From Hydrotalea sp. (lineage in GTDB: Bacteria; Bacteroidota; Bacteroidia; Chitinophagales; Chitinophagaceae), in contig DAHXOT010000013.1 of assembly GCA_027364735.1 (NCBI GenBank), forward strand, positions 1 through 61,974: a stretch of DNA of 61,974 nt, read 5' to 3'. The stretch's first letter is position 1, and each line of letters starts with the position of its first letter. Position numbers and translations under genes: made by a program. Positions 1-61,974 of this stretch are shown piece after piece. A model generated the notes under the pieces. That model saw only the letters and a list, made by a program, of their open reading frames with translations, had not been told where the DNA came from and did not search any database.

Positions 1-53
1 CACCTAAACGCCGTGTTGCCAATACACGTAAACCAGCTGCTGGCGGTAGATAA
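1..53 (+). CDS. rpsB: C-terminal end of a ribosomal protein, probably S2 (partial)
   Basis: Only the last 16 codons and the TAA are inside the window (frame 3). The tail reads PKRRVANTRKPAAGGR, a basic Arg/Lys/Ala-rich end typical of a ribosomal protein. In most bacteria rpsB is immediately upstream of tsf, which is the next gene here, so S2 is the best guess. The assignment is inferred from order and composition, not from a recognisable domain. Confidence 0.6.
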   Translation, partial: PKRRVANTRKPAAGGR

Positions 54-178
54 TTGTTCGAGTACTAAAATATACTTGTATATTTTAAAATGAGCATTCT
101 ACTAATTCTTCATTTTTAAAGATGCAGAGAAAGTGAATGTCAATAGTTAAATAGTAAAACATTCAAAATATTATTTTT

Positions 179-1021
179 ATGAGTACAACTGTAGCAATAA
201 CTGCTGCCGATATAAATAAGTTGCGTCAAGCAACGGGAGCAGGTATGATGGATTGCAGAAAAGCTTTAACCGAAACCAATGGTGATTTTGAAGCTGCCAT
301 AGATTGGTTACGTAAACAAGGACAAAAAGTTGCTGCTAAGCGTAGTGATCGTGAAGCAAAAGAAGGTGTTGTAATTGCTAAAACAACTGCTGATAATAAA
401 ACAGGATTTATAATTTGTATTAGCTGCGAAACAGATTTTGTATCGAAAAATGCCGATTTTGTTGCGTTTGCTCAAAGTATTGCCGATGCTGCTGTTGGTA
501 ATAATGTAAAATCTATTGCCGAATTAAACGAAGTAACAGTAGGAGAAGCTAAAGTAGCAGATTTAATTAATGATAAATTAGCTTCAATTGGTGAAAAAAT
601 AGGTATTAGCCGTTTTGAAAGAATAGAAGCTCCTTATGTGGCTTCATACATTCACGGTGCTTACCGCTTAGGTGTTTTAGTAGGTTTAAATAAAGATGCT
701 GCCGAAGCAGGAAAAGATGTAGCTATGCAAATTGCCGCATTAAATCCGGTTGCAGTAGACCCTGCTTCAGTACCAGCCGAAACAGTAGAGAGAGAAAGAA
801 GTATTGTAATTGATACAATGAAAGCCGATCCTAAAATGGCAGGTAAACCAGATGAAATGCTTGCTAAAATTGCTGAAGGCAAATTAAATGCTTTCTTTAA
901 AGAACAAACTTTATTAGCTCAAGCATTTGTAAAAGATGGAAGTAAATCTGTTGCTGAATATTTAAAATCGGTGGATGCAGATTTAAAAGTAGCCGAATTT
1001 AAACGAGTAGCTTTAGGATAA
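179..1021 (+). CDS. tsf: Elongation factor Ts
   Basis: EF-Ts is the guanine-nucleotide exchange factor that recharges EF-Tu in the cytoplasm. The 280 residues start with the UBA-like N-terminal domain (ITAADINKLRQATGAGMMDC, then the KALTETNGDFEAAIDWLRKQG segment split by the window of this entry) and contain the TDFV motif around residue 85 that inserts into EF-Tu. Length and the two central core subdomains fit the bacterial family. It lies 125 bases after the ribosomal protein gene, consistent with the rpsB-tsf order, and is followed by a hairpin terminator. Confidence 0.97.
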   Translation: MSTTVAITAADINKLRQATGAGMMDCRKALTETNGDFEAAIDWLRKQGQKVAAKRSDREAKEGVVIAKTTADNKTGFIICISCETDFVSKNADFVAFAQSIADAAVGNNVKSIAELNEVTVGEAKVADLINDKLASIGEKIGISRFERIEAPYVASYIHGAYRLGVLVGLNKDAAEAGKDVAMQIAALNPVAVDPASVPAETVERERSIVIDTMKADPKMAGKPDEMLAKIAEGKLNAFFKEQTLLAQAFVKDGSKSVAEYLKSVDADLKVAEFKRVALG

Positions 1022-1042
1022 ATAATTACTAAAATAATTTAC

Positions 1043-1077
1043 AAAAGAGGATTGATTCATTCATTCCTCTTTTTTTT
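1043..1077 (+). terminator. Rho-independent terminator after tsf
   Basis: AAAAGAGGA (1043-1051) pairs with TCCTCTTTT (1065-1073) and is followed by an uninterrupted T run. It separates tsf from pyrH. Confidence 0.8.
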
Positions 1078-1128
1078 GTTTGGCATATCATTAAAAATTA
1101 AGGTTATTTGCATTCAAATCCCTTCACT

Positions 1129-1845
1129 ATGCTTCCAAAATATAAACGTATCCTATTAAAACTTTCAGGCGAAGCCTTATTAGGCGATCAAAAAAATGGA
1201 GATCCTTTTAATCCTACTATTATCGAGCAATATGCACACGATATTAAATCGGTAACAAACTTAGGTGTTCAAGTAGCCATTGTAATTGGTGGTGGAAATA
1301 TTTATAGAGGTATGAATGAAGCCGAAAGCGGTATTGAACGTGCTCATGGTGATTATATGGGTATGTTGGCTACTGTAATAAATGCGATGGCTATGCAGGC
1401 AATGCTGGAAAGGTTTGGTGTGTATACCAGATTACAAAGCGCTATTAATATGGAACAAGTTGCCGAACCATATATACGTCGTAAAGCATTGCGTCATTTA
1501 GAAAAAGGACGGGTAGTTATTTTTGGTGCTGGTACCGGGAACCCTTATTTTACTACCGATACCGCGGGCTCTTTAAGAGCAATTGAAATGAAAGCCGATG
1601 TTATTTTAAAAGGAACAAGAGTTGATGGCATATACAATGCAGATCCTGAAAAAAATTCAGATGCAAAAAAATACGATACCATTACTTTTAATGAATGCAT
1701 CTCTAAAAATTTGCGAGTAATGGATATGACAGCATTTACCCTTTGTATGGAAAATAAATTACCCATTATTGTATTTAATATGAATAAGCCCGGTAACTTA
1801 TTAAAAGTGGTAGAAGGTGTAAATGTGGGAACGCTTGTTAGTTAG
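1129..1845 (+). CDS. pyrH: UMP kinase
   Basis: Phosphorylates UMP to UDP in pyrimidine nucleotide synthesis (amino-acid kinase fold, hexameric). It has the N-terminal [14 protein letters not shown] phosphate-binding segment, the [10 protein letters not shown] loop and the [11 protein letters not shown] nucleotide-binding segment. I chose ATG at 1129 (238 residues) rather than the upstream in-frame TTG at 1108, because homologues begin just before the [11 protein letters not shown] strand. In many genomes frr follows pyrH; here an aminotransferase gene follows after 20 bases instead. Confidence 0.96.
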
Positions 1846-1865
1846 CATTTAATTCCATTCGTTAA

Positions 1866-3008
1866 ATGTTTATTCAATCTAAATTGCCCAATATTGGCAC
1901 TACTATTTTTACAGTAATGAGCTCATTGGCTGTAAAATATAATGCAATTAATTTAGGGCAAGGTTTTCCCGATTTTATGATGAATGAAGATTTAATTGCT
2001 CTTACAAACAAAGCCATGAGCGAAGGGTTCAATCAGTACACACACATGAATGGATACCCTTTATTGCGAGAAAGATTAGCGGAAAAAATTAAAAAATTAT
2101 ATTCCACAAATATTAATGCCGATAGCCAAATTACTATTACACCCGGCGGCACATACGCTATTTATACTGCGTTAACAACTATATTACAACCTGGCGATGA
2201 AGTAATTGTTTTTGAGCCGGCTTACGATAGTTATATTCCTAATATTGAAATTAACCAAGCAAAGCCTGTACTTATTTCTTTGCAATATCCCAATTATTCA
2301 ATTCCTTGGGAGGAGGTAAGAAAAAAAGTAAATAATAAAACAAGGGCAATTATTATTAATACACCACATAATCCTACCGGAATGGTGTTATCTGAAAATG
2401 ATATTGAACAACTAAGAAGTATTGTAATTGGAACAAATATTTTTATTATAAGCGATGAAGTATACGAGCATTTAATATTTGATGAATTACAGCATCAATC
2501 AATACTTCTACATCCCGATTTATTAGAAAGAAGCTTTGTATGTTTTTCATTTGGTAAAACCTATCATTGTACCGGATGGAAATTAGGATATTGTATTTCA
2601 TCATCCGAATTAATGCAAGAATACAGAAAAGTGCATCAATTTAATGCCTTTAGTTGCGATACTCCCAAGCAAGTTGCTTTAGCTGAATATTTGCAAAACA
2701 GTTCGGCTTATTTATCGCTCGGTTTTTATCTCCAGCAAAAAAGAGATTATTTTAGAGCATTAATGAAAGCCACACCATTTCAGCTTATTCCATCTCATGG
2801 AAGTTATTTTGAGTGTTATAGTTACTGGAATTTATCTAATGAAAACGATTTTGATTTTGCCGTTCGATTAACAAAAGAAATTGGCATAACTGCCATACCG
2901 TTATCTTCTTTTTATAAAAATAAAACCGACAATAAAGTACTGCGTTTTTGCTTTGCAAAAAAAGAAGACACCTTGAAAAGGGCAGTTGAAAGATTATTAT
3001 CAATCTAA
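1866..3008 (+). CDS. PLP-dependent aminotransferase, methionine aminotransferase (YbdL) type
   Basis: Fold-type I class I/II aminotransferase of 380 residues. The sequence shows NLGQGFPDF near the N-terminus, the substrate/PLP segment NTPHNPTG, the Asp of SDEVYEHLIFD, and the Schiff-base lysine in SFGKTYHCTGWKLGY. The GQGFPDF start and the TYHCTGWKLGY region resemble the YbdL/kynurenine-aminotransferase-like branch that transaminates methionine (last step of methionine salvage), but the substrate cannot be proved from sequence. It lies 20 bases after pyrH, so it is probably cotranscribed. A bidirectional hairpin follows. Confidence 0.85.
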   Translation: MFIQSKLPNIGTTIFTVMSSLAVKYNAINLGQGFPDFMMNEDLIALTNKAMSEGFNQYTHMNGYPLLRERLAEKIKKLYSTNINADSQITITPGGTYAIYTALTTILQPGDEVIVFEPAYDSYIPNIEINQAKPVLISLQYPNYSIPWEEVRKKVNNKTRAIIINTPHNPTGMVLSENDIEQLRSIVIGTNIFIISDEVYEHLIFDELQHQSILLHPDLLERSFVCFSFGKTYHCTGWKLGYCISSSELMQEYRKVHQFNAFSCDTPKQVALAEYLQNSSAYLSLGFYLQQKRDYFRALMKATPFQLIPSHGSYFECYSYWNLSNENDFDFAVRLTKEIGITAIPLSSFYKNKTDNKVLRFCFAKKEDTLKRAVERLLSI

Positions 3009-3011
3009 AAA

Positions 3012-3047
3012 AAAGAGTAACACATGGTATGTATTACTCTTTATAAA
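3012..3047. terminator. Bidirectional hairpin between convergent genes
   Basis: AAAGAGTAA (3012-3020) pairs with TTACTCTTT (3034-3042). It lies between the stop codons of the aminotransferase (plus) and the GH3 gene (minus), with an A run before it and T-rich sequence after, so it can serve both directions. Confidence 0.75.
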
Positions 3048-3064
3048 AATTCTGTTCTAACTTA

Positions 3065-5419
3065 TTATTTTATTAATTCGTTAATAGTAACTTTTGGAAC
3101 TAATTGATGAGAAACTTGTTCAACAATAATTTCTTTAGGCAAATTAAAAGATGCCGACTCTTTAATATTGGTTGATGAAGCACCTATTTTTACGGTATAC
3201 TTTCCGGCATCAGCAATCCATGCAGCATGGTTGGTATTAAAAGATGCCAAATCGTTAGCAGTGATAGTGAAATGTAAGGTTTGAGATTCTCCTGCTTTTA
3301 ATAAATTGGTTTTTGCAAAGGCTTTTAGTTCTTCATTGGGTTTATTTAAACCGTTTGAAGGAGCAGCAATATATAATTCAACCACTTCTTTACCGGCTAA
3401 TTTTCCTGTATTGGTTATTGTTACAGCAGCGGTAATTTTTCCTTTATTAAATTCGGTAGAACTTAATTTTAGGTTACTGTATTTAAATGTAGTGTAAGAT
3501 AAACCGTATCCAAACTCGTATGAAGTTTTTATATTAAAAGTATTATAATAGCGATACCCAACATAAATACCTTCTTCATATACTACTTCGGCAGGTTTGC
3601 CAAATAAAGGATGGCCGGGTGCTTTTGGATCTAACTCTTTACCCGGAAAGTTTTTGGCCGATGGTACATCGGTATAACTTACAGGAAAGGTTGTTGCTAA
3701 TTTTCCTGATGGATTTACCTTTCCACTTAAAACATCGGCAACTGCATTACCCGCTTCAATACCCGGTTGCCAAGCTAATAATATAGCATCTACATTGTCT
3801 TTCCAGCTTGCTGTTTCAATTACTCCGCCAATATTTAAAACAACAATTACTTTTTTATTTTTTGCATGATAGGCACTAACAATTGTGTTAATTAAACCTT
3901 GTTCGATAGCAGATAAATTAAAATCGTTTTCTACTTTTCTATCGGCACCTTCTCCTGCATTTCTTCCAATGGTAATAATTGCTGCATCGGTAGTATTTGC
4001 TTGTTCATTAGCCATTTCGTTACTAATGCCTAATTCCGGTATTGGTGGAATTATATCGAAGAAAAATTTGGGCTTAGGTTGTTTGGCTTTAGCAGCAGTG
4101 ATATATTCTTGATAATCTTTTTTTAAGTTGGAACTGATATTGTATCCTGCATTTTTTAAGCCATCTAATAATGAAACAGTGTATGCTTTATTTACATCGC
4201 CACTGCCTGTTCCGCCTGCAATAAAATTATATGATGTATTACCGAATAAGGCAATAGTTTTATACTGTAAAGGAAGTACATGATTGTTTTTTAATAAAAT
4301 CATTCCTTCTGAAGCCGCTTTGCGAGAAACTTGTGCATGTGCTTTTAAATCTGGTTTATCAGAATATTTATATCCTTTGTATGTTGGAGACATTAAAACA
4401 AGATTGATAATGCGTTCGCAATTTTCATCTAACACTTTTTCATCAAGGTTACCCAATTTTACAGCCTCTGTAATGGCTGCTTGTTGTATTGTTGTTCCGG
4501 GCATTAATAAATCGTTTCCGGCTTTCATTTGTACTACTGCATTTTTTCCGCCAAACCAATCGGTCATTACCAAACCTTTAAAGCCCCATTCTTTTCTTAA
4601 AATGTTGGTTAATAATTCAGGGCTTTCCGAAGTATAGGTTCCATTGAGTAAATTGTAAGAAGACATTACCGTCCATGGTTGAGATTTTTTTACGGCAATT
4701 TCAAATCCTTTCAAATAAATTTCTCTTAATGCTCTTTCACTTACAATAGTATTGATACTGTTTCTATTTGTTTCCTGATTATTGGCTGCAAAATGTTTAA
4801 TAGAAGTACCCACTCCATTCAATTCTATTCCATTTACCATTGCAGCTGTAATATTTCCTGCAATTACGGGGTCTTCAGAATAATATTCAAAGTTTCTTCC
4901 TCCCAATGGGTTGCGATGAATGTTTAATGCCGGTGCTAATAGCACATCAATACCATATTCTTTTACTTCGTTTCCAAAAGCTACGCCTACTTGTTTTACC
5001 AAAGCAGTATCCCATGAAGAGGCTAATAAAGTACCAACGGGCCATGCTGTAGCAAAATAAGTTTTTGTATCGTTTTCTCTTTTTGGTGTAATTCTAACGC
5101 CTGCCGGTCCATCGGATAATGTAAGAATAGGAATTCCAAAACGTGCAATACCATGCGTTCTTCCGGCAGCTCCGGGAACTTTTTCGGGTATACTGGCATC
5201 TTCTTTACTGATAGGTGGTAAAGAAATTCCTAATACATCTTTAGAAGAATCTTTTTTATTGGTGTTGGGCATTGCAGGCATTTTAAAACCCATACCTACT
5301 ACCAATTTTACTTTTTCATCTAAACTCATTTTAGAAACAATATCTTTTGCTTTTGAAGTTGTTTGAGAAAAAAGGAGCGATGGAATGTAGCATAGCACCG
5401 CAAGCAATAACTTTTTCAT
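3065..5419 (-). CDS. bglX: Beta-glucosidase, glycoside hydrolase family 3
   Basis: Exported GH3 enzyme that releases glucose (or a similar sugar) from the non-reducing ends of beta-glucosides. From the chosen ATG at 5419 (784 residues; 24 bases inside the longest frame) the protein begins with a Sec signal MKKLLLAVLCYIPSLLFSQ. The GH3 N-terminal barrel follows, with KHFAANNQETNR and the nucleophile Asp in GLVMTDWFGG (about residue 287), then the C-terminal sandwich domain and a fibronectin III-like domain. It could finish the breakdown of oligosaccharides made by the GH16 enzymes of the PUL at 46-56 kb, although it is not adjacent. The gene symbol is by general resemblance only. Confidence 0.9.
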   Translation of the reverse strand: MKKLLLAVLCYIPSLLFSQTTSKAKDIVSKMSLDEKVKLVVGMGFKMPAMPNTNKKDSSKDVLGISLPPISKEDASIPEKVPGAAGRTHGIARFGIPILTLSDGPAGVRITPKRENDTKTYFATAWPVGTLLASSWDTALVKQVGVAFGNEVKEYGIDVLLAPALNIHRNPLGGRNFEYYSEDPVIAGNITAAMVNGIELNGVGTSIKHFAANNQETNRNSINTIVSERALREIYLKGFEIAVKKSQPWTVMSSYNLLNGTYTSESPELLTNILRKEWGFKGLVMTDWFGGKNAVVQMKAGNDLLMPGTTIQQAAITEAVKLGNLDEKVLDENCERIINLVLMSPTYKGYKYSDKPDLKAHAQVSRKAASEGMILLKNNHVLPLQYKTIALFGNTSYNFIAGGTGSGDVNKAYTVSLLDGLKNAGYNISSNLKKDYQEYITAAKAKQPKPKFFFDIIPPIPELGISNEMANEQANTTDAAIITIGRNAGEGADRKVENDFNLSAIEQGLINTIVSAYHAKNKKVIVVLNIGGVIETASWKDNVDAILLAWQPGIEAGNAVADVLSGKVNPSGKLATTFPVSYTDVPSAKNFPGKELDPKAPGHPLFGKPAEVVYEEGIYVGYRYYNTFNIKTSYEFGYGLSYTTFKYSNLKLSSTEFNKGKITAAVTITNTGKLAGKEVVELYIAAPSNGLNKPNEELKAFAKTNLLKAGESQTLHFTITANDLASFNTNHAAWIADAGKYTVKIGASSTNIKESASFNLPKEIIVEQVSHQLVPKVTINELIK

Positions 5420-5485
5420 ATTTTTTACAATTGATTGCCACAAAGTTCTTGTGCAATTGGCGATATTTCATTGATAATTGTCAAA

Positions 5486-5513
5486 ATAAAATAAGAGGCA
5501 GTTTTTCTTATTT
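5486..5513 (-). terminator. Terminator that includes the stop codon of the Crp-family gene
   Basis: On the minus strand AAATAAGA (from 5513) pairs with TCTTATTT (5495-5488) and is followed by a T-rich stretch. The TAA of the regulator gene lies inside the first arm, so the coding region ends within the hairpin. Confidence 0.65.
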
Positions 5514-6089
5514 ATAAGCCCTAATTCTGCTTAGCGTTTCTTGTGTAATGCCTAAAAAAGAAGCAATATATGCTAATGGTACTCGTTGAATTATTGCCGG
5601 AGTACGTTCCATTAATTTAATATATCGTTGTTGTGCAGTTTCGAATTGAATAGAATCCATTCGGTATTGCGAAATAATTAATGAGCTGGTAACGGTTTTG
5701 CGTAACCATTTTTCAATATCATGATGCGTATCGGCTAACCTCATTAAATCATCGTGTGAAATGCCGTAAACTTCTGAAGGTTCAATGGTATGAATTATTA
5801 ATTTACTGGGTACTCTTTGAAAAAAGCTAATGATGGATAAAAAGAATGTTCCATCCATAGCAATCCATTCGGTAATTTCTTTTCCATTTTTAAAATAATA
5901 AATTCTGGCAATTCCTTTTTTAATAAAATAAATATAATCGCTAACGTTATTTTCTCTTAGTAGTAGATGATCTTTTGGAACTTGCCATTGTTTCCAAGAG
6001 GATAAAAATATTTTTTTACTTTCCTCAGAAAGTGGACTTACTTTTTCAATTGCATAATTAAGTTCTTTCACTGGCAATAGCTTAAGCAT
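5508..6089 (-). CDS. Crp/Fnr-family transcriptional regulator
   Basis: 193 residues: an N-terminal cyclic-nucleotide-binding-type beta-roll (segments LLLRENNVSDYIYFIKKG and EITEWIAMDGTFF) and a short C-terminal helix-turn-helix ending IASFLGITQETLSRIRAYK. This short architecture is common in Bacteroidota regulators of unknown ligand. The cAMP-binding phosphate cassette is not evident. It lies between GH3 and the AIM24-like gene on the same strand, separated from both by gaps or a hairpin. Its targets are unknown; the neighbouring AIM24-like gene is only one possibility. Confidence 0.85.
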   Translation of the reverse strand: MLKLLPVKELNYAIEKVSPLSEESKKIFLSSWKQWQVPKDHLLLRENNVSDYIYFIKKGIARIYYFKNGKEITEWIAMDGTFFLSIISFFQRVPSKLIIHTIEPSEVYGISHDDLMRLADTHHDIEKWLRKTVTSSLIISQYRMDSIQFETAQQRYIKLMERTPAIIQRVPLAYIASFLGITQETLSRIRAYK

Positions 6090-6130
6090 CTATATTAGGT
6101 ATTTAAAAAGTGTATAAACCAGAAATTATT

Positions 6131-6928
6131 TTACCATTGATTATCGCCATCAATTAACCTGCCCAATCCGCCCAACACACTTCCTTCTTCTCTATTTTTA
6201 ACGGTAGCATAAGCCAATATTCTGCCGGCTAAACGACTGATAGGAAGGCTTTGAATCCAAACTATTCCAGGGCCTTGCAAGGTTGCAAAGAAAACTCCTT
6301 CACCACCAAAAAGAGTATTTTTTATACCGCCAATGAATTGAATATCGTAATTAACAGTTGCAGTAAATCCAACAATGCAGCCGGTATCAATTTTTAAAAT
6401 TTCACCGGCTTGTAGTTCTTTTTGTTGTACATAACCACTGGCATGCATAAAGGCCATGCCATCGCCATCTAATTTTTCCATTATAAACCCTTCGCCACCA
6501 AATAAACCTGTTCCCAATTTTTTTTGAAATTCGATACCAATGCTTACCCCTTTTGCTGCACAGAGAAAAGCATCTTTTTGGCAAATAATTCTGTTACCGA
6601 GTTGTTGTAAGTTGAGTGGAATAATTTTTCCGGGATAAGGCGATGCAAAACTTACATGTTTTTTACCCTGACCAACATTTGTGTATGCCGTCATAAATAA
6701 ATTTTCTCCGGCAAGCACACGTTTACCTGCGTTCAATAATTTTCCGAATAATCCGGAGCCTTGGTTATTGCTTCCATCGCCAAACATGGTTTCCATAGTA
6801 ATGCCGTCTTCCATCATCATAAATGCACCGGGCTCGGCAATAGCTGTTTCGTTGGGATCGAGTTCTATTTCTACGTATTGCATTTCTTCTCCAAAAATGC
6901 GATAGTCTATTTCGTGGTTCTGAATCAT
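6131..6928 (-). CDS. TIGR00266/AIM24 family protein
   Basis: 265 residues, glycine-rich, with the repeated segments GSGLFGKLLNAGKRVLAGEN, GTGLFGGEGFIMEKLDGDG and NTLFGGEGVFFATLQGPG that mark the TIGR00266 (AIM24) beta-sandwich family. The function in bacteria is not established; the yeast homologue is a mitochondrial inner-membrane protein. No signal peptide or transmembrane segment is visible, so it is probably cytoplasmic. It is transcribed as a single gene or with the Crp-family gene 41 bases downstream. Confidence 0.88.
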   Translation of the reverse strand: MIQNHEIDYRIFGEEMQYVEIELDPNETAIAEPGAFMMMEDGITMETMFGDGSNNQGSGLFGKLLNAGKRVLAGENLFMTAYTNVGQGKKHVSFASPYPGKIIPLNLQQLGNRIICQKDAFLCAAKGVSIGIEFQKKLGTGLFGGEGFIMEKLDGDGMAFMHASGYVQQKELQAGEILKIDTGCIVGFTATVNYDIQFIGGIKNTLFGGEGVFFATLQGPGIVWIQSLPISRLAGRILAYATVKNREEGSVLGGLGRLIDGDNQW

Positions 6929-6964
6929 AATTATAATAATATCAGCAAAAGTATAAATAGCTTA

Positions 6965-7002
6965 CTACAAATAAGCCACTCTTTTTGAAGAGCGGCTTAT
7001 TA
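6965..7002 (-). terminator. Terminator of the RND efflux operon
   Basis: AATAAGCC (6970-6977) pairs with GGCTTATT (6994-7001), with further pairing inside the stem (CTCT/AGAG). On the minus strand it follows the RND pump stop codon by about 30 bases and is followed by a short T-rich tail. Confidence 0.75.
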
Positions 7003-7033
7003 TCATTATTGCCAATATTGTAATTGGTATTTA

Positions 7034-10000
7034 TTAAAACCAACTACCAATAAAGGCGTTATTTACTTTTTGGTTTTTGAGTTTTTCTGTTCTACGTTTT
7101 CTTTGAGCACGATGCCGTAGAAGTGTTACTGCCATTAGTGGTAAAAAAATAATGGTAAATGGCGGAATACCCAACATGCTAATCCATTTACCTCCAAACA
7201 TTTTACGCATGGGTCTTCTTAAACGTTCTGCAATTAAATACATACTTGGAACAATTACCAATGTCATAAAAAATGCGAAGGATAATCCAAAGATTATTGT
7301 CCAGCTTAAAGGTTTCCAGAAGCGGGCATTATCGCCACCAAAGAAAATATGTGGATTCCAATTGGCAAACATGGTAACAAAATCAATATTAAACCCAACG
7401 GCTAAAGGAATTAATGCCAGTATAGCTGCCATTGCGGTTAATAATACAGGAATGATACGTGTTTTTCCGGCTTGTATAACGGCTTCTCTTGTTTTTAAAC
7501 CTCTAGCACGTAATTCATCTGCAAATTCAATTACTAAAATTCCATTCTTTACCACAATACCTGCTAATCCAACAATGCCAATTCCGGTCATTACTACCGA
7601 TACTTCCATTTTAGTTATACCAAAACCAAGCATTACACCAATAATACTAAATATTATTTCGGTTAAAATAATAACTGCTTTGCTGATAGAATTAAATTGA
7701 AGTACAAGAATAAATAGAATTAATCCTAATGCAATTAGTAGGGCTTTGCCTAAAAATGCTCCAGTTTCGGCTTGTTGCTCGCCTTCGCCGGTTTGTTTAA
7801 TGGTTACATTATCGGATTTCTTTTTAAAGTTGGCAATATGTTTTGATAGAATTTGATTTACTTCTGTTGGTGTAAAACCCGATAAAACATTAGAGCGAAG
7901 TGTAATTACGCGTTTTTGATTTTTTCGTTTCACACTTCCTAAAGTGCTTGTATAATCTACATTTACTAAGTTAATAATAGGAATATGTTTTACTGCACCG
8001 CCTGCGGCCATATCTCTAAAAATAATATTCATATTTAATAAATCAACCAAACTTTTTCGTTCTAATTGTTCATTTCTTATTTGAATTTTATATTCATCTT
8101 TTCCATCTTTAATTTTTCCGGCTTCTTTTCCAAACAAGGCAGAACGCAGTTGCATTCCTATTTGAGCCGAAGAAACACCTTCTCTTAAAGCTCGTTCTCT
8201 ATTTACGGTTAAAGTAATTTCGGGATTGTTTAAATCAATATCCATTTTCAATTCTTCAACACCCGGAACTTGTATTGAATCGAGATAATTCTTTAATCCA
8301 ACAGCGGTTTTAATCATATCATCAAATTCTTCGCTGGCAATTTCAATATTTACCGGAGGATCGGTTGGTGGTCCATTCTTTTCTTGATCAACACTAATTT
8401 CTGCACCGGCTATACCTTTTAATACATGGCGTATAGAATCGAGGTATGGAGCTGTAGAAACACCATTTCGTTTTTCAAATTCAACAAATGAAATTTGAAT
8501 TCGGCCCAATTCGCTTCGTGTGCTTCTATCGCCACTCATAGGGTCGTTGGCACCTACGGCTACATTGGTAATAACACTTTCTACAATAGGGTTATTTTTG
8601 TTTTTAGCATAATCTATTCCTAAAACTTTATCAACTCTATTTTCTAAAACGTGGGTAATAGAATCGGTGTAATTAACCGAAGTTCCTACGGGTAATTTTA
8701 GGTAAACATAGATGTAGTTAGGATCTCCTTTCGGAAAGAAAACTACCGGCACTTTTCTGGCACCAAAAAACATGAATGAAAAGAATAAGAGGGCAATGGT
8801 AGATAATAATAAATATACCGGTCTCCATTCTTTTAATGCCCAACGCAATAAATTTTCATAATGATTCATTATCCAAGGCAATGCATGGTTTTGGAAGTAT
8901 AAAATCCAACCATCTAATACAAACCGATTAAATATCATTAATGCGGCAAAAACCAATAAAAAGTTGCCAAAAAATAAATAGGGTGTTGCAGGAGATGAAC
9001 TTCCTTCAGCAATAACTGCCGATGCTGCAATATTATGACCAACAATATTTAATAAAATTCCTACCACAATAATTAGCCAAAAGGCAGGGCGTTTAAATAG
9101 TACAGTTTTTCTTTTAACCGGTTCATCATCGGAATGGTTCATAAAATCTACTGCGAAAACCGGATTCATTATAAATGCAACAATTAACGATGCAGATAAA
9201 GTGAAAATAAGCATTGCCGGTAAGTAAATCATAAATTTACCAATAATGCCGGGCCAGAATAATAATGGGAAGAAGGGTGCAAGAGTAGTTAAAGTGCCAG
9301 CTAAAACCGGAATAAATACTTCGCCTGCGGCCATCATAGCTGCTTTTTCGGAAGAAAGAAATCCTTTGCCTTGAACAAAAATGCGGTGTGTATTTTCTAT
9401 TACAACAATGGCATCATCTACAATAATTCCTAATCCGAATAATAAAGCAAAAAGTACAATAAAGTTAAGTGTAACATGCCCGCCAACAATAATATCGGCA
9501 GCAGGTAAAAACATAAATGCCACAAACATACTTAGCGGAACACTGAGTGCTACAAAGAAGGCATTAGTTAAACCCATGAAGAACATTAAAATAAGCAATA
9601 CCAAAATAAATCCAATGATAATAGAATTTACTAAATCGTTAAATGAGGTACGAGTTTGTTTGCTCTGATCGCCAGTGATAACTACTTTTAAATCTTTCGG
9701 AAATTGTGATTGCTGCATTTCTTTGGTAACTCTTTTTACAGCATCGCTTGTTTCAATTAAATTTTCGCCTGCACGTTTAATAATATTTAACGTAATTACA
9801 TTATCGCCATTTAACCGAGCATAGCTTTCAGATTCTTTAATAGTGTCTTTAATATTTGCTATATCTTTTAAATATACGGGAGCTCCGCTTGTATTACGAA
9901 CAATAATTTTTTCAATATCAAAAGCGGTTTTAAATTCTCCTTTTAACTGTAAATTACGTTTCATATTTCCAACATCCAATAAACCGCCGGAGATATCCAT

Positions 10001-10675
10001 ATTTTCGTAAGCAATGGCATTGGCAATATCGTTGTAAGTAATATTGGCTGCTTGCATTCGGTAATTATCAATATTCACTTGAAACTCTCTTTCTGGAGCA
10101 CCTACTAAATCAACGCGATTGATTTGAGAAATTTCTTCTAATTTATCTTTTAAATCGTCGGCAAATTTCTTTAAGCGAACCACATCGTAGTTACCACTTA
10201 CATTTACGTACATAATAGGTTGTTCGCTAAAGCTAACTTCTAATGCGGTGGGTTCTTGTGTTAAATCGGTTGGTAAATCTTGTTTAGCCTTATCCATTGC
10301 ATCTTTTACTTTTTGCAATGCTACATCTGTAGGTACATCGGTATCAAATTCTACTTGTATGGCCGAATAATCTTGTACCGAAGTACTGGTTACCTTTTTA
10401 ATTTTTGCACCGGTAATTCCCTTAATTTGTTTTTCAATAGGTCGTGTTACTAAGTTTTCAATATCTTTTGGTGAATTTCCTACATAAATAGTTTGTACAT
10501 AAATTGTAGGAATTACAATATCGGGAAACTGTTCTTTTGGTAAAGTAATAAATTGGTTTACACCCCACATAGTTACAAATAGCATTATTAAATAAACAGA
10601 TGTTCTATTTTTTATTGACCATGTGGTAGGACCAAACTGTTTAAACTTTCCGGTAATATTTTCTAATACACTCAT
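7034..10675 (-). CDS. RND efflux pump, inner-membrane permease (HAE-1/AcrB-like)
   Basis: Proton-driven permease of a tripartite efflux complex, 1213 residues. An N-terminal helix (SVYLIMLFVTMWGVNQF) is followed by a large periplasmic porter loop (FPDIVIPTIYVQTIYVGNSP), then helices with the proton-relay Asp pair in LFGLGIIVDDAIVVIENTHR, then a second periplasmic loop and C-terminal helices (GIVVKNGILVIEFADELRARG). It is longer than E. coli AcrB, with an additional hydrophobic stretch between the two halves (about residues 520-580). It is the last gene of the tetR-tolC-adaptor-pump operon. The substrate is unknown. Confidence 0.93.
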   Translation of the reverse strand: MSVLENITGKFKQFGPTTWSIKNRTSVYLIMLFVTMWGVNQFITLPKEQFPDIVIPTIYVQTIYVGNSPKDIENLVTRPIEKQIKGITGAKIKKVTSTSVQDYSAIQVEFDTDVPTDVALQKVKDAMDKAKQDLPTDLTQEPTALEVSFSEQPIMYVNVSGNYDVVRLKKFADDLKDKLEEISQINRVDLVGAPEREFQVNIDNYRMQAANITYNDIANAIAYENMDISGGLLDVGNMKRNLQLKGEFKTAFDIEKIIVRNTSGAPVYLKDIANIKDTIKESESYARLNGDNVITLNIIKRAGENLIETSDAVKRVTKEMQQSQFPKDLKVVITGDQSKQTRTSFNDLVNSIIIGFILVLLILMFFMGLTNAFFVALSVPLSMFVAFMFLPAADIIVGGHVTLNFIVLFALLFGLGIIVDDAIVVIENTHRIFVQGKGFLSSEKAAMMAAGEVFIPVLAGTLTTLAPFFPLLFWPGIIGKFMIYLPAMLIFTLSASLIVAFIMNPVFAVDFMNHSDDEPVKRKTVLFKRPAFWLIIVVGILLNIVGHNIAASAVIAEGSSSPATPYLFFGNFLLVFAALMIFNRFVLDGWILYFQNHALPWIMNHYENLLRWALKEWRPVYLLLSTIALLFFSFMFFGARKVPVVFFPKGDPNYIYVYLKLPVGTSVNYTDSITHVLENRVDKVLGIDYAKNKNNPIVESVITNVAVGANDPMSGDRSTRSELGRIQISFVEFEKRNGVSTAPYLDSIRHVLKGIAGAEISVDQEKNGPPTDPPVNIEIASEEFDDMIKTAVGLKNYLDSIQVPGVEELKMDIDLNNPEITLTVNRERALREGVSSAQIGMQLRSALFGKEAGKIKDGKDEYKIQIRNEQLERKSLVDLLNMNIIFRDMAAGGAVKHIPIINLVNVDYTSTLGSVKRKNQKRVITLRSNVLSGFTPTEVNQILSKHIANFKKKSDNVTIKQTGEGEQQAETGAFLGKALLIALGLILFILVLQFNSISKAVIILTEIIFSIIGVMLGFGITKMEVSVVMTGIGIVGLAGIVVKNGILVIEFADELRARGLKTREAVIQAGKTRIIPVLLTAMAAILALIPLAVGFNIDFVTMFANWNPHIFFGGDNARFWKPLSWTIIFGLSFAFFMTLVIVPSMYLIAERLRRPMRKMFGGKWISMLGIPPFTIIFLPLMAVTLLRHRAQRKRRTEKLKNQKVNNAFIGSWF

Positions 10676-10786
10676 ATAATTCGTTTATTAGTTTGTAGGT
10701 TTATTTTTTTGAACAAATTTTTAAGCACTTGGCAATAAGGTTGTGTTATGCACCAGTACTTTAATTTGTTAATCAGCAATAAAATT

Positions 10787-11950
10787 TTATTTCTGATCGG
10801 TTGTAATTAATTGTCCTTCATATAAATTTTGAAAGCCATCGGTAATTAGTTTATCTCCTGGTTTTAAACCCGAGTTTATTTCAATTTTATCGCCATATAA
10901 TTCACCAATACTTACTGTTGTTTTGTGGGCAATAATTTTTCCGTTTTGTTCTAATGCTACTATAACAAATTTTCCTTTTTCATCGGTTTGTATTGTATTG
11001 ATAGGAACGGTAATAGCGTTGGCAACGCTGTAATCGAGAATTTTAACTTCTGCAACTTGATTAGGTTTTAAATCTTTATCGGCAGGAAGTTTCGCTTCAA
11101 TATAAAAACTGCGACTGAGCGGATCAATAATTTTTCCAACAACATTAATGCTAGCTTCTATTGTTTTATTAATATCGGGGAAAGTTATTTTAGTGCGTGT
11201 TCCCACTTTTACCTTTTCTAAATAATTTTCCGGTACTTGTGCAGTAAGTTTTAAGTTAGAAGTATTTACAATAGATATTTGAGGAGATTGGCCTAATACA
11301 CCAATAAAGGTTTCGCCTACTCTAATATCTACTGTTTCTAAAACGCCATCAATTGGTGCATATACATTTGAAAAACTAAGTTGTTCCTTTACCGTGTTTA
11401 TTTGTTTTTCAATATTATCAACAGAATTTTTTGCTTGTAATAATTGAACTTCAGTACCAATATTTTCTTTCCATAAGTTTTGTTGGCGTTGATATAAATC
11501 TTTAGCAAAACTTAGTTGTGTTTGTAATTGGTCTAATTGTTTTTTTACAATGGCATCATCTAATTTTAAAAGTAAAGTACCTTTCTTTACAAAATCGCCT
11601 TGCTTTACTAATAGTTCCTTTACTTGTCCGCCTTGTGCACGTGGAGTTACGTACATAATGTTTACCGCTTCAATTTTGCCTTGCAAGTTGATAAAATGGT
11701 TAAACTGATGTGGTTCGATAGACGTTATGCTTACCAATTTTGCATTTTCTTGTTTAGTAGCCGAAGTGTCTAACAAGGTAATTTCATTTTCTAACTTTAC
11801 AATTTCTTCACCAAGTTTTACTTGTTGTTTTTTCAAATCTTCCAACTTGGTTTTTTTAGTATTTAGTAGGGTAGCATTGTCTGTTTTTGTTTCGCATGAA
11901 ATTAATATCAACATAAAAGCGGTAACAAAAACAATAGTTATTTTTTGCAT
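10787..11950 (-). CDS. RND efflux periplasmic adaptor (membrane fusion protein)
   Basis: 387-residue lipoprotein: signal with lipobox LISC (Cys19), then a coiled-coil stretch rich in Lys/Glu (residues about 30-65), the lipoyl/barrel-sandwich halves (VKQGDFVKKGTLLLKLD and YAPIDGVLETVDIRVGE) around an alpha-hairpin, and a C-terminal beta-barrel domain. It links the inner-membrane pump to the TolC-like channel. The gene is between the tolC-like gene (27 bases upstream) and the pump (111 bases downstream), all minus strand. Confidence 0.92.
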   Translation of the reverse strand: MQKITIVFVTAFMLILISCETKTDNATLLNTKKTKLEDLKKQQVKLGEEIVKLENEITLLDTSATKQENAKLVSITSIEPHQFNHFINLQGKIEAVNIMYVTPRAQGGQVKELLVKQGDFVKKGTLLLKLDDAIVKKQLDQLQTQLSFAKDLYQRQQNLWKENIGTEVQLLQAKNSVDNIEKQINTVKEQLSFSNVYAPIDGVLETVDIRVGETFIGVLGQSPQISIVNTSNLKLTAQVPENYLEKVKVGTRTKITFPDINKTIEASINVVGKIIDPLSRSFYIEAKLPADKDLKPNQVAEVKILDYSVANAITVPINTIQTDEKGKFVIVALEQNGKIIAHKTTVSIGELYGDKIEINSGLKPGDKLITDGFQNLYEGQLITTDQK

Positions 11951-11977
11951 AAAAAATGTATTAAAATTTTAGATATT

Positions 11978-13324
11978 TTATTTTAGTTTGCCAATAGCTT
12001 TATTATAATCAACTTTTGCAATTACTGCATCGTACATTGCACCAATGTAATTTGTTTGTGCAGTAATTAAGTCGGTTTGTGCGGTAGTTATTTCTATATT
12101 AGATCCGGTACCGGTTTCAAGTTTTCTTTTTGTTTGGTTATAAACGCTTTCAGCCAAATCCATATTTTTCTTTTGAAAGTTTAATGTATTAATGGCTGTT
12201 TCGAAATTAAGTTTAGCTTGTTGTACTTCATTGTCAATAGTAAGTTTTAAGTTATCGAGTTGGTTATTGGTTTGTAATAATGAAATTTTAGCTTGTTTAA
12301 TTTTCGAATCTTTAGAAAAGCCATCAAAAATTGGTACAGATATATTTAAGCCAACAAAAGAAGTAGTAAACCAATCGCCTTTTCCAAAAATGTCAAATTG
12401 GGTTCTATAAGCTTGTTTACTATAAACACTGGTAAATGCAATTGAGGGATAATAACTAAGTTTATAACGTTTAATATTGTATTCGTTTAATTTTTTTGCA
12501 ATATTTAAATATTGAAATTCTTTTCTATCTGTATATTGATATCCGGTATCTGCTAATCCGGTTTTAATATTATCGTAGCTAATTTCATCTGTTAAGGTTA
12601 AGGAATCTTTTATAGGCATTCCCATTAATGTTTTTAATCCTAAATAACCAATCTGAATTGAATTGAGTGCTTTTTGTTTTTGAGTTTCAAGGTTAGCAAT
12701 TTGAACATTTATTTTATCAATATCTAATTTTTCAGAAAAGCCATTATTATACATTACTGTAACCTCGTATTGTAATTTTTTTAATCTTTCAATATTGGCA
12801 TCTAATAAATTAATTTGTGTTTTGCTTACTGCTAACTGGTAATATATTTTATATACATTGGCTTTAATTACTTCTTTTGTTACTTCAACATTTTTTTCTT
12901 GAAACTCCATTGAAGCAGCCCTAGCTTGTAAGCCAACAAAAACTTGTCCATCAAATAATAGCTGTTGTAATTGCAAATTGGCACTTGAATTATATTTTGT
13001 ACCAAATTGAACCGGCTCATAAGTACCTGCCGGTCCGCCAAAAAACTGTGCAGGAATTAAAGTTGTAGGAATTTTAAGATAATCTGTAAGTCCAAAACTT
13101 CCAGATAAATTTGGAAGTGCTGCCGATGTAATATCTCTATTTTGTTGTTGTTGCATTTTAACTGCTAATAATGCGTTTTTTACTTGCACATTATTTTTTA
13201 CTGCATAGTCAATACATTGTTGAACTGAAAAGTTATGAAGTCCGGGCGATTGTGCCATTGCCGATACAAAAGCTATACAAGCAAAGCTTGAGAGTAGTAA
13301 AAATTTTCTAAATCGGTTGGTCAT
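11978..13324 (-). CDS. TolC-family outer-membrane efflux protein
   Basis: 448 residues with a Sec signal ending in FVSAMAQ and two repeats of the outer-membrane-efflux domain made of long coiled-coil helices and short membrane strands. It forms the exit duct of the tripartite pump encoded downstream. Four bases separate it from the end of the tetR gene, so the two are cotranscribed and the regulator comes first in the operon. Confidence 0.92.
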   Translation of the reverse strand: MTNRFRKFLLLSSFACIAFVSAMAQSPGLHNFSVQQCIDYAVKNNVQVKNALLAVKMQQQQNRDITSAALPNLSGSFGLTDYLKIPTTLIPAQFFGGPAGTYEPVQFGTKYNSSANLQLQQLLFDGQVFVGLQARAASMEFQEKNVEVTKEVIKANVYKIYYQLAVSKTQINLLDANIERLKKLQYEVTVMYNNGFSEKLDIDKINVQIANLETQKQKALNSIQIGYLGLKTLMGMPIKDSLTLTDEISYDNIKTGLADTGYQYTDRKEFQYLNIAKKLNEYNIKRYKLSYYPSIAFTSVYSKQAYRTQFDIFGKGDWFTTSFVGLNISVPIFDGFSKDSKIKQAKISLLQTNNQLDNLKLTIDNEVQQAKLNFETAINTLNFQKKNMDLAESVYNQTKRKLETGTGSNIEITTAQTDLITAQTNYIGAMYDAVIAKVDYNKAIGKLK

Positions 13325-13328
13325 AATT

Positions 13329-13943
13329 TTATTTTTTTAATCTTTGTTGTTTATATTTTTGAATTAATTTTTGTCCTTTATTACTGGCAATGCCGTGTAA
13401 AAAATTGTCAGTTATTTCTTGTAAAATTTCCGTTAAAGAATATTTTCCATACTGAAATGCAATTGCATCTAAAACAAGAAAAGTAGTTGTAATTCGGTAT
13501 TGTGCTAAAATATCTGTATTAATTTCTTCTCTGTATAATCCTTCTTTTTTGCCGCGTTCTAAATTATCTTTAATAACCGCAGCAAAAAATTTGCTTTTGT
13601 GTTCGGTTAATTTTTTAAATGCGTTGTGATGATATTTTTCTAAATCATACATTAATGATGGGTTCATGTTGGCAAGCATTTCAATTACATGGTCGAGTGC
13701 CAAAAAAACTTCATGAACTGCATCTTTACAGTTGGTGGCTTGTTGGTAGCAAACAGTTTCATTTTCGGCAATTACTATGTTTATTACATTATCTACTAGC
13801 GAATCTTTGTCAGAGTAAAATTGGTAAATAGTTTTTTTGCTAATGCCTAAATTAGCGGCTATTTCATCCATGCTTACACTTCTAATGCCAAATCGCATAA
13901 AAAGTTCATGGGCTTTGTAGGTAATTCTGTCTTGTACTTCCAT
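13329..13943 (-). CDS. TetR/AcrR-family repressor of the efflux operon
   Basis: 204 residues. The N-terminal TetR helix-turn-helix is clear (RSVSMDEIAANLGISKKTIY, residues about 19-38) and the C-terminal part is an all-helical ligand domain. It is the first gene of the operon that encodes the outer-membrane channel, adaptor and RND pump, and the promoter region carries a long palindrome (13969-13998), so autoregulation together with control of the pump is likely. The inducer is unknown. Confidence 0.92.
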   Translation of the reverse strand: MEVQDRITYKAHELFMRFGIRSVSMDEIAANLGISKKTIYQFYSDKDSLVDNVINIVIAENETVCYQQATNCKDAVHEVFLALDHVIEMLANMNPSLMYDLEKYHHNAFKKLTEHKSKFFAAVIKDNLERGKKEGLYREEINTDILAQYRITTTFLVLDAIAFQYGKYSLTEILQEITDNFLHGIASNKGQKLIQKYKQQRLKK

Positions 13944-13960
13944 AATTTAAAAAACGGTGG

Positions 13961-13998
13961 CAAAACTACGGAAACTTTTTTTGTAACAAAAGTTTCCG
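13961..13998 (-). promoter_or_regulatory. Promoter and TetR-type operator of the efflux operon
   Basis: An 11-base perfect inverted repeat CGGAAACTTTT (13969-13979) / AAAAGTTTCCG (13988-13998) with an 8-base spacer lies 26 bases upstream of the tetR ATG. On the minus strand it contains TTTG (13990-13987, candidate -33), and 18 bases on is TAGTTTTG (13968-13961), a perfect match to the Bacteroidota -7 consensus TAnnTTTG. The palindrome therefore fills the space between the promoter elements, as expected for a repressor site. Confidence 0.8.
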
Positions 13999-14113
13999 AT
14001 AAAAAAATAATATTTATTTGTTAAAAGGTTATTTGCTTGTAATAGCGGTTTAAAAAGTAACAATTAGTAATTACAAATGTTTATTGTTTACATTTTATTA
14101 CCATCTTTGCTGT

Positions 14114-14758
14114 ATGTTAAAGCAAAAAACATCTTTAATTATTAGTAAACTTTTAAAAAAAATAGTTCAATATTTTTTGCAAGGGTTGGCAGTATTAGCT
14201 CCCATTGGTATTACCATTTGGGTTGTTTTATCGTTATTTAATTTTGTAGATGATATATTGCCCAATATTATTCATTCTATTTTCCCCGGTTGGTTGGAAA
14301 AAGATGCGGAAGGGAACTTAAAAAAAATACCCGGACTTGGTTTTGTGGTTGTAATTATTATTGTATTATTTGTAGGAAGAATTTCTTCTTCATTTATTTT
14401 TTCTAAATTGGTAAAAGCATTTGATAACGTATTAGAAAACACACCCGGCATTAAATTTATTTATTCTTCGGTTAAAGACTTTTTTGAAGCATTTGCAGGC
14501 AATAAAAAGAAATTCGATAAGCCTGTTTTGGTAAATGTTGATGCAGAAAATGTTTGGCGTGTTGGATTTATTACACAAAAAGATGCTGATGATTTTGAAA
14601 TAAAAGATCATTTGGTAGTATATGTTCCGCATTCTTATGCCATAAGTGGTATTACCTATCTTGTTCCCAAAGAAAAAGTACGCGTATTAAATAAAATTAC
14701 TGCATCAGACGCCATGAAGTTTGCTGTAAGTGGCGGTGTTACAGATGTTGCCGATTAA
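14114..14758 (+). CDS. DUF502 membrane protein
   Basis: 214 residues from ATG 14114 (an upstream in-frame TTG at 14084 is not needed). Two hydrophobic helices are visible, LAVLAPIGITIWVVLSLF and GFVVVIIIVLFVGRI, followed by the DUF502 signature around NTPGIKFIYSSVKDFFEAF and a C-terminal soluble segment. The family is widespread and its function is unknown. The gene precedes serC by about 60 bases on the same strand. Confidence 0.88.
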   Translation: MLKQKTSLIISKLLKKIVQYFLQGLAVLAPIGITIWVVLSLFNFVDDILPNIIHSIFPGWLEKDAEGNLKKIPGLGFVVVIIIVLFVGRISSSFIFSKLVKAFDNVLENTPGIKFIYSSVKDFFEAFAGNKKKFDKPVLVNVDAENVWRVGFITQKDADDFEIKDHLVVYVPHSYAISGITYLVPKEKVRVLNKITASDAMKFAVSGGVTDVAD

Positions 14759-14819
14759 GTTTTTTATCTTAACAAAGCATTCTTTTGTTTTTAATTAACT
14801 TGCAGCTTTTTAGCAAGCA

Positions 14820-15890
14820 ATGAAAAAACACAATTTTAATTCAGGTCCTTCAATTCTTCCACAAGAAGTAGTGCAACAAGCTGCAGAAGCTATTATTAAC
14901 TTTAATAATACCGGTTTATCTATTTTAGAAATTGGTCATAGAACCAATTGGTTTATGGAAGTGATGGAAGAAGCAAGAAGTTTAGTAAAAGAACTAATGC
15001 AATTAGATGATACTTACGAAGTGCTTTTTTTGCATGGAGGTGCTACCACACAATTTATGCAAGTACCGATGAACTTACTCGATGACACTGAAATGGCAGC
15101 TTATTGCGATGACGGTATTTGGGGAAGTAAAGCAATTAAAGAAGCTTCCTTATTCGGAAAAATAGAAGTTGTTGCATCATCGAAAGATAAAAATTATACT
15201 TACATAAATAAAAATTTTCCTATACCATTTTCTGCAAAATACATTCATCTTACCAGTAATAATACTGTTGAAGGAACACAATGGCATTCATTTCCAAAAA
15301 CAACTGTTCCATTAATTGCCGATATGAGTAGCGATATTTTTAGTAGGCAATTAAACTTTAAGGAATTTTCATTAATCTATGCAGGAGCACAAAAAAATAT
15401 GGGAGCTGCAGGTGTTAATTTATTAGTAGTTAAGAAAAATATTTTAGGAACAATTAAGCGATCCATTCCTATAATCATGGATTATAGAAAACATATTGAT
15501 GCCCATTCTTTACTAAATACACCGCCGGTTTTTGCAGTGTATGTTGCCATGCTAACATTGCGATGGATAAAAAAAGAAGGCGGCTTAAATGAAATGGAAA
15601 AACGAAGTAAAGAAAGAGCCAACTTATTATACAACACCATTGATAGTATTCCATTATTTAAGTGTTATATTGATAAGGAAGATAGAAGCTTAATGAATGC
15701 AGTTTTTTTTATTGAAAACGAAACATTGTTACAATCTTTTTTACAGGAATGTAATAACAATGGAATGATTGGTGTAAAAGGTTATAGAACCGTTGGTGGA
15801 ATAAGAGTAAGTATGTACAATGCTTTACCTATGGAAAGTGTTATTGCATTTACCGACTTAATGAAATCATTTGCAGCAAAAAATTCTTAA
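14820..15890 (+). CDS. serC: Phosphoserine aminotransferase
   Basis: PLP enzyme that converts 3-phosphohydroxypyruvate to phosphoserine (serine synthesis, also pyridoxal-phosphate synthesis in some bacteria). The 356 residues begin with HNFNSGPSILPQEVVQQAAE and contain ILEIGHRTNWF, FLHGGATTQF and the lysine region YAGAQKNMGAAG, all typical of SerC. In many Bacteroidota serC, serA and a DUF1015 gene form one cluster. Here DUF1015 follows 23 bases later and serA is not in the window. Confidence 0.96.
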   Translation: MKKHNFNSGPSILPQEVVQQAAEAIINFNNTGLSILEIGHRTNWFMEVMEEARSLVKELMQLDDTYEVLFLHGGATTQFMQVPMNLLDDTEMAAYCDDGIWGSKAIKEASLFGKIEVVASSKDKNYTYINKNFPIPFSAKYIHLTSNNTVEGTQWHSFPKTTVPLIADMSSDIFSRQLNFKEFSLIYAGAQKNMGAAGVNLLVVKKNILGTIKRSIPIIMDYRKHIDAHSLLNTPPVFAVYVAMLTLRWIKKEGGLNEMEKRSKERANLLYNTIDSIPLFKCYIDKEDRSLMNAVFFIENETLLQSFLQECNNNGMIGVKGYRTVGGIRVSMYNALPMESVIAFTDLMKSFAAKNS

Positions 15891-15913
15891 ATAAAATCAA
15901 TAGTATAAAAATA

Positions 15914-17149
15914 ATGATCCTTATTAAACCCTTTAAAGCGTTACGCCCACAGGCACAATTTGCAAAAACAGTAGCCAGCAAACCCTATGATGTATTAAAT
16001 AGTGCCGAAGCAAAAGTTGAAACACAAGGTAACCCCAACTCTTTTTTGCATATTACAAAAAGCGAAATTGATTTACCCGATACTACCGATATACACTCCT
16101 CCATTGTTTACGAAAAGGCAAAAGAAAATTTAGATGCATTTATTAAAAGAGAAATTCTTTTTCAAGAAAGTAAAGAATGTTATTATGTGTATCAATTAAT
16201 TATGAATGGCAGAAGTCAAACCGGCTTAGTTGCCCTTAGCAGTATTGATGATTACGAAGAAAATAAAATAAAGAAACACGAATTTACACGTCCTGAAAAA
16301 GAGCAAGATAGAATTAACCACATAAAAACTACCGGGGCACAAACTGGGAATGTTTTTTTAGCCTATAGAAATGATCTTGAATTAGATGCAATTATCGAAA
16401 AATGGAAATCAACAAAAACACCTGTTTACGATTTTATTGCCACCGATAACATTCAACATACAATTTGGGTAATAAGTGATACTACAGTAATAGAGCATAT
16501 TACTACTTTATTTAAAGAAAAAATAGCCAATACATATATTGCCGATGGGCATCATCGTGCAGCTTCTGCAGCAAAAGTTCGCCAATCATTGGGCCAGCAA
16601 AAAACAACAGCTTCTAACTATTTTCTTACAACATTATTTCCCTCTAATCAATTATACATTATGGATTATAATAGGGTTGTAAAAGATTTGAATGGATTGA
16701 GTAAAGAAAATTTTCTTTCGGCTATAGAAGAAAATTTTTCAATTAATGAAATAGGAAAAAAAGCAATTGCACCCAATACTTTACACCAATTTGGCATGTA
16801 CTTAGATGGCAGTTGGTATTTATTAACTTCGAAAGAAAATACCTATACCAACGATCCTATTGGTATTTTAGATGTAACTATTTTACAAAATAATATATTG
16901 AATAATATTTTGAATATTACAGATCCACGAACAGATACAAGAATAGATTTTATTGGAGGTATTCGAGGATTAAGCGAATTAGAGAAGCGAGTTAATAATG
17001 GCGATATGCAAGTGGCATTTAGTTTATATCCGGTAACTATTGATCAATTATTTAATATTGCCGATAGTGGTAATGTAATGCCGCCTAAAAGCACTTGGTT
17101 TGAGCCAAAATTGCGAGATGGATTGTTAACGCATGTAATTTTTAATTAA
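15914..17149 (+). CDS. DUF1015 family protein
   Basis: 411 residues that match the DUF1015 family by overall layout: N-terminal FKALRPQAQFAKTVASKPYD, central YIADGHHRAASA, and the C-terminal RIDFIGGIRGLSELEKRV and MPPKSTWFEPKLRDGL segments. The family includes putative kinase-like proteins frequently linked to serine synthesis genes; the biochemical role is not established. It directly follows serC and is probably cotranscribed with it. Confidence 0.9.
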   Translation: MILIKPFKALRPQAQFAKTVASKPYDVLNSAEAKVETQGNPNSFLHITKSEIDLPDTTDIHSSIVYEKAKENLDAFIKREILFQESKECYYVYQLIMNGRSQTGLVALSSIDDYEENKIKKHEFTRPEKEQDRINHIKTTGAQTGNVFLAYRNDLELDAIIEKWKSTKTPVYDFIATDNIQHTIWVISDTTVIEHITTLFKEKIANTYIADGHHRAASAAKVRQSLGQQKTTASNYFLTTLFPSNQLYIMDYNRVVKDLNGLSKENFLSAIEENFSINEIGKKAIAPNTLHQFGMYLDGSWYLLTSKENTYTNDPIGILDVTILQNNILNNILNITDPRTDTRIDFIGGIRGLSELEKRVNNGDMQVAFSLYPVTIDQLFNIADSGNVMPPKSTWFEPKLRDGLLTHVIFN

Positions 17150-17167
17150 AGCTCATTAAACAGTAAC

Positions 17168-18184
17168 ATGAAACACATACAACTTTTTATTGTTGCATTA
17201 TTGGTACTTTCTTTTTCAACTTTTGGACAAAACCCCAATGCAAAACAATTATATGCTACTGCTAAAGAGTTTATTAAACAAGGAGATTATGATAATGCTA
17301 CATTAGTATTAAATAATGCATTAAAACAAGAGCCGTATAATTTTGAAATGCTTAAAGATTTGGCTTTTGTAAATTATCTGAAAAGAGATTTTGCCGAATC
17401 TATTAATGTATGTAAACAAATAATGGATAGGCCCGATGTTGATGAACAAGTATTTCAAATTTTGGGAATGAATTATAAAGCTTTAGCAGAAAATAAAGAA
17501 TGTGCAAAAATGTATAAAGCTGCCTTAAAAAAATTCCCGAATAGTGGTATTATATATAATGAAATTGGCGAATTAATGGCTGCGGATAAAAACTTACCTG
17601 GTGCCATAGAGCAGTGGGAAAAAGGAATTGAACTTGCACCAAGCTATAGTAACAATTATTTTAATGCTACTAATTTTTATGCATCAATAGGTAATTTGTT
17701 TAAAGAAATTATTTATGGCGAAATTTTTATAAATTTAGAAAGCTATTCAACACGTACAGCCAATGTTAAAGCCTTGTTACTCGAAGCGTATAAAAAAATA
17801 TATGCCTCAAATAATATTCAGCAACAATCTTTACAATATCATTCAGATTTTGCCAATCGTTTTTTTGAAACACTTGCAAAAAGTAAAAATTTAGCAGATG
17901 ATGGTATTACACCCGAAATATTAACAGCTATACGAGCAAGGTTTATTATAGATTGGTTTGCAGAAAATAATCAAGATAAATATCCTTTCCGATTATTCGA
18001 TCATTTACAATATTTATTACGCGAGGGTATGTTTGAAGCGTACAATGAATGGATATTTGCTACCGCTGCTAATCCTTCAAGCTATGCAGCATGGATAAAT
18101 ACTTACCCAAAGCAAGCAGAAGCATTTAAACAATTTCAGCAGAGCAGGGTTTTTAAGCTGCCATTAGGGCAATATTATAAGTAA
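17168..18184 (+). CDS. Secreted tetratricopeptide-repeat protein
   Basis: 338 residues with a Sec signal (LFIVALLVLSFSTFGQ) and TPR-like helical pairs over about residues 25-180 (for example AKEFIKQGDYDNATLVLNNA and GAIEQWEKGIELAPSY). The C-terminal half has no recognisable domain. It is 18 bases after the DUF1015 gene. It is probably a periplasmic scaffold protein; the partner is unknown. Confidence 0.8.
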   Translation: MKHIQLFIVALLVLSFSTFGQNPNAKQLYATAKEFIKQGDYDNATLVLNNALKQEPYNFEMLKDLAFVNYLKRDFAESINVCKQIMDRPDVDEQVFQILGMNYKALAENKECAKMYKAALKKFPNSGIIYNEIGELMAADKNLPGAIEQWEKGIELAPSYSNNYFNATNFYASIGNLFKEIIYGEIFINLESYSTRTANVKALLLEAYKKIYASNNIQQQSLQYHSDFANRFFETLAKSKNLADDGITPEILTAIRARFIIDWFAENNQDKYPFRLFDHLQYLLREGMFEAYNEWIFATAANPSSYAAWINTYPKQAEAFKQFQQSRVFKLPLGQYYK

Positions 18185-18282
18185 TGCTAATTTTTTAAAT
18201 TAGTGAATTGCTATTGAAACAAAAAAACTTTTTTTGTCAGTTCATAATTATTCGGATATTGTAATTTCATTAACGATTGCAT

Positions 18283-20070
18283 ATGATAACAATTAAGCGC
18301 CTATTTGATGCTGTAGAGCATCAATTAAACAATTTTCCTAAAGCCAATATGCTTTCTGCAAAAGAAAATGGGCAATGGAAAAGTTACAGTACCCAAGAAG
18401 TTGCAACTATTGTAAATAAGTTTAGTGCGGGTTTAATTGAATTGGGCATAAGTGGCAACGATTTTACTACCGAAGGCAGCGACAAAATTGCTATCATTAG
18501 TAATAACAGACCAGAATGGGTTTTTACCGATTTAGCCGTTCAACAAGTTGGTGCTATTTTAGTTCCGCTATATCCAACAACTAACCCCAACGAAATTGAA
18601 TTTATTTTAAACGATGCAAAAGTTAAATACATTTTTGTAAGCAATGCAGAAATGTTTGATAAAATAAATGCCATTAAACCTAATGTAGCTTCCCTGCAAA
18701 AAATTTATTCTTTTGATAAATTAGATGGAATTAATCATTGGAGCGAAGTAACCAATGTATCTAACCAAGCTTTATTGCAACAAGTAGAAACAATTAAAAA
18801 ATCCATTCCCATCCATCATACAGCTACTATTATATATACATCGGGCACCACCGGTATTCCTAAAGGAGTGATGCTAAGTCATCAAAACATTTATTCAGAT
18901 TTAGCCTATAGCCTTAAAAGTTTACCTTTCGAAGAAACTCCCAATGCCAAAGCATTAAGTTTTTTACCATTAAATCACATATTCGAAAAAATAATTACTT
19001 ACATCTATCTATACTCGGGTATTGGTATTTATTATGCCGAAAGTTTAGAAACTATTGGAGATAATTTGCGAGAAGTAAAACCCAATGTTTTTACTACAGT
19101 ACCTCGGTTATTAGAAAAAGTATTTGAACGAATAATGCTTGCAGGAAGCCATTTAACAGGTTTAAAAAAGAAACTGTTTTTTTGGGCAGTTGCTTTAGGA
19201 GAAAAATATGATAATAATATAAGTGGCGGACTTTTTTATAATATTCAATTAGCATTAGCCAATAAAATTATTTTTAAACGATGGAGAGAAGCATTAGGTA
19301 ATAATATAGATTTTATTATTACGGGCGGAGCTGCCTGCCAAACCAAGTTATTACGCATTTTTAATGCCGCTCAAATACCCGTATTTGAAGGATATGGCCC
19401 AACGGAAAATAGCCCTGTTATTTGTATCAACCGAAAAGAGAAAGGAGGAATGAAGTTTGGAACAGTTGGCCCTCCTATAGAAGGTATTGAAGTAAAAATT
19501 GAGGAAGATGGAGAAATTTGTGTAAAAGGAACTACTGTAATGCAAGGATATTATAAACGCCCCGATTTAACTGCCGAAACTATTATAGATGGTTGGTTAC
19601 ATACCGGAGATATTGGTGAATGGGTAGATGGAAAATTTATTAAAATAACCGATAGAAAAAAGGAGCTCTTTAAAACAAGTGGCGGCAAATATGTTGCTCC
19701 ACAACCTATTGAAAATAAGTGCAAAGAAAATCCTTATATAGAGCAACTGATTATTATTGGTGCCGATAAAAAATTTGTTTCGGCATTAATTGTTCCTGCA
19801 TTTGCTCATTTGCATTTGTGGATGAAACAAAAAAATATTGTATGCACTAATGAAGAAGCAGTTACCAATAAAGAAATACTATCTTTCTATCAAGAAATAA
19901 TTGATTCTATTAATCCGCTATTTAATCATGTAGAGCAAATTAAAAGGTTTGAATTATTACCTAAAGATTGGAGTGTGGAAGGAGGAGAATTAACGCCTAA
20001 ATTAAGTTTAAAGCGTAAAGTAATAATGGAAAAATACAAATCGCTTATCGAAAAAATGTACGAAGTATAA
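18283..20070 (+). CDS. Long-chain acyl-CoA synthetase (AMP-forming)
   Basis: Activates fatty acids with ATP and CoA. The 595 residues contain the AMP-binding P-loop IIYTSGTTGIPKGVMLSH, the A5 motif EGYGPTENSPV, the A7 motif GWLHTGDIGEW and the A8/A10 region ITDRKKELFKTSGGKYVAPQ. The length and the LFKTSGGKYVAPQPIEN ending match the FadD15-type long-chain ligases of Bacteroidota. The ATG at 18283 is preferred over a TTG two codons upstream. It is likely a single gene, about 90 bases after the TPR gene. Confidence 0.93.
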   Translation: MITIKRLFDAVEHQLNNFPKANMLSAKENGQWKSYSTQEVATIVNKFSAGLIELGISGNDFTTEGSDKIAIISNNRPEWVFTDLAVQQVGAILVPLYPTTNPNEIEFILNDAKVKYIFVSNAEMFDKINAIKPNVASLQKIYSFDKLDGINHWSEVTNVSNQALLQQVETIKKSIPIHHTATIIYTSGTTGIPKGVMLSHQNIYSDLAYSLKSLPFEETPNAKALSFLPLNHIFEKIITYIYLYSGIGIYYAESLETIGDNLREVKPNVFTTVPRLLEKVFERIMLAGSHLTGLKKKLFFWAVALGEKYDNNISGGLFYNIQLALANKIIFKRWREALGNNIDFIITGGAACQTKLLRIFNAAQIPVFEGYGPTENSPVICINRKEKGGMKFGTVGPPIEGIEVKIEEDGEICVKGTTVMQGYYKRPDLTAETIIDGWLHTGDIGEWVDGKFIKITDRKKELFKTSGGKYVAPQPIENKCKENPYIEQLIIIGADKKFVSALIVPAFAHLHLWMKQKNIVCTNEEAVTNKEILSFYQEIIDSINPLFNHVEQIKRFELLPKDWSVEGGELTPKLSLKRKVIMEKYKSLIEKMYEV

Positions 20071-20080
20071 CAACATTTCT

Positions 20081-20161
20081 CTCAGTTATTTTGGCTATTG
20101 CATTTGTTAAAAATTGGTATTATTTTACCAAGGAAATCAATCATCAACCTAAATAACTGAG
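20081..20161. repeat. 11-base inverted repeat in the acyl-CoA synthetase/cytochrome intergenic region
   Basis: CTCAGTTATTT (20081-20091) is the exact reverse complement of AAATAACTGAG (20151-20161), separated by 59 bases. The second arm ends one base before the ATG of the cytochrome gene. The role is unknown; it could fold the leader of that mRNA. Confidence 0.45.
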
Positions 20162-20162
20162 T

Positions 20163-21137
20163 ATGAAAAAAATACTTAAGGCTTTATTGTATTTAATACT
20201 ATTTATTGCAATATTAGCCGCGGCTGCACTAAGCTATATTTATTTCTTTTTGCCAAAAGTTGGTAAAGCACCCGATTTTACCATTAAAAAAACCTCTGAA
20301 AGAATTGAACGTGGTCGTTATTTGGCTAACCATGTTACAGTTTGTATTGATTGCCATTCTACCAGAGATTGGTCTCTTTTTGCGGGGCCAATAATTAACG
20401 GTACTGAAGGTTCAGGAGGAGAAACATTCGATCACCGATTTGGTTTTCCGGGTTCTTTTTATTCAAGAAATATTACTCCCTATAAAATTGCTTCATGGTC
20501 TGATGGTGAAATATTCAGATTAATTACAACTGGTGTAAATAAAAATGGTAAAGCTATGTTTCCAATTATGCCGTATAAATACTACGGGCAATTAGATAAA
20601 GAAGATATTTATTCAATAATTGCTTACATTAGAACTTTACCCGAAATTAAAAAAGATATTCCTTCCTCTAAACCCGATTTTCCTTTTAGCTTAATCATTA
20701 ATACCATTCCCCAAAAAGCTAACTTACATGCTAAACCGTTAGAATCCGATACTATTAATTATGGCAAATACTTAGTAACAGCTTCTGCCTGTGTTGAGTG
20801 CCATACACAAGTAAAGAATGGTCAAATTATTGCGGGGCTTGAATTTAGTGGGGGAAGAGAATTTGCTATGCCTTCAGGTATAATAAGATCGGCTAATATT
20901 ACACCTGATAAAACAGGAATTGGAGAATGGACATCAGAACAATTTGTTAAACGATTTACAATGTATCAGGATACTTCTTATCATCCCCAAAAATTAAAGG
21001 AAAACGACTTTAATTCTGTTATGCCATGGATGATGTATTCGGGCATGAAAAAATCAGATCTTTTAGCCATTTATACTTATTTAAAAACGGTTAAACCCAT
21101 AACAAATCGGGTGATAAAATTTACGCCAAAGTCATAA
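20163..21137 (+). CDS. Membrane-anchored di-heme cytochrome c
   Basis: 324 residues: an N-terminal hydrophobic anchor (LKALLYLILFIAILAAAALS) and two c-type heme motifs, CIDCH (around residue 63) and CVECH (around residue 208), each in a domain of about 140 residues. Each domain has a possible methionine ligand (AMFPIMPYKYYG; SVMPWMMYSG). The arrangement resembles the cytochrome subunits of periplasmic dehydrogenases, yet no dehydrogenase is adjacent, so its electron donor is unknown. A strong hairpin follows. Confidence 0.88.
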   Translation: MKKILKALLYLILFIAILAAAALSYIYFFLPKVGKAPDFTIKKTSERIERGRYLANHVTVCIDCHSTRDWSLFAGPIINGTEGSGGETFDHRFGFPGSFYSRNITPYKIASWSDGEIFRLITTGVNKNGKAMFPIMPYKYYGQLDKEDIYSIIAYIRTLPEIKKDIPSSKPDFPFSLIINTIPQKANLHAKPLESDTINYGKYLVTASACVECHTQVKNGQIIAGLEFSGGREFAMPSGIIRSANITPDKTGIGEWTSEQFVKRFTMYQDTSYHPQKLKENDFNSVMPWMMYSGMKKSDLLAIYTYLKTVKPITNRVIKFTPKS

Positions 21138-21140
21138 TAA

Positions 21141-21176
21141 AGAAAGGCTTCAAAAAAATTTGAAGCCTTTCTTATT
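21141..21176. terminator. Bidirectional terminator between convergent cytochrome and amidohydrolase genes
   Basis: AGAAAGGCTTCAAA (21141-21154) pairs perfectly with TTTGAAGCCTTTCT (21159-21172), a 14-base stem with a 4-base loop. It lies directly between two convergent stop codons. Confidence 0.88.
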
Positions 21177-22779
21177 ACATACCGGGTTGTTTTAATTGCC
21201 AGCCTGTTTTAGCTTTTTCGGTATCAACTATTTTTTTTACATCGGCTAATAATTTTTTTGAATTATATATTATGCCATCTTTAATAGTATATAATACGCC
21301 GCCTATTCTGGTTATTTTATTATCGTCGGTTAAATGAATAGCACCAGTGCCATAAAGAACCTGAAGATTTTGTAAGGGATTGGCATTGATGATAATAATA
21401 TCGGCCAATTTACCTACTTCAACACTACCAATTTCTTTATCGGCACCTAATGCTTGTGCACCATATAATGTTGCCGACCGAATTACTTCTAATGGATGAA
21501 AACCCGCTTCACGTAAAAGTTCTAATTCGCGAATGTAACCAAAGCCATAAGTTTCATAAATATATCCGTTATCACTTCCGGTGGTTACACGGCCACCGCG
21601 GTTTTTATATTCATTTACAAATGTCATCCATAACCGATAATTATTTTTCCATTCAACTTCTTGTTCTGTTCCCCAACTTTGCCAAAAAGAGCCGTGCGAT
21701 TCTCTACTTGGTTCATAATATTTCCAAAGAGAAGGAAGTGTATATATTTCGTGCCATTCGGCTCTTCTTGCTCTTTGTAAATCTCTTGTAGCATCGTAAA
21801 TATTAAAAGTAGGGTCAATGGTAAAGTCTAAGGATAACAATTCGTTCATCACTTTATTCCATTTTTCCGAATAAGGTGGTGCTGCTTGTTTCCATAATTT
21901 ACCTGCTTCTTCAAAGCGTTTTTGTTCGTCGGTATAATTATAATCGGCCGGATAATTTTGAATGGTTTTATCGGTAAATAAGGCTTCGGGCAAACCATAC
22001 CAATGTTCCATACTGGTTAATCCTGCATGTGCAGAATTTAAAACATTCCATCGGGTAACATCTAATTGGGCATGATGGCAACAAGAGCGTAACCCTAATC
22101 GTTTATTTTCTCTTATTGCAGCATCCATTACTTCGGGACTTGCACCAAAAAATTTAATTCCATCGGCACCATTTTTAGCATTTTGATCCACCCATTCTTT
22201 TGCATCATCGGCAGTAACAATAGGTTTTTTACTACCCATGCCAAATGCGGTATACGCAAAAATTCTTGGAGCGGTAATTAAGTTGGCAGTACTTTTTTTC
22301 TTTTCATCTAAAACCCAATCTAACCCATTTCCGCAGGATGGGTCTCTAATGGTTGTAATGCCATGTGCCATCCATAATTTAAAAACATATTCTGCAGGCG
22401 TACCTTGTTCAACTCCGCCAATATGCCCATGCATATCAATAAATCCGGGCAATGCATACATGCCATCACAGTTCAGTTCTTTTCCGCCTTCTTTTAGTTT
22501 GGGTCTTCTCTCGGGGTTAATAGGTGCACCCACATTTCCAATCATAGCAATTTTAGTGATACGATTATTTTCAACTACAATATCAACAGGTCCAAATGGT
22601 GGTGTTCCTGTTCCGTTAATTAAAGTAACTCCTCTAATAATTAGTTGAGGGTATGGCCCATCTCCTTCTTTTTTTTCAGGGGCTTTAGCAATTTGTGCAA
22701 TAGCAATATGGCCTAATGTAATAACTAATACAACCGAAAAAATAATTCGATTAAATGGCTGTTTATTTAATTGCAACAT
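21175..22779 (-). CDS. Exported amidohydrolase (imidazolonepropionase-like)
   Basis: 534 residues with an N-terminal signal (IIFSVVLVITLGHIAIAQ). Metal-dependent hydrolase signatures are present: GFIDMHGHIGG (first HxH metal ligands), a lysine candidate in GADGIKFFG, SCCHHAQ, HAGLTSMEHWYG and TGSDNGYIYETYGFG. The family hydrolyses cyclic amides and dipeptides; the substrate here is unknown. The closest type is the secreted prolidase-like/imidazolonepropionase-like group found in Bacteroidota. An SDR gene is just upstream on the same strand (32 bases), possibly cotranscribed. Confidence 0.88.
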   Translation of the reverse strand: MLQLNKQPFNRIIFSVVLVITLGHIAIAQIAKAPEKKEGDGPYPQLIIRGVTLINGTGTPPFGPVDIVVENNRITKIAMIGNVGAPINPERRPKLKEGGKELNCDGMYALPGFIDMHGHIGGVEQGTPAEYVFKLWMAHGITTIRDPSCGNGLDWVLDEKKKSTANLITAPRIFAYTAFGMGSKKPIVTADDAKEWVDQNAKNGADGIKFFGASPEVMDAAIRENKRLGLRSCCHHAQLDVTRWNVLNSAHAGLTSMEHWYGLPEALFTDKTIQNYPADYNYTDEQKRFEEAGKLWKQAAPPYSEKWNKVMNELLSLDFTIDPTFNIYDATRDLQRARRAEWHEIYTLPSLWKYYEPSRESHGSFWQSWGTEQEVEWKNNYRLWMTFVNEYKNRGGRVTTGSDNGYIYETYGFGYIRELELLREAGFHPLEVIRSATLYGAQALGADKEIGSVEVGKLADIIIINANPLQNLQVLYGTGAIHLTDDNKITRIGGVLYTIKDGIIYNSKKLLADVKKIVDTEKAKTGWQLKQPGM

Positions 22780-22811
22780 ATTATTTGAATTAATGATAAA
22801 AAATAATTGCT

Positions 22812-23588
22812 TTAGCCAAATATACTTTTTATTGAACCTCCATCAATACTAAATGTTTGACCGGTAATAAATTTTGAAACCGGACTTAATAGCCAAGTTG
22901 CCAGTGAAGCAAAGTCTTCTGCATTACCTAAAATACCCAAAGGAATTTCTTGTATACCTTGTTTTTTTACTTCTTCAATAGGCAAACCTGTTTGTTCGCT
23001 TTTTTTTATGTGTAAGCGAGTAATAGCGGGAGTATCATGTGCTCCGGGTGCAATAATATTTAAGGTGATACCACTTTTAGATATTTCTTGTGCCAATGTT
23101 TTAGCAAAGCCAACAACTCCCAATCTTAAAGCAGTACTTAATACCAAATTTTCTATAGGTTGTTTAATAGAAGAACTTTCTATAAAAAGAATTCTGCCAT
23201 AATGATAAGGCATCATTTCCTGCACAAAAGCTTGTACAAATGCTACTTTCCAACGAAGAATATTTTTATAAGCTTCATCCCAATCGGTAATAGTTGTTTC
23301 TAAAACGGTTTTAGCAGGAGGGCCACTTGCATTCACTAAAATGCCAGATAATTGTCTTGTGCCTATTGTATGTTTAATGGTTTGTATTAAAGAAATATCG
23401 GTAATATCTCCACTTACAATTTCAATTTGCGAGGGCGCAGTTAGTTGCAATTTTTTTAATCTTTCTTCATTTCTTGCAATTGCAATTATAATAGCTCCTT
23501 CGGCAATTAATGCTTCTGCAACAGCTTTACCCAATCCCGATGTTGCACCACTTACAATAAAAAGCCGGTTAGAAATATGTAAATTCAT
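22812..23588 (-). CDS. Atypical SDR-family oxidoreductase (BKR-like) lacking the YxxxK motif
   Basis: 258 residues from ATG 23588 (the frame extends 24 codons further upstream without a better start). The Rossmann fold has the usual GATSGLGKAVAEAL glycine motif and an NASGPPA segment in place of NNAG. Where classical SDRs carry YxxxK the sequence reads NLVLSTALRLGVVGFAKTLA: no Tyr or Lys at those places. This matches the described 'BKR-like SDR-like' subgroup whose catalytic tetrad is imperfect. Its reaction is unknown. Confidence 0.82.
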   Translation of the reverse strand: MNLHISNRLFIVSGATSGLGKAVAEALIAEGAIIIAIARNEERLKKLQLTAPSQIEIVSGDITDISLIQTIKHTIGTRQLSGILVNASGPPAKTVLETTITDWDEAYKNILRWKVAFVQAFVQEMMPYHYGRILFIESSSIKQPIENLVLSTALRLGVVGFAKTLAQEISKSGITLNIIAPGAHDTPAITRLHIKKSEQTGLPIEEVKKQGIQEIPLGILGNAEDFASLATWLLSPVSKFITGQTFSIDGGSIKSIFG

Positions 23589-23717
23589 AAATATTTTTTG
23601 TTGAATGATTTTACAAAGGTAATAATCAAGGATATTTATAGGTAAATACGCAAGCAGCAAATAAATGGCGGATGATTATCATACTGATGTAAATGTTGTT
23701 TTAAAACGTTGAAGAAA

Positions 23718-26700
23718 ATGAAGGGTAAAAAAATTATACTGTTAATACTGGTATTTGTTGTTGTATCTAAAATACATGTACAGGCACAAACCGATACCTC
23801 TTTTTGGTTTGCCGCACCGGCAATAACACCAAGCCACGAGAATACACCTATTGTAATACGATTGTCTTCATACAGTACTGCTGCAGATGTAACAATCAGC
23901 GAACCCACAAATCCATCTTTCCTTCCATATACCATTCATTTAAATGCATACGATGTAAAAACGGTAGACCTTACATCGCAAATAAATATGGTTGAAAACA
24001 AACCGGCTTATTCAGTTTTAAACTATGGTATTCACATACAAGCTACCGCTAATATTTCTGCCTATTATGAAGAAGGCAAATATGCAAATCCAGAAATATT
24101 TCCTTTAAAAGGTAATGTGGGCGAAGGAACAAACTTCTTAATTCCGGCACAAACAAGATTTGGCGATTGGGCCGGATTGCCCATTCCACCGCACAATGGA
24201 TTTATTATTGTAGCTACACAAGATAATACCAGTGTTACTATTACTTTATCTCAAAATGCAAATACACATACTGCCAATACACCATTTACAATTGTTTTAA
24301 ATAAAGGACAAACCTATACTGTAATTGCAGATGGCACTATTGCATCAGCACATCTCGGCGGAAGTTTTGTTCAATCTGATAAACCAATTAGCATAACGAT
24401 ATACGATGATTCGGTTGATGCAATAACGGTATGTAGCAGTTGCCCATGCAAAGATTTAATTGGCGATCAAATTGTGCCAATAAATAGAACAGGGCAAGAA
24501 TATATTATTGTGAGAGGAGATTTGGCGGTGCCTACCACCGGCGATTATTATTATATATGGGCAACAGAAGATAATACTACTATTTCGGTAGATGGGGTAT
24601 TGGTAACAACTATTAACAAAGGAAAATCGTACGAAGGAATATTAACTGAAGAATCATCCTACATTGTTACCAATAAAAATGTGTATGTATATCAATTAAC
24701 AGGCGTTAATTGCGAAATGGCCTCTACCAATTTGCCCAGTATTAATTGTACAGGCTCTCAATTAGTTTCTTTTGTAAGATCTACTAACGAAACTTTTCAA
24801 TTGAATCTTTTATCCAAAGCTGCCGATATTGGTAATTTTTTGCTTAATGGTCAAGCTAATATTATTACCGCCAATATGTTCAATCCCGTTCCCGGTACTA
24901 ATAAAGCTTGGTATGCTGCAAGAATTACATCGAGTAATTTAAATAATATTGATACTTATTTTCCTGCAGGAGGGGCTTCTGTTGTGTCTAACACTACCGG
25001 TTTATTTCATTTAGGTTTCTTAAATGGCGGACTAACAACCGGCTCAAGATTTGGTTATTTTTCTAATTATTCAACAGTGCATACTTATCCTACTATAGCA
25101 TCTGTTTCAACCTGTTTTGGATCGAGTATTCAGTTAACATCAAATTTTATTTCAGGGGCAAATTATTCATGGACTGGCCCTAATAATTTTAAAAGTTCTG
25201 CTTATAATCCTGTTATTAATAAAGCAACTTTAGTTAATACAGGTACTTATTATTTATCCACCAATATTGCCGGATGTGGTGTTTCTTTTGATAGTGTTTG
25301 GTTGGCAGTTCATCCTTTGCCAACTATTGCATTTAGCAAGTCGTTAGATACGGTTTGTTTTGGCAATTCTAAAAATATACCATTTACACTTACAGGAACA
25401 TCTCCATGGAAATTAATGTATAGTGATGGACAATTAACAGATACCTTAAAAAAAATTACTTCTGCCTCATCTTATTTTACAGCAAAGCCTACAACTAAAA
25501 CAATTTATACTGTTTTAAATATTATAGATTCGAATAGTTGCGCAATGAGTAATATACCTACCGCAACCAATTTCGATACGCTTTTAGTAAACCCATTGCC
25601 TGTAGCAAATTTTAATTATTCATTACCCAATTGTGTAGGAAAGCAAATTAACTTTTTGGATAGTTCTATTACTTATTTAGATACACTTACGCATTGGTAT
25701 TGGATAATAGGCAATAAGGATACCATACAACAAACCAATAAAACTGCATTTGCCGAAAAATTTTCTTCCTGGGGAAATTATTCTGTTAAGCTCGCAGTTC
25801 AATCTGCTATGGGTTGTAAAAGTGATACTACTACCAAAAATATTACCGTACATCCATTACCACAATCGGCATTTCTTTTGCCCGAAGTTTGTTTAAATGA
25901 TGCATTTGCCCAATTTAGCGATGCTACTAAAATGGCCGATAGTAATTATAATGGGTTAAGCTATCAATGGAATTTTGGCGATGGGAATGCTTCTGTTTCT
26001 AATCCTAATACTTCAACAATACCTAATCCAAAGCATAAATATTCGGCAATAGGAAACTATAATGTTCAACTAATAGTGCAATCGGGTAATATGTGTATAG
26101 ATAGCATAACCAAAGTTTTTACGGTAAATGGAGATAATCCGAAAGCTAATTTTTTGCTCAATAACTTGGCAACAAAATGTACAAACGATTCGGTTAAAAT
26201 AACGAATTTATCTACTGTGGATTTTGGATCGGTTACTTGGATAAAAATTTATTGGGATTATTTGAATAACCCTAATCAATTCGATTCTATTCCTTTTCCT
26301 TCTTCAACCGGTGGAGATGTATATGCACATTTATATCCCAACTTTCGAACTGCTACTCAAACAAAAGATTTTACCATTCATTTTGTTGCTTACTCGGGAA
26401 CAACTTGTTTTAATTCAAAAGACACAATTATTACAATAGCTGCAAGTCCAATAGTTGTGTTTTCAACAATTCCAGGAATATGCTTAAATGCTCAAGCACG
26501 ACAAATTACTGAAGCAACAGAAACAAATAATATTTCTGGAAGTTTTAGTTATTATGGTAATGCAACAAGTATAGGCGGTTTATTTACACCGGCAATAGCA
26601 GGTGTTGGAACCGATACAATTAAATCGTTATTTGTTTCAAATGTAGGTTGTAGAGATTCGGCATATAATACCATAACAGTTTGGCCTTTGCCAACAGCTA

Positions 26701-27977
26701 AATGGGGTTACAGTTATCCTTCCTGCGAGAAAAAAACCATAATTTTTACGGATAGCTCTACGGCTAATTTTAGTAATATTAATACATGGAATTGGAACTT
26801 TGGTGATAGTAGTTTTATGGTTAAAAATTCGGCAATTGCTTTTAATAAAATATATAATACATGGGGTAATTATGTAGCTGTTTTAGTGGTATCAACCGAT
26901 AGTGGTTGCATTAGTAAACCCGATTCTGTTATGGTAAATATTCATCCTTTGCCAAAAGTAAATTTTGCAATGCCAGCAGTTGTTTGTTTACCGGATGGAA
27001 GAGCACAATTTACCGATTCAACCACCATTGCCGATAGCTCATCTTCCTTATTTACATATCAATGGAGTTTTGGCGATACGAGTAATATCTTAAATTCCGT
27101 ATTAAAAAATCCGGTTCATCAATATACAGCTTTGGGCAACTATCCAATTGTTTTAAAAGTTACCAGTAAAGATGGTTGCACCGATTCGTTACTTCAGCTA
27201 TTTTCAAAAATTTATCCTCAACCAAAAGCCAATTTTACAACAAGCAATACAGCGGTTTGTATTAATTCTAACATTCAGTTTACCGATGCTACCACCGGAT
27301 TTACAGATTCGGTAATTGCATGGCATTGGGATTTGGCCGAAGGATATACTGCAACATCTTCAAATCCTTACAGAATATTTGCCGATTCGGGAACTTTTCC
27401 TATTAGTTTATATGTTTTTGATGCAAAAGGTTGTATTAGCAATATTGCCAGTAAAAATGTGGTAGTTAATCCGCTGCCACATGTAACGTTGCAGCATAAT
27501 GTACTTGTATTGCAAGGTTCGGGTATTGTTTTAAAACCTGTATTTTATGCAAATAATCCTGTCAATTTTTTATGGGAACCCAATACTTATTTAGATAGTA
27601 CAACTATTGCTTATCCAACCACAACGCCTTTAGACGATATTACGTATCAACTTACTGTTACAGGAAAAGGTAATTGCAGTGCAAGCGATACGGTTTTTGT
27701 TAAGTTATTACGTAAGCCAATTATTCCTAATGCATTTTCACCAAATGGAGATGGAATTAACGATAGGTGGGAAATAAGATATTTAATAAATTACCCTAAT
27801 TGTGAAATAAAAGTTTTTGATAGAAATGGTCAACCGGTTTTTTCGTCAATAGGTTATAATATTCCTTGGGATGGAACAATTAATGGTAATCCTGTACCTA
27901 TTGGCACGTATTATTATATTATTAACCCCAAAAATGGCAGAGCAACAATGAGTGGTTCTATAACAATTATTCGATAG
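23718..27977 (+). CDS. Large secreted PKD-repeat protein with IgGFc-binding-type N-terminus and T9SS C-terminal domain
   Basis: 1419 residues from ATG 23718. Order of parts: Sec signal (IILLILVFVVVSKIHVQAQ); an N-terminal region of about 450 residues (TDTSFWFAAPAITPSHENTP onward) typical of the IgGFc-binding/adhesin-like domain; a set of immunoglobulin/PKD-type repeats with recurring YQWNFGDG, WNWNFGDS, YQWSFGDT and WHWDLAEG strands; and a final domain NAFSPNGDGINDRW ... FDRNGQPVF ... PIGTYYYII, which is the gliding-motility-associated (type B) sorting signal for type IX secretion. It is probably a surface adhesin or gliding-related protein. It converges with the LacI gene with only four bases between. 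Confidence 0.9.
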   Translation: MKGKKIILLILVFVVVSKIHVQAQTDTSFWFAAPAITPSHENTPIVIRLSSYSTAADVTISEPTNPSFLPYTIHLNAYDVKTVDLTSQINMVENKPAYSVLNYGIHIQATANISAYYEEGKYANPEIFPLKGNVGEGTNFLIPAQTRFGDWAGLPIPPHNGFIIVATQDNTSVTITLSQNANTHTANTPFTIVLNKGQTYTVIADGTIASAHLGGSFVQSDKPISITIYDDSVDAITVCSSCPCKDLIGDQIVPINRTGQEYIIVRGDLAVPTTGDYYYIWATEDNTTISVDGVLVTTINKGKSYEGILTEESSYIVTNKNVYVYQLTGVNCEMASTNLPSINCTGSQLVSFVRSTNETFQLNLLSKAADIGNFLLNGQANIITANMFNPVPGTNKAWYAARITSSNLNNIDTYFPAGGASVVSNTTGLFHLGFLNGGLTTGSRFGYFSNYSTVHTYPTIASVSTCFGSSIQLTSNFISGANYSWTGPNNFKSSAYNPVINKATLVNTGTYYLSTNIAGCGVSFDSVWLAVHPLPTIAFSKSLDTVCFGNSKNIPFTLTGTSPWKLMYSDGQLTDTLKKITSASSYFTAKPTTKTIYTVLNIIDSNSCAMSNIPTATNFDTLLVNPLPVANFNYSLPNCVGKQINFLDSSITYLDTLTHWYWIIGNKDTIQQTNKTAFAEKFSSWGNYSVKLAVQSAMGCKSDTTTKNITVHPLPQSAFLLPEVCLNDAFAQFSDATKMADSNYNGLSYQWNFGDGNASVSNPNTSTIPNPKHKYSAIGNYNVQLIVQSGNMCIDSITKVFTVNGDNPKANFLLNNLATKCTNDSVKITNLSTVDFGSVTWIKIYWDYLNNPNQFDSIPFPSSTGGDVYAHLYPNFRTATQTKDFTIHFVAYSGTTCFNSKDTIITIAASPIVVFSTIPGICLNAQARQITEATETNNISGSFSYYGNATSIGGLFTPAIAGVGTDTIKSLFVSNVGCRDSAYNTITVWPLPTAKWGYSYPSCEKKTIIFTDSSTANFSNINTWNWNFGDSSFMVKNSAIAFNKIYNTWGNYVAVLVVSTDSGCISKPDSVMVNIHPLPKVNFAMPAVVCLPDGRAQFTDSTTIADSSSSLFTYQWSFGDTSNILNSVLKNPVHQYTALGNYPIVLKVTSKDGCTDSLLQLFSKIYPQPKANFTTSNTAVCINSNIQFTDATTGFTDSVIAWHWDLAEGYTATSSNPYRIFADSGTFPISLYVFDAKGCISNIASKNVVVNPLPHVTLQHNVLVLQGSGIVLKPVFYANNPVNFLWEPNTYLDSTTIAYPTTTPLDDITYQLTVTGKGNCSASDTVFVKLLRKPIIPNAFSPNGDGINDRWEIRYLINYPNCEIKVFDRNGQPVFSSIGYNIPWDGTINGNPVPIGTYYYIINPKNGRATMSGSITIIR

Positions 27978-27981
27978 CAAT

Positions 27982-28977
27982 TTATAACGAGCCACCTTCT
28001 ACTAAAATAGAATCGATAGTAAGTTCTCGAACAAAAGAACTACCTGCTAAACACGACATCATTCTGGTAAATGCCAATTTACCCAATTTATAACCGCTGG
28101 TTTCTACATAAGTTATCTTTGGGTAATATAAAGTAGGAATAAATCCGTTACTAATACTAATTACGCCTATATCTTCAGGTATTCTTAATTTTTTTTCTTG
28201 AATGGCTTGCATTACCCCAATTAAAGTTAAATCGCCCATACAGAATATGGCATCCGGCCTTTTTTTGGCGGTTAGTTTTTTGGCAGTAATTTGTTTTGCT
28301 TCTTCTTCATTAAGTTGAATAGCAATATCAATTTTGGTTTGAGGCGATTTTTGTTCGAATGTTTCTTTAAAAGATTCTAATCTTTTTTTTGAGATAGATA
28401 AATTTAAATGGCCAAACAAACCTAATACATACTTTTTCTTTTTAGCAATTATTGCTTCGGCCGCAATTCTGGCAGCATCTTTATCGGCTAAACAAATTTT
28501 ATTGCAGGCTTCAAATTCAGGAACTCTATCAAAAAAAATAACAGGCACGCCAATATCATTCAATTTTAAAAAAGATTTAATTTCTTTTGTTTCGGTGGTT
28601 AATGATACAAATAGGCCGGCAACTCTATTTCTTCTTAATAAATTTAAATTTTCTTCTTCAACTGCTGCATTTTCGCCCGATTGCATAATTAAAACTGAAT
28701 ATTCATTTAATCTGGCTTCTTCTTCAACTGCTGCAATAAATGAATCGTAAAAATAATTAGCAACATTGGGCACCATAACACCCAATACTCTGCTTTGATT
28801 GGTTCTTAATTGGATAGCATAAGTGTTAGGTTCATACTCCATGGCAGCAGCCAGCTCTTTCACCCTTAGTTTAGTTTTGGTAGAAATATCTGGATGATCT
28901 TTTAAAGCTCTTGAAACAGTTGAAATGCTAATGCCCAACATTTCGGAAAGCTTTTTTAGTGTACTGTTTTGATGCAT
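27982..28977 (-). CDS. LacI-family transcriptional regulator
   Basis: 331 residues from ATG 28977. The LacI DNA-binding head is clear (TLKKLSEMLGISISTVSRAL, then hinge helix residues), followed by a periplasmic-binding-protein-like sensor domain (VLGVMVPNVANYFYDSF, PVIFFDRVPE, PDAIFCMGDLTLIGVM, IPEDIGVISISNG). It presumably responds to a sugar, but no sugar operon is next to it. The uronate cluster at 39.6 kb is on the other side of the nos genes, so no target is assigned. Confidence 0.93.
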   Translation of the reverse strand: MHQNSTLKKLSEMLGISISTVSRALKDHPDISTKTKLRVKELAAAMEYEPNTYAIQLRTNQSRVLGVMVPNVANYFYDSFIAAVEEEARLNEYSVLIMQSGENAAVEEENLNLLRRNRVAGLFVSLTTETKEIKSFLKLNDIGVPVIFFDRVPEFEACNKICLADKDAARIAAEAIIAKKKKYVLGLFGHLNLSISKKRLESFKETFEQKSPQTKIDIAIQLNEEEAKQITAKKLTAKKRPDAIFCMGDLTLIGVMQAIQEKKLRIPEDIGVISISNGFIPTLYYPKITYVETSGYKLGKLAFTRMMSCLAGSSFVRELTIDSILVEGGSL

Positions 28978-29208
28978 GGCAAACAATAAAATTAAAATTA
29001 AAGGTAGTTTTTTGTACAGATTATTTATATAAAACTGAAAGAAAGAGTTTTATTACTTACACGAAATAAACAGAAAAATAAAGAAGCTGTTTTATTAATA
29101 ATGCGAAATGTTACAATATCTGTTGCTTTCGATATTGGAGCTTATCAAAATAATGGCTCGGGTAATATGCATTAATTGAATAAATAGTATTTAAAATTTA
29201 GTATAAAC
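28978..29208. other. Intergenic stretch with no recognised gene
   Basis: This 231-base stretch lies between the LacI start and the ric terminator. A 24-codon open frame (29101-29175) has no ribosome binding site or homology that I recognise. The region presumably holds the lacI promoter; I see no other structured element. Confidence 0.4.
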
Positions 29209-29245
29209 AAAACCCTTACTTTCTTGAATGGAAGTAAGGGTTTTT
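29209..29245. terminator. Bidirectional terminator downstream of ric
   Basis: AAAACCCTTACTT pairs with AAGTAAGGGTTTT around a TCTTGAATGG loop, with T runs on both strands. It lies just after the ric stop codon on the minus strand. Confidence 0.82.
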
Positions 29246-29263
29246 GCAAACGACTGTAATTAG

Positions 29264-29968
29264 TTAGAATTTAGCCATTGCTTTAGGAAATAAAATATTA
29301 TTTTCTAAATGTACATGCTGATGCAAATCTTCTTCAAATGCTTGAAGCTCATTAAGCACTACTTTAAAAGTGGTACAAGCTCCTTCGGGAGGTGTATAGT
29401 TATTTGTAAGTTGTTTTATTTGTTGCATTATTTCGCCTGCATGATCATGCTCCATTTCCATAACCTGAATAGGCCCTGAAATAAAATCGGCATTGGGTAA
29501 TGGTTGGCCATTAACTTTTGCAGAAGAAATTTCTTTTATTCTTGGAAATAAAATCATTTCTTCTTTGTGCATGTGCATTATCATTTCTTGTTGTATTTCT
29601 TGAAATAGTTGAAATACTGTTATCATATAATTAAACCTTTCACCATGTTTATAAGCTACTTTTTCTAAATGAGAAATAATAGTAGGCATACTCTGTTTAA
29701 CATAAAAATGGTGATGAATTAAAATGTAATTAACCAATTGTTCTTCCGTCATTTCTGTAAATGGAAGATGCTTGTTGTTGGGAGCTGATATGATTGCTTC
29801 TATTTCTTTTGTAATTTCTTCTGCAGAAATATTTTTTTCGGTACAAGCTTCATGTAACGGTCTTTTTCCTTTGCAACAAAAATCTAAATTATATTTTTCA
29901 AATATCGTTGCTGCCTGATGATTTTCTGTAACAATAGTTGCTAATGTTTTTTCTAAAATAGTGTTCAT
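29264..29968 (-). CDS. ric: Iron-sulfur cluster repair di-iron protein
   Basis: Ric/YtfE/ScdA repairs iron-sulfur centres damaged by nitric oxide. The 234 residues (ATG 29968 chosen over an upstream codon) contain the N-terminal DUF542 segment with FEKYNLDFCCKGKRPLHEAC (paired Cys) and a hemerythrin-like di-iron domain with the ligands IHHHFYVKQ, HMHKEEMILFPR, MEMEHDHAGE and HLENNILFPKAM. It lies at the edge of the nitrous-oxide-reduction island and has an FNR-like palindrome 51 bases upstream of its ATG. Confidence 0.95.
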   Translation of the reverse strand: MNTILEKTLATIVTENHQAATIFEKYNLDFCCKGKRPLHEACTEKNISAEEITKEIEAIISAPNNKHLPFTEMTEEQLVNYILIHHHFYVKQSMPTIISHLEKVAYKHGERFNYMITVFQLFQEIQQEMIMHMHKEEMILFPRIKEISSAKVNGQPLPNADFISGPIQVMEMEHDHAGEIMQQIKQLTNNYTPPEGACTTFKVVLNELQAFEEDLHQHVHLENNILFPKAMAKF

Positions 29969-29982
29969 GTGTAATGTTTTGG

Positions 29983-30028
29983 CAAAGTTTAGTATCATTA
30001 ATTTTTCTTCTTGTGATTCAAATCATCT
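29983..30028 (-). promoter_or_regulatory. FNR-like site A and promoter of ric
   Basis: The 18-base site (30011-30028) keeps TGATT..AATCA of the shared palindrome (core ATGATTGCAATCAT) with mismatches at the ends. On the minus strand a TTTG box (29986-29983) begins 34 bases from the centre, which puts the site near -41. This is the class II activator position. Confidence 0.7.
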
Positions 30029-30032
30029 TTTA

Positions 30033-31253
30033 TTAAAATTCTTTTTTACCAGTAATAATTGGCAAATTAATTTTTAATAGTCCTGCAAATAAAATTATTG
30101 CAACAGCAAAAAGTGCTTCGTTAAGCAATGGAATATAGAAATAAAACAAGTCGGCAGTTCCTTGTAGCGTTAATAATACTTCATTTAAAATAATTCCTAT
30201 TATAAAAACATAAATACCGGTTTTTATTTTTTTTGGTAAAAAATTAATTTCAAACTGAAGGATATAGCTAAACAAAAAAATACTGGTAAAGCCCAATAAT
30301 ACTAAATGTAAATAGCCAATTACAATGGGTCTGAAGCCAAATGCCAATTGACTTAATGATGGAATGGTAGACAGTGCTTGTAACATTATTTTTATAGATA
30401 AAGCAATAGCACTTAATATAAAAAGTAATTTACTTACTGCATTAAAATTGGCAAACTGAATTTTATTTTTAATCAGCAATTGTAAAAATAAAAACCATGC
30501 AATTACTTGTATAATTGCAGCGATAACTACTAATAAATAAAGTAGAAAAGGGATAGGCAACCATAGTGCCGATAAAAAATAAGCAGGCACAGATGCTATA
30601 AAAAAAAGTAAAAATATTTGAAACAATAATTTTTTATTGAAAATAAATTTTTCTGTAACAATGGTTAATAAACCTAAGCAACCAAAAAGAAACCAGCCAT
30701 TATATTGAAAATGAAGAAAAAAATACACAGCAAGTAATGAAATTTTTTGAGCAATAATTTTTTTAACCATCATGAAAGCCAAGCCAAATGCACCTATTGA
30801 AGAAATTGCATTAAAAAAAATGGCAGCTTTAAAATAATAATGAGCAACTTTTTTTTCAGATTCTTTATTTAAATCTTTCCAAAATACAATTGCAAACCAA
30901 TACGAAACAAAAACAGAAAGGGTAGAAAAAATAATAGAAAATAATCCATAACCCTCAAATGGAAAACTAAACAACATGCCGTATGCAGTAATTAAATTGC
31001 TATAAAGAATCCATTTGTATTTTTTAATGATAATTTCGGGCGAAGCAAATTGTAATTGTTTTATTAATAAGAACATTAATGCCTGAGTAATCCATCCGGC
31101 AAATGCAAAATGCGAATGTCCGTGTAATAAATTTCTTTGTTCTATGAATGGAAGTGAGAAAGCAATTTTATATCGAAGAATAATACCTAATAATGAAACA
31201 ATCAGTAAATTTAAAAAGGCAATTTTTAACCATTTGTGAAGTGAAAAAAACAT
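30033..31253 (-). CDS. Polytopic membrane protein with conserved histidines, candidate nitrogen-oxide response protein
   Basis: 406 residues from ATG 31253 (the frame opens further upstream at a TTG that would overlap the promoter site). About 11-12 hydrophobic helices. Histidines sit in or next to helices: LLHGHSHFAFAGW (H44, H46, H48), VAHYYFKA (H139), FFLHFQYNGWFLFG (H181) and GYLHLVLLGF (H316). The His-rich second helix and the HLVLLGF helix recall heme-copper oxidase subunit I and NnrS-type heme membrane proteins, but the full ligand set of an oxidase is not evident. It lies between ric and the FNR-like regulator and has the same palindrome upstream, so a role in NO or N2O metabolism is inferred from context. 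Function is unproven. Confidence 0.75.
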   Translation of the reverse strand: MFFSLHKWLKIAFLNLLIVSLLGIILRYKIAFSLPFIEQRNLLHGHSHFAFAGWITQALMFLLIKQLQFASPEIIIKKYKWILYSNLITAYGMLFSFPFEGYGLFSIIFSTLSVFVSYWFAIVFWKDLNKESEKKVAHYYFKAAIFFNAISSIGAFGLAFMMVKKIIAQKISLLAVYFFLHFQYNGWFLFGCLGLLTIVTEKFIFNKKLLFQIFLLFFIASVPAYFLSALWLPIPFLLYLLVVIAAIIQVIAWFLFLQLLIKNKIQFANFNAVSKLLFILSAIALSIKIMLQALSTIPSLSQLAFGFRPIVIGYLHLVLLGFTSIFLFSYILQFEINFLPKKIKTGIYVFIIGIILNEVLLTLQGTADLFYFYIPLLNEALFAVAIILFAGLLKINLPIITGKKEF

Positions 31254-31267
31254 AGTAATTATTTGTT

Positions 31268-31313
31268 CAAAATAACTACAGAGTAAAAGTTTTTTATATG
31301 ATTGCAATCATAA
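31268..31313 (-). promoter_or_regulatory. FNR-like site B and promoter of the membrane-protein gene
   Basis: A 14-base perfect palindrome ATGATTGCAATCAT (31298-31311). On the minus strand TTTG (31271-31268) begins 34 bases from the centre, and the ATG is 51 bases from the centre, exactly the geometry seen at ric. Confidence 0.82.
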
Positions 31314-31314
31314 A

Positions 31315-31926
31315 TTATAAAGCTATATCACTATAATATACTTTTCCTTTCTTAATTAATAAATCTCCTTTATCGTGCATATTTCGCATGGCTCTTATTA
31401 CGGTTTCAACCCTTAATCCTGTCATATCTGCAATTTGTTGCCTTGTAAGTTGTAGTTGATTACATTCGGAACAAACATTTTTTTTATTCTTTTTTAAGTA
31501 GTTTAATAAGGTAGAAATTCGATGTTCTGGATCGTTAAATGCCAACTCTTTTAAAATAAGAAATTTGAAACGAATACGTTGTGCCAATAAATGAGAAAAT
31601 CGTAAATGAATATCACTTCTTTCTTTCAGTAGTTGGTGAAAAGAAGCTTTATGTAAACGCAGTATAAGTGAAGTAGTGTTGCTAATAGCCGATGCGGCAA
31701 AACCTTCACCATCAAACAAAGGCAGCTCTCCAAAACATTCTCCGGGTTCAATAATTGTTTGAATAAATTCTTTTCCCTCTTCATTAATATTTACCCAACG
31801 CACGCTTCCTTCAACTAATTGATGATAAAAATTGCAAACACCACCTTCATTAAAAATAATTTCATTAGGCTCTAATTTTTTGTAGGTAGCACCCCATGCT
31901 AATAATAAATCAATATCAATCATCAT
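31315..31926 (-). CDS. FNR/DNR-like Crp-family regulator of the nos island
   Basis: 203 residues from ATG 31926 (tandem ATG ATG). N-terminal beta-roll sensor domain (EIIFNEGGVCNFYHQLVEG, EPGECFGELPLFDGEGFAAS), dimerisation helix, and C-terminal winged HTH LTRQQIADMTGLRVETVIRA. The recognition helix VETVIR resembles VETISR of FNR, keeping the Glu and Arg that read the TGA half-site. This fits the palindrome ATGAT-N4-ATCAT found at four promoters nearby. The N-terminal cysteine cluster of oxygen-sensing FNR is absent, so a DNR-like heme/NO sensor is more likely; a CSEC pair lies near residue 170. It is transcribed away from the nos operon. Confidence 0.88.
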   Translation of the reverse strand: MMIDIDLLLAWGATYKKLEPNEIIFNEGGVCNFYHQLVEGSVRWVNINEEGKEFIQTIIEPGECFGELPLFDGEGFAASAISNTTSLILRLHKASFHQLLKERSDIHLRFSHLLAQRIRFKFLILKELAFNDPEHRISTLLNYLKKNKKNVCSECNQLQLTRQQIADMTGLRVETVIRAMRNMHDKGDLLIKKGKVYYSDIAL

Positions 31927-32020
31927 AGCTAAATCGTTTATTGCAGATAATATTAAAATTGGTAACGCTAAAATTACATTAGCGAGAATATACAATGTAT
32001 GATTTTACCCCGAAAAAATG

Positions 32021-32034
32021 ATGATAAATATCAT
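32021..32034 (-). promoter_or_regulatory. Possible autoregulatory palindrome of the FNR-like gene
   Basis: ATGATAAATATCAT keeps the ATGAT/ATCAT half-sites of the regulon palindrome with the usual 4-base spacer (AAAT). On the minus strand a TACATTG box lies with its TTG 33-35 bases from the centre, close to the geometry of the other sites. Weaker than sites A-D. Confidence 0.45.
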
Positions 32035-32086
32035 GTTCTTTAATAAATATTCTTTTAATACCGAAAGTTGTTGCTTTTTCTCATAC

Positions 32087-32132
32087 TTATGATTGTACGC
32101 ATAAAATACCGACTTATTGCTTTCTAATCTTG
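32087..32132 (+). promoter_or_regulatory. FNR-like site C and promoter of the nos operon
   Basis: TTATGATTGTACGCATAA (32087-32104) matches the regulon palindrome with changes in the right half. TAATCTTG (32125-32132), a one-mismatch version of TAnnTTTG, has its CTTG beginning 34 bases from the centre, as at sites A and B. The first gene of the nos operon starts at 32161. Confidence 0.75.
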
Positions 32133-32160
32133 CATACTTAAATAAAAAAATTATAAGCTC

Positions 32161-32622
32161 ATGAAACTAAATTTATTTATTCTTTCAATGGTATTTTTTC
32201 TAATATCCTGTGGCTATAGTAGTGCTGATAAAGCACCTGGTACCGATGGTGCAAATACAAAAGATATTTCATCATACGATCCTAATAGAGGCTTGGGTAA
32301 ATTTTCTAAAATAGAAGTATCTCCCAATTTAGATGATGCAAAAGCTACTGCCGGAGAAAAAGTATATGGAGTTAAATGTAGTAGTTGTCATAAACTAACT
32401 GGAGAAAAATTAGTTGGTCCGGGTTGGAAAGGTGTTACAAGCAGACATGCCCCCGAATGGATTATGAATTTTGTTACAAACACAGATGAAATGATTAATA
32501 AAGATCCCAAAGCCCAAGCACTGTTAGAAATATGTTTGGTGCGTATGCCTAACCAAAATTTAAGTGATGATGATGCTAGAAATATTTATGAGTTTATGCG
32601 TAAAAATGATGGAGTAAAATAA
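32161..32622 (+). CDS. c-type cytochrome lipoprotein of the nos operon
   Basis: 153 residues. Lipoprotein signal with lipobox LISC (Cys17), a single heme motif CSSCH, and a distal Met in VRMPNQNLSDDD. A mono-heme class I cytochrome immediately before nosZ (17 bases) is usual in clade II nos clusters and probably hands electrons to NosZ in the periplasm. Confidence 0.88.
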   Translation: MKLNLFILSMVFFLISCGYSSADKAPGTDGANTKDISSYDPNRGLGKFSKIEVSPNLDDAKATAGEKVYGVKCSSCHKLTGEKLVGPGWKGVTSRHAPEWIMNFVTNTDEMINKDPKAQALLEICLVRMPNQNLSDDDARNIYEFMRKNDGVK

Positions 32623-32639
32623 ACCCTAAAAGTTGATAT

Positions 32640-34634
32640 ATGAAAAAACTAAAATTAAATTATGTGTTATTGTCATTATCAATGATAGTAATACTTGGTA
32701 TGATTGCTTGTAAACCAAAAAATGCAGGCAATGCCGTAAGTGCCGATGCTGCAGAAAAAGCCTATGTTGCACCAGGCCATTACGATGAATTTTACAATTT
32801 TGTTTCGGGCGGATTTAGCGGACAAATGAGCGTATATGGTTTGCCCAGTGGAAGATTATTAAGAGTTGTACCTATTTTTTCTAATGACCCCGAAAGCGGA
32901 TATGGTTATAGTGAAGAAACAAAACCTATGTTAAACACTTCACATGGCTTTATTCCTTGGGATGATCAGCATCATTTAGACCTTTCACAAACTAATGGTG
33001 AAATTGATGGACGATGGGTTTTTGCTAATGCCAATAATACACCCCGTGTTGCAAGGGTTGATTTAAGAACTTTTCATACTGCCGAAATTATTGAATTACC
33101 CAACAGTTCAGGTAACCATAGTTCTCCTTTCATTACAGAAAATACCGAATACGTAGTTGCAGGTACACGTTTTAGTGTTCCGCCCGATAATGTAAACGGA
33201 GATGTACCTATTAATACCTATAAACAAAATTTTAAAGGCACTATCAGTTTTATACGTGTAGCAAAAGAAGATGGTAAAATGGATATTGCTTTTCAATTGC
33301 AATGCCCTCCGGTAGATTTTGATTTAAGTCATGCCGGTAAAGGAAAATCTCATGGATGGTTTTTCTTTTCATGTTATAATACCGAGCAAGCCAATACTTT
33401 ATTAGAAGTAAATGCTTCTCAACGCGATAAAGATTTTATTATGGCTGTTAATTGGAAAAAAGCCGAAGAATATATAAAAGCAGGGAAAGGGAAAAAAGTA
33501 CCTGTAAAATATGCGCATAATGTATATAACGAAAGTACACATACTGCAACTTCCGAAATAAAAAATGAAGTATTGGTATTAGATACAAAAGAGTTAAAAG
33601 ATATTTGCTATTTTATTCCTTGCCCTAAATCTCCTCATGGTTGCGATGTTGACCCAACAGGTGAATATATTGTAGGTAGCGGAAAATTAGCTGCTCTTAT
33701 TCCTGTATTTAGTTTCGATAAAATTCAGGCTGCAATTGCCAAAAAAGATTTTGCTGGCGATTATGAAGGAATACCGGTTATTAAATACGAATCGGCTTTA
33801 TATGGTGAAGTTCAAAAACCAGGCTTAGGGCCATTGCATACAGAGTTTGACGGAAAAGGTAATGCCATTACTTCCTTTTTTGTTTCTTCTGAAATTGTAA
33901 AATGGAATATTAAGGATTTAAAAGTAATTGACCGTCAGCCTACATTTTATTCTGTTGGACATTTATGCATACCCGGTGGCGATACTAAAAAACCCAATGC
34001 TAAATATGTAATTGCCTATAATAAAATAACAAAAGATAGATATTTACCTACCGGCCCCGAATTGGCTCAAAGTGCACAACTATACGATATTAGTGGAGAT
34101 AAAATGCAATTGATATTAGATTTTCCAACTATTGGCGAGCCACATTATGCCCAAGCTGTTGCTGCCGATGTTATAAAAAACAATTCGATTAAATTTTATA
34201 AAATTGAAGAAAATAAAAATGCATTTGTAGCTAAAGGCGAAAGTGAAGCAAAAGTGGTTAGAACAGGAAATAAAGTAGATATATATATGACCTCTATTCG
34301 TTCTCATTTTGTACCCGATAATATTGAAGGTATAAAAGTTGGCGATGAAGTATTTTTTCATGTAACCAATTTGGAACAAGATTGGGATATTCCGCATGGC
34401 TTTGCCATTAAGGGTGCTCCTAATGGCGAGCTGTTAATAATGCCTGGTGAAACACAAACATTAAAATGGGTTGCAGAAAAATCAGGTATATTCCCATTCT
34501 ATTGTACCGATTTTTGTAGTGCATTACATCAAGAAATGCAAGGATATATTAGAGTTTCTCCACAAGGAAGTAATGTTCCTTTATTATTTAGCACCGGTAA
34601 AAATTTACCCAAATCCGATAGTACTAAAAAGTAG
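32640..34634 (+). CDS. nosZ: Nitrous-oxide reductase, clade II (Sec/lipoprotein type)
   Basis: Reduces N2O to N2 in the periplasm. The 664 residues start with a Sec lipoprotein signal (MIVILGMIAC, Cys24) rather than a twin-arginine signal, which marks the clade II ('atypical') enzyme. Copper sites: CuZ-region histidines in WDDQHHLD and CPKSPHGCD, and the C-terminal cupredoxin CuA site YCTDFCSALHQEM (Cys622, Cys626, His630, Met633) plus the upstream His of IPHGF. Cytochrome, nosB-like, nosL and nosDFY genes surround it, so the system appears complete for N2O respiration. Confidence 0.97.
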   Translation: MKKLKLNYVLLSLSMIVILGMIACKPKNAGNAVSADAAEKAYVAPGHYDEFYNFVSGGFSGQMSVYGLPSGRLLRVVPIFSNDPESGYGYSEETKPMLNTSHGFIPWDDQHHLDLSQTNGEIDGRWVFANANNTPRVARVDLRTFHTAEIIELPNSSGNHSSPFITENTEYVVAGTRFSVPPDNVNGDVPINTYKQNFKGTISFIRVAKEDGKMDIAFQLQCPPVDFDLSHAGKGKSHGWFFFSCYNTEQANTLLEVNASQRDKDFIMAVNWKKAEEYIKAGKGKKVPVKYAHNVYNESTHTATSEIKNEVLVLDTKELKDICYFIPCPKSPHGCDVDPTGEYIVGSGKLAALIPVFSFDKIQAAIAKKDFAGDYEGIPVIKYESALYGEVQKPGLGPLHTEFDGKGNAITSFFVSSEIVKWNIKDLKVIDRQPTFYSVGHLCIPGGDTKKPNAKYVIAYNKITKDRYLPTGPELAQSAQLYDISGDKMQLILDFPTIGEPHYAQAVAADVIKNNSIKFYKIEENKNAFVAKGESEAKVVRTGNKVDIYMTSIRSHFVPDNIEGIKVGDEVFFHVTNLEQDWDIPHGFAIKGAPNGELLIMPGETQTLKWVAEKSGIFPFYCTDFCSALHQEMQGYIRVSPQGSNVPLLFSTGKNLPKSDSTKK

Positions 34635-34647
34635 GTTTTATATAAAC

Positions 34648-34684
34648 AAACGTGAGAGACAGTATCGTTTCTCACGTTTTTCTC
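34648..34684 (+). terminator. Hairpin between nosZ and the downstream nos genes
   Basis: AAACGTGAGA (34648-34657) pairs with TCTCACGTTT (34670-34679), followed by a T-rich run. Placed inside the operon, it could act as a partial terminator or protect the nosZ mRNA 3' end, so nosZ would be made in excess over the assembly genes. Confidence 0.7.
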
Positions 34685-34694
34685 AATTTTTTTT

Positions 34695-35276
34695 ATGAAA
34701 ATAGCTAAGTTGCAAAAGCTAACTAGAATATTGGTTTTAGTTTGTGGTTTATCATTACTATTGGTTTTAGTTACACCAATTTGGAGAATTGATTTAGATG
34801 CACCACAATATCCCGAAGGATTAAGCTTAAGTATTTATGCAAAAGGGTTAGCAGGAAATGTAGATATTATTAATGGCTTAAACCATTATATTGGAATGAA
34901 AACACTGCACAATTCTGATTTTTTTGAATTTACTGTTTTGCCTTACATTATCTCATTTTTTGCAGTATTATTTATAGTAGTTGCCCTATTTCGAAAAAAA
35001 ATTTTCTTATATATTGCTTTCGCTTTGTTTGTTGTATTTGGTATTGTTGCCATGATAGATTTTTGGAGATGGGAATACGATTACGGACATAACTTAAACC
35101 CCGATGCAGCTATTAAAGTTCCGGGAATGGCGTATCAACCACCACTAATAGGATTTAAGCAATTATTAAATTTTGGCGCCTATTCTATACCTGATATAGG
35201 TGGATGGATTTTTATTGCAATTGGAATAGTATTATTAGCTTTAGTTTTTAGTGAAATGAAATATGCCAAAAAATAA
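34695..35276 (+). CDS. NosB-like membrane protein of clade II nos clusters
   Basis: 193 residues with four to five hydrophobic helices (for example ILVLVCGLSLLLVLVTPIW, YIISFFAVLFIVVALF, FLYIAFALFVVFGIVAMI and WIFIAIGIVLLALVF). A periplasmic segment carries LDAPQYPEGLSLSIYAKG and INGLNHYIGMKTL. This position and motif recur directly after clade II nosZ, where the gene has been called nosB; the function is not known. It overlaps nosL by 14 bases. Confidence 0.78.
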   Translation: MKIAKLQKLTRILVLVCGLSLLLVLVTPIWRIDLDAPQYPEGLSLSIYAKGLAGNVDIINGLNHYIGMKTLHNSDFFEFTVLPYIISFFAVLFIVVALFRKKIFLYIAFALFVVFGIVAMIDFWRWEYDYGHNLNPDAAIKVPGMAYQPPLIGFKQLLNFGAYSIPDIGGWIFIAIGIVLLALVFSEMKYAKK

Positions 35277-35709
35277 TTTTTTAATACTTACTACAATGCT
35301 TGTGGTAAGTACAGTTTTTATCAGTAGTTGTAATACAGAGCCAGATCCAATTATGGTTAGTGTTGATCAATGTTTTTATTGTAAAATGATGGTTTCGGAT
35401 GTAAAGTTTGGAGCAGAAATAATTACCGTAAAAGGTAAAAAAATAAAATTTGATGATACACATTGTGTATTAGCTTTCATCAATACAAAAATGATACAAC
35501 CAACAGAAATAAAAGAAGTGTATTTAACAGATTTTTCAGCATTAAATCATCCTTTAATAAAAGCTACAGAAGCATTATTACTGCAAAGCGATCTGTTTAA
35601 AAGTCCTATGAATGGAAATATTGCTGCATTTGGAAATGCTGATAGTATGAATAAAATTAAATCAACTTATCGGGCAAATGCTGTTAGTTGGAATCAATTA
35701 GTAAAATGA
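35263..35709 (+). CDS. nosL: NosL, copper-binding lipoprotein
   Basis: 148 residues. Lipoprotein signal ending FISSC, then the conserved CFYCKM motif (VDQCFYCKMMVSD) with which NosL binds Cu(I), and KIKFDDTHCVLAF. NosL delivers copper to NosZ in the periplasm. It overlaps both the preceding membrane-protein gene and nosD (ATGA overlap), so it is translationally coupled. Confidence 0.93.
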   Translation: MPKNNFLILTTMLVVSTVFISSCNTEPDPIMVSVDQCFYCKMMVSDVKFGAEIITVKGKKIKFDDTHCVLAFINTKMIQPTEIKEVYLTDFSALNHPLIKATEALLLQSDLFKSPMNGNIAAFGNADSMNKIKSTYRANAVSWNQLVK

Positions 35710-36941
35710 AATCAGTAGTACATGTTATTATATTAACCTTCTTATTTTTTTCTACCAATGCTACAACAATTCGCGTTGGTAATCATCAATTATTTCATAC
35801 CATTAATTCGGCACTTTTAGCCGCTTCGGATAGAGATACTATTCTTGTTGAGAAAAATGTGTATTTCGAAAAAAATATAGAAATCACAAAGCAAATTATT
35901 TTAAAAGGAATTGATTATCCTGTTTTAGATGGAGAACATACATACGAAATAATTTCTATTAAAGCAGATAATGTGGTTGTTGATGGCTTTAAATTACAGC
36001 ATAGTGGTGTATCGAGTTTGGTTGATATAGCCGGAATAAAAATTTATAATAAACACAATACACAAATTATCAATAATATTTTAGATGATACTTTTTTTGG
36101 TATTTACTCTCAATATGGCATTAATTGTATAATTCGAAATAATAGTTTAAATGCACATAGAACAGAAGAACAGCAAAGTGGTAATGGCATTCACTGCTGG
36201 AAGAGTGATAGTATGCAAATTATTGGCAATACAATTTCGGGGCATAGAGACGGTATTTATTTTGAATTTGTAACTCATTCTATTATCTGGCGAAATTATT
36301 CGTTTAAAAATTTGCGATATGGTTTGCATTTTATGTTTTCAAACGATGATGCTTATGTAACCAACCGGTTCGAAAATAATGGCTCGGGCGTTTCGGTAAT
36401 GTATTCGCATGGCGTAAAAATGTTTAATAATTATTTTAAAGAAAATTGGGGAGATGCTGCGTACGGAATTTTATTAAAAGAAATTTCTGATAGCTATATT
36501 CAAGGAAATCATTTTGAAAAAAATACCAGCGGTATTTATATGGAAGGTGCAGTTAGAATTGATGTTACACGCAACACATTTAAAAATAATGGTTGGGCAT
36601 TAAAAATACAAGCAAGTTGTATGGATATTGATTTACATGAAAACAATTTTATTGGAAATACTTTTGATGTAGGAACCAATGGCTCTTTGGTACTAAATAA
36701 ATTTGATAAAAACTTTTGGGATAAATATGAAGGATACGATTTAAATAAAGATAAAATTGGCGATGTTCCCTACAGGCCCGTAAGTATGTATTCGATGATA
36801 GTTGAAAAATATCCTTCTGCCATGATGCTTTTTCGAAGTTTTATAACATCTCTTATGGATAAGACCGAAAAAGTAATTCCTAGTTTAACACCTGAAAACT
36901 TAAAAGATAATAGTCCACTAATGAAACCTTTACCATTATGA
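35706..36941 (+). CDS. nosD: NosD, periplasmic copper-site maturation protein
   Basis: 411 residues from ATG 35706, which overlaps the nosL stop (ATGA). Sec signal, then a right-handed beta-helix of CASH/NosD repeats (NNILDDTFFGIYSQYG, ISGHRDGIYFEF, FKENWGDAAYGILLKEISDS, NTSGIYMEGAVRIDVTRN). It works with the NosFY transporter in assembling the CuZ centre. It overlaps nosF by four bases. Confidence 0.94.
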   Translation: MKSVVHVIILTFLFFSTNATTIRVGNHQLFHTINSALLAASDRDTILVEKNVYFEKNIEITKQIILKGIDYPVLDGEHTYEIISIKADNVVVDGFKLQHSGVSSLVDIAGIKIYNKHNTQIINNILDDTFFGIYSQYGINCIIRNNSLNAHRTEEQQSGNGIHCWKSDSMQIIGNTISGHRDGIYFEFVTHSIIWRNYSFKNLRYGLHFMFSNDDAYVTNRFENNGSGVSVMYSHGVKMFNNYFKENWGDAAYGILLKEISDSYIQGNHFEKNTSGIYMEGAVRIDVTRNTFKNNGWALKIQASCMDIDLHENNFIGNTFDVGTNGSLVLNKFDKNFWDKYEGYDLNKDKIGDVPYRPVSMYSMIVEKYPSAMMLFRSFITSLMDKTEKVIPSLTPENLKDNSPLMKPLPL

Positions 36942-37648
36942 TTACTATTGATAACATATCTAAACAATTCGGTAAATTAAAAGCATTAGATGGCGTTTCT
37001 GTTATGTGTGATGCTGCCCAATCTGTTGCATTAATTGGCCCCAATGGCAGTGGTAAAACAACTTTAATTAAATGTATTTTAGGAATGGTAGTACCCGATT
37101 CGGGTAATATTTTATTCAATGAAAAAAATATTACTAATGAATGGAAATACAGAGAGCAAATTGGGTACATGCCTCAAATCGGAAGATATCCGGATAATAT
37201 GACCATTGGGCAAGTAATAGATATGATGAAAGATATTCGTTACAATAATATAGCATTTGATGAAACTTTGATTGAAGCGTTTTCTTTAAAAAATATGTAT
37301 CATAAAAGAATGAGAACACTATCCGGTGGAACCAGACAAAAAGTAAGCGCTTCTTTGGCGTTCTTGTTTAATCCTCAAGTATTGATTTTAGATGAACCTA
37401 CTGCCGGATTAGATCCGGTTGCTTCAGAAATATTGAAAGAAAAAATTATTGATGAAAAGAAAAAAGGGAAACTGGTTTTAATTACTTCTCATATTCTAAG
37501 CGAACTTGATGATTTAATAACAGAAGTAATTTATATGCAAGAAGGAAAATTAATGTTTCATAAATCTTTACACCAATTACATGTAGATACCGGCGAAATA
37601 AAATTGTCTAAAGCCATCGCAAAAGTTATGTTAAACAAAGTAGCATGA
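36938..37648 (+). CDS. nosF: NosF, ABC transporter ATPase
   Basis: 236 residues with Walker A GPNGSGKTT, signature LSGGTRQK, Walker B VLILDEPTAGLD and switch His in LITSHIL. It is the energy-coupling subunit of NosFY, needed with NosD for NosZ copper-site maturation. ATGA overlaps join it to both nosD and nosY. Confidence 0.94.
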   Translation: MITIDNISKQFGKLKALDGVSVMCDAAQSVALIGPNGSGKTTLIKCILGMVVPDSGNILFNEKNITNEWKYREQIGYMPQIGRYPDNMTIGQVIDMMKDIRYNNIAFDETLIEAFSLKNMYHKRMRTLSGGTRQKVSASLAFLFNPQVLILDEPTAGLDPVASEILKEKIIDEKKKGKLVLITSHILSELDDLITEVIYMQEGKLMFHKSLHQLHVDTGEIKLSKAIAKVMLNKVA

Positions 37649-38412
37649 AAAAAATAATTAAATATGTTATTACCGATATTTTAAGAAATAAAATTGTATT
37701 GGCATACACAATTTTTTTACTTGCCATTTCTTTTAGTGTATTTAGTTTAGAAGATAATCCTACCAAAGGAATGCTTAGTTTGTTAAACATTATACTAATT
37801 GTAATTCCATTAATAAGTATCATATTTTCGGCTATTTATATTTATAATAGTGCCGAGTTTATTGAATTATTGGTAAGTCAACCTTTAAAGAGAAAATCTA
37901 TTTGGTTAAGTTTATTTGTTGGGCTTTCCTCATCATTGTCCATCGCTTTTTTAGTAGGAACGGCGTTGCCTGTTATAATTTATGCATTCTCCATAACAGG
38001 ATTAGTAATGATTGTGATAGGCTTATTATTAACCATCATCTTTATAGCAATTGCCATGCTTGCTACTTTGTTTACAAGAGATAAAGCAAAAGGTATTGGT
38101 ATAACTATTCTTTTATGGTTATATTTTTCTTTATTATTCGATGGATTGGTTTTGTTTTTATTATTTCAATTTGCAGATTATCCGGTAGAAAAAATAATGG
38201 TTGTTATTAGTGCATTTAACCCAATTGATTTAGGTAGAATTTTAATTCTTTTAAAAATGGATATTTCTGCTTTAATGGGATATACCGGAGCAATATTTAA
38301 AAACTTTTTTGGAACAAATTTAGGCTTAATAATTTCTTTTATAATTATGTTGTTATGGATTGCTATTCCGGTTTGGTTGTCGGTAACTAAATTCCATAAA
38401 AAAGATTTGTAA
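37645..38412 (+). CDS. nosY: NosY, ABC transporter permease
   Basis: 255 residues with six hydrophobic helices (for example IVLAYTIFLLAISFSVF, LVGTALPVIIYAFSITGLVM, GIGITILLWLYFSLLFDGLV and GLIISFIIMLLWIAIPVWL). Its place directly after nosF and its length match NosY. It forms the membrane channel of NosDFY. Confidence 0.92.
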   Translation: MKKIIKYVITDILRNKIVLAYTIFLLAISFSVFSLEDNPTKGMLSLLNIILIVIPLISIIFSAIYIYNSAEFIELLVSQPLKRKSIWLSLFVGLSSSLSIAFLVGTALPVIIYAFSITGLVMIVIGLLLTIIFIAIAMLATLFTRDKAKGIGITILLWLYFSLLFDGLVLFLLFQFADYPVEKIMVVISAFNPIDLGRILILLKMDISALMGYTGAIFKNFFGTNLGLIISFIIMLLWIAIPVWLSVTKFHKKDL

Positions 38413-38432
38413 TAACATTTTAATAGTTTTTT

Positions 38433-38810
38433 ATGAAAAAAGATATTACAGACAGAAATGATATTGAAGCATTGGTAAATTTATTTTATACCAAAGTAAA
38501 AAACGATGATGTATTAAAGCATTTTTTTAAAAAAGTTAGTTGGGAAAAACATTTAAATGTGATGTACAACTTTTGGGAAAATGCCATTTTTTATACAGGA
38601 TCATATGTAGGTAATCCAATGAATGTACATCAACACCTACATCAAAAAATGCCTCTATCCGAACTTGATTTTGAAAGGTGGATTTATCTGTTTATGGAAT
38701 CTACCGATGAGTTGTTTACCGGCGAAAAAGCCAAACTAATAAAACATAGAGCTATTAGTATTGCTACTGTGATGAAGTTGAAAATTATTGAAAAAAATAC
38801 AGTACAATAA
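38433..38810 (+). CDS. Group III truncated hemoglobin
   Basis: 125 residues, alpha-helical. FYTKVKNDDVLKHFFKKVSW at the start and the segment FWENAIFYTGSYVGNPMNVH-QHLH with the proximal His region (MNVHQHLHQKMPLSELDFERW) match the group III (P) truncated hemoglobins. Such proteins bind O2 and NO. Twenty bases after nosY and before the terminator, it is the last gene of the nos operon; protection from NO, or an O2/NO role for NosZ maturation, is inferred. Confidence 0.85.
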   Translation: MKKDITDRNDIEALVNLFYTKVKNDDVLKHFFKKVSWEKHLNVMYNFWENAIFYTGSYVGNPMNVHQHLHQKMPLSELDFERWIYLFMESTDELFTGEKAKLIKHRAISIATVMKLKIIEKNTVQ

Positions 38811-38845
38811 AAAAAGCATGAACAAAGGCTGTTCATGCTTACAAC
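38811..38845. terminator. Bidirectional terminator between the nos operon and the fasciclin gene
   Basis: AAGCATGAACA (38814-38824) pairs with TGTTCATGCTT (38830-38840). On the minus strand it is followed by a long T run (fasciclin transcript); on the plus strand the tail is weaker. Confidence 0.82.
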
Positions 38846-38862
38846 TCTCAAACAAATATAGT

Positions 38863-39426
38863 CTATTTTTTTGGGGGTAATAGTACAGCATCAATTACAT
38901 GAATAATTCCATTCGAAGCAGGTATAGAAGCAATAATAGTGGCTGTTCCATTCACCATTATTTTACCATCTTTTTTTGTAATGGTAATATTTCCTCCATT
39001 TACTTGCCCAATTGTTTGCCCATCTTGTAGTGCATCTGTTTTAAATACACCAACCGAAACATGATATTGTAAAATATCAATTAAATCGTTTTTCTTTTCA
39101 GGTTTTAATAAATTATCAACTGTTCCGGCAGGCAACTTATCAAATGCCGCATTGGTAGGTGCAAAAACAGTAAATGGTCCGGCATTGCTTAATGCATCAA
39201 CCAAGTCGGCAGCTTTTACCGCAGCAACTAATGTAGTATGGTCTTTACTACCTATTGCTACCTGCACAACATTTTTTGCTGATTGATTGTCTTGTACACC
39301 CGATTGCCCTGTTACTTTTGCATCTGTAGAGTTATTTGATGCATTATTGTTTTGAGAAGCATCATTATTACAAGCAGCAAAATTTAATACACAAAAAATA
39401 AAAATAGGCCAATAAATTTTTTTCAT
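38863..39426 (-). CDS. Fasciclin-domain lipoprotein
   Basis: 187 residues from ATG 39426 (the frame opens 13 codons upstream). Lipoprotein signal with lipobox FAAC (Cys19), an Asn/Ser-rich linker, and one FAS1 domain (LVAAVKAADLVDALSNAGPF, TVFAPTNAAFDKLPAGTVD, LQYHVSVGVF, NGIIHVIDAVLLPP). Fasciclin proteins are surface adhesion or binding modules. It sits convergent with the nos operon and has a perfect copy of the regulon palindrome upstream, suggesting it is induced under the same conditions. Its contribution to N2O or anaerobic metabolism is unknown. Confidence 0.88.
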   Translation of the reverse strand: MKKIYWPIFIFCVLNFAACNNDASQNNNASNNSTDAKVTGQSGVQDNQSAKNVVQVAIGSKDHTTLVAAVKAADLVDALSNAGPFTVFAPTNAAFDKLPAGTVDNLLKPEKKNDLIDILQYHVSVGVFKTDALQDGQTIGQVNGGNITITKKDGKIMVNGTATIIASIPASNGIIHVIDAVLLPPKK

Positions 39427-39462
39427 GAGCAAAAAGTATTTTAAGGTTAAAATATAATACTG

Positions 39463-39508
39463 CAAAGTATTATATTGAGTTTCCTTTCGTTATGATTGCA
39501 ATCATAAC
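39463..39508 (-). promoter_or_regulatory. FNR-like site D and promoter of the fasciclin gene
   Basis: GTTATGATTGCAATCATAAC (39489-39508) is a perfect 20-base palindrome, the best copy in the window. On the minus strand TTTG (39466-39463) begins 33 bases from the centre. In the plus direction no TTTG lies at that distance, so it probably serves fasciclin and not the uronate operon that starts at 39571. Confidence 0.82.
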
Positions 39509-39570
39509 TTTTACTTTTTGTTGAAAAAATTAATTTAAAAATTAAGCGTTCATTGTATAACTTGAGGACT

Positions 39571-40389
39571 ATGATTGCTAATTTATTTTCGTTAAAAAAT
39601 AAAGTAATTGTTGTAACAGGTGGTACAGGCTTATTGGGTACAGCATTTGTAAATGCTATTGCAAATGCTAATGCTACAGTTGTTATTATTGCACGAAACG
39701 AAAATAACTGTAAGCAAATGGCTGATACCATTAATTGTAATGAAGGCCATGCAATGGGTATTGGTGCCGATGTAATGAATGAGAAGCAATTACTACTTGC
39801 CAGAGATATAATAATAAAAAAATTTGGAACTATTGATGGGTTGGTAAATGCAGCCGGTGGTAATATTCCGGAAGCAATAATACCTGCCGATGCAGATATT
39901 TTTAACCTAAGCATTGAGCAAATTAAAAAAGTAGTTGACCTAAATTGTATAGGTACAATACTTCCAACACAAATATTTGGTGGGGTAATGGCAAAAAATG
40001 GTAGCGGTAGCATTGTAAATATTTCTTCAATTAGTACAAAAACGGTATTAACCAAAGTATTAGGATACAGCATTGCCAAAGCTGCAGTTGATATGTACAC
40101 TAAATGGATGGCGGTAGAAGTAGCAAATAGATATGGTGATGGTATTAGAATTAATACCATTGTTCCCGGATTTTTTTTGGCAGAACAAAACAAAGCATTA
40201 TTAATTAATACCGATAATACATTAACACAAAGAGGCAATAGCATTATAACACACACACCTTTTAAGCGTTTTGGGAATGCTACAGAATTACAAGGAGCAT
40301 TAATTTATTTATTGAGCGATGCATCGAAATTTGTTACCGGCTCTGAAATTATTGTAGATGGTGGCTTTTCTAAATTTAGTGGAGTATAA
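39571..40389 (+). CDS. D-mannonate oxidoreductase, SDR type
   Basis: 272 residues from ATG 39571. SDR Rossmann fold with VTGGTGLLGTAFVNAI, NAAGG and the catalytic YSIAK, ending FVTGSEIIVDGGFSKFSG. It is followed 9 bases later by uxuA and then uxaC, so the expected reaction is the NAD-linked interconversion of fructuronate and mannonate; Bacteroidota use an SDR here instead of the classic UxuB. A general 3-oxoacyl reductase is less likely given the context. Confidence 0.88.
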   Translation: MIANLFSLKNKVIVVTGGTGLLGTAFVNAIANANATVVIIARNENNCKQMADTINCNEGHAMGIGADVMNEKQLLLARDIIIKKFGTIDGLVNAAGGNIPEAIIPADADIFNLSIEQIKKVVDLNCIGTILPTQIFGGVMAKNGSGSIVNISSISTKTVLTKVLGYSIAKAAVDMYTKWMAVEVANRYGDGIRINTIVPGFFLAEQNKALLINTDNTLTQRGNSIITHTPFKRFGNATELQGALIYLLSDASKFVTGSEIIVDGGFSKFSGV

Positions 40390-40398
40390 ATAATAGAA

Positions 40399-41607
40399 AT
40401 GAGTAAACCGTGTCCATCATATGCGAATACAAAAAATTTAATGGAACAAACAATGCGTTGGTTTGGGCCAAATGATCCTGTTAGTTTACTCGATATAAAG
40501 CAAGCCGGTTGTACAGGTGTAGTTACCGCATTGCACCATATACCTACCGGAGAAGTTTGGCCTATTGATGCAATTATTCAGCGTAAAAAAGAAGTTGAAT
40601 CTTTTGGGTTAACATGGCAGGTAGTTGAAAGCTTACCTGTACACGAATGTATTAAAACACATACAGCTCCGTTAAATAAGTATATTGTAAATTATCAACA
40701 ATCCATTCGCAACCTTTCTGCTTGTGGCATAAAAGTAATTACATATAATTTTATGCCCATTCTCGATTGGACAAGAACCGACTTACATTATACGCTTGAA
40801 GATGGAAGTAAAGCTTTGCGTTTTGAAAAAGATGCATTAATTGCTTTTGATGTTTTTATGCTAAAAAGAAAAAATGCAATATCCGATTATTCCGAAATGG
40901 AATTAAGAAGAGCTTCCGAAAAATTTATGTTGATGAATGAAGAAGAAAAAAATGTATTACAACAAAATATTATTGCAGGATTACCGGGAAGTGAAGAAAG
41001 TTTTACGCTACAACAATTTCAGCAAGCATTAAATAATTATGCAAATATTGACGCCGCAAAATTGAAAGAAAATTTAATTTACTTTTTAAAACAAATTATT
41101 CCGGTAGCAAACGAATGTGAAATAAAAATGGCCATTCATCCCGATGATCCACCATACCATATATTGGGTTTGCCCAGAGTAGTAAGTACTGCTTCCAATA
41201 TTCAAGATGTAATCAATGCAGTTCCTTCTTTAAATAATGGATTATGTTTTTGTACAGGTTCTTTTGCCGTAAGAAAAGAGAATGATTTACCAAAAATGAT
41301 TAAGCAATTTGCCAACAGAATTCACTTTATTCATTTGCGGAATATTACAAAAAATGAAGCGGGCGATTTTTATGAGGATAATCATTTGGAAGGAGATGTA
41401 GATATGTATGCAGTAATAAAAGAATTAATAAGGATAATGCGGAAAAGAAATATTTCAATTCCTGTGCGTCCCGATCATGGCCATCAAATGCTCGATGATT
41501 TGCATAAAAAAACAAATCCGGGTTATTCTGCTATAGGCCGATTAAAAGGGCTTGCAGAAATACGTGGTGTTGAACTGGGCATTGTACGAAGTATGAAACA
41601 ACCATAA
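40399..41607 (+). CDS. uxuA: Mannonate dehydratase
   Basis: Converts D-mannonate to 2-keto-3-deoxygluconate. 402 residues with [61 protein letters not shown] and VRPDHGHQM, all typical of UxuA (TIM barrel, Fe/Mn-dependent). Middle gene of the uronate cluster. Confidence 0.96.
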
Positions 41608-41617
41608 CTTTTATGAA

Positions 41618-43066
41618 ATGAAAAAACACGTAAATACAAATCAGCCTACATTTTTATCGAACAATTTTTTATTGCATAATACAACAGCAGAAAAGTTATA
41701 TCATGTATATGCCGCTCATTTACCAATAATAGATTATCACAATCATTTATCACCTCACTCAATTGCATCAAATAAAAAATTTGCCAACTTAACCGAAATA
41801 TGGTTGAAAGAAGATCATTATAAATGGAGGGCTATGCGTACACTTGGTATAAGTGAAAATTTAATAACGGGTAATGCAAGCGATGAAGATAAATTTAAAG
41901 CATGGGCTACTTGTGTTCCGCAAACTATTCGAAATCCTTTATTCCATTGGACACAAATGGAATTGAAAAATCCTTTTGGATTGGATATTTATTTAAATAC
42001 CAATACTGCCAACGAAATTTATACTCATTGCAACCAATTACTTACGCTTGATTCTTTTTCAACACAAAATTTGCTAAAACATTTTAAGGTACAACTTGCT
42101 TGTACTACCGATGATCCTGTAGATGATTTATTGCATCATCAACAAATTGCAGATAATCATTCTTACACTACTGTTCTTCCAAGTTTTAGGCCCGATAAGT
42201 TGTTTGCTATTGCTAATGCAGAATTATTTATTGCATATATCAGAAAGTTAGAAGCAGTAACTAATACCAACATTATTGATATTGATTCCTTGTTAAGTGC
42301 ATTGAAGAATAGAGTTGAATATTTTAATAACAAAGGTTGCCGTATTGCCGATCATGGATTACTTACAATGCCTCCATCGAGCGAAATAACTAATGAACTT
42401 GTTGATGAGTTTAAACTATTTATTAGTTCAAATGGAAAAAATACATTTTCGCAACCCGAAGTATTTTCGGGCATGATGCTAAAAGAACTTTGTAAAATGT
42501 ATTATGAAAAAGGATGGATACAGCAATTTCATTTAGGAGCATTGAGAAATACCAATACTGCCATGTATGTGCAATTAGGTAACGATAGTGGATTTGATTC
42601 AATTGGTGATGATTTTCAAGCAAAAAATATAGCTTCTTTTTTAAACGAATTAGCTACATGTAATAAACTAACTAAAACAATTATTTACAATAGCAACCCT
42701 GCCTACAATGAAGTATTTGCTGCAATGATTGCTAACTTCAACAACGGTTCTATAAAAGGTAAAATTCAGTATGGAGGCGCATGGTGGTTTTTAGATCAGA
42801 TGGATGGAATAGTTAAACAATTAAATGCATTATCGAATATTGGTATTATAAGCACTTTTGTAGGAATGCTTACCGATAGTAGAAGTTTTCTTTCTTTTTC
42901 AAGACACGAATATTTTAGAAGAATACTGTGTAATATTTTTGGAGCTGAAATGGAAAATGGATTATTACCCAACGATGAAAAGTGGATAGGAAAAATAATT
43001 CAAGATATTTGTTATTACAATGCTATTGAATATTTTGGTGTAGAAAAAAGTATATCAAGTAATTAA
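41618..43066 (+). CDS. uxaC: Glucuronate/galacturonate isomerase
   Basis: 482 residues of the uronate isomerase family, which converts glucuronate to fructuronate. Markers: LPIIDYHNHLSPHSIASNKKF (metal-binding HxH start), EIWLKEDHYKWRAMR, STDDPVDDL as CTTDDPVDDL, FHLGALRNTN and GMLTDSRSFLSFSRHEYFRR. The stop overlaps the convergent regulator gene by four bases. KDG kinase and aldolase are not in the window. Confidence 0.95.
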   Translation: MKKHVNTNQPTFLSNNFLLHNTTAEKLYHVYAAHLPIIDYHNHLSPHSIASNKKFANLTEIWLKEDHYKWRAMRTLGISENLITGNASDEDKFKAWATCVPQTIRNPLFHWTQMELKNPFGLDIYLNTNTANEIYTHCNQLLTLDSFSTQNLLKHFKVQLACTTDDPVDDLLHHQQIADNHSYTTVLPSFRPDKLFAIANAELFIAYIRKLEAVTNTNIIDIDSLLSALKNRVEYFNNKGCRIADHGLLTMPPSSEITNELVDEFKLFISSNGKNTFSQPEVFSGMMLKELCKMYYEKGWIQQFHLGALRNTNTAMYVQLGNDSGFDSIGDDFQAKNIASFLNELATCNKLTKTIIYNSNPAYNEVFAAMIANFNNGSIKGKIQYGGAWWFLDQMDGIVKQLNALSNIGIISTFVGMLTDSRSFLSFSRHEYFRRILCNIFGAEMENGLLPNDEKWIGKIIQDICYYNAIEYFGVEKSISSN

Positions 43067-45969
43067 ATTTTATTTAAAAAATCGGTTAGTGATTGCTCTT
43101 TAGGTAGGTTTAATTTTTTTCGCAACCTATATCTGCTTAGCTCTACACCTTTTACCGAAATATTAATGAGTTGTGCAATTTCTTTAGACGATAGGTTTAA
43201 TTGTAAATAAGCACAAACCTTTAAATCGCTATTGGTTAATTCGGGAAATCTGGATTTTAACTTCTTTAAAAAATCGTTATTAATTTCATTAAAGTGCGAT
43301 GCAAATTGTTCCCAATTAGATTTATTTTTTTCAATGCCATTTACCAATTGTAATGCTACTTTAACATCATGATTATTTCCGGTTTTTTTATATAATTTTT
43401 GCAATTCATCTCTTACTCGTGTAAGTGCATCTTCTCTTTCTATTAAGTGCATATTTGCATCTGCTAATTCTCTTTTCTTTAAAAGAATTTCATTGGCTAA
43501 TTTTTCGTTTTGCAGTTTTATAATTTCTTTTTCACTTTTTTCTATTTCTAAATTGTGCAAGGCAATTATTTGTTGTTGTTTTTCTTCATACTTCATTCTT
43601 TGAATATGTAAACTTCTTTTCTTCCAAATATTAATTAAATAAATAAAAAGAATAAATAAAACACCATAAAAAATATAAGCCCAAATGGTTTTATAAAAAG
43701 GCGGATTAATAATAAAATTGTAGCTAACGGGTGTAGATTCGTTACCTAAATTATCGTGGGCCTTTACTAAAAATGTATATTTTCCATCGGGTAAATTTGT
43801 GTAATCTTTTTCTGTTTTTAGCGACCATTCACTCCAATCTTTATCATAGCCTTCCAGCTTATAACTATATTCAATATCATTGGTTAATCCATAGGCCGGC
43901 GAGCTATACTCAAAATGAAAAGAATTGGCACTTTTAGGAAAATGTAAAATAGTATTTTCTGTTTGCGAATTGTCTTTACTGTTGTTGATAAAACGATATC
44001 CTCCAAAAATGGTACTATCCGATTTGCCGATAATTTTTACCGTGCTTAATAAAACCGATAAGTTAATTTTTTTGCTGAGGTATTTACTATAATTTAAGTG
44101 AATAATTCCTTTTTCAGAACCAATAAAAATGTTTTGTGTATTATAAGGATAAACATTTTCAAACCCCGATAAAATTTGTCCTGTAAGCTCAGGGAAATAA
44201 GTAATAGTAAAATTTTTGTACGAAGATGGTTCTGTAAAATGAACTACACCAATTTTCTTTTTACTGCAAAACCAAATATTGCCTTGTTCATCTTCATTCA
44301 AATAGCGTAATTCAATAGCTCCAAAAACAGGATATAGTGAAGGGGATGGTATAAACTTTTTGTTAACAGCATCAAATTCATATACTCCATTTTCTGTTGC
44401 AAATAATACCCTGTTTTTAACTTTAAAAACATGATTATTTAAGGAAGAAGGAAGCCCATCTTTGTTAGTAAATAATTGTGCTATATATTTTTTTTGATCT
44501 TTAGAAAGTTCTAATTTATAAATTCCACGATACGGATGGGATGCCCACAAAGTATTGTTATTGTCAATAGCCAAAAATCTAAACGATTCATACGGTCCAT
44601 CAAGATTGCCGTTGGTAGAAAATTGGCCATTGTAAAAGTTAAGTAATTTTAATCCTGTATAAGTGCCTGCTAATACTGTAGTGGCAGGGAATACCTGCGT
44701 GGTAGGAACAAAAATCCAAGAAGCTTCGGTACTTAAAGATAGGGCTTCGGAATTTTGAATAAGATAGGTTCCGGCATTATGCCCCATTAATAATTGCTGA
44801 TTTACTTCTTGTAGCCTCCATACTTGTCCACTGCTATTTTTTATTAAACTAAATTCTCCTTTTGAAAAGCTGAGATCTTTATTATCGAAAGATATGGGAC
44901 AAACATAAGCTCCATTTGAAGTGCCTATATATAAATTGTTTTTAAAAATGCAGGAGGAAAAACCAGAAAGTTCATCGGTTTTACTTGGTCTAATATATTT
45001 AATTGCATTATTGTATGCAATTAAACTAATTCCATTGTTTAAGCCAGCCCAAAGATTATTATCTCTATCTAAATAAGTACATAATACGTTATTATCTTGT
45101 AAGCCTTCTAACCGAGAAATTTTTTGAATAATTCGTCCATTAAAATTCATAAATAAACAACCTTCCGAGGTAGTTCCTGCCACAAATTCTTTGGCATTTA
45201 ATTTTTCAATTTTATAAATGTCTCCATCTTTAATATTATCTTTTGCATTGGCATATTGGCTTATTTTAAGTATAGAATCTTTTTTAAGTAAATAGAATCC
45301 CTTTTTTATGGTAGTAAGTAAAATACTATCGTTGCCTGTTTCAATAACACCCGAAACTATTTCATTTTCAAGAAGCGTATTATTTAAAAATGGAATCCAT
45401 TGGTTGTTTTTATAAAAAAGTAAGCCATTATTTTTATCTTGAGAAATGATGTGGTGGCCGGCTGTTGCAAGAAATTGCCATTGCGATTTGGGAGAAAATA
45501 CCTCAAAATTGTTATTTTTTAATTCAAAAATTCTATCGGTAGCTCTAAAAAATACAGCATCTCCATAAATAACTATATCCCATATATCTGCAAATTTATT
45601 TTGCGTTTTAGGTAAAAGGTTAATTAGCGATTCGTATCGTAAAAAACCGTTTGCATCAGAACTGAAATAACCAATTTCACCTTGACCACCTGCATAAATT
45701 CTATTGTTTTTGTCAATTGCAATAGAGCGTAAAATAGTTTTATTGGGTAACGAATGAACTTTCCAAAAATTCCCATTGAACGAAATTAGCCCTTCGTTAT
45801 TGGCAAAATACAGAATGCCATTTCTATCCTGTTTAATATCCCAAGTTTGGCTACCTCCATGAAAATCATTTTTGCTGTAATTAATGATAAGAGGGAGACC
45901 TATCGTATTTTGACCAAATAGTATTTCTAAGCGTAATAATAAGGCTATTAGAAGAATCAGAAATTTCAT
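43063..45969 (-). CDS. Membrane-bound propeller/YYY-domain regulator with LuxR-type HTH
   Basis: 968 residues. Signal, about 14 beta-propeller blades of the two-component regulator type (for example WDIKQDRNGILYFANNEGLI, NVLCTYLDRDNNLWAGLNNG), a YYY domain (YSYKLEGYDKDWSEWSLKTE), one transmembrane helix near residues 761-782, a long coiled coil, and a C-terminal helix-turn-helix (LTNSDLKVCAYLQLNLSSKE, then IAQLINISVKGVELSRYRLR). It has no histidine kinase domain, so the extracytoplasmic sugar signal would reach DNA directly. It is divergent from susC, the probable target. Confidence 0.88.
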   Translation of the reverse strand: MKFLILLIALLLRLEILFGQNTIGLPLIINYSKNDFHGGSQTWDIKQDRNGILYFANNEGLISFNGNFWKVHSLPNKTILRSIAIDKNNRIYAGGQGEIGYFSSDANGFLRYESLINLLPKTQNKFADIWDIVIYGDAVFFRATDRIFELKNNNFEVFSPKSQWQFLATAGHHIISQDKNNGLLFYKNNQWIPFLNNTLLENEIVSGVIETGNDSILLTTIKKGFYLLKKDSILKISQYANAKDNIKDGDIYKIEKLNAKEFVAGTTSEGCLFMNFNGRIIQKISRLEGLQDNNVLCTYLDRDNNLWAGLNNGISLIAYNNAIKYIRPSKTDELSGFSSCIFKNNLYIGTSNGAYVCPISFDNKDLSFSKGEFSLIKNSSGQVWRLQEVNQQLLMGHNAGTYLIQNSEALSLSTEASWIFVPTTQVFPATTVLAGTYTGLKLLNFYNGQFSTNGNLDGPYESFRFLAIDNNNTLWASHPYRGIYKLELSKDQKKYIAQLFTNKDGLPSSLNNHVFKVKNRVLFATENGVYEFDAVNKKFIPSPSLYPVFGAIELRYLNEDEQGNIWFCSKKKIGVVHFTEPSSYKNFTITYFPELTGQILSGFENVYPYNTQNIFIGSEKGIIHLNYSKYLSKKINLSVLLSTVKIIGKSDSTIFGGYRFINNSKDNSQTENTILHFPKSANSFHFEYSSPAYGLTNDIEYSYKLEGYDKDWSEWSLKTEKDYTNLPDGKYTFLVKAHDNLGNESTPVSYNFIINPPFYKTIWAYIFYGVLFILFIYLINIWKKRSLHIQRMKYEEKQQQIIALHNLEIEKSEKEIIKLQNEKLANEILLKKRELADANMHLIEREDALTRVRDELQKLYKKTGNNHDVKVALQLVNGIEKNKSNWEQFASHFNEINNDFLKKLKSRFPELTNSDLKVCAYLQLNLSSKEIAQLINISVKGVELSRYRLRKKLNLPKEQSLTDFLNKI

Positions 45970-46150
45970 AGATTAAATATAGCAATTTATTTATGATGTG
46001 GTATTGTAGTAGTATATTTTACGTTCATTAGCTATTTTTTAAGCCATTTTGATGTGGTATAAATGGGGTTTGTTATTTTAACATTAATTTTTATGATGAT
46101 AGTTTTGGTTGGTAAAAAAGATTTTATATTCACTAACCAAAATCTTGCAT
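45970..46150. promoter_or_regulatory. Divergent control region between the PUL regulator and susC
   Basis: Contains a 10-base direct repeat GATGTGGTAT (45995-46004 and 46051-46060, 56 bases apart), a perfect -7 box TAGTTTTG (46100-46107, plus strand), and an inverted repeat TTTTGGTTGGT (46103-46113) / ACTAACCAAAA (46132-46142) with one mismatch, directly before the susC ATG. The repeats are candidate binding sites for the LuxR-type regulator; the hairpin may act in the mRNA leader. Confidence 0.55.
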
Positions 46151-49100
46151 ATGATGAAATTCTTCCAAAGGATTTTACTTCCTTTCCTATTATTGTTATG
46201 CTCAACAGTAATATGGGCTCAGAATAAGAAAATTTCGGGCAAAGTAACAGACGAAAAAGGTGCACCTATTGCTAAAGCATCTGTAGTAGTTGTTGGCACA
46301 AAGTTCGGTACAGCTACCGACGAAAATGGTAATTTCAGTTTAACAATTCCAAGTTCAGCAAAAAATCTCCTTATTTCTTCTCTTAATCACGAAAAGAAGG
46401 AAATTGCTATTACAGGGTCGGCATTACAAATTGTATTGCCAGAGAAGTTAGCCAAATTAGAAGATGTAGTAGTAATTGGTTATGGCACGCAAAAAGTAAC
46501 TAATGTATCAGGTGCTATATCAACTGTAAAATCAGCAGATATAGAAAAATCGAGCCCTGTACGAATAGAAGAAGCAATTCAAGGTCGTGCCTCCGGTGTT
46601 ACTGTAATTCAAAGTGGATCACCCGGGGTAAAGCCTACTTTTTTTGTGAGAGGTATCCCATCTTTCAGCGGATCCGACCCATTAGTAGTAGTAGATGGTT
46701 CTATTCAAACACTCGATGATTTCAATTCTATTAATCCGGCAGATGTAGAAAGTATTAATATTTTAAAAGATGCTGCTTCTACAGCAATTTATGGGGTAAG
46801 TGGTGGAAATGGTGTAATTGTAATTACAACCAAATCGGGCAAAAAGAAACAAAAAACACAATTTACACTATCTACTAGTTATGGTAGCCAACAGATTGAC
46901 AAAAAAATTGGCGTTTTAAATGCTACAGAATATGGCGCTATGTTAAATGAAGGAAGTACTACTGCAGGTGGTAATGTTATTTTTCCTAATTTAAGTACTT
47001 TAGGTGTTGGTACTAATTGGCAAGATCAAATTTTTCAAACCGCTCCTATTCAATCTCATGCTATTTCTGCCAGTGGCGGAACTGATAAAATGACCTATTT
47101 TTTGTCGGCAGGATATACCGATCAAGTGGGAATTTTAGGTGGAACTAAGTTTCGTAAATCAGATTATTCAAGAGGAAATTTTACCGCAAACTTCGATTTT
47201 CAGCTAACCAAAAAATTGAGATTTATTGTAAATGCAACCGAAGTTTTATTAAGCTCTAAAGGTGTACAAGAAGGTAATTGGAATGGTGTAATTGGGGAAG
47301 CTTTAAATTTTGACCCTACCGTTCCGGTTTATAATAATGTACCTAATACAGTTGGAACTTACGGGTTTAGTTCGTTGATTTTGCAAGAAGTGCATAATCC
47401 TTTAACTGAAATGCAAAATACCTATAATAAAAATACAGGGAATAAACAATATGGAAAATTTGAATTACAATATGATGTAATAAAAAATGTAAAATTCACT
47501 TCTCGTTTTGGCTACACGAATTATATTGATAATGCAAAATCATTCTCGCCTTTAATATTTTACGGATTAAATAATGTTGATAATAGTTTAAATGCCGATG
47601 GTTCAACCGTTGCAGGCAAGCATAATTCAGTATCATCTACTAGAAATAATTATTTTAATTATAACTGGGAAAATTTTATAAATTATGATTTTAGATTGAA
47701 AGAAGATCATCATTTTCAAACTGTATTGGGTTTTGCTTTGGGTAGAAATGCTCAAAATCATTTAGGTGCTTCAAAACAAGATGTACCTTTTAACTCTTGG
47801 GCTTATGCAAGTTTACAAGCAGCAACGGGTACAAATACAGCCGCTAACACGCAGGCCAATTCAGGATATTATTGGGAAGCATTCACTAAATCGCTTTCTT
47901 ATTTTGCAAGAGCAAACTATGATTATAAAAACAAATATTTAGCTTCAATAAGTGTTAGAAGAGATGGTTCTTCCGAATTTACCGATGCCAAAAAATATGG
48001 TAATTTTTATGCAGGTTCTTTGGGTTGGATAGTTTCTAATGAAGATTTTTTCAAATCAAAATTCATCAATTTCTTAAAAGTAAGAGCAAGTTACGGATCA
48101 GTGGGTAGTAGTAATGGAGCTTCTTTACAAACTTCTTCTATTATTACTGGTGGTACTTATAATAATATAGGTAATAGTAATGGTTATTATTTTAATGGAG
48201 TATTTTATCCTGGTTCATCTATCGGTTCTCAAATTAACCCCAATCAATTAGGATGGGAAACTGATGCTCAATTAAATGCAGGTTTCGAAATTAATTTTTG
48301 GGATAATAGATTTTCATTAACAGCCGATTATTATCAAAAAAGTGTAAGTAATTTACTTTTTACAGGAACTCAGGCATTATTTGTAGGAACCGTGCCGCCA
48401 CCATTGGCTAATATTGGTTCTACAAAAACCACAGGATTAGATGCCACACTTAGCTACAGAGATAAAATTGGTAAAAACTTCTTATTTAATACATCGGTAA
48501 CTTTTACAAGTTCTAATAGTATAGTTACTGCTACCAATTTTGATAATACTGCAAAAATAACCGGCGGAGGTTATTTCAATGGTCAATCTCAAACTGTAAC
48601 AGTTTTTGAAAAAGGCCAATCGCCCGGATATTTTTATGGATATAAAACCGATGGATTATTTCAAAATGTACCTCAAATTGCCAAATCGCCTAAACAAAAT
48701 GGTGCACAACCCGGCGATATTAAATATAAAGACATTAATGGAGATGGTGTAATAGATAGCCGAGACCAAACAAATATTGGTAATCCATTCCCAAAATTTG
48801 TAATGGGATGGAATATTGGGTTTGAATATAAAAACTTCGATTTTGCAGCCTTTATATACGGTTCTTTCGGAAATAGTATTTATAGAGCGTATGAAAGAAA
48901 CTCGAACTATTCTAATAAATTCAGAAATATATTAGCTCGATGGACTGGGCCGGGCACCACCAATGATGCTCGAGATCCTCGATATTCGTTTACCGATCCT
49001 AATAATAATGCTCGCGTATCAGACAGATATGTAGAAAATGGATCTTTTATTAAAGTAAAAAATATACAATTGGGATATACTTTACCCCAATCAATAACCA

Positions 49101-49273
49101 AAAATGGGTTTGATAAAATTCGTTTTTATATCGCCGTAAAGAATGCACTTACCATTACAAAATACAGTGGATTTGACCCCGAAATTTCTGGAGGTATCAT
49201 GGGCTCCGGAGTTGATTTAGGTACCTATCCACTAGCACGTGTATTTACTTTCGGTTTAGATCTTAAATTCTAA
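46151..49273 (+). CDS. SusC/RagA-family TonB-dependent outer-membrane transporter
   Basis: About 1040 residues from ATG 46151 (or the next ATG). Signal (LLPFLLLLCSTVIWAQ), CarboxypepD-like domain (ISGKVTDEKGAPIAKASVVV), TonB box/plug start VVVIGYGTQKVTNVSGAIST, plug domain (SGDPLVVVDG as GSDPLVVVDG, ILKDAASTAIYG) and a C-terminal beta-barrel. It imports oligosaccharides with SusD. Nine bases separate it from susD. Confidence 0.95.
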   Translation: MMKFFQRILLPFLLLLCSTVIWAQNKKISGKVTDEKGAPIAKASVVVVGTKFGTATDENGNFSLTIPSSAKNLLISSLNHEKKEIAITGSALQIVLPEKLAKLEDVVVIGYGTQKVTNVSGAISTVKSADIEKSSPVRIEEAIQGRASGVTVIQSGSPGVKPTFFVRGIPSFSGSDPLVVVDGSIQTLDDFNSINPADVESINILKDAASTAIYGVSGGNGVIVITTKSGKKKQKTQFTLSTSYGSQQIDKKIGVLNATEYGAMLNEGSTTAGGNVIFPNLSTLGVGTNWQDQIFQTAPIQSHAISASGGTDKMTYFLSAGYTDQVGILGGTKFRKSDYSRGNFTANFDFQLTKKLRFIVNATEVLLSSKGVQEGNWNGVIGEALNFDPTVPVYNNVPNTVGTYGFSSLILQEVHNPLTEMQNTYNKNTGNKQYGKFELQYDVIKNVKFTSRFGYTNYIDNAKSFSPLIFYGLNNVDNSLNADGSTVAGKHNSVSSTRNNYFNYNWENFINYDFRLKEDHHFQTVLGFALGRNAQNHLGASKQDVPFNSWAYASLQAATGTNTAANTQANSGYYWEAFTKSLSYFARANYDYKNKYLASISVRRDGSSEFTDAKKYGNFYAGSLGWIVSNEDFFKSKFINFLKVRASYGSVGSSNGASLQTSSIITGGTYNNIGNSNGYYFNGVFYPGSSIGSQINPNQLGWETDAQLNAGFEINFWDNRFSLTADYYQKSVSNLLFTGTQALFVGTVPPPLANIGSTKTTGLDATLSYRDKIGKNFLFNTSVTFTSSNSIVTATNFDNTAKITGGGYFNGQSQTVTVFEKGQSPGYFYGYKTDGLFQNVPQIAKSPKQNGAQPGDIKYKDINGDGVIDSRDQTNIGNPFPKFVMGWNIGFEYKNFDFAAFIYGSFGNSIYRAYERNSNYSNKFRNILARWTGPGTTNDARDPRYSFTDPNNNARVSDRYVENGSFIKVKNIQLGYTLPQSITKNGFDKIRFYIAVKNALTITKYSGFDPEISGGIMGSGVDLGTYPLARVFTFGLDLKF

Positions 49274-49282
49274 CTATAAAAG

Positions 49283-50818
49283 ATGATAAAAATGAAAAAA
49301 TATATAAAAATAACCGGCATATTAGGGCTTATGGTTGTAATTGCTTCATGTAATAAATACCTTAATAAAACGCCACAAGATGCTTATGCAATAACATCTA
49401 ATGTTTATTTAGCCACACCATCGGATTATCAAACAATGGAGACAAGTGTGTATACTCCTTTGCAATGGTTAAACCAAGTTGTGCCTATTGGCGATATAGC
49501 TTCGGATAATGCTGCTGCAGGTGGAGAAAGCGCTTCGGATGTATTAGACTTGCAACAAATTGATGATTACACATTAACACCTGTTAATAGCACATTAGCC
49601 AATATTTGGCGATATGCTTATGAAGGTGTTAATCGGGCCAACTATTTAATTCAATATAAAGCAGCTAATCCTGTAGGTCAAACTATCAGTTTTCCCGGTA
49701 AAGAAGCAATGTATGGAGAAGTTTATTTTTTAAGAGCTTTTTATTATTTCACTTTGGTAAAAATGTATGGCGATATACCACTCTTTACAGATAAAAGATT
49801 AGATATATCGGCAACAGGTGCTATTAAAAGATCTCCAAAAGCCGCAGTGTATTTAGCTATAGAAAACGATTTAAATAATGCCATTGCAGTATTACCTACT
49901 TCTCAAGTTCAAGCAGGCCGAGCAACAAAATATGCAGCACAAGCTTTATTGGGTAAAGTATTTCTGTATCAGCAAAAATACGATTCGGCTGCAACCGTTT
50001 TAAAAAGTGTAATTAATGCAAATGCATTTTCTTTGGTAAATAATTTTGCATCCATCTTTTTGAAAACGGGCGAAAATGGACCAGAATCTGTTTTTGAAAT
50101 TCAATACTCAAGTGATGGTGCCAATTCTTGGGATGGAGCCGATCCTGCCCAAGGGCCAGGAAATTATCAAGTGCAACAATGTGGTGTAAGAAATTTAAGT
50201 TCTTCTTCTCCATTAATGCCTTATGCCCCGGGTTGGAGTACTAATTTGCCTACACAAAACTTAGCAAATGCTTACAGCGCAGGAGATCAAAGAAAAAGTG
50301 CAACTTGCTTTGATATTGCGGCGTATGTGGCAGCAAATCCTACTTGGAATATTACGTATCAGGTTGCTCCTTATAAAAATACCGGATTGTATAATCAAAA
50401 ATACTTGCCTTATATTGGTCAAGGTGCAACAAGTGGTGGAGACCCTAAATTAAATTATCCTAATAATTATCGTACCATTCGTTATGCCGATGTATTATTA
50501 ATGGCCGCAGAAGCACTTAATAAAAGTACCACACCTAATGACGCTTTGGCACAACAATACTTAAATCAAGTTAGGCGTCGTGCATTTCAAGATGCCAATC
50601 ATGATGTAACCGCTTCGGGGCCTAATTTATATTTAGCCATCATAAATGAACGCAGGTTGGAATTTGCTATGGAAGGCGAACGCTTTTTCGATTTGGTAAG
50701 AAGTGGTCAAGCTGCTACAGTTTTAGCACCCAATTTTAAAGTGGGTAAAAATGAAGTATTTCCTATTCCTCAACAAGAAATTCTTGTTTCGGGCCTAACA
50801 CAAAATCCGGGATATTAG
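49283..50818 (+). CDS. SusD/RagB-family glycan-binding lipoprotein
   Basis: 511 residues: lipoprotein signal (ILGLMVVIASC) and the SusD fold (LNKTPQDAY, EAMYGEVYFLRAFYYFTLVK, YADVLLMAAEALNK, INERRLEFAMEGERFFDLVR, PIPQQEI). It caps the SusC channel and binds glycans on the cell surface. Confidence 0.95.
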   Translation: MIKMKKYIKITGILGLMVVIASCNKYLNKTPQDAYAITSNVYLATPSDYQTMETSVYTPLQWLNQVVPIGDIASDNAAAGGESASDVLDLQQIDDYTLTPVNSTLANIWRYAYEGVNRANYLIQYKAANPVGQTISFPGKEAMYGEVYFLRAFYYFTLVKMYGDIPLFTDKRLDISATGAIKRSPKAAVYLAIENDLNNAIAVLPTSQVQAGRATKYAAQALLGKVFLYQQKYDSAATVLKSVINANAFSLVNNFASIFLKTGENGPESVFEIQYSSDGANSWDGADPAQGPGNYQVQQCGVRNLSSSSPLMPYAPGWSTNLPTQNLANAYSAGDQRKSATCFDIAAYVAANPTWNITYQVAPYKNTGLYNQKYLPYIGQGATSGGDPKLNYPNNYRTIRYADVLLMAAEALNKSTTPNDALAQQYLNQVRRRAFQDANHDVTASGPNLYLAIINERRLEFAMEGERFFDLVRSGQAATVLAPNFKVGKNEVFPIPQQEILVSGLTQNPGY

Positions 50819-50841
50819 TATTTAATAAAAAACTAAATTTT

Positions 50842-52950
50842 ATGAAACTATTTAAATACATCACCTTTTTTATAGCTCTGATAATTGTATTTATCGGATG
50901 TAAAAAAGAAACCTTTACTGATACGTCTTTTGTATCGAAAGCAGCTTCGGCCGGTAACTTATCTGTAATGTTTAATATCACCCAAGATAATACAGGATTA
51001 GTTACCATTACACCTAATGGAACAGGTGTTGTGTATTATGATGTTTACTTTGGCGATACTGCAAAAAACGCTGTTAGTGTTAATGCAGGCTTAAGTGTAA
51101 AACATATATATGCCGAAGGCAATTATCAAGTTAAAATAGTAGGGCATGACATTAAAGGCGGTACTACTACTTTTACGCAAGCTTTAGTTGTTTCATTTAT
51201 TGCTCCTCAAAATTTGGCAGTAAAAGTAGTTGTCAATAATTTAACTGTAAATGTTTCTGCATCTGCCCAATATGCAACTTTTTATAAAGTTTTTTATGGT
51301 GATTCTAATAATGTAACCCCCATTCCATATACTTCTGTTTTGGCTAATCAAGTTGCAACACATACGTATGCCAATGCGGGAACTTATGTTGTAAAAGTAG
51401 TAGCATTAAGCGGTGGTAGTGCAACAACACAGTTTTTAGATACCATTACTGTTGCCAACCAAATTAATTTGCCGGTAACTTTTGATGATCCTAATACCAA
51501 TTATACCATGTCCGATTTTGGTGGTAATAGTTCAAGTTTAGCTGTAGACCCCACTTCAGCATCGAACCATGTTATGAAATCAATTAAAACAGCTGGGGCT
51601 CAAACATGGGCGGGTACTACAATTGGAACAGGTGCAGGATTTGCAGCACCCATTCCGTTAACACCTTCTAATACAAAAATGACAGTTCGCGTATATTCGC
51701 CTGCTGCAGGTTTGGATATTAAATTAAAAGTGGATAATCATAGTAATCCCAATGCTGGGCTTTCTGTAGAAACAGATGTAAAAACTACTGTAGCAAATCA
51801 GTGGGAAACACTCACATTCGATTTTACACGTCCTGCAGCCGGAACACCAGCTTTTAATGCTTCAAATACTTACGATTTGGCATCAATTTTCTTCGACTTT
51901 GGCAATGTAGGAACCGGTTCTGTATTTTATTTCGATGATGTACAAATGGCACCTCCTTCTTTAAAGCAAATCAACTTACCTGTAAATTTTGAAGACCCTA
52001 CAGTTGATTATACCGTTACAGATTTTGGTGGAAATGCATCTGCTTTAACTGCCGATCCATCGAATGCTGCCAATCATGTAATGAAGTCTACTAAAACAGC
52101 CGGAGCGCAAGTTTGGGCGGGTACAACTATTGGTACTGTAAATGGATTTTTACAAAAAATTCCACTTACGGCTAATGCATTAAAAATGACGGTTAAAGTA
52201 TATTCACCTGCTGCCGGATTGGATATTAAACTTAAATTAGATAATCATGCAACACCTAATGCCGGATTATCGGTAGAAACAGATGTAAAAACTACTGTAG
52301 CCAATCAGTGGGAAACTTTAACCTTCGATTTTAGTCAGCCTGCTTCCGGAACACCAGCCTGGAATTCAGCTAATACTTACGATTTAGCTTCTATTTTCTT
52401 CGATTTTGGCAATGGAGGAACAGGTTCTGTATTTTATTGGGATGAAATTCATTTCTTATCTCAAATAAATCTTCCTGTAGATTTTAATAATCCGAATATG
52501 GATCCTACGGTAACCGATTTTGGTAGTAATAGTTCTTCATTAGTAGCAGATCCTGCAGGTAGTGGAAGTATTGTTACCAAAACAGTTAAACCCGCTGGTG
52601 CTCAAACATGGGCAGGTACAACAATAGGAACTCCTGTTGGCTTTGCATCTGCTATACCATTAAGTGCAACCAAAACAAAAATGACGGTTCAAGTATATTC
52701 ACCTGCTGCCGGTATTCCCGTACTTTTAAAAGTAGAAGACCATAATAATGGCGGTAATTTTGTTCAAGTATTAGTGAATACCACTTTAACCAATCAATGG
52801 GAAACTTTAACCTTCGATTTTAGTCAGCCCCAAGCTGGTACACCGGCATGGAGTGCAGCCAATACATACGATAAATGTTCCATTTTCTTTGATTTTGGTA
52901 ATGCTGGATCAGGAAAAGTATTTTATTGGAATAATGTAATTATTCTTTAA
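50842..52950 (+). CDS. Surface lipoprotein with PKD domains and three large tandem repeats
   Basis: 702 residues. Lipoprotein signal FIALIIVFIGC, two PKD-like domains (residues about 35-205), then three repeats of about 165 residues starting near residues 207, 375 and 540 with shared features INLPV, DFGGN, AGAQTWAGTTIGT, KMTVRVYSPAAG, ANQWETLTFDF and TYDLASIFFDFGN. The repeats look like beta-sandwich carbohydrate-binding modules. In the SusE/F position of the PUL, it probably binds the polysaccharide on the cell surface. Confidence 0.85.
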   Translation: MKLFKYITFFIALIIVFIGCKKETFTDTSFVSKAASAGNLSVMFNITQDNTGLVTITPNGTGVVYYDVYFGDTAKNAVSVNAGLSVKHIYAEGNYQVKIVGHDIKGGTTTFTQALVVSFIAPQNLAVKVVVNNLTVNVSASAQYATFYKVFYGDSNNVTPIPYTSVLANQVATHTYANAGTYVVKVVALSGGSATTQFLDTITVANQINLPVTFDDPNTNYTMSDFGGNSSSLAVDPTSASNHVMKSIKTAGAQTWAGTTIGTGAGFAAPIPLTPSNTKMTVRVYSPAAGLDIKLKVDNHSNPNAGLSVETDVKTTVANQWETLTFDFTRPAAGTPAFNASNTYDLASIFFDFGNVGTGSVFYFDDVQMAPPSLKQINLPVNFEDPTVDYTVTDFGGNASALTADPSNAANHVMKSTKTAGAQVWAGTTIGTVNGFLQKIPLTANALKMTVKVYSPAAGLDIKLKLDNHATPNAGLSVETDVKTTVANQWETLTFDFSQPASGTPAWNSANTYDLASIFFDFGNGGTGSVFYWDEIHFLSQINLPVDFNNPNMDPTVTDFGSNSSSLVADPAGSGSIVTKTVKPAGAQTWAGTTIGTPVGFASAIPLSATKTKMTVQVYSPAAGIPVLLKVEDHNNGGNFVQVLVNTTLTNQWETLTFDFSQPQAGTPAWSAANTYDKCSIFFDFGNAGSGKVFYWNNVIIL
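51461..52950 (+). repeat. Three tandem coding repeats of about 490-506 bases
   Basis: Repeat starts at 51461, 51967 and 52461. Nucleotide similarity is strongest in the segment TGGGAAACTTTAACCTTCGA and the TTCGA(T/C)TTTGGCAATG segment. The third copy is the most diverged (no NAGLSVETDVK segment). Confidence 0.8.
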
Positions 52951-52969
52951 TCGATAAACAATAAATAAC

Positions 52970-53869
52970 ATGAAAAATAAAATAAAATATATTCTGTTCT
53001 TTGTTTTACTATCAGTGGTTACAATTATTGCTTGTAATAAAACAACAGACTATTCTTTTGGTGCAATTAAAACACCAAGTAATATTGTTATTGCAGCATC
53101 CATTCAAGGCTTAAATTCAACCAACCCTACCGGAGATGGATCGGGAAATGTAACAATTACTGTAACAGCTACAGATGCACTAACGTATAAAATTTATTTT
53201 GGTAATGGAGATTCTGCTTTAGCACCAACAGGTGTAGTAACTTATAAGTATACCACCTTAGATACTAATTTGTATACTATCACTGTAAATGCAATAGGAA
53301 CAGGTGGAGCTATGTCTACTTTAAGTAAACAAATTAAGGTTTTGTATAAATTTCAAATTCCTGCCAATGTTTTATCATCTTTAACTAATGGCACATCTAA
53401 AAATTGGGTAATTGCTAAAGATACAGCAGGGCATTTTGGTGTAGGTCCATCAAGCACATTTAGTCCCGATTGGTATAAAGCACAACCAAATGAAAAACCA
53501 TCCTGTGCGTATGGAAGTGTTATTACATTTACACAAGCTGGTAGTAATGCCATAACAATAAATGATAATAATGGCGGTTCTTCGTTTTTAATTGGTGCAG
53601 CTACTGCTTTTTATGGACAAACAGGAGGAGATGGATGTTATCCAATTGGTACCGGAGGTACAAAAAACCTTAGCTTTACTTCTGCTAATTCAGGATCAAA
53701 TGCTACTAATTCTACTGGCATTCAATTTAATGTTCCGGGAAATGGTATCATTGGTTTTGGTACAGGTGCTAATACGTATGAAATTTTATCTCTTAGCCCA
53801 AGTGTAATTGTATTAAGAGATATTGGAATTGATGGTAATGCTTGGTATCAAATATTGCGAGCACAATAA
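52970..53869 (+). CDS. PUL surface lipoprotein with PKD-like domain
   Basis: 299 residues. Lipoprotein signal (VVTIIAC), PKD-like domain with YKIYFGNGDSALAPTGVVTY, and a C-terminal region of about 165 residues beginning near KNWVIAKDTAGHFGVGPSS that is not a known domain to me, although a similar 'NWV.A' segment occurs in surface proteins of glucan PULs. It is 19 bases after the repeat protein and before a terminator, so the susC-D transcription unit ends here. A glycan-binding role is inferred from position. Confidence 0.75.
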   Translation: MKNKIKYILFFVLLSVVTIIACNKTTDYSFGAIKTPSNIVIAASIQGLNSTNPTGDGSGNVTITVTATDALTYKIYFGNGDSALAPTGVVTYKYTTLDTNLYTITVNAIGTGGAMSTLSKQIKVLYKFQIPANVLSSLTNGTSKNWVIAKDTAGHFGVGPSSTFSPDWYKAQPNEKPSCAYGSVITFTQAGSNAITINDNNGGSSFLIGAATAFYGQTGGDGCYPIGTGGTKNLSFTSANSGSNATNSTGIQFNVPGNGIIGFGTGANTYEILSLSPSVIVLRDIGIDGNAWYQILRAQ

Positions 53870-53878
53870 TCAATACTC

Positions 53879-53925
53879 ATCGGCTAAAAATAATTTTTAT
53901 ATATGTTGTTTTTAGCCGATCTTTT
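53879..53925 (+). terminator. Terminator of the susCD operon
   Basis: ATCGGCTAAAAA (53879-53890) pairs with TTTTTAGCCGAT (53909-53920), followed by CTTTTAAT. It lies between the PKD lipoprotein and the first GH16 gene, which still may be reached by read-through. Confidence 0.82.
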
Positions 53926-53942
53926 AATATCAATAATGCGAT

Positions 53943-54974
53943 ATGAAAAAAATTCTTTTTGCTTGTATAATAATTATACCATTTCTTGAAGCTTGTGGTG
54001 GTGGCAGTAAAAATGTTGTTCCGCCTGCCAATCCTCCAACAAATTTAACAGTAAACGCTGCTGTTGTAGCCGATAGTAGTGGCAATGTAAACTTTACTGC
54101 ATCTGCAAATAATGCGGTTAGTTATGATTTTAATTTTGGAGATGGCGTTATTCAAACTGTAGCTTCGGGAGTTGTTACATATAAATACACAAGTTCCGGT
54201 ACTTATTCGGTTAGTGTAATTGCAACAAGTGCATCCGGACAAACCATTTCGCAAACAATATCTGTAACGGTTGTTGTAAAACTTAATTTAGTTTGGTCGG
54301 ATGAATTTAATACTCCCGGTTCGCCGGATCCCACCAAATGGGGATATAATATTGGCACCGGTTCGGGAGGATGGGGAAATAATGAATTAGAATATTATAC
54401 CAACCGAACCGATAATGCGGTTGTATCGAATGGAACATTAAAAATAATAGCAAAAAGAGAAAACTATTCGGGTAGTACTTATACCTCTGCACGTTTATTA
54501 ACTCAAAACTTATATTCTTTTAAGTATGGTAAAATAGAAGTGAGAGCTAAATTACCAGCCGGCTTAGGTACATGGCCTGCAATATGGATGTTGGGTAATA
54601 ACATTAATGCTGTAGGATGGCCTGCAAGTGGAGAAATAGATATTATGGAAGCAAGAGGAAGTGAATTGAATAAAATTTATGGAACGTTTCATTATCCAAC
54701 ACAAGTGAATACTTATGGAGATGGTAGTTCTACTTCAATAAGTACAGCCACTACCGATTTTCATCGGTACGCTGCAGTATGGACACCATCCTCCATTCAG
54801 TTATTAGTTGATGATGTTGTTTATTATACCTTACCTAATACACCAAGTTTACCTTTCAATCAAAATTTCTTTATTATTTTAAATGTAGCTATGGGTGGAA
54901 ATTTTGGAGGATCAGTAGATCCTGCATTTACCTCTGCTCAAATGGAAATTGATTATGTAAGAGTGTATCAATAA
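53943..54974 (+). CDS. GH16 glucanase lipoprotein with PKD domain
   Basis: 343 residues. Lipobox LEAC (Cys18), PKD-like domain about 35-112, GH16 jelly-roll about 113-343. The catalytic motif GEIDIMEARG gives nucleophile E231, D233 and acid/base E236. GH16 with this motif includes laminarinases and related beta-1,3(4)-glucanases. It is likely on the cell surface and cuts the polysaccharide for SusCD import. Confidence 0.92.
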   Translation: MKKILFACIIIIPFLEACGGGSKNVVPPANPPTNLTVNAAVVADSSGNVNFTASANNAVSYDFNFGDGVIQTVASGVVTYKYTSSGTYSVSVIATSASGQTISQTISVTVVVKLNLVWSDEFNTPGSPDPTKWGYNIGTGSGGWGNNELEYYTNRTDNAVVSNGTLKIIAKRENYSGSTYTSARLLTQNLYSFKYGKIEVRAKLPAGLGTWPAIWMLGNNINAVGWPASGEIDIMEARGSELNKIYGTFHYPTQVNTYGDGSSTSISTATTDFHRYAAVWTPSSIQLLVDDVVYYTLPNTPSLPFNQNFFIILNVAMGGNFGGSVDPAFTSAQMEIDYVRVYQ

Positions 54975-55087
54975 ATTATAGTAACACCAACTTTCAATTG
55001 TTGAAACAAAAAAACCCGGTAGTATAATTAGCCATTTTTAGTATGGCTATTAAAACAGTATTACAGTATAAATTTAATATTTTAGAT

Positions 55088-55951
55088 ATGCTATATAAAC
55101 GAATTGGATTTGTTTTTATGCTTTTTATGACTTTTATTGTAGTTACAAATGCACAAAATAAAGATGCAATAAAACGCAATACACTAAAAAGTAAAGTAAT
55201 TTTTTTTGACGATTTTAATGGCAAACAACTTGATCGGTTAAAGTGGAATGTAGAAGTAACCGGCATGCACGTAAATAATGAATTGCAAGCCTATGTTGAT
55301 TCGGCAAAAACTATTTATGTAGAAAATAATTGTTTGGTTCTTCAACCTGTTTATTCTTCCGGATTTGTTACAAAAGATGGACAAAAATTCGATTTTATTT
55401 CGGGAAGAATAAATACTAAAAGTAAGTTCGATTTTAAATATGGTACGGCCGAAGCAAAAATTAGAGTTACCGAAGGGGCAGGGCTTTGGCCGGCATGGTG
55501 GATATTGGGAAGTGGTATGTGGCCCGAAACCGGTGAAATTGATATAATGGAATATATTGGCGAAAAAGATTGGGTTAGTGCAGCGGTACATGGACAAGGA
55601 TATAGCGGAGAAACCCCTTTTGTTAATAGGCTATATTTTACTGCTAATAACGATGTTACAAAATGGCATATTTACGCCGTAGATTGGACACCCGACAGTT
55701 TGATATTTAAATATGATGGAATGCCTATGTTTAGAGTTACCAAAAAAATGACTGATAATTATGGTAAATGGTGTTTCGATAATTATAAATATCTTATTCT
55801 CAACTTTGCAGTTGGTGGCGTATATCCTGCAAAAATTAATGGTGTAAAAACACCTTATTATGGATTGCCAACTACTACATTAAACGCAATTAAAAACAAC
55901 AAAGCTAAAATGTATGTTGATTGGGTGAAGGTAACACAAACTAATTTTTAG
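55088..55951 (+). CDS. GH16 glucanase, secreted
   Basis: 287 residues from ATG 55088 (an in-frame ATG at 55043 would give a longer, less usual leader). Signal MLYKRIGFVFMLFMTFIVVT, then a GH16 domain with GLWPAWWILGSGMWPETGE and catalytic GEIDIMEYIGE (E151, D153, E156). Second endo-glucanase of the PUL, no PKD domain and no lipobox. It could be periplasmic, acting on imported oligosaccharides. Confidence 0.92.
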   Translation: MLYKRIGFVFMLFMTFIVVTNAQNKDAIKRNTLKSKVIFFDDFNGKQLDRLKWNVEVTGMHVNNELQAYVDSAKTIYVENNCLVLQPVYSSGFVTKDGQKFDFISGRINTKSKFDFKYGTAEAKIRVTEGAGLWPAWWILGSGMWPETGEIDIMEYIGEKDWVSAAVHGQGYSGETPFVNRLYFTANNDVTKWHIYAVDWTPDSLIFKYDGMPMFRVTKKMTDNYGKWCFDNYKYLILNFAVGGVYPAKINGVKTPYYGLPTTTLNAIKNNKAKMYVDWVKVTQTNF

Positions 55952-56529
55952 TAAGCCATAATTGGCATTTTTTGTTCAATATCCTATACAATACAATAAT
56001 CTACCACTATACAATTTATTGTTCTTCCCCCGAATAGTAAATTCTATGTGGTAGATTTCTCACTTCGCTTCGCTTCGTTCGAAATGACGGTTTGTTGTTT
56101 CGAGAGATACACTCACTTTCCTCCGTCATTTCGAGGGAGGCACGACCGAGAAATCTTTTTGAATAAATATTGTAGGATTTTTGTTGTGCAAATTTCTCAC
56201 TTCGTTCGAAATGACGAGATTGGAGGGCTTCGCTTCGTTCGAAATGACGGTTTGTTTTTCGGGATTGGAATCGAACCTGTATCTAAAGTTTAGGGAACTT
56301 CTATTCTTTCCACTTTAAAATTATTCTTAACTGCCTGTTACTAACTTAAAATTTTTATGGCAACTCGCCGATAAATAATCCCTAAAGAGTATTTTGAAAT
56401 GAACAATAAATATATTTTTTTTTAAATATTTTTTATACATTTATTTCATTAATTAAATAAGTAGATGCTAAACTTCAATAATTTATCTTTAAACTATAAT
56501 CATTTATTTAACTTTTGAAATATCATTCT
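55952..56529. other. 578-base intergenic region with interspersed repeats
   Basis: There is no credible gene. A frame at 56048-56293 is made of repeat sequence. The left half holds the GAAATGACG-type repeats; 56300-56529 is AT-rich and probably contains the promoter of the next gene. Confidence 0.7.
56053..56257. repeat. Cluster of GAAATGACG / CGTCATTTCGA intergenic repeats
   Basis: Direct copies of (AGATTTCTCACTTCG)...TTCGAAATGACG at 56053-56089, 56190-56216 and (short) 56228-56257, and one inverted copy CGTCATTTCGAGG...GAGAAATCT at 56124-56156. Copies 1 and 4 share the following GGTTTGTT...TTCG. Related 'CGTCATTTCGA...AGAAATCT' intergenic elements occur in many Bacteroidota genomes. Confidence 0.8.
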
Positions 56530-57786
56530 ATGAAGAATCAAATTACTCTATTTTTTATACTACTAACACTGTTTGCCAACGCACAGCATCAAAATTGGGT
56601 AGATGCAGAAATTACCTTTAAGAATGGAGAAAAAATATTGGGCAAAGTAGATTATAAAAATTGGGGAAATAATCCAACTACAATTTCTTTTAGTGTAACT
56701 AATGGAAAAAATATTAGCCTAACTCCAGGGCAAGTTGAGAAGGTAGATATTAAAGGATTTGATATTTATAAGGGAGCTTTTGTTAAACGATATAATAACA
56801 TGATCGAAAGTTCATTAATTAGTGAAGATGATAATGAACCGGTAATTGAAGACACTATTTTTTTGCGTATATTAACTTCGGGCAATAAGCTTAAATTGTA
56901 TACTTATAAAGATAATAGCAAAACCCATTATTTTATTGAGGATAGCACTTCAAATTTATTTGCATTGCGGTATATAAAATTTTTATCGAATGGAGGAAGT
57001 CAAATAAACGATAAACCAATTTATAAAAATCAGTTACAAAAGTATGTGATAGGTAATACTAACAACCAAAGATTACTTTTAAACACAGCATGGCGAGACG
57101 ATGATTTTATTAAACTCGTAAGAGCAATTAATGGCTCTTCGGATTTTAGTTATGCTGAAAATAGTTTGAATAATACAAAAAGAAATAGTTTCTTTTTTGT
57201 AGGTGCTGGCTTTACTGCTGTACAATTTAAGATTGCAAGCTGGAATAAATATTATAATGATATGTTGTTTAATGTAAGCAATTCTCCTGCTTTTATGATA
57301 GGCTATCACATTGCAGCTAATAGAAATATTTCACGGTTGGGGTTTAATATACTATTATCGGGATTTAATGTTAATACAAAAGGCAATTATAATTGGGTGA
57401 ATAATCTCAATCAAACAATTACCGAAAGCTTAACTTATAAAAGTTTTAATCTGTCTTTTTCGCCCGAAATTGAATATGCTATTTTCCAAAATAAAAATAC
57501 TCAATTAAACCTTGGTTTGGGTTTTAATTTTACTTATACCATGGGAACGAGTAGTAATTATACAACCACTGAATTAAATATAACAGGGCAACCTTTAATT
57601 AGGGATCAACTGGGGTTGCAAAATAGTTCATTTATCAATTTTTATACTTTTGGAGAATTTCAATTCTTAAACCGCAGTAGCTTTAAATTAACTTTCTGCC
57701 CATATCAAAAAATACAAGATATTGGACTTACTAGTCCTCAGCAGCAATATATAATGTTGGGATATTATTTTAAAATCAAAAAATAA
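56530..57786 (+). CDS. Predicted outer-membrane beta-barrel protein of unknown function
   Basis: 418 residues from ATG 56530. Signal (ITLFFILLTLFANAQ); an N-terminal region with AEITFKNGEKILGKVDYKNW resembling DUF-type 'NG.KI.G.V' sandwich segments; and a C-terminal half with alternating hydrophobic strands (FFFVGAGFTAVQFKIASWNKY, FMIGYHIAANRNISRLGFNI, LNLGLGFNFTYTMGTSSNY, FQFLNRSSFKLTFCPYQK) that fits a porin-like barrel. No family name is recognised; it is not obviously linked to the PUL. Confidence 0.7.
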   Translation: MKNQITLFFILLTLFANAQHQNWVDAEITFKNGEKILGKVDYKNWGNNPTTISFSVTNGKNISLTPGQVEKVDIKGFDIYKGAFVKRYNNMIESSLISEDDNEPVIEDTIFLRILTSGNKLKLYTYKDNSKTHYFIEDSTSNLFALRYIKFLSNGGSQINDKPIYKNQLQKYVIGNTNNQRLLLNTAWRDDDFIKLVRAINGSSDFSYAENSLNNTKRNSFFFVGAGFTAVQFKIASWNKYYNDMLFNVSNSPAFMIGYHIAANRNISRLGFNILLSGFNVNTKGNYNWVNNLNQTITESLTYKSFNLSFSPEIEYAIFQNKNTQLNLGLGFNFTYTMGTSSNYTTTELNITGQPLIRDQLGLQNSSFINFYTFGEFQFLNRSSFKLTFCPYQKIQDIGLTSPQQQYIMLGYYFKIKK

Positions 57787-57859
57787 ATTTTGAATTAGTT
57801 GATGCTTTTAAACGTGCATGCAATGAGCAATTCAAGTAGTAAATTGTTTTGTAGTTGTA

Positions 57860-57916
57860 GCCCCGACAAGACTACAATGTCTCGTCCTAATATAAGTTGA
57901 CACAAACTGTGTTAAA
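57860..57916. repeat. Inverted-repeat segments at the left end of an IS remnant
   Basis: TGTAG-CCCCGACAAGA-CTACA is an inverted repeat, and further right TTGACACA (57897-57904) faces TGTGTTAA (57908-57915) with one mismatch. They precede the transposase fragment and may be the left border of the element, but no complete IS ends are visible. Confidence 0.4.
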
Positions 57917-57919
57917 TTT

Positions 57920-58090
57920 ATGGACAAAAAGATTGTATTATTAGAGCAAAAAGAGGCGATAGTAGCCGAGTATTTATTAGGAAGAATCAGTTATAGAAAT
58001 TTAGGAAAAAAGTATGGGATTGATTTCAGACTCATACATTCGTGGGTAATGAAATTTCAAGGAAAACCAGTGCAAAAATGTATAAGCTGA
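57920..58090 (+). pseudogene. Truncated IS transposase (IS3-type OrfA HTH), broken
   Basis: A 56-codon frame MDKKIVLLEQ...KKYGIDFRLIHSWVMKFQGK carries the N-terminal HTH of an IS3-like OrfA (EYLLGRISYRNLGKKYGID, then WVMKF). About residue 46-50 the sequence leaves transposase and runs out of frame in the Rhs segment. No OrfB or right end is present, so it is a remnant. Confidence 0.75.
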
Positions 58091-59538
58091 ATGGTTATAA
58101 CGGAGATAAAACGGGGTTGAATATTACCTTAAAAGTAATGTCAGGTGATGTAGTAAATATTTTAGGCAAAAGTTTATGGCATAGCAGTAGTACGCTTAGT
58201 AATAGTTATCCTGTGTCGAGTGTAATAAACAATTTATTAAACGCATTTGGCGGAAGTACTGCTGTTGCAGCAGCAACAAGGGATGCAGTGAACGGAACGG
58301 TATTAAATGCAGCTACACCTACAACCGGGAGCCTTACCAATTGGGTAACCAATAATGTACCCACACCAACAACTAAACCTAAGGCTTATATTAACTGGGT
58401 ACTATTTGATGAACAGTAACAGTTTAAGGTAGTATCAAGCGGTAGCGGCTTTGATGCAGTTAACGATAATCCCGATGTTTTGAAAACACATGGTGTTAGT
58501 GCATCAATAATAAGGAATGGTTATTTGGTTGTATATTGCAGTAACGAATCCAATCAGGATGTGTTCTTTGATAATTTGCAGGTGATACAAACAAGGGGGC
58601 CAGTCCTAAGTGAAGATCACTATTATTCATTCGGGCTCACCATGAGTGGCATTTCTTCAAAAGCGGCAGGAAGACTTGAAAATAAATACAAGTTCAATGG
58701 TGGCAACGAATTACAGCATAACGAATTTAGTGATGGTAGCGGATTAGAAATGTACGATGCGCATCACAGAATGTTTGATCAGCAGTTGGGTGTTTTTCAT
58801 CAAATAGATTTATTAGCAGAGTTTGCCTATAACATATCACCTTATGTTTTCTCGCATGACAACCCAATTAGTTTAAATGATCCATTAGGATTAAAAGATA
58901 AAGAAGATACTATTCATGGCAGTGGCGGCGATGCAACTGTTTATAGTTCAAGAAAGAAAGTAGGTTCTCAGCAAATGAATAATATGCATTATGTTGAAAT
59001 TAGTGTTTGGGTAGATGGTCAACGTGCTAGAGGTGCATCTCCAGAACAAATTCAAAATTGGGCACGAAATAATATCTATCTTACAGATAAAACTGTTGAT
59101 AAAATACTTAGCGCATCCAATTTAGCAAGTATTGCAATACGTGATGACCAGAAAATTTATTGGGAAACACAGGGGAAAGTATATGCTTATTTACTGGAGC
59201 TACTGGCATCAGAATTTGGGAGTGAGTTTTTAGTCGAATTTTCACCAGAGTTGGCAAAAGCTTATTTGCAAAGTAAAGACTTTATAAATGAAAAATCTCT
59301 TCAACTTTGGGAAAGAGGGGCAGTATGGTTAAATCAAGGTAAAGGTAATTTAGCAAAAGCTTTGATTGGAGCATTAGGAGCATTAGGCAAATATGCTCCT
59401 AATGGATTAATAGATAGAATTCAAGAATGGGGAAATAAATTTACAGACCCCGCAGAATTAGGGAAAAAAATAATTACTGATTGGTATGAGCAAATTGAAA
59501 CTGTCGATAAATTTATCGAAAATATACGTCAAAAATGA
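58042..59538 (+). pseudogene. C-terminal fragment of an Rhs-family protein, one internal stop, with unique tip
   Basis: The frame at 58042-59538 reads through except for one TAA at 58417-58419. Before it: KLNGYNGDKTGLNITLKVMSGD and KAYINWVLFDEQ, as in the DUF6443/Rhs proteins of Bacteroidota. After it: QFKVVSSGSGF, VYCSNESNQDVFFDNLQVI, TRGPVLSEDHYYSFGLTMSG, YKFNGGNELQHNEF and the Rhs core signature YVFSHDNPISLNDPLGL. The stop lies at a 6-base insertion (TAACAG between GAACAG and TTTAAG). After the core, about 210 residues (DTIHGSGGDATVYSS to FIENIRQK) are unlike any family I know. This is the position of a polymorphic toxin tip. The N-terminal bulk of the protein is missing. Confidence 0.78.
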
Positions 59539-59996
59539 GTGATATAGAAGAATTGAATCAAAGGTTGATAGAGTTAATGAAAACACTTGATGAAGAGCAA
59601 CAAATGTTTTTAAACTTGAAATCAATTAGAAATTTTTTATTACATTATAATAAGTTGACTAACTATAAAAATGAAGTTCGTAATTTGTTAGTCGAATATT
59701 TTGATGTAATTAGAAGTGAGAATTATTTTGTTGATAAAAGTAGAAGTACTGAATTAGCATTCAAATATATTGATCATATTGGTAATTATTATAGAATTGA
59801 ATTAGGATTTAGACTCCATACTGATCTTAGTTTTTCGATATTTTGGGGGGTGATTGCTGACATTTTATTATTGTTATTTGGCGTACTATCAAAAATTTAT
59901 TACATACCTTTTGTTACAATATCTTTAATAGTTTATTATTTGTATGTAAAAGAAATGTATGAAAAGAATAATAAAGTATATGGCTTACGATATTAA
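59535..59996 (+). CDS. Two-helix membrane protein, candidate immunity protein for the Rhs tip
   Basis: 153 residues. The start overlaps the Rhs-tip stop as ATGA. The first 100 residues are charged and helical with no recognised domain. The C-terminus has two adjacent hydrophobic helices (FWGVIADILLLLFGVLSKIY and PFVTISLIVYYLYV) with a short turn. Gene order, overlap and size are those of an Rhs toxin/immunity pair; a membrane location would suggest a toxin that acts on the membrane or in the periplasm. No homologue is recognised. Confidence 0.65.
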   Translation: MSDIEELNQRLIELMKTLDEEQQMFLNLKSIRNFLLHYNKLTNYKNEVRNLLVEYFDVIRSENYFVDKSRSTELAFKYIDHIGNYYRIELGFRLHTDLSFSIFWGVIADILLLLFGVLSKIYYIPFVTISLIVYYLYVKEMYEKNNKVYGLRY

Positions 59997-60637
59997 TGAT
60001 TGGGAATGCATTTCAGTTTTATAGTATAATAGTTGTTTGTAGTTTGTTGGGTGTGTCACGAATGAATAGGAAAATAATTCTATTCAATGTTGTATAAAAG
60101 ATGGTAGCAGGTCTACCGCATAGGCTGTACAGACAGTATATGCAAACCACCTGAAGGTGCTGTATTAAAAAGATACGGTGCTGAACGTTCAGGGAAAAGG
60201 TGTCTGTCAAGGCATCAGGTGAGTGTAAGGAAGCTGAACGAAAGTGAACCGACCGAAGACATGTAGAAAACGCTCCTCGTTGTTAAAAGTATTGATCTCT
60301 AACAGTTGATACGATAGACTGTAGCGGATAGCTGTTTACTGGCTACAGAACAACCGGCATTAAGGCGGCAGGAGCTTTACACAGGCTTTTATACGAAACG
60401 TGAGAGGCTTACCTGTTGATGTGCTGATATGCTTTGCAGGAAGTTTTTTTTAGGAGCGACTGTTGAATAAATATTCTACAGTTCATACTGCAACTCAATC
60501 TTGCCAAAGGCAGGAGATGCAACAGGAAGCGTCGGACGAAGCCATAGTAGTGAAGAAGTTCCTGTAATGGGAATGGAGCGAAGGGCTTCGGTTATCCAGT
60601 CAAAATTATTTTTAAACAACTCTGTTTTAAGCAGAGG

Positions 60638-61882
60638 ATGATGAGAGAAGAAATGACAAAATCATTACCTGTAAGCAAAAGGATGGTATGGGAAAGTTAC
60701 CTTAAAGTTATTACGAAGCAGGGCGGAGCAGGGATAGACCGTGAAAGCATTGGTATGTTCAATGATAACATGAGTAATAACCTGTATAAAATCTGGAATC
60801 GTATGACATCAGGCTGTTATTTTCCGCCACCGGTGCGAACAGTATTTATTCCAAAGAAGCAAGGCGGTTTAAGACCATTGGGCATACCAACGGTATCAGA
60901 CCGCATAGCACAGGGAGTAGTAAAAGATTATCTGGAACCATCAATGGAAGCAGTCTTTCACACCAGTTCGTTTGGATACAGACCCGGCAGAAGTGCACAT
61001 GATGCACTAACGCAATGCCAGAGAAATTGCATGCAAAAGGCATGGGTGCTGGATGTTGACATAAAAGGGTTCTTTGATAATATCAGTCACAGTATTATGC
61101 TGGAATTACTTGGGCTGCATACAGAGGAAAAGTGGGTATTGATGTATGTTGAAAGATGGCTGAAAGCAGGAGTAGAACAGGAAGATGGGAGTATCATGGC
61201 AAGAACGAAAGGTACTCCTCAGGGAGGAGTTGTGAGTCCATTGTTAGCCAACATTTACCTGCATCATGCTTTTGACAAGTGGATGGATGCAACGCATGCA
61301 GGTTATCCATTTGAACGTTACGCTGATGACATCATTATCCATTGCAGCAGTAGGGAGCAATCTGAACAGATGCTGGGAGAACTAAAAGCAAGGCTGAGTG
61401 AATTTGAATTAACACTTCATCCGGAAAAGACAAAGATTGTGTATTGCAAAAACTATCATCGCAATGATAAGCATGATAATGAAAGCTTTACCTTTCTGAG
61501 TTATAGTTTTCAACCGAGAACTATCAAAGATAAATTTGGTAGTGCAAAACGGTTATTGGTGTTTAGTGCTGCTATCTGCAATGCTGCAAAAACAAGTATC
61601 AGAACTGCCATCAAAGAAGTGTTGCTGTCACAATGGAGTACGCAAACATTAGAATGGTTTGCAGCTAAGTCAAATCCTAAAATACGTGGCTGGATAAACT
61701 ATTACGCAAGGTTCAGCAAAGGAGTATATGGGTTATTTTATTATTTGAATGACCTCATCCGCAAATGGATGAAGAATACATATAAGATACGCTGCAAGGG
61801 TAAGTTATATAAGAAATATCAAATGATACAATCAGCAAACCCTCTATTGTTTTACCACTGGGAACTTGGAATAAAAGCATGA
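60638..61882 (+). CDS. ltrA: Group II intron reverse transcriptase/maturase
   Basis: 414 residues. RT domain with GAGIDRESI (RT-1 region), SSFGYRPGRSAHDAL, VLDVDIKGFFDNISH (RT-3), GTPQGGVVSPLLANIYLH (RT-4), YADDIIIHC (YADD at residues 228-231), then the maturase/thumb region with LEWFAAKSNPKIRGWINYYARF. There is no HNH endonuclease domain at the end, as in the endonuclease-less classes. It splices and mobilises the intron. Confidence 0.95.
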   Translation: MMREEMTKSLPVSKRMVWESYLKVITKQGGAGIDRESIGMFNDNMSNNLYKIWNRMTSGCYFPPPVRTVFIPKKQGGLRPLGIPTVSDRIAQGVVKDYLEPSMEAVFHTSSFGYRPGRSAHDALTQCQRNCMQKAWVLDVDIKGFFDNISHSIMLELLGLHTEEKWVLMYVERWLKAGVEQEDGSIMARTKGTPQGGVVSPLLANIYLHHAFDKWMDATHAGYPFERYADDIIIHCSSREQSEQMLGELKARLSEFELTLHPEKTKIVYCKNYHRNDKHDNESFTFLSYSFQPRTIKDKFGSAKRLLVFSAAICNAAKTSIRTAIKEVLLSQWSTQTLEWFAAKSNPKIRGWINYYARFSKGVYGLFYYLNDLIRKWMKNTYKIRCKGKLYKKYQMIQSANPLLFYHWELGIKA

Positions 61883-61893
61883 TTGGATAATAC

Positions 61894-61927
61894 GAGCCGT
61901 ATGAAGGGAGACTTTCACGTACGGTTC
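61894..61927 (+). ncRNA. Group II intron domain V
   Basis: 34 bases GAGCCGTATGAAGGGAGACT...ACGGTTC: base-paired ends GAGCCGT/ACGGTTC with the catalytic AGC triad and the two-base bulge region, followed by a domain VI-like stem. Diagnostic for group II introns. Confidence 0.92.
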
Positions 61928-61974
61928 TTGGAGCGGCTTGGGCTGAAATGCCATTGCCTACTCGACTGTTCCCC

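Follow-up and report, generated by a model that had tools for sequence, protein, structure and literature searches.

A probable Crp/Fnr-superfamily regulator with conserved operators and promoter spacing at the nitrous oxide reductase locus of Hydrotalea sp.

Results

The nitrous oxide reductase (nos) locus of Hydrotalea sp. carries a regulon whose operators, promoter geometry and conservation can be read directly from the DNA. Palindromes precede an iron-sulfur cluster repair gene (ric), a membrane protein gene (memb), the nos operon and a fasciclin-domain lipoprotein gene (fas), and we consider it likely that the Crp/Fnr-superfamily protein encoded among them acts through these palindromes as a class II activator of all four. 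That they form a single regulon had been claimed in an earlier note on this DNA, and the conserved sites and spacing bear this out. The window, as used here, is the whole stretch of DNA analysed, 61,974 nucleotides; its features are collected in Table 1.

Table 1. Genes, operators and -7 boxes of the regulon (positions in the window)
Feature	Position	Strand	Sequence or evidence
ric, iron-sulfur cluster repair di-iron protein	29264..29968	-	TIGR03652 234 bits, cut-off 205
ric -7 box	29983..29990	-	AAACTTTG; TTTG 33 bases past operator centre
ric operator	30011..30028		TTGTGATTCAAATCATCT; core TGATTCAAATCA at 30014-30025
memb, 12-helix membrane protein	30033..31253	-	invariant H46, H48, H181, H316
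memb -7 box	31268..31275	-	TTATTTTG; 33 bases from operator centre
memb operator	31296..31313		perfect TATGATTGCAATCATA at 31297-31312
Regulator, Crp/Fnr superfamily, 203 residues	31315..31926	-	helix LRVETVIR; no N-terminal Cys cluster
Regulator -7 box (probable)	31969..31976	-	TAATTTTA; 33 bases past centre of second site
Second half-site, regulator promoter	31998..32003	-	ATCATA; exactly 22 bp downstream of first
Fifth palindrome, distal operator of regulator promoter	32020..32035		CATGATATTTATCATC on - strand
nos operon operator	32087..32104		TTATGATTGTACGCATAA; one half degenerate
nos -7 box	32125..32132	+	TAATCTTG; CTTG, 33 bases from operator centre
nos operon	32161..38810	+	TIGR04246 938 bits, TIGR04247 405 bits
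fas, fasciclin-domain lipoprotein	38863..39426	-	PF02469 E 1.4e-35
fas -7 box	39463..39470	-	ATACTTTG; TTTG 32 bases past operator centre
fas operator	39489..39508		perfect TATGATTGCAATCATA at 39491-39506

The four palindromes and their TTTG or CTTG boxes were recovered with the coordinates and sequences first reported for them. Spacing is counted here as the number of bases separating the centre of a palindrome from the start of its -7 YTTG; the 33 or 34 bases given earlier were an inclusive count of the same distances. The set of four was incomplete, since the regulator's own promoter adds a fifth palindrome, and its -7 box lies 55 (33+22) bases from the centre of that palindrome. A full palindrome with a half-site 22 bp closer to the box makes a tandem arrangement, and the tandem sites probably serve autoregulation.

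The -7 consensus of the Bacteroidota primary sigma factor is TAnnTTTG, as quoted in PMC7366714. In the window the TA is seen only at nos and at the regulator, each off consensus at one end, and the boxes of ric, memb and fas have TTTG without it. A Sigma-70 scan returned 65 promoter-like matches against 66 in shuffles, a level at which such a scan is uninformative for Bacteroidota promoters. The listed start of the ric ORF (29998) lies upstream of the -7 box and the listed TTG start of fas (39465) lies inside one, so the ATG codons at 29968 and 39426, respectively, are the preferred starts.

In the nos operon, the gene order is cytochrome c, clade II (Sec-type) nosZ, membrane protein, nosL, nosD, nosF, nosY and globin, where nosF and nosY were named from position and sequence rather than from a profile scan. 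The memb product had no match in a Pfam and NCBIfam search, an empty profile comparison with CcoN and no PDB sequence match; fold comparison alone gave a match. Its predicted structure (pLDDT 91) aligned with CcoN over 401 residues (Z 35.2, rmsd 3.3) and with NorB (Z 33.6 and 32.6), and has the 12-helix fold of heme-copper-oxidase subunit I. The metal-site histidines of heme-copper oxidases comprise one in helix VI, a pair in VII and a pair in X. Across 28 memb sequences, the invariant histidines are confined to helices II, VI and X, with one each in VI and X and none in VII. The "His-rich membrane protein" of the earlier description has the fold of a heme-copper oxidase, and its set of metal-site histidines is incomplete.

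The regulator combines a cNMP-type sensor domain (PF00027, E 5e-18) with a Crp-type winged helix-turn-helix (PF13545, E 3e-8), the combination that defines the Crp/Fnr superfamily, and has the CRP fold (best PDB E 1e-16); it reached none of the NCBIfam equivalog cut-offs. The VETVIR recognition helix given in the earlier note holds on alignment, where E. coli FNR reads VETISR. An N-terminal cluster of the FNR [4Fe-4S] cysteines is absent from the regulator and from a 36-row alignment of its family, and the same comparison makes such cysteines visible in E. coli FNR and in a paralogue from the same genome (C43). At the Arg and Ser (R82 and S83) of the CRP phosphate-binding cassette for cAMP, the regulator has Phe and Ala and its relatives mostly Tyr and Ala. 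The Glu and Arg of the recognition helix recur, at equivalent positions, in two other Crp/Fnr proteins of the genome.

Conservation of the geometry was surveyed in 36 loci, the window and 35 relatives; all locus and genome counts given here are raw and ignore kinship between genomes. A YTTG lies at exactly 33 bases in 53 of 189 palindromes near ric, memb, the regulator, nos and fas (mean for other distances, 1.5), and in 0 of 26 palindromes near nosZ, memb2 and globin in the same loci. By gene, the exact distance was found at 9/16 ric, 19/32 memb (23 at 32-34), 14/34 nos (cytc), 7/36 regulator and 2/22 fas loci (4 at 32-34). The survey has a second peak at 55 bases, and 16 of 36 regulator promoters have ATCA at the 22-bp offset (next commonest offset, 2). 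Among sites with the geometry, the first base of YTTG is C in 12 of 15 at nos, and the second half-site base is A in 16/19 at memb and 13/15 at nos; at ric it is A in 4/10 and C in 6/10. Gene order is conserved as well: memb and the regulator diverge from cytc in all 18 named-record loci, 17 of which have nosZ (L016 ends before it), 13 ric and 13 fas.

The 33-base geometry is shared beyond this regulator. The nos regions of 20 of the 82 nosZ-bearing genomes counted as regulator-less were examined: in 13 a palindrome and a TAnnTTTG-type box are exactly 33 bases apart, and a receiver-CRP fusion is nearby in 8 of the 20. Since it also occurs at nos clusters without the regulator, the geometry looks general for class II activators working on the Bacteroidota -7 box, and we rejected it as proof of this particular protein.

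The link to the regulator comes from the outer bases of the operator. The regulator is present in 77 of 294 genomes of the family; nosZ accompanies it in 73 of these and is found in 82 of the 217 others, counted as regulator-less at the cut used (one of the 82, G007, has the regulator by profile). The pattern TATGAN6TCATA-N24-26-YTTG occurs on average 2.13 times per genome with the regulator (n=78) and 0.73 times without (n=216), as against 0.40 and 0.33 for the reversed control. In other Bacteroidota families, TATGAN6TCATA is found at 18 of 27 regulator-homologue loci, in 16 of the 21 genomes concerned (0.30 expected), and missing from the remaining nine; of 27 Crp/Fnr paralogue loci, 1 has it (0.25 expected); the strict form TATGATTNNAATCATA is found at 9 homologue loci and 0 paralogue loci. 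This comparison supports the adjacent protein as the regulator, and shows a subfamily associated, at the level of sequence, with a TATGA-N6-TCATA operator. The operator is of that form, which the memb and nos half-sites also display, and differs from the FNR/DNR operator TTGAT-N4-ATCAA. In one genome (G077), a gene for a quinol NO reductase (NorB and COX1 domains) lies next to the regulator and memb genes, and nosZ had no match there at E 1e-100.

Frequency of the palindrome added little. The perfect 16-mer TATGATTGCAATCATA has two copies in the 2.77-Mb genome, both in the window. At up to three mismatches there are 39 copies against 34 for the reversed control, i.e. background; the sole two-mismatch copy (C40) falls in the gap separating two ORFs and does not appear among the TTTG-spaced matches. 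The loose core TGATN4ATCA occurs 100 times genome-wide (58 reversed) and 5 times in the window, a weak excess over 1.86 in shuffles, as 3 of 100 shuffles reach 5; TATGATTNNAATCATA at up to two mismatches occurs 4 times in the window (1.52 shuffled), again with 3 of 100. All 3 genome matches of TGATTNNAATCA-N26-28-TTTG fall in the window, and the reversed control has 2. With genome-wide palindrome counts equal to background or little higher, and only a weak excess in the window, we dropped frequency as an argument. What stands above chance is the exact 16-mer, twice and both times here, and the fact that relatives keep both the sites and their spacing.

A loose composite pattern has 12 matches in the genome, nine of them outside the window. 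Four lie at exactly 33 bases: before pta (C31), nifJ (C34), a 445-residue ORF without a family match (C45) and an Hsp20 ORF starting more than 100 bases on (C32). Five lie at 34: upstream of isocitrate dehydrogenase (C1) and a CcmE ORF (C24), inside two ORFs (C22, C43) and at a position after which that strand carries no gene (C48). None of the nine has both TA flanks, and they were not counted as regulon members; the sites at pta-ackA, nifJ and elsewhere outside the window may be targets of another Crp/Fnr protein.

Discussion

In the mechanism we propose, the regulator would bind as a dimer to TATGA(T/C)T-N2-A(A/G)TCATA. The operator centres of ric, memb, nos and fas precede the YTTG by 32-33 bases, so that TAnnYTTG begins about 29 bases from the centre. 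Class II (-41.5) activators of E. coli have this spacing too. The bound dimer would then take the place of the -33 element and make contact with RNA polymerase. Of the earlier claim that the centres sit near -41, the fixed, class II-like spacing to the -7 box holds good; the start points themselves are ones that we infer.

The most likely signal, judging from the genes that the sites precede, is nitric oxide (NO), perhaps combined with low oxygen, since the targets comprise Fe-S repair, a membrane protein resembling NO reductase, and N2O reductase. That the signal is instead low oxygen (or N2O) is a serious reading, if the less probable one: NosZ is an anaerobic enzyme, and core sites lie exactly 33 bases from TTTG at nifJ, at pta-ackA and, in the regulator-bearing genome G061, at hemN (TIGR00538 above cut-off). 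It has to accommodate, however, a regulator without FNR-type cysteines, core targets (ric and memb) and a qNorB neighbour that fit NO, and nifJ and pta sites without full TA flanks.

The sites could also be read mainly by another protein, either the cysteine-rich FNR-like C43 protein, encoded beside cbb3 genes, or the C31 receiver-CRP fusion, leaving the local regulator a minor or different part. In both proteins the recognition positions are occupied by Glu and Arg (ATESTIR); six regulator-less genomes (G005, G091, G166, G175, G218 and G262) have core palindromes at 32-33 bases in front of ric and of a gene for a NorC-like cytochrome; regulator-less genomes keep core palindromes near nos too; and the sites exactly 33 bases before pta-ackA and nifJ in the Hydrotalea genome resemble anaerobic FNR targets. 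We nevertheless regard this as unlikely, because the outer TA...TA bases track the GLRVETVIR subfamily and not the paralogue types (the 18 and 1 of 27 loci above), and full sites are about three times more numerous in genomes with the regulator. That the regulator represses, or both represses and activates, as the accessible text of PMC11539149 infers for negative nosZ regulation by a Crp/Fnr protein in Nitrosophilus, seems very improbable, since the strict 33-base distance fits polymerase contact and repressor sites would tolerate many positions.

With class II activation by the local regulator as the preferred reading, we tentatively suggest, at somewhat less than even confidence, that proteins with GLRVETVIR form a phylum-wide Bacteroidota subfamily of Crp/Fnr regulators for NO (or N2O) with their own operator class, TATGA-N6-TCATA. 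Its oldest partner would be memb rather than nos; memb would have lost part of its metal site and would handle or sense NO, and N2O reductase would have joined later.

Bacteroidota that reduce N2O with clade II enzymes are regarded as an important sink for this greenhouse gas. How these bacteria switch nos is poorly known: the accessible literature names Rrf2- or Crp/Fnr-like neighbours with no operator, and a search that covered few subscription journals found no operator for a Bacteroidota nos regulator. The present analysis offers a regulator with its operator, a rule for the promoter (33 bases to YTTG) and a set of targets, all testable in culturable Chitinophagaceae; Sediminibacterium goheungense DSM 28323 (L033) and Flavihumibacter profundi KCTC 62290 (L031) are two that carry the cluster. 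The 33-base rule could locate Crp/Fnr class II promoters in a phylum with non-textbook promoters, and the analysis also draws attention to memb, an uncharacterised protein of heme-copper-oxidase fold that is linked to genes for NO and N2O.

Among known systems, the nearest in phylum are the Rrf2-like and NnrR-like genes which, like this one, lie beside clade II nos; the available part of that study (PMC6264515) lists mostly Rrf2 neighbours in Bacteroidetes and one Crp/Fnr case in the CFB superphylum, and treats neighbour genes without operator or promoter analysis. NssA, NssB and NssC of Wolinella and relatives are likewise Crp/Fnr proteins linked to clade II nosZ, but belong to another phylum and promoter type, and the consensus searched for them, in the portion of PMC11539149 consulted, was TTGA-N6-TCAA. 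HcpR-type operators, as far as the accessible text of Rodionov et al. 2005 (PMC1274295) gives them, are wyTTGACnnnnGTCAArw, wTGTGAnnnnnnTCACAw and GTAACnnnnGTTAC, none of which has TATGA, unlike the operator described here. The regulator resembles DNR, NnrR and HcpR in having no FNR cysteines and in adjoining nos and Fe-S repair (dnrN/ytfE-like) genes; the DNR structure 3dkw is among its PDB sequence matches, and CRP scores higher. With E. coli FNR it shares the Crp/Fnr fold, the Val-Glu-Thr and Arg of the recognition helix and, as the geometry predicts, an operator centre about 41 bases from the start. It differs from FNR in the missing N-terminal cysteine cluster, in Ile for Ser and Arg for Thr, in its half-site (TATGA, against TTGAT for FNR and TGTGA for CRP) and in the Bacteroidota -7 box TAnnTTTG with which it would work.

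Results

The four palindromes that the earlier note placed upstream of ric (Fe-S repair protein), memb (12-helix membrane protein), the nos operon and fas (fasciclin lipoprotein) could all be read in the sequence, each followed at a fixed distance by TTTG (CTTG at nos), and a fifth was absent from its list.

Features in the window (distance, in bases, from palindrome centre to the first base of YTTG)
Feature	Position	Strand	Sequence or description	Distance
ric palindrome core	30014-30025		TGATTCAAATCA	33
memb	30036-31253	-	heme-copper-oxidase/NorB fold, from model	
memb palindrome	31297-31312		TATGATTGCAATCATA, perfect	33
fifth palindrome	32020-32035			
nos palindrome	32088-32103		TATGATTGTACGCATA, one half poor	33
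fas palindrome	39491-39506		TATGATTGCAATCATA, perfect	32

A search of the whole genome separated the exact sequence from its looser forms. The 16-mer TATGATTGCAATCATA has two copies in the 2,773,140-base genome, both within the window, but with up to three mismatches the matches were at background (39 versus 34 reversed). The composite TGATTNNAATCA-N26-28-TTTG matched three times, always in the window (reversed control, two), and the loose core was weakly enriched there (5 versus 1.86 expected; 3 of 100 shuffles reached 5).

The spacing was examined in 36 non-redundant loci including the window (near-duplicates L016, L030 and L032 dropped), counting palindromes with at least 7 of 8 core matches within -260 to +40 of ric, memb, the regulator, cytc (first nos gene) or fas. 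YTTG stood exactly 33 bases from the centre in 53 of these 189 palindromes, against a mean of 1.5 at other offsets (binomial figure 9e-65, which ignores the relatedness of the loci), and in 0 of 26 palindromes near nosZ, memb2 or globin in the same loci. Per locus, this offset occurred at ric in 9/16, memb 19/32, nos 14/34, the regulator 7/36 and fas 2/22. An annotation-free count of TTTG after TGATTNNAATCA in 38 loci, near-duplicates kept and window excluded, had its main peak at 33, with 22 of 78 oriented sites, and a second at 55, with 9. The second peak is due to tandem sites at regulator promoters, 16 of 36 having an ATCA half-site exactly 22 bp after the palindrome's own (next commonest offset, 2). 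The window's regulator promoter has the same arrangement, followed by TAATTTTA, and the regulator is probably autoregulated. The -7 variants are operon-specific, each operon keeping its own form across relatives: TAATCTTG at nos, TTnnTTTG at memb, nAnnTTTG at ric and the consensus TAGATTTA at fas (seven sites). Since C occurs in 12 of 15 nos sites, the CTTG noticed once in the window is a conserved trait of nos promoters.

Scanning species genomes for the regulator gave 18 loci (protein identity 59-97%), all with memb adjoining the regulator and cytc divergent; nosZ comes next in 17, the contig ending first in L016. The ric gene is present in 13 and fas likewise in 13; ric was not found in L026, L027, L029, L031 and L032, the L027 stretch reaching beyond its expected place. 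Among 20 more regulator regions from more distant relatives, nosZ was present in 16 and memb beside the regulator in 16.

The 'His-rich' membrane protein memb has its invariant histidines confined to helices II, VI and X, and the helix VII pair is absent. It has no match in Pfam, NCBIfam or PDB sequences, and its fold comes from model comparison (pLDDT 91), aligning with the cbb3 oxidase CcoN over 401 residues (Z 35.2) and with the NO reductase NorB (Z 33.6 and 32.6). Matches occur in 31 of 198 phylum genomes, and memb adjoins the regulator in at least three genomes of other families (G295, G347, G358). In genome G077 (L128 4172-8573, minus strand) the neighbour of regulator and memb is a quinol-type NO reductase, a 769-residue ORF that combines a NorB cytochrome-c-like domain with a COX1 domain; nosZ gave no match in this genome at E 1e-100.

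Which protein reads the sites? In one alignment the recognition helices are LRVETVIR in the window's regulator, LTVETISR in E. coli FNR and CSRETVGR in CRP. The FNR cysteines are absent from the regulator, and Phe and Ala replace the cAMP-contacting Arg and Ser of CRP. Four more cNMP-domain proteins are encoded in the genome. Two of these, a receiver-CRP fusion (contig C31) and an FNR-like protein rich in cysteines whose gene lies next to cbb3 genes, both carry ATESTIR. The FNR-like gene (L151, contig C43) adjoins ORFs named by eye as CcoI and a 705-residue CcoN/CcoO fusion.

Within the family, nosZ is found in 73 of 77 regulator-bearing genomes versus 82 of 217 others. TATGAN6TCATA-N24-26-YTTG occurs 2.13 times per genome with the regulator (n=78, G007 added) versus 0.73 without (n=216); reversed controls gave 0.40 and 0.33, G087, with 23 control matches alone, being omitted from the control mean. 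Among 198 genomes of the phylum, a profile search gave 30 places outside the family, of which 27 were examined (the three omitted are all in G304, one inside L243). TATGAN6TCATA was present in 18 of these 27 loci, spread over 16 of 21 genomes (0.30 expected from composition), and the strict form TATGATTNNAATCATA in nine (0.003 expected); in 27 paralogue loci (L172-L198) the figures were one (0.25 expected) and zero, with ATESLIR and similar helices in the 26 where a helix was found. GLRVETVIR occurs in six of the first seven outside-family loci (exception L226) and, among 20 further ones, in 11 of 15 with a helix found; at L224, L225, L227 and L228 a TAnnTTTG box lies 34 bases past the palindrome centre. 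One outside-family genome, G304 (L226, L243, L249, L255), has seven regulator homologues. The co-occurrence with nosZ, the site counts and the operator at outside-family homologues together favour the local regulator as the reader.

The spacing itself extends further. In 20 nos regions sampled from the 82 nosZ genomes lacking the regulator at the family-search cut, a palindrome lies exactly 33 from a TAnnTTTG-type box in 13, not always before nos, which suggests that the 33-base spacing is a class II arrangement in general use. Eight (L199, L201, L210, L212, L213, L214, L216, L218) have a receiver-CRP match of at least 350 residues within the same 17-19 kb stretch as nos, possibly a regulator exchange; L211 has a 36% relative of the regulator. 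In the Hydrotalea genome a loose composite pattern matched 12 times versus 4 reversed. Outside the window, sites at exactly 33 precede pta-ackA, nifJ (divergent from pdxH), a 445-residue unnamed ORF and, farther off, an Hsp20 ORF. Palindromes at offset 34 lie upstream of an isocitrate dehydrogenase (L034, C1) and a CcmE ORF (L036, C24), which we ascribe to chance or another regulator; three more such matches were graded unlikely. None of these sites outside the window, at 33 or 34, has both TA flanks, and they may be chance matches or targets of the FNR-like paralogue.

In relatives, with and without the regulator, cores with TTTG at 32-34 (some intragenic) precede ric, memb, a NorC-like cytochrome c, hemN, PdxH, a [2Fe-2S] thioredoxin-like subunit and others, named mostly by eye. 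Three of four proteins scanned matched Pfam (cytochrome c, radical SAM, [2Fe-2S] thioredoxin-like), the radical SAM protein being HemN by TIGR00538. Small CNGxC-motif proteins, possibly metal-related, lie 3' of sites in L074, L149 and L228; the one scanned (L074) had no Pfam match.

Discussion

Near Bacteroidetes clade II nos clusters, mostly Rrf2 regulators and one Crp/Fnr case have been described (PMC6264515), and MalR-like Crp/Fnr proteins are predicted for Flavobacteriales and Saprospiraceae (PMC8510549). The -7 element TAnnTTTG and -33 element TTTG are quoted in PMC7366714, and HcpR in Bacteroides is the topic of PMC13370916. In the portions of the literature searched, these four papers included, we found no description of a TATGA-N6-TCATA operator.

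The palindromes mark a real conserved regulon, whose sites are predicted from sequence comparison to be recognised by a Crp/Fnr-type protein from a subfamily that has an operator of its own. The regulator is probably an activator that works at Bacteroidota promoters from a fixed class II position.

Aligned on TGA, the half-site of this subfamily is TATGA, whereas that of CRP is TGTGA and the FNR consensus is nTTGA. The consensus TTGA-N6-TCAA is quoted in PMC11539149, and Rodionov et al. (PMC1274295) tie residue 180 to the base at which these half-sites differ. The window regulator has Val at residue 180, as does FNR, and the base change would therefore have to depend on nearby residues, for example Arg172 or Ile177.
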